Shown here: positions 1 through 10,161 of the stretch, in pieces | Numbering within the stretch: the stretch's first letter is position 1 | Layout of the letters: each line of letters begins with the position of its first letter | NCBI RefSeq assembly: GCF_039822205.1 | Contig: NZ_JBAGBW010000038.1 | Coordinates: forward strand, 1 to 10,161 | DNA length: 10,161 nt | Direction of reading: 5' to 3' | Source: Thermodesulfobium sp. 4217-1 | GTDB taxonomy: Bacteria; Thermodesulfobiota; Thermodesulfobiia; Thermodesulfobiales; Thermodesulfobiaceae | Notes under the pieces: generated by a model | Seen by the model: only the letters and a program-made list of their open reading frames with translations | What the model was told of the DNA's origin: nothing | The model's database searches: none | Made by a program: the position numbers and the translations under genes

Positions 1-102
1 CTTTTTGAACAAAATGACAAATATTACTATAAAAGATGGCTTTTGGATAACGTTTGGGTTTTTAGGGGTACGGTATTTTAGCTAAATTCAGGAGGTTTTT
101 GA

Positions 103-564
103 CGAAGATGGGTTAAGTTAAAAAATGGCTTTGTTTACCTTTGTGCAATAATAGATTGGAACACAAGAACAATACTCTCGCACAAGTTATCCAACTCAAT
201 AGATACAAAACTTGTTGTTGACACTTTAAACGATGCAATATCTGTTTATGGTAAACCAGGTGTCTTTAATGTTGATCAAGGTTCTCAATATACATCAGAT
301 GAGTTTATATCCATACTTCTTAAAACAGGTGTAGAAATATCTATGGATTCAAAAGGTAGGGCTTACGATAACATAATAATCGAAAGGTTTTGGAGAAGTC
401 TAAAATATGAAAATATTTATTTAATAAATTATTCAACCATAAGGGAGGCTAAAGATGGTATAAGAGAATACATTTACTTTTATAACTACAGAAGACCACA
501 TGCAAGTTTAGGTTATAAAACACCTATGAGCGTTTATATGGCTGGTTTGGAGGAGGCAGCCTAA
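103..564 (+). pseudogene. IS3-family transposase (OrfB) 3' fragment
   Basis: An open frame runs without stops from 103 to the TAA at 562-564, about 153 residues. It reads as the C-terminal part of an IS3-family OrfB (rve integrase core). Visible motifs are LKNGFVYLCAIIDW near the start, NVDQGSQYTS with the second catalytic Asp (codon 274-276), IIERFWRSLKYE with the catalytic Glu (codon 382-384), and the usual ending YNYRRPHASLGYKTP. Asp and Glu are separated by 35 residues, as in DD(35)E enzymes. The first catalytic Asp, normally in a TDITY motif just before LKNGF, is absent. The frame is closed by stops at 79-81 and 100-102, and no OrfA is seen. The element is therefore 5'-truncated and cannot encode active transposase. 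Confidence 0.9.
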
Positions 565-589
565 ATGAGGAATAAGGAAAATAAAAAAA

Positions 590-610
590 TTGACTTGACA
601 AAGGGGTACA
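590..610 (+). mobile_element. Probable right terminal end of the IS3-family element
   Basis: The bases just after the transposase stop end in GACAAAGGGGTACA. Read from outside this is TGTACCCCTTTGTC, a typical IS3-family tip with TG...CA ends. No matching left end is in the window, so the boundary at 610 is inferred. Confidence 0.55.
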
Positions 611-826
611 GGTTAAACCTGCAACAAATTTATTATCTAAAAAATTACGCATTTTTTACATAAATACTAAGTCCTAAAAAGCCTTAAATATCAAGGTTTA
701 CAAGGATTTTTGTTCTGTCCAAGTGTCAAAGATTAGATTATATTACAAAACTCTGGCAATGCCTCAAAAATCTTTTAATTTAAAAATTATCAATCAAACC
801 AAGCCATTAATTTTCAATTTTCAACC

Positions 827-886
827 TTGACAAATTATCTATTGACAAATTATCATGTATGATTTATTATTTTGACAATTAATCAT
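827..886 (+). repeat. 15-bp periodic TTGACAAATTATC direct repeats
   Basis: TTGACAAATTATCTA (827-841) and TTGACAAATTATCAT (842-856) are adjacent and differ only in the last two bases. After one diverged 15-bp unit (857-871), TTGACAATTAATCAT follows at 872-886, in the same 15-bp register. The repeats sit 77-136 bp before the next start codon and each begins with a consensus -35 hexamer, so they probably act in transcription of that gene. Confidence 0.75.
842..870 (+). promoter_or_regulatory. Probable sigma-70-type promoter for the secreted repeat protein
   Basis: TTGACA (842-847), a 17-bp spacer and TATTAT (865-870) make a near-consensus promoter. The upstream repeat gives a second possibility: TTGACA (827-832), 18 bp, TATCAT (851-856). 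The two overlapping promoters would start transcription about 80-100 bp before the ATG at 963. Confidence 0.6.
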
Positions 887-962
887 AAAGAGGTGATGCA
901 ATTTGCTTGTGCTTATTTAGATTTTGGCTTTACAAAAACAAATAATATAAGGGAGGATTACA

Positions 963-1874
963 ATGAACAAACTTTTAAGCGGTTTAATGATTGGCTCAAG
1001 CTTACTAATTCTTGCAACAGCAGCTAACGCAATGGACATCAAAGGCAAGATTGTAGACAGTGAGACGGCAGCGACACTGGCAGGCGCTACTGTGGACCTG
1101 AAAGACAGCTCTGGAAATGTTCTTCAGGAGGTAACCGCTGACAGCGCTGGTAGGTTTCTTTTTACAGGGGTTAACTCTGGAACTTATACAGTCGAGGTTA
1201 AAGAGACAGGATACGTTGGAATCGACAAAGCCGTATCTATCACTACCAAAAACAAAAACGTATCTATAAAGGCTATACCTTCCGTAGGAGGCACTGCAGC
1301 AGTTACAGGCAAAGTAGCTGATGGCTCTGGCAATGGAATAGGCGGCTTGGTAGTTCAGCTGATGAAAGAGGATCCACGCTTTGGCAGCTCGACAATGTCA
1401 AAATATGTAGTAGATCAGGCCACTACTGCGACAGACGGCACTTATGCGCTAAAGGCTATCAAGCCTGCTGACACATCTACGTATAACTACTATGTCAGAG
1501 TAAACGGCCACGGTATAAAGAATACATCTGCCACAGGACAGTTTAGCGTAACCAAAGACACTACAAATGTAGCAAATGAGAATGTGACTGTAGACGTACT
1601 GCCTACAACTACAGCCACTATCACGGGACAGGTTCTGGACGCAGTGGGCAATCCAGTGGCCAATGCAAAGGTTAGTGCACCGCTTAGAGAGACAGGATAT
1701 CCTGAAACCGTTACAAATGCAAACGGCGAGTTTAGCATAGTAGTGCCTGCAAACGGGATATTACAGGTACCTATCAGAGTGAGTAAATCAGGATACCAGT
1801 CAATAAGGGAGACGATAGTACCTAATGCAAATACGACATTCGCTCTTCAAACAATAAACCTAATCTCTAAATAG
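963..1874 (+). CDS. Secreted protein with three carboxypeptidase-regulatory/Cna-B-like repeats
   Basis: The 303-residue product begins with a signal peptide: a Lys at residue 3, a hydrophobic core of about residues 7-18, and probable cleavage after ANA (residue 23). The rest is three beta-sandwich repeats of the carboxypeptidase regulatory-like (CarboxypepD_reg/Cna-B-like) type. They start near residue 26 (IKGKIVDSETAATLAGATV), 114 (VTGKVADGSGNGIGGLVV) and 219 (ITGQVLDAVGNPVANAKV). Repeats 1 and 3 also show the G-x-F or G-x-Y turn followed by GxY-like strands. The ATG is preceded by GGGAGG at good spacing. No enzyme motif, sortase signal or anchor is visible, so a structural or surface role is likely. 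Base composition is clearly more G+C-rich than in the genes on either side, which may reflect high expression or separate origin. It could be a substrate of the downstream cluster, but that is inference from position only. Confidence 0.85.
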   Translation: MNKLLSGLMIGSSLLILATAANAMDIKGKIVDSETAATLAGATVDLKDSSGNVLQEVTADSAGRFLFTGVNSGTYTVEVKETGYVGIDKAVSITTKNKNVSIKAIPSVGGTAAVTGKVADGSGNGIGGLVVQLMKEDPRFGSSTMSKYVVDQATTATDGTYALKAIKPADTSTYNYYVRVNGHGIKNTSATGQFSVTKDTTNVANENVTVDVLPTTTATITGQVLDAVGNPVANAKVSAPLRETGYPETVTNANGEFSIVVPANGILQVPIRVSKSGYQSIRETIVPNANTTFALQTINLISK

Positions 1875-1883
1875 GGAGAAAAG

Positions 1884-1915
1884 CACAAGCCACTACTGCG
1901 CAGTAGTGGCTTGTG
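1884..1915. repeat. Perfect 32-bp palindrome after the secreted-protein gene
   Basis: CACAAGCCACTACTGC is followed with no spacer by its exact reverse complement. In RNA it would form a very stable hairpin, 9 bases after the stop codon. No T-run follows (the next bases are ACAATTAAG), so it is not a standard intrinsic terminator. It may be a processing or mRNA-stabilising hairpin, an attenuator between the upstream gene and the cluster, or a binding site for a dimeric protein. Confidence 0.85.
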
Positions 1916-1939
1916 ACAATTAAGAAGGGAGATAATATT

Positions 1940-2644
1940 TTGGGCACATTTTATTTCATTATAGACAACTCTGGCTTAGGAGAGAGATATCTAAAGTCCA
2001 TTATGAAAAACAGGTTCGGGGTATATATTGACAATCCTACCCCGCCAAGCACTTGTATAAAGCAGGTATTGAAAAATTTAAACGTTGAGACAAAGGGTTT
2101 AAACATATACGATTTTGCAGAAGAGCTAAAAAGTCTAAATCAGCCATTTTACATAAATCACGCAGAAAAGCTGACAGATAGCTTCGCGATATTCGTTCAA
2201 GCAATGCTTGAAAAAAATGATGTTTTTATCTGCTGTACGAGTCTGCCTACCGGGAAGATAATACCAAATTTTTTTAAGCACGGGAAAGAGATAAAGCTTT
2301 CCTACCAGAAAGAGAAGATTTTAAAATATATTGCGAAAAAGTATAAGATTTTACCCGATGAGGCAAACCACGTTTATACGCTTGCCTGCGGGAACCTAAA
2401 TGGCGCTGAAGAGTTAGCAAGGAGATTGTCTGATGGCGAGCCGCTGCACTCTTTAAGATACGACGGCGCAAACTATGTGTCCATAATTCCTATACTTCTT
2501 GGCTTTGGATTTATCTTCATAATGCTTAGATTTATAGCGCTTGGATTAAACGACGAGGATACCTATATCTTTGCTGGATCAATGGGCGCTATATTCTTCT
2601 TGTTTAGGTTTATCTACTATCAATATTTCAGGAAAATTATCTGA
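1940..2644 (+). CDS. AAA+-like pseudo-ATPase with C-terminal membrane anchor
   Basis: A TTG start at 1940 is chosen because AAGAAGGGAG ends 8 bases before it. The only longer option is a GTG at 1913 that lies inside the palindrome with no ribosome-binding site. The 234-residue product follows the order of an ExeA/ORC-type AAA+ domain. A strand and loop at residues 5-16 (FIIDNSGLGER) sit where a P-loop GxxGxGKT belongs. FYINHAEKL (70-78) sits where hhhhDEahxL belongs, VFICCTS (95-101) resembles sensor 1, and ACGNLNGAEELARRL (149-163) resembles the lid helix. The Walker A Lys-Thr and the Walker B Asp-Glu are all absent, so ATP hydrolysis is unlikely. Two hydrophobic segments (about 181-202 and 209-226) would anchor it in the inner membrane. 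No closer family is recognised. The AAA+ assignment is an inference from motif order. Confidence 0.65.
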   Translation: MGTFYFIIDNSGLGERYLKSIMKNRFGVYIDNPTPPSTCIKQVLKNLNVETKGLNIYDFAEELKSLNQPFYINHAEKLTDSFAIFVQAMLEKNDVFICCTSLPTGKIIPNFFKHGKEIKLSYQKEKILKYIAKKYKILPDEANHVYTLACGNLNGAEELARRLSDGEPLHSLRYDGANYVSIIPILLGFGFIFIMLRFIALGLNDEDTYIFAGSMGAIFFLFRFIYYQYFRKII

Positions 2645-2693
2645 CAATATGTGGATAACCTGTGGATAAGTTGTTGACAATATGTGGATTACT
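2639..2693. repeat. Five-unit 11-bp array containing two perfect DnaA boxes
   Basis: Five consecutive 11-bp units are visible: ATCTGACAATA, TGTGGATAACC, TGTGGATAAGT, TGTTGACAATA, TGTGGATTACT. Units 2 and 3 contain exact DnaA boxes in reverse orientation (TGTGGATAA at 2650-2658 and 2661-2669). Unit 5 has a one-mismatch box (2683-2691) and unit 4 a two-mismatch box. The array begins at the stop codon of the upstream gene and runs into the first codons of the next one. No replication initiator gene or other box cluster is in the window. Confidence 0.8.
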
Positions 2694-3755
2694 TTGCTAA
2701 TTTTTATATTTTTGTCTCTAAATAATATAGCTTATGCTGATATAACAAGCTTAGATATTACTAACAATAAAGCCAATATTAGCGCTGAAGATGATTTTAT
2801 GTCATATACAGTTGGAGATTGCTATATTCAGGCTGGACACTATCAAAGATATGCACAGGGCTTATCACTAAAAGAAAAAGAAAAGGGCTTTGAGTATTTC
2901 ACAGGCATGGTATACGAATATCCAGAAGAAGAAAAGAGGACATTATTCACTAAGCCAAAGGCAAAATATCTGACAAGATATTATTATGCAGTTGCGGACA
3001 ATTCAGAAGAGAACGGCATACACTACTACTATATAGATAGCACGGACAAAGAGAGAAAGAAAGAAAATATTATATTTGGAACCAGATATATTGCAGGCGA
3101 ATTAGAGACATCACTTGGAACTGAATTTGACAAGAACACGAAAGCTATCACAGGAAGCAGTATATATAACAAATTTGAGCACAGGAGATTTAAGCTTGAA
3201 AATTATTTCTCAACTGTAAATTCAGAGATTACACAAAAAAAGACATTGTTAATAAGCCAGAGCGTATATTTTAAGACAGTCAAATCTGACATATGCGCTA
3301 ACTTCAATAAAGGCTATCCAACATACCAGCTGTCAAGCTACAAAAAGTTATTTGATTTTAATATTAGGCACACGCTTGTAAAGTCAAACAAAGTGCAGTC
3401 TACATTTAGCTTAGATAGATACTTTGACATTGCAGATTTTAATAACTCTTTTTCACTTGTTTATCAGACCACAGGCAACTGTTCTATATCAGCTACAGTA
3501 GAGAAAGATTTAGAAGCTGATGAAGGCAAAAGTACAACTATTAGCCTTTATACAAATATAACAAGGCAAAATAAACACATAGAGCCTAATATTTATCTTT
3601 CAATCAACGATGAGAAAAAGCTTATAGGCATTTCTTATGAAGAAAAGAGCCTTACTGTGAAGGCAGGGGTCAGAATATTTAAGATTTCTAGTCAATCAGG
3701 ATTTTTAACGGCAAATATACAAAACAATAAATTATTTTTAGGTATAACTATATGA
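2682..3755 (+). CDS. Exported beta-rich protein, probable outer-membrane barrel
   Basis: The 357-residue product has a signal peptide (MWITLLIFIFLSLNNIAYA) with likely cleavage after residue 19. The mature part is rich in alternating hydrophobic/polar strands and Tyr/Phe, with turns every 10-15 residues. This is the pattern of an outer-membrane beta-barrel, and it ends in a strand-like NNKLFLGITI. The terminal residue is Ile, not the usual Phe or Trp, so barrel assignment is tentative. No family is recognised. The ATG at 2682 is the only in-frame start after the TAA at 2667, but it has no clear Shine-Dalgarno, only GGATAAG 12 bases upstream, inside a DnaA-box-like unit. Its end overlaps the next start by ATGA, so it should be co-translated with the TolC-like gene, consistent with a shared envelope role. 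Confidence 0.7.
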   Translation: MWITLLIFIFLSLNNIAYADITSLDITNNKANISAEDDFMSYTVGDCYIQAGHYQRYAQGLSLKEKEKGFEYFTGMVYEYPEEEKRTLFTKPKAKYLTRYYYAVADNSEENGIHYYYIDSTDKERKKENIIFGTRYIAGELETSLGTEFDKNTKAITGSSIYNKFEHRRFKLENYFSTVNSEITQKKTLLISQSVYFKTVKSDICANFNKGYPTYQLSSYKKLFDFNIRHTLVKSNKVQSTFSLDRYFDIADFNNSFSLVYQTTGNCSISATVEKDLEADEGKSTTISLYTNITRQNKHIEPNIYLSINDEKKLIGISYEEKSLTVKAGVRIFKISSQSGFLTANIQNNKLFLGITI

Positions 3756-4357
3756 AGTTAATCTTAGCTATATTGTTTTTATTTTTAGCCTACCATAAAG
3801 CCTGCGCAAATGAGATTGTGACGCTTGAGGACTATATAGCCAAGAACAATCAATACATCACAGCTCAGAACGACTACGATAAGGCCAAGATAAACCTTGA
3901 GATCCAAAAGAAAGAGTTGAAAAAAGCATCAGAGCCAGAGATACGCTATCACTCTGGATATGACCCAGCGAAAGGCTATGTTACATCAGGCTTATCGGTA
4001 TCAGGCAATATAACTGACATATTTTTAAATACCTCTACATACAAAGAAAAAGTGAAGCTTGCACAAATAGAGGTAAAGCAAAGAGAGGCTAATCTGAAAG
4101 ACGTAAGAAAGAAATTGGCCATTGAGTATAGCGCCAAGATAGCAGAAATAAAGAGGCTAAGAAACTTAATTGAAAATCTAAACGCACAACTAAAGCTAAA
4201 AGGGGCACAGGCGAAAATTATACGCGAAAGATATGACGCAGGGCTTATCACAAGAGATGAAGTAGAAAGAGTTAGCACAGAACTACTTGATATAAAAAGC
4301 AGGCTTGGAGAGACAGTTGATGAGTTGAAAATAAAAGAAATGGAGATGATTTTATGA
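3752..4357 (+). CDS. Half-length TolC-family outer-membrane efflux protein
   Basis: The 201-residue product has a signal peptide cleaved probably after ACA (residue 19). It then shows one complete TolC/OEP repeat: VTLEDYIAKNNQYITAQNDY, the usual opening helix; RYHSGYDPAKGYVTSGLSVS (about 65-84), a beta-hairpin-like stretch for the barrel; a long charged helix (about 100-155); and ERYDAGLITRDEVERVSTEL (about 158-177), the conserved second-helix motif. TolC proteins normally carry two such repeats in 400-500 residues and work as trimers. Here the second repeat is absent and the gene ends cleanly at a coupled start, so a truncation accident is not evident. A six-subunit ring is one way to rebuild the 12-stranded barrel. 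It starts by ATGA overlap with the upstream gene and ends by ATGA overlap with the adaptor gene. Confidence 0.75.
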   Translation: MKLILAILFLFLAYHKACANEIVTLEDYIAKNNQYITAQNDYDKAKINLEIQKKELKKASEPEIRYHSGYDPAKGYVTSGLSVSGNITDIFLNTSTYKEKVKLAQIEVKQREANLKDVRKKLAIEYSAKIAEIKRLRNLIENLNAQLKLKGAQAKIIRERYDAGLITRDEVERVSTELLDIKSRLGETVDELKIKEMEMIL

Positions 4358-6003
4358 GCGTCTACTCTCATATAGCTTTTTCGCTATTATTTATCCAGCT
4401 GGTCAGGATACTATTGCCATACGACATAAGGATAGACGTATTTTTTTATTTTTTGGCAGTATTTGGCAGCTTGGCAGGCTCAGCTCCTGAGATACTTTTC
4501 AAAATCAGAAAATCCTCAACCTTTAATATATTTAATAGGCTTACTTTTAGCCGAAACGAAGTAATAGACTTTGCAAACTCAATATTGTGTTATCTGATTT
4601 ACTCGGTAGCAATAAACGCAGTCTTTTATGTATTTAAATTTAACGCTATATACCTACTCAGTTTAGAGCAAGGATATATTTCTCATTTGATGTTGGAGAG
4701 CTTTTCTGTCAAAGGGGTGAGATTGTTTTATCCAGCATTTATAAGATTTTCACTTATCACGAAAAAAGATGCGGTATTTAGAGGATTTATCAGGGGGAGC
4801 AAGTCTGAGAGAATATTAGCCTGTATATTTTTTATTTTCTTTCTCATCTGCCTGCCGACAGACAGCTACAAAAAAATAATCCACTCTATCATACAGAACC
4901 CTGTAGGCGCACTGTCGGACGTGAAATATGAAGCATCAGAAAAAGAAACAATCGTTTACGTAAAAGGCATACACAACGTTACGCACGAAAAGATTGATAA
5001 AAAATTTAAGGCTATTGGCTGGCTTGGCGCAAACTCAGTAGTGGTAGAAGATCCAGAGACTGGCTATCTTTATAGCGTAGGCAAGGGCTTAACTGATAAC
5101 ATACAGCCGTTTTCAATGGAAGAAAAAACAGGAGAAAATATCTTGATATCAAATAAGAATATAAGCGTTTACAGGACGAATATAAAGAAGATAATTTCAG
5201 ACATTGAGAGTAGCATAAAAGACCCTGATACAAGGGTATTTATCACAGGCGACATCTACACAGACGACGAAAACTATCATATAGCATCATATCCGACAGA
5301 GTACAACCCTATAAAACTTATCCAGAAGTGTATAAACTTGCAATTTGCAAGGCTGGAGGACTTGGACAGGCTAAAGAATACTCACATAACCAGCGGCAAG
5401 CTTGTAATCAGATATGAGAAAAAGATATATAAGAATGCAGCGCATAGCGCAGAGCTTCAATACAATCCAGGGGTAAAAAGCTATGCTGAGAAAAATATTT
5501 CAGACGATCTTAATAAAATCAAAATCAGCTTCAATGCAATGGACATTTCAGATATAAAGGTCAAAGTTGGCCAGAAGGTTAGAATTGGCGATGTTTTGGC
5601 CATATCATCGAAAGAGCAGGACGCTTTAAATTTAGAAAATGAAAAGAATATCATAGATTATGCCAAGCTTGAAGGCTCTATATCAAAGATACAGGCAGGC
5701 TACAAGGAAAAGCTTGAGAGCAAATATAAAGAACTTGAATTAAATAAAAGGCTTTATTCAGAAGGCTTAATCTCTGAACAGGCAGTAAAAAATATAGAGA
5801 GTGATATAGCATTTCTGAAGACAAACGAAGAACTTGAGATTGCAAGCGTTCAGTCTGAACAGGCTAAATTAAGCGCGCAGATTGAAAATAACAATAAGCA
5901 CATATCAAGGCTTGAGATAAAATCTCCAGTAGACGGAGAAGTGTCAAATGTCAGTATAAATTACAATGCAGGAGTGATAAGTGGGAGTTTGAGTATTGAA
6001 TAA
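4354..6003 (+). CDS. YdjM-like membrane domain fused to an HlyD-like periplasmic adaptor
   Basis: The 549-residue fusion has three parts. Residues 1-170 hold several membrane helices and match the YdjM/PF04307 layout: SHIAFS at the start, GSLAGSAPEILFKI where GsxxPDiDHP is usual, and GYISHLMLESFSVKGVRLFY (107-126), closely resembling the family's GxxxHLxxDsfTxxG motif. The HRGxTHS motif is not present (FSRNEVIDFANS instead), so hydrolase activity is doubtful. Residues 190-355 form an unassigned soluble domain. Residues about 390-549 are a membrane-fusion-protein hairpin: a half lipoyl domain (ISDIKVKVGQKVRIGDVLA), a coiled coil including LNKRLYSEGLISEQAVKN, and the second half lipoyl motif LEIKSPVDGEVSNV. 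The protein stops just after that, without the beta-barrel domain. The start follows GGAG by 8 bases and overlaps the previous stop. It is probably the inner-membrane and periplasmic bridge to the TolC-like protein. Confidence 0.75.
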   Translation: MSVYSHIAFSLLFIQLVRILLPYDIRIDVFFYFLAVFGSLAGSAPEILFKIRKSSTFNIFNRLTFSRNEVIDFANSILCYLIYSVAINAVFYVFKFNAIYLLSLEQGYISHLMLESFSVKGVRLFYPAFIRFSLITKKDAVFRGFIRGSKSERILACIFFIFFLICLPTDSYKKIIHSIIQNPVGALSDVKYEASEKETIVYVKGIHNVTHEKIDKKFKAIGWLGANSVVVEDPETGYLYSVGKGLTDNIQPFSMEEKTGENILISNKNISVYRTNIKKIISDIESSIKDPDTRVFITGDIYTDDENYHIASYPTEYNPIKLIQKCINLQFARLEDLDRLKNTHITSGKLVIRYEKKIYKNAAHSAELQYNPGVKSYAEKNISDDLNKIKISFNAMDISDIKVKVGQKVRIGDVLAISSKEQDALNLENEKNIIDYAKLEGSISKIQAGYKEKLESKYKELELNKRLYSEGLISEQAVKNIESDIAFLKTNEELEIASVQSEQAKLSAQIENNNKHISRLEIKSPVDGEVSNVSINYNAGVISGSLSIE

Positions 6004-6037
6004 ATTTAAAATTTTTTTTATAAGTTTATTTAAAAAT

Positions 6038-6289
6038 TTACGAATGAGACCCAATATCAATCAATCGTAACTCATCATCTAATAATTGGTATATTAGCAA
6101 TAAATCCGGCTTTAAATGACATTCTTTTAAGTTTGAAAAATTGCCAACTAAAGCATGGTCTTTGAATTTTTTCTCTAAAGGCTGATTTTTTAGTAACTTA
6201 TCTACAACATATACAAATATTTTGTCGCAATCTAAATTAACTCTTTGCAAATAGTGTTTTTTAAAGTTTCTGGTTTTTGAAAGTTTAAT
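6038..6289 (-). pseudogene. yafQ: YafQ-like mRNA interferase toxin with damaged ends
   Basis: The frame reads as a YafQ/RelE-superfamily ribosome-dependent mRNA endonuclease of about 83 residues. Motifs are KTRNFKKHY at the start, LEKKFKDHALVGNF (38-51), KECHLKPDLLLIY (55-67) and GSHS at the end. The His, His, Asp and His used in catalysis by E. coli YafQ are present. Two things are wrong. First, no ATG, GTG or TTG lies at the expected start; the codon 7 bases after GAGGT is ATT (6287-6289), and the first TTG (6250) would delete the first helix. Second, a TAA follows GSHS directly, yet the next codons read I-F-K-stop, as if GSHSxIF had lost one sense codon. This removes the terminal catalytic Phe. 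ATT initiation is possible, but the toxin is probably inactive or weak. Confidence 0.75.
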
Positions 6290-6293
6290 ATCG

Positions 6294-6544
6294 CTAACCT
6301 CTAATATCTTTCATGAGTTCTTCTGTATCTTTATGGTAGGTTACGTCAGACTCTTGAGATTGTTTGATAGATTTTTGTGTTTCTTCCTGAAACATTTCTA
6401 AATCAAAGGGGAGCTTTTTATCCATGGCCAACTTGCTCAAAAACATATTTATACCATCGCTTAATGTAAGACTGTAGCGTTTAAAAAATTCTTTACGAAC
6501 TCTTTATTGTCTTTGTCAATTCTAATACTAGTGGTTATCCTCAT
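6294..6544 (-). pseudogene. RelB/DinJ-like antitoxin with a -1 frame break at a slippery site
   Basis: ATG at 6544 follows GAGAGG. The first frame gives MRITTSIRIDKDNKEFVKNF, the N-terminal ribbon of a RelB/DinJ ribbon-helix-helix antitoxin, and stops at a TAA (6461-6463) after 27 residues. In the -1 frame the protein continues as RYSLTLSDGINMFLSKLAMD and then KKLPFDLEMF, the typical second half, to TAG at 6294-6296. The switch coincides with T TTA AAC (minus strand, 6485-6479), in the phase used for -1 programmed frameshifting, with TTA as codon 21. A one-base loss from the T-run explains it equally well. The stop lies 4 bases before the toxin's apparent ATT start, the usual antitoxin-toxin order. 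Confidence 0.75.
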
Positions 6545-6562
6545 AAAACCTCTCAGTTTCAA

Positions 6563-6591
6563 TTTATACTACAAAAGTATTATATATCCAA
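6563..6591 (-). promoter_or_regulatory. Likely promoter/operator of the RelB/DinJ-YafQ-like pair
   Basis: On the minus strand TTGGAT (6586-6591) is followed after 17 bp by TATAAA (6563-6568). A TATAAT (6579-6584) lies between them. The region contains a 5-5-5 dyad, ATACT-acaaa-AGTAT (6566-6580), about 20 bp upstream of the antitoxin ATG. This is where such antitoxins usually repress their own operon. The -35 match is poor. Confidence 0.4.
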
Positions 6592-6640
6592 AACACTTTG
6601 AATAATTAAAAATTTTACTGAATCAGAGAGGCTTAAAAAA

Positions 6641-6839
6641 CTACTCTATTCTAAGTCCCGATTGCTTAATAATGCTACTTAATGTTCCTTTTTTCAGCTC
6701 TTTTGAATGAATTGGTACAGTTACTCGTAATTCACCTCTTTTAAAGCTTACTACTCCCCTTTTGCCTCGGCTCCAAAAAGACAGATTTCAGAAGTTCTTT
6801 AATTACTTCATCACTTCTAAGATTTGCTAGCTTTTTCAG
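6641..6839 (-). pseudogene. hicA: hicA toxin, frameshifted
   Basis: Directly downstream of hicB and overlapping its stop, one frame reads LKKLANLRSDEVIKELLKSV followed by FLEPRQKGSSKL and then TAA (6741-6743). A second frame takes over with SFKRGELRVTVPIHSKELKK and GTLSSIIKQSGLRIE to the TAG at 6641-6643. Together they are a HicA mRNA interferase (a small dsRBD-like protein). The break lies around 6745-6757, just at the active-site motif, where the usual GSH reads GSS, so the catalytic His is lost as well. There is no normal start codon in the first frame. The toxin should be dead, leaving an orphan antitoxin. Confidence 0.8.
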
Positions 6840-7066
6840 ACAATCACTTCCTCTACTATACTTTTATCTTCAGGAATTGGGAGCTTATCTTCTGTAGGAC
6901 TTTCAAGATAAAGCTCTTGCGCTTCCTTTGTATTCTGAAGCACTTCTTTAAAAGTCTCGCCCTCAGAAATGCATCCAGGAAGAGCTGGAACGACTGCAGT
7001 ATACCCACCCTCTTCTTGAGATTCCAATATGACTTTATAATGGTTCACTTTATCAATATTATGCAC
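6836..7066 (-). CDS. hicB: HicB-family antitoxin, orphaned
   Basis: The 76-residue product is a short HicB: NHYKVILESQEEGGYTAVVP followed by ALPGCISEGETFKEVLQNTK, the family's partial RNase-H-like fold with its conserved LPGCxSEG motif. A C-terminal SPTEDKLPIPEDKSIVEEVIV-type tail lies where this subgroup ends without a separate DNA-binding domain. The start is GTG at 7066, which gives the family's usual MHNIxKVNHYK opening. The ribosome-binding site is poor (AAAAGG immediately before it), suggesting translation coupled to upstream genes. Here hicB precedes hicA, the reverse of the commonest order but frequent in this subgroup. Since hicA is broken, it has no active partner nearby. Confidence 0.88.
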   Translation of the reverse strand: MHNIDKVNHYKVILESQEEGGYTAVVPALPGCISEGETFKEVLQNTKEAQELYLESPTEDKLPIPEDKSIVEEVIV

Positions 7067-7132
7067 CTTTTGAAAATTTAAATTTGACTGTATAATTTCT
7101 CTATGATTTTAAATCTTTAAAAACTCTTTTTA

Positions 7133-7332
7133 TCATTTGTTTCCATCATTTATCTCTTTTAATAAATTTTCAAATTCTTCATCACTTACTTCATTGCAGC
7201 ATAAAAATTGAAAATGCTCAGAAACACCTGAACCTGAAAATTTAACAGTTACCTTTCTATTTTACTCCTTCTTAAATAAACAATATCCTTCAATCTATCA
7301 TGAGAGATATAACAATCCCCAACTTTGATCAT
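7133..7332 (-). pseudogene. Small uncharacterised gene with a frameshift
   Basis: ATG at 7332 follows AGGTGAGG at good spacing and encodes MIKVGDCYISHDRLKDIVYL-RRSKIER before TAA (7249-7251). The -1 frame then continues as KVTVKFSGSGVSEHFQFLCC and on to EEFENLLKEINDGNK with TGA at 7133-7135. The two halves read as one protein of about 65 residues with a strand-rich start and an acidic C-terminal helix. I do not recognise the family. The break is near GAAAGG (about 7252-7258) and no slippery heptamer is present there. It lies 51 bp after the TOPRIM gene on the same strand and could once have belonged to that operon. Confidence 0.5.
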
Positions 7333-7383
7333 TTTAAAACCTCACCTTTCTTAGACTATTTTTAATATCATTTTATATCCAAG

Positions 7384-8046
7384 CTATGCGAGCAATTTTA
7401 AAAATTCCTTTAAACCGTCTAATGCAGAATCTTCAAAGTTCCAGATCTTCTTTTTTAGTGAATTTTCATTATTACAATTTTTACCTGCTCGTTTCTTTTC
7501 TTCCTCAGTACAGCAATCGTAACGAAAATAAATCTGAATCCAAAACTTATTAAACTCTTTATCTTTAATCTCTTTTCTAAAATTTTTAACACATTCCCGC
7601 CAGGATTCTAAACAATCTGCAAAAGTTGAATCTTCAGATTTAATTGTTTTTAGAAGCGTCTCAAGCTCACCGTAACCATTAACATTGATAATATAACAAA
7701 TAAAATCGACATCAAGTTCTTGGCTATGTTTAAGCTCATTTATCCGGGTAAAAGAAACATCAGAACATATTTCCTTCATTGCACCATTAATAAGATTAAT
7801 GCGATTTTCAATTCCATCCCTATCAGCATCTATAAGTATACCAACCCTTTTCAGCCCTTTAGACCCGATCTCCTTTTTTAAATCTTTTAATCGGCTGGAA
7901 AGATTACCTAAACCACCCAGACACTCGTAATCATCAATATTACATATTGGAGATCCTACTTTTACATTAAGTTTTAAATATTCAATCAGCCCTTCAATAA
8001 AATACTGATCGTTGACACTTTCTACAATAAGAAGACTTTTACTCAC
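7384..8046 (-). CDS. DUF3226/TOPRIM-type nuclease-like protein of a defence pair
   Basis: The 220-residue product has TOPRIM signatures: LLIVESVND near the start with the conserved Glu (E9), and GILIDADRDG (69-78) with the DxD pair D73/D75, followed by a helical C-terminal half. This is the layout of DUF3226 and relatives such as the OLD-family and AriB/DUF4435 nucleases, where the acidic residues bind metal. It starts at GTG (8046) and overlaps the end of the ATPase gene by 8 bp, so it is translated from the same message. The pairing of an AAA15-type ATPase with a TOPRIM protein resembles PARIS (AriA/AriB) and AbiL-type abortive-infection systems. Role in phage sensing and nuclease or toxic action is inferred from these. 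Confidence 0.8.
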   Translation of the reverse strand: MSKSLLIVESVNDQYFIEGLIEYLKLNVKVGSPICNIDDYECLGGLGNLSSRLKDLKKEIGSKGLKRVGILIDADRDGIENRINLINGAMKEICSDVSFTRINELKHSQELDVDFICYIINVNGYGELETLLKTIKSEDSTFADCLESWRECVKNFRKEIKDKEFNKFWIQIYFRYDCCTEEEKKRAGKNCNNENSLKKKIWNFEDSALDGLKEFLKLLA

Positions 8047-9136
8047 CGCGGATTTTAGCCTCGTGAGTTAAAGAATATCTAAGCTGATTATAATCGCGTT
8101 TCATAACAGAAATAATATTTTTCTTCTGATCTCGATAAAGTTCCAGATAAACCCCTTCATTTTCTTGATTTGCTTCGTTAAAAGCTTCGATACACTCTTT
8201 TGAATGAGTGGTAGCGAAAATCTGACAATTTGCTTTCTTAGATGTTTCAAATATGATTTTCCATAATCTTTGATAATTGGTATAATGAATGCCATTTTCA
8301 AACTCATCTATGAGAAGATATCCATCCTGGCTTGCCCATATTGCGCAAAGAATCGCAATATATCGATTGATACCCTCACCAAATGATGAAAGAGAAATTA
8401 AAGAGTCATTATTTTTAAGCTTTAACTTGAAAGTAGTACCATCTCTACCAGAAATGGCTTTTACTTTCAAGATATTTTCATCAAATTCGTTTATAAGGCG
8501 ATCGATTTCTTCTTCTTTGTCTAGTTCGTTTACTTTCCCATAAAATTCTGTTAACAGCGTTTCATCAGTCGAACACGATGAAATAAAATTAACATTAGTT
8601 GAAGTATGCCTAATATCCCGAATAATAACAACTGGATTAATAATATCTTGCACTGGAGTAGCAAGAGTTTCATTATTATATGAAAACTGTACAAATAGAG
8701 CTGGAGCTATTTTTGGTTGATTTGTAGGAAATGTTTGTAAAATTTGATAACCAGTCGGACTAAAAGAATTGGAAAGAGATTGAATGCTTTGAGATTCTAT
8801 CATTTCACCAGCAGGGATAAATTTTATCTTAATTTCAGATGTATCATCTTTAATAATAATTTCTTTACCTGAACTATTAAATAAATCAAACTCAAATTCT
8901 TTATAAGATTGTGTTTGTGGCATAAAACCTGGTTTTAGCTGCCTTCTTCGAAGGATTTCAGATGTAACAATACGCATACCAAAACCAGACCTTGGCTTAG
9001 CCAAAAGCTCAATCCCTTCTAAAAAAGCAGTCTTTCCAATATTATTTTTGCCGCCAATAAGATTAACTCTTTGTAACTTTTCTACGCTAAGTCTTTCAAA
9101 ACACTTAAAATTTTCAAATTCGATATTCTCAATCAT
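8039..9136 (-). CDS. AAA15-family (SMC/OLD-like) ATPase of a defence pair
   Basis: Start at the ATG 9136 gives MIENIEFENFKCFERL, the usual family opening. A further ATG at 9148 adds MCEI but has no ribosome-binding site. The 365 residues contain Walker A GGKNNIGKT (28-36, Lys35), an ABC-like signature SLSSFGEGINRY (248-259), Walker B YLLIDEFENGIH (273-284, Asp277/Glu278), and a switch His in IFATTHSKE (306-314). The sequence between holds the insert typical of AAA15/AAA21 proteins. All catalytic residues are intact. It should be a soluble ATPase that forms a complex with, and restrains or activates, the TOPRIM protein downstream. The fold is shared with OLD, AriA and AbiL ATPases. Subfamily assignment cannot be settled by eye. 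Confidence 0.87.
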   Translation of the reverse strand: MIENIEFENFKCFERLSVEKLQRVNLIGGKNNIGKTAFLEGIELLAKPRSGFGMRIVTSEILRRRQLKPGFMPQTQSYKEFEFDLFNSSGKEIIIKDDTSEIKIKFIPAGEMIESQSIQSLSNSFSPTGYQILQTFPTNQPKIAPALFVQFSYNNETLATPVQDIINPVVIIRDIRHTSTNVNFISSCSTDETLLTEFYGKVNELDKEEEIDRLINEFDENILKVKAISGRDGTTFKLKLKNNDSLISLSSFGEGINRYIAILCAIWASQDGYLLIDEFENGIHYTNYQRLWKIIFETSKKANCQIFATTHSKECIEAFNEANQENEGVYLELYRDQKKNIISVMKRDYNQLRYSLTHEAKIRGE

Positions 9137-9177
9137 AATCTCACACATCCCATTTTGTTATAAACAAGTCTATCGTA

Positions 9178-9207
9178 ATTGTAGTTAGAATATACTCTTT
9201 TTGTCAA
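9178..9207 (-). promoter_or_regulatory. Promoter of the ATPase-TOPRIM operon
   Basis: On the minus strand TTGACA (9202-9207) is followed after 18 bp by TACAAT (9178-9183), about 40 bp before the ATPase start. The -35 is consensus and the -10 matches 5 of 6. Nothing else was recognised in the 246 bp between this operon and the permease gene. Confidence 0.6.
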
Positions 9208-9394
9208 TAAAGCGGGTTGGTTCAAAAAATTTAAATTAAGTTTAGCTATTATTTTTCATCCATCACCAAAAATAATATTTAGTAACATACAAATTTTCTG
9301 TAATATGGTTTCAATCTGAGTATCACTGAATCATAGTTGTAAAATAAACTACAGTTTTCCTTGAGACACTATTCACAAAAGAATAAAAAATTAT

Positions 9395-9736
9395 CTAAGA
9401 TCTTACTGTCAAAATAATCCCAAGCATAATTAAAACAACTCCAAAAAAATATTGATAGTTAAACCTTTCGCCTAAAAAGAAATAACTTCCCACTGGTACA
9501 AGCACAAATGCCAAAGCCATTAAGGGATACACACGACCTAGCTCAACTTTTTGTAATACCCAGACCCACGCAACAGTAGTTATAGCATACAAAATCAAAG
9601 CACTTATAAGATATGTCAATGGTTTTATTGCAAAAAAAGAACCACTTTGTGATAGTGCACTAGCGCTTGTTTTAAATAAAATTTGGCCTATTGCAATGCC
9701 AATAACGCACAAAATTGCAAATATATATGTAATCAC
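9395..9736 (-). CDS. ArnE-like small permease (SMR/DMT superfamily)
   Basis: The 113-residue product has four membrane helices (about 3-22, 38-60, 67-87, 92-111). It carries motifs of ArnE/ArnF-type undecaprenyl-phosphate-sugar flippase subunits: GIAIGQILFKTSA in helix 1 and VWVLQKVELGRVYPLMALAF in the middle. The helix-1 Glu essential for EmrE-type drug/proton antiport is missing, which argues against drug efflux. The start is GTG 9736, bounded by an upstream TAA, with AGGAG 11-12 bases before it. It follows a family-2 glycosyltransferase gene by about 60 bp on the same strand. That pairing suggests it moves a polyprenyl-phosphate-linked sugar made by that enzyme across the inner membrane. 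Confidence 0.75.
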   Translation of the reverse strand: MITYIFAILCVIGIAIGQILFKTSASALSQSGSFFAIKPLTYLISALILYAITTVAWVWVLQKVELGRVYPLMALAFVLVPVGSYFFLGERFNYQYFFGVVLIMLGIILTVRS

Positions 9737-9795
9737 TTATCTTAAATCTCCTTTTTTAACTTGAGTATAACTACATCCTAAAAACTCCCTATGCA

Positions 9796-10161
9796 CTAAT
9801 CCCCCCTTATTCTATAACCTAAAAATCTTTTATGTATTGGCCTATGTGGCACTGAAGAAATATCATAAGCCAAAAATGAAAGTACTAATTGAAAACCAAT
9901 TAGAATCGGAAGGGCTGAAAGCATTACAGTCCCTGCTGGAGTAACCACTCCTTCCTTTACAGATTCCACCCAATGATAAATTCCAAAGGCACTACCACTA
10001 ATAATAAGGATAATACCCAATGGCAGCTCAAAAGATGCTATAGACATATCACGTAAATAGTAGTTATAAAAAATACGTTTTAAGAAATTTCTAATATGCT
10101 TAATTAGAAACTCTCCAATAATTTTTGAAATTTTTAGGCTACTTTCTTCTTCGCCATATTT
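9796..10161 (-). CDS. Family-2 glycosyltransferase (dolichyl/polyprenyl-phosphate type), C-terminal part
   Basis: The reading frame is open to the window edge (121 residues seen). The internal ATG at 10047 is not the true start. The visible part includes YGEEESSLKI, KHIRNFLKRIFYNYYLRDMS and IASFELPLGIILIISG, then two membrane helices separated by HWVESVKEGVVTPAGTVML, ending SVPHRPIHKRFLGYRIRGD. This is the C-terminal membrane anchor of GtrB/DPM-like glycosyltransferases that transfer a sugar to undecaprenyl phosphate. The catalytic GT-A domain lies outside the window. The neighbouring ArnE-like permease fits as its flippase. Confidence 0.82.
   Translation of the reverse strand, partial: KYGEEESSLKISKIIGEFLIKHIRNFLKRIFYNYYLRDMSIASFELPLGIILIISGSAFGIYHWVESVKEGVVTPAGTVMLSALPILIGFQLVLSFLAYDISSVPHRPIHKRFLGYRIRGD

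Follow-up and report, generated by a model that had tools for sequence, protein, structure and literature searches.

The energised component of tripartite efflux and type I secretion is an ABC, RND or MFS transporter (PMC8277102). In the typical outer-membrane factor, the channel protein is organised around a duplicated internal repeat (PMC8277102).

The locus considered here lies in Thermodesulfobium sp. 4217-1. The window (the whole stretch of DNA that was analysed, 10,161 nucleotides) corresponds to contig 38 in a draft assembly of 2.0 Mb, and contains an operon encoding adaptor and channel parts of this kind. No ABC, RND or MFS pump is found by Pfam in the operon, nor among the frames read on either side of the orthologous operon in two relatives.

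Operon layout and conservation in the genus

The coordinates of the four plus-strand genes (Table 1) were confirmed. The first two are 37 bp apart and both later junctions are ATGA overlaps, as described in an earlier note made from the sequence of the window, which had taken the four as consecutive. The first gene is read from a TTG codon (a relative, L009, has ATG at the equivalent position, supporting this start).

Three of four genomes of the genus contain the last gene of the operon, the two relatives (L008 and L009) at 81% and 78% identity and in an identical gene order from the upstream beta-sandwich gene through to this one; the fourth retains only a broken remnant. In the three species all frames are open and dN/dS lies between 0.085 and 0.19 across all five genes (the beta-sandwich gene and the operon). 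The set is therefore under purifying selection, even though its enzymes look dead.

The upstream gene has orthologues at the equivalent position in both relatives and a dN/dS of 0.085-0.11. The inverted repeat that follows it is kept in the three species, with some paired changes, and carries a T-run in two of them. The earlier suggestion that the beta-sandwich protein is a cargo or surface partner of the operon thus gains synteny in three genomes but has to accommodate a conserved terminator-like hairpin between the two. It stands as a weak proposal: the protein is a syntenic neighbour, and possibly cargo or surface partner.

Table 1. Features of the window (positions are those of the whole stretch)
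Feature	Position	Strand	Basis
Secreted carboxypeptidase-regulatory-like beta-sandwich repeat protein, 303 aa	963..1874	+	PF13620 E=2e-27; signal-peptide-like N-terminus
Inverted repeat, 16+16 bp without mismatch; hairpin resembling a terminator or attenuator	1884..1915	+	sequence; sits between beta-sandwich gene and operon
Gene 1: pseudo-ATPase (234 aa); remnant of an AAA-type ATPase, Walker A absent, membrane region at the C-terminus conserved	1940..2644	+	BLASTP, alignment
Four DnaA-box-like repeats (TGTGGATAA), exact 11 bp register	2650..2691	+	mismatches 0, 0, 2, 1
Gene 2: 357 aa signal-peptide-bearing, strand-rich protein, candidate outer-membrane beta-barrel	2682..3755	+	sequence features
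Gene 3: half-length TolC-type protein, single OEP repeat, 201 aa	3752..4357	+	PF02321 E=1.4e-12
Gene 4: YdjM-HlyD fusion, 549 aa	4354..6003	+	
Gene 4, YdjM-type membrane domain, about residues 1-173	4354..4872	+	PF04307, alignment, helices in AF2 model
Gene 4, periplasmic beta domain, residues 195-357, common to plasmid YdjM-type proteins	4936..5424	+	BLASTP match through 356; AF2 pLDDT mostly 76-90
Gene 4, HlyD/MacA-type adaptor: split lipoyl domain and long alpha-hairpin (residues 419-520)	5506..6000	+	AF2, Foldseek

The four proteins

A Pfam search with the product of gene 1 gave no significant match. BLASTP aligns it with an intact AAA ATPase encoded by a Stanieria plasmid (E=6e-9) over an alignment that spans the shared C-terminal membrane region, and a profile of the ATPase membrane region scores it at E=5.7e-30 (the window sequence itself being included in that profile). 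Walker A is missing from this protein and from both its orthologues; it is kept in all complete relatives checked except those of the window's genus and of Picosynechococcus plasmid pAQ5 (the form on Synechocystis plasmid pSYSX, SGEGMGKT, was scored as intact by eye).

Gene 2 encodes a protein that has no significant match in Pfam, NCBIfam or PADLOC and that is confined, among the operon and plasmid loci compared, to the window's genus, where its orthologues in the two relatives are 84% and 74% identical. Assignment to the outer membrane, also proposed earlier, is favored by the signal-peptide-like N-terminus and strand-rich sequence, but an AF2 model made from the one sequence gives no information (pLDDT 33) and a test of beta-amphipathicity is borderline (30/500 shuffles). 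That it is an outer-membrane beta-barrel is, on these sequence features, probable.

The gene 3 product can be aligned with half-length TolCs of Thermus and Cyanobacteria; a search of solved-structure sequences with the half-TolC profile returned only a chance-level match. Three full-length TolCs are encoded at other loci of the genome.

Family searches with the gene 4 product return a weak YdjM match and traces of a lipoyl domain: the N-terminal part scores slightly below the PF04307 cut-off (E=1.2e-6) and the HlyD part is weak by sequence (RND_mfp, 6.5e-6). Comparison with plasmid proteins is more telling. BLASTP pairs the fusion with an intact plasmid YdjM protein at E=1e-18, and its residues 90-356 match a "metal-dependent hydrolase" of the Stanieria plasmid. 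The YdjM motifs DxD and HRxxTHS, conserved in relatives, are lost from the window protein. An AF2 model (15 sequences, mean pLDDT 73.5) has membrane helices, a beta-rich domain at 197-357 and a lipoyl/hairpin part, the adaptor hairpin reaching a pLDDT of about 91-96 over most of its length; MacA, EmrA and HlyD are the best PDB matches of the adaptor model in Foldseek. No match to the YdjM protein was found among solved-structure sequences, no relatives among viral contigs (searched with the YdjM alignment), and no match to the fusion among phage records. By VIA-align, residues 170-262 resemble the sugar-binding domain of TrmB (Z 10.9), with 85 residues aligned at rmsd 2.2; this may reflect no more than a common arrangement.

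Most of what the earlier note had said of these proteins stands. The term pseudo-ATPase is justified by homology to the plasmid AAA ATPase together with loss of Walker A, and the half-length TolC by a single PF02321 repeat. The YdjM-HlyD fusion is borne out by BLASTP to plasmid YdjM on the one side and by structural matches to MacA, EmrA and HlyD on the other; its YdjM domain, described as eroded and as occupying the place of a pump, has indeed lost its metal motifs. Absence of a recognisable pump holds for the operon and for the flanks in two relatives. With neither P-loop nor YdjM metal motifs, the chromosomal copy in the window looks catalytically dead, judged by sequence.

Plasmid-borne relatives

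In the Stanieria plasmid the AAA ATPase gene immediately precedes, with an ATGA overlap, the YdjM-type gene, and the membrane region of the ATPase resembles that of gene 1. Since genes 1 and 4 of the window match these adjacent genes, two of its four genes go back to a pair whose members stay linked elsewhere. This ATPase-YdjM pair is carried mainly by plasmids, in Cyanobacteria, Thermus, Gammaproteobacteria and Desulfocapsa (plasmids of Allochromatium, Nitrosococcus and Desulfocapsa have it, as do contigs of Chromatiales and Methylococcales). On plasmids of Bacteroidota the ATPase forms a single protein with a tyrosine recombinase, with a YdjM gene adjacent or nearby; annotated integrases that match the ATPase profile are, by alignment, true fusions.

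Downstream of the pair, most cyanobacterial plasmids carry genes for a VirD4/HerA-like ATPase (which clears the TrwB_AAD_bind, DUF87 and HerA_C cut-offs), a lipoyl/coiled-coil adaptor and a half-TolC. The ATPase is found in 43 plasmid records, the VirD4-like protein (counted from 38% identity upward) in 28 and the half-TolC in 25. Linkage is complete, in that the ATPase is present in 28/28 records bearing the VirD4-like protein and 25/25 bearing the half-TolC, but near-identical plasmids of related strains are among them and independence is therefore overstated. In nearly every record the linked genes fall inside a stretch of 10-15 kb; in the remainder a circular record was opened between them. 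The plasmids with the ATPase are typed as non-mobilizable in 41 of 43 cases; on some the sets lie near ParA/ParB genes, and the pairs accompany par and integrase genes.

Thermus plasmids and contigs carry a half-TolC together with a YdjM-HlyD fusion of the window's type (a single origin of the fusion is compatible with the tree, in which its support is negligible, 35/10). A VirD4-like gene is absent from the complete Thermus plasmid, and the Nitrosococcus and Desulfocapsa plasmids have the ATPase-YdjM pair only; envelope parts and translocase are therefore not universal, and the distribution over branches makes ATPase and YdjM the core. Adaptor and half-TolC are shared by Cyanobacteria, Thermus and the window's branch, in all of which they are linked to the pair; the VirD4-like protein belongs to the Cyanobacteria. 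The window genome gave no match to this protein, in a search run without a positive control; with that same proviso, a VirD4-like gene is detected in neither of the groups that lack the P-loop (the window's genus and Picosynechococcus pAQ5).

When 386 genomes, drawn mostly one per family, were searched with a profile of the ATPase membrane region, matches came from three genomes of the window's genus and from a further genome with a complete set of the cyanobacterial type; a stop-containing fragment and a doubtful match made up the rest. The set is seldom found, and then mostly on plasmids.

Conserved co-occurrence elsewhere, which the earlier note had named as the check on its proposal and whose absence would have refuted it, is thus found in two forms. 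Thermus plasmids combine ATPase, half-TolC and fusion; on cyanobacterial plasmids ATPase and YdjM are joined by adaptor and half-TolC. Its description of the system as undescribed also survives, since no published account of the ATPase-YdjM set was found in the open-access literature. Plasmid ancestry, the VirD4/HerA-like partner, and the death here of both likely enzymes, which are intact in nearly all relatives, go beyond what it had proposed.

An array of DnaA boxes

Between the first two genes of the operon lies a cluster of four DnaA-box-like repeats, with a layout matching that at oriC between dnaA and dnaN. These two sites are the only such arrays in the window genome (control patterns gave none). 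Two relatives have arrays at oriC and twice at the operon locus, and a genome of the genus that has lost the operon retains a single array, in the oriC layout. Within the genus, four-box DnaA arrays are thus limited to oriC and the surroundings of the operon locus. The simplest reading of the predicted boxes is that DnaA controls the operon or is titrated by the array. The array as a relic of a plasmid origin is unsupported: the homologous plasmid loci compared have no such cluster.

A proposed conduit and its alternatives

We consider it slightly better than an even bet that the operon derives from an envelope conduit that was carried by plasmids and had no pump, and that the present copy is chromosomal and catalytically dead. 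What the conduit originally carried was most likely plasmid DNA. Homology, linkage, motif loss, selection and the array are what is observed; the arrangement of parts that follows is proposed. In the plasmid forms, the membrane-anchored AAA ATPase and the YdjM-type protein with its periplasmic domain would constitute an inner-membrane platform, which the VirD4/HerA-like ATPase would join in Cyanobacteria. The lipoyl/alpha-hairpin adaptor and the half-TolC (its single-repeat form probably hexameric) would make a tube across periplasm and outer membrane. The order would run from the inner-membrane ATPase through the YdjM membrane part, the periplasmic domain and the adaptor hairpin to the single-repeat TolC, with YdjM in the place of a pump. 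DNA is the likeliest ancestral cargo because of the DNA-translocase-like ATPase and par genes in Cyanobacteria and the recombinase fusion in Bacteroidota.

In the window's genus the ATPase has lost its P-loop and YdjM its metal motifs, no VirD4-like protein is found, and the strand-rich, probable outer-membrane protein would have been added. This lineage can be thought of as retaining the tube and not the engines. Most likely, selection has kept it as a channel through which a polymer or surface protein passes, either passively or driven by another source of energy, and it is perhaps tied to DnaA through the box array. The more ambitious generalization, that the plasmids encode a so far undescribed class of envelope-spanning DNA transporter (VirD4/HerA-like motor, AAA ATPase, YdjM-type inner-membrane channel or nuclease, lipoyl-hairpin adaptor and hexameric single-repeat TolC), of which the window is a chromosomal capture that has lost its motors and acquired a DnaA-box link to replication control, is offered only tentatively.

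The main rival to a conduit is a static bridge, in which the complex would tether inner to outer membrane, or display the beta-sandwich protein, and transport nothing. Loss of Walker A and of the YdjM motifs and purifying selection on all five genes speak for it, as does the VirD4-like gene not found in the genome (by a search lacking a positive control). However, channels are what TolC-type repeats and adaptor hairpins are parts of, and the ATPase motifs are kept in nearly all plasmid relatives, so that we hold a mere tether to be rather unlikely. Outright decay would also account for dead motifs, and for the broken fragment that is all one genome of the genus retains, but frames open in three species and dN/dS of 0.085-0.19 for every gene leave a functionless relic very little credence.

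A different kind of alternative is an ordinary tripartite efflux or type I system that borrows an ABC, RND or MFS pump encoded elsewhere and uses its YdjM part as a mere anchor. The MacA/EmrA/HlyD-like fold of the adaptor, the OEP match of the half-TolC and the other TolC loci of the genome are compatible with this. Across phyla, on the other hand, the adaptor is fused or linked to YdjM and the AAA ATPase and not to a pump, the TolC has a single repeat, and the conserved periplasmic domain of the fusion comes with YdjM-type proteins and not with adaptors; a borrowed pump is in our judgment improbable. The plasmid family might instead be a defence or exclusion system, with a STAND-like ATPase as sensor and a phospholipase- or nuclease-like YdjM effector, and the window its relic. 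The plasmid ATPase does score with AAA_22 and nSTAND3, and zinc-dependent phospholipase C is a weak match for one YdjM protein. PADLOC models, however, gave only weak P-loop matches, the ATPase-YdjM pairs accompany par and integrase genes, and we know of no defence system that uses adaptor and TolC parts, which together make this quite improbable.

If the plasmid set does move DNA, many "non-mobilizable" plasmids of Cyanobacteria and Thermus would have an overlooked transfer route through a TolC-type conduit, testable in established laboratory models, Synechocystis PCC 6803 among them. The single-repeat TolC would offer a living model for the state of the channel that preceded its internal duplication, and the window a natural experiment in what stays useful once both enzymes of a machine are dead.

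Comparison with known systems

With tripartite efflux and type I secretion systems (MacAB-TolC, EmrAB-TolC, HlyBD-TolC) the window set has in common a lipoyl and alpha-hairpin adaptor of the MacA/EmrA/HlyD fold and a TolC-type repeat. It differs in having no ABC, RND or MFS transporter, only one TolC repeat, and an adaptor fused to a YdjM-type protein. With the energised transporter missing and the channel protein single-repeat, it is not by membership a tripartite pump or a type I system. The likeness to type IV secretion and conjugation (VirD4/TrwB, HerA) is confined to the cyanobacterial plasmid relatives, which share a protein passing TrwB_AAD_bind, DUF87 and HerA_C, whereas no relaxase or VirB-type parts are annotated in the plasmid regions read.

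The N-terminal domain of the fusion aligns with the YdjM hydrolases (PF04307), which are inner-membrane, metal-dependent enzymes; the fusion departs from them in its extra conserved periplasmic domain, in the loss of metal motifs (in the window) and in the fused adaptor (in the window and Thermus). The corresponding set of Thermus plasmid pL4C (an ATP-binding protein, a TolC family protein and a 544 aa metal-dependent hydrolase) comprises the same families, with the same fusion and a half-length TolC. Unlike the window operon, it is plasmid-borne, keeps its P-loop and YdjM motifs intact, includes small extra genes and lacks the 357 aa strand-rich protein. Homology thus places the operon with the plasmid ATPase-YdjM set, as a branch whose motifs are dead.

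DNA elements around the operon

Arrays of DnaA boxes in 11 bp register are found at the operon locus of the window and at the orthologous loci of two congeners (L008 and L009), and within the genus such arrays turned up only at oriC and in the surroundings of this locus. The congener that retains only a broken operon remnant (G002) has no such array except one, and that one has the layout of oriC. A perfect palindrome upstream of the operon forms a hairpin that three species have conserved; in two of these species it resembles a terminator.

Features and their coordinates
Feature	Sequence	Coordinates
DnaA-box array	window	2650-2691
DnaA-box arrays	L008	12624-12654; about 17362-17403
DnaA-box arrays	L009	11935-11976; about 16697-16738
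Palindrome, 32 bp	window	1884-1915
TrmB-like segment (fusion residues 170-262)	window	4861-5139
AAA_15 ATPase and DUF3226/TOPRIM-like partner	window (minus strand)	7384-9148
Counterpart of this pair	L008	2507-4301
IS3-type transposase 3' part, resemblance by eye	window	1-564
Small ORFs	window (minus strand)	6038-6446; 6836-7066
Recombinase-ATPase fusion	L020	48-1637
Recombinase-ATPase fusion	L024	9646-11250
VirD4/HerA-like ATPase with insertion	L007	13917-15377
VirD4/HerA-like ATPase with insertion	L031	3729-5147
Adaptor with N-terminal region	L016	11133-12731
Adaptor with N-terminal region	L031	2185-3732
Adaptor with N-terminal region	L007	15371-17008
Composite ORF	L023	8581-9543

Neighboring genes

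The AAA_15 and DUF3226/TOPRIM-like genes match the PADLOC candidates PDC-M38A and PDC-M38B and AbiLi models, and are likely to constitute a defence pair close to the operon in two genomes. The small ORFs look, by eye only, like a RelE-type toxin with its antitoxin and a HicB-type antitoxin. The contig starts with the transposase-like stretch. In genomes G001 and G003 a GGDEF/EAL gene lies upstream; the window's genome lacks a close orthologue of it.

Relation to known domains and plasmid sets

In the structure predicted for the YdjM-HlyD fusion, one segment of the periplasmic domain is similar to the TrmB sugar-binding domain (Z 10.9 over 85 residues).

On Bacteroidota plasmids (L020, L024) the membrane-anchored ATPase is fused to a tyrosine recombinase, with a YdjM gene adjoining or nearby. 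Two VirD4/HerA-like ATPases (L007, L031) carry a GIY-YIG-like insertion that their relatives lack. The N-terminal region of the cyanobacterial adaptors, which is probably cytoplasmic, contains a conserved TGxGCSRKLISxWK stretch that looks like a DNA-binding helix-turn-helix. On Synechocystis pSYSM (L023), a single ORF combines the first part of the ATPase, a portion of YdjM and the last part of the half-TolC, an apparent fossil of the plasmid set left by internal deletions.
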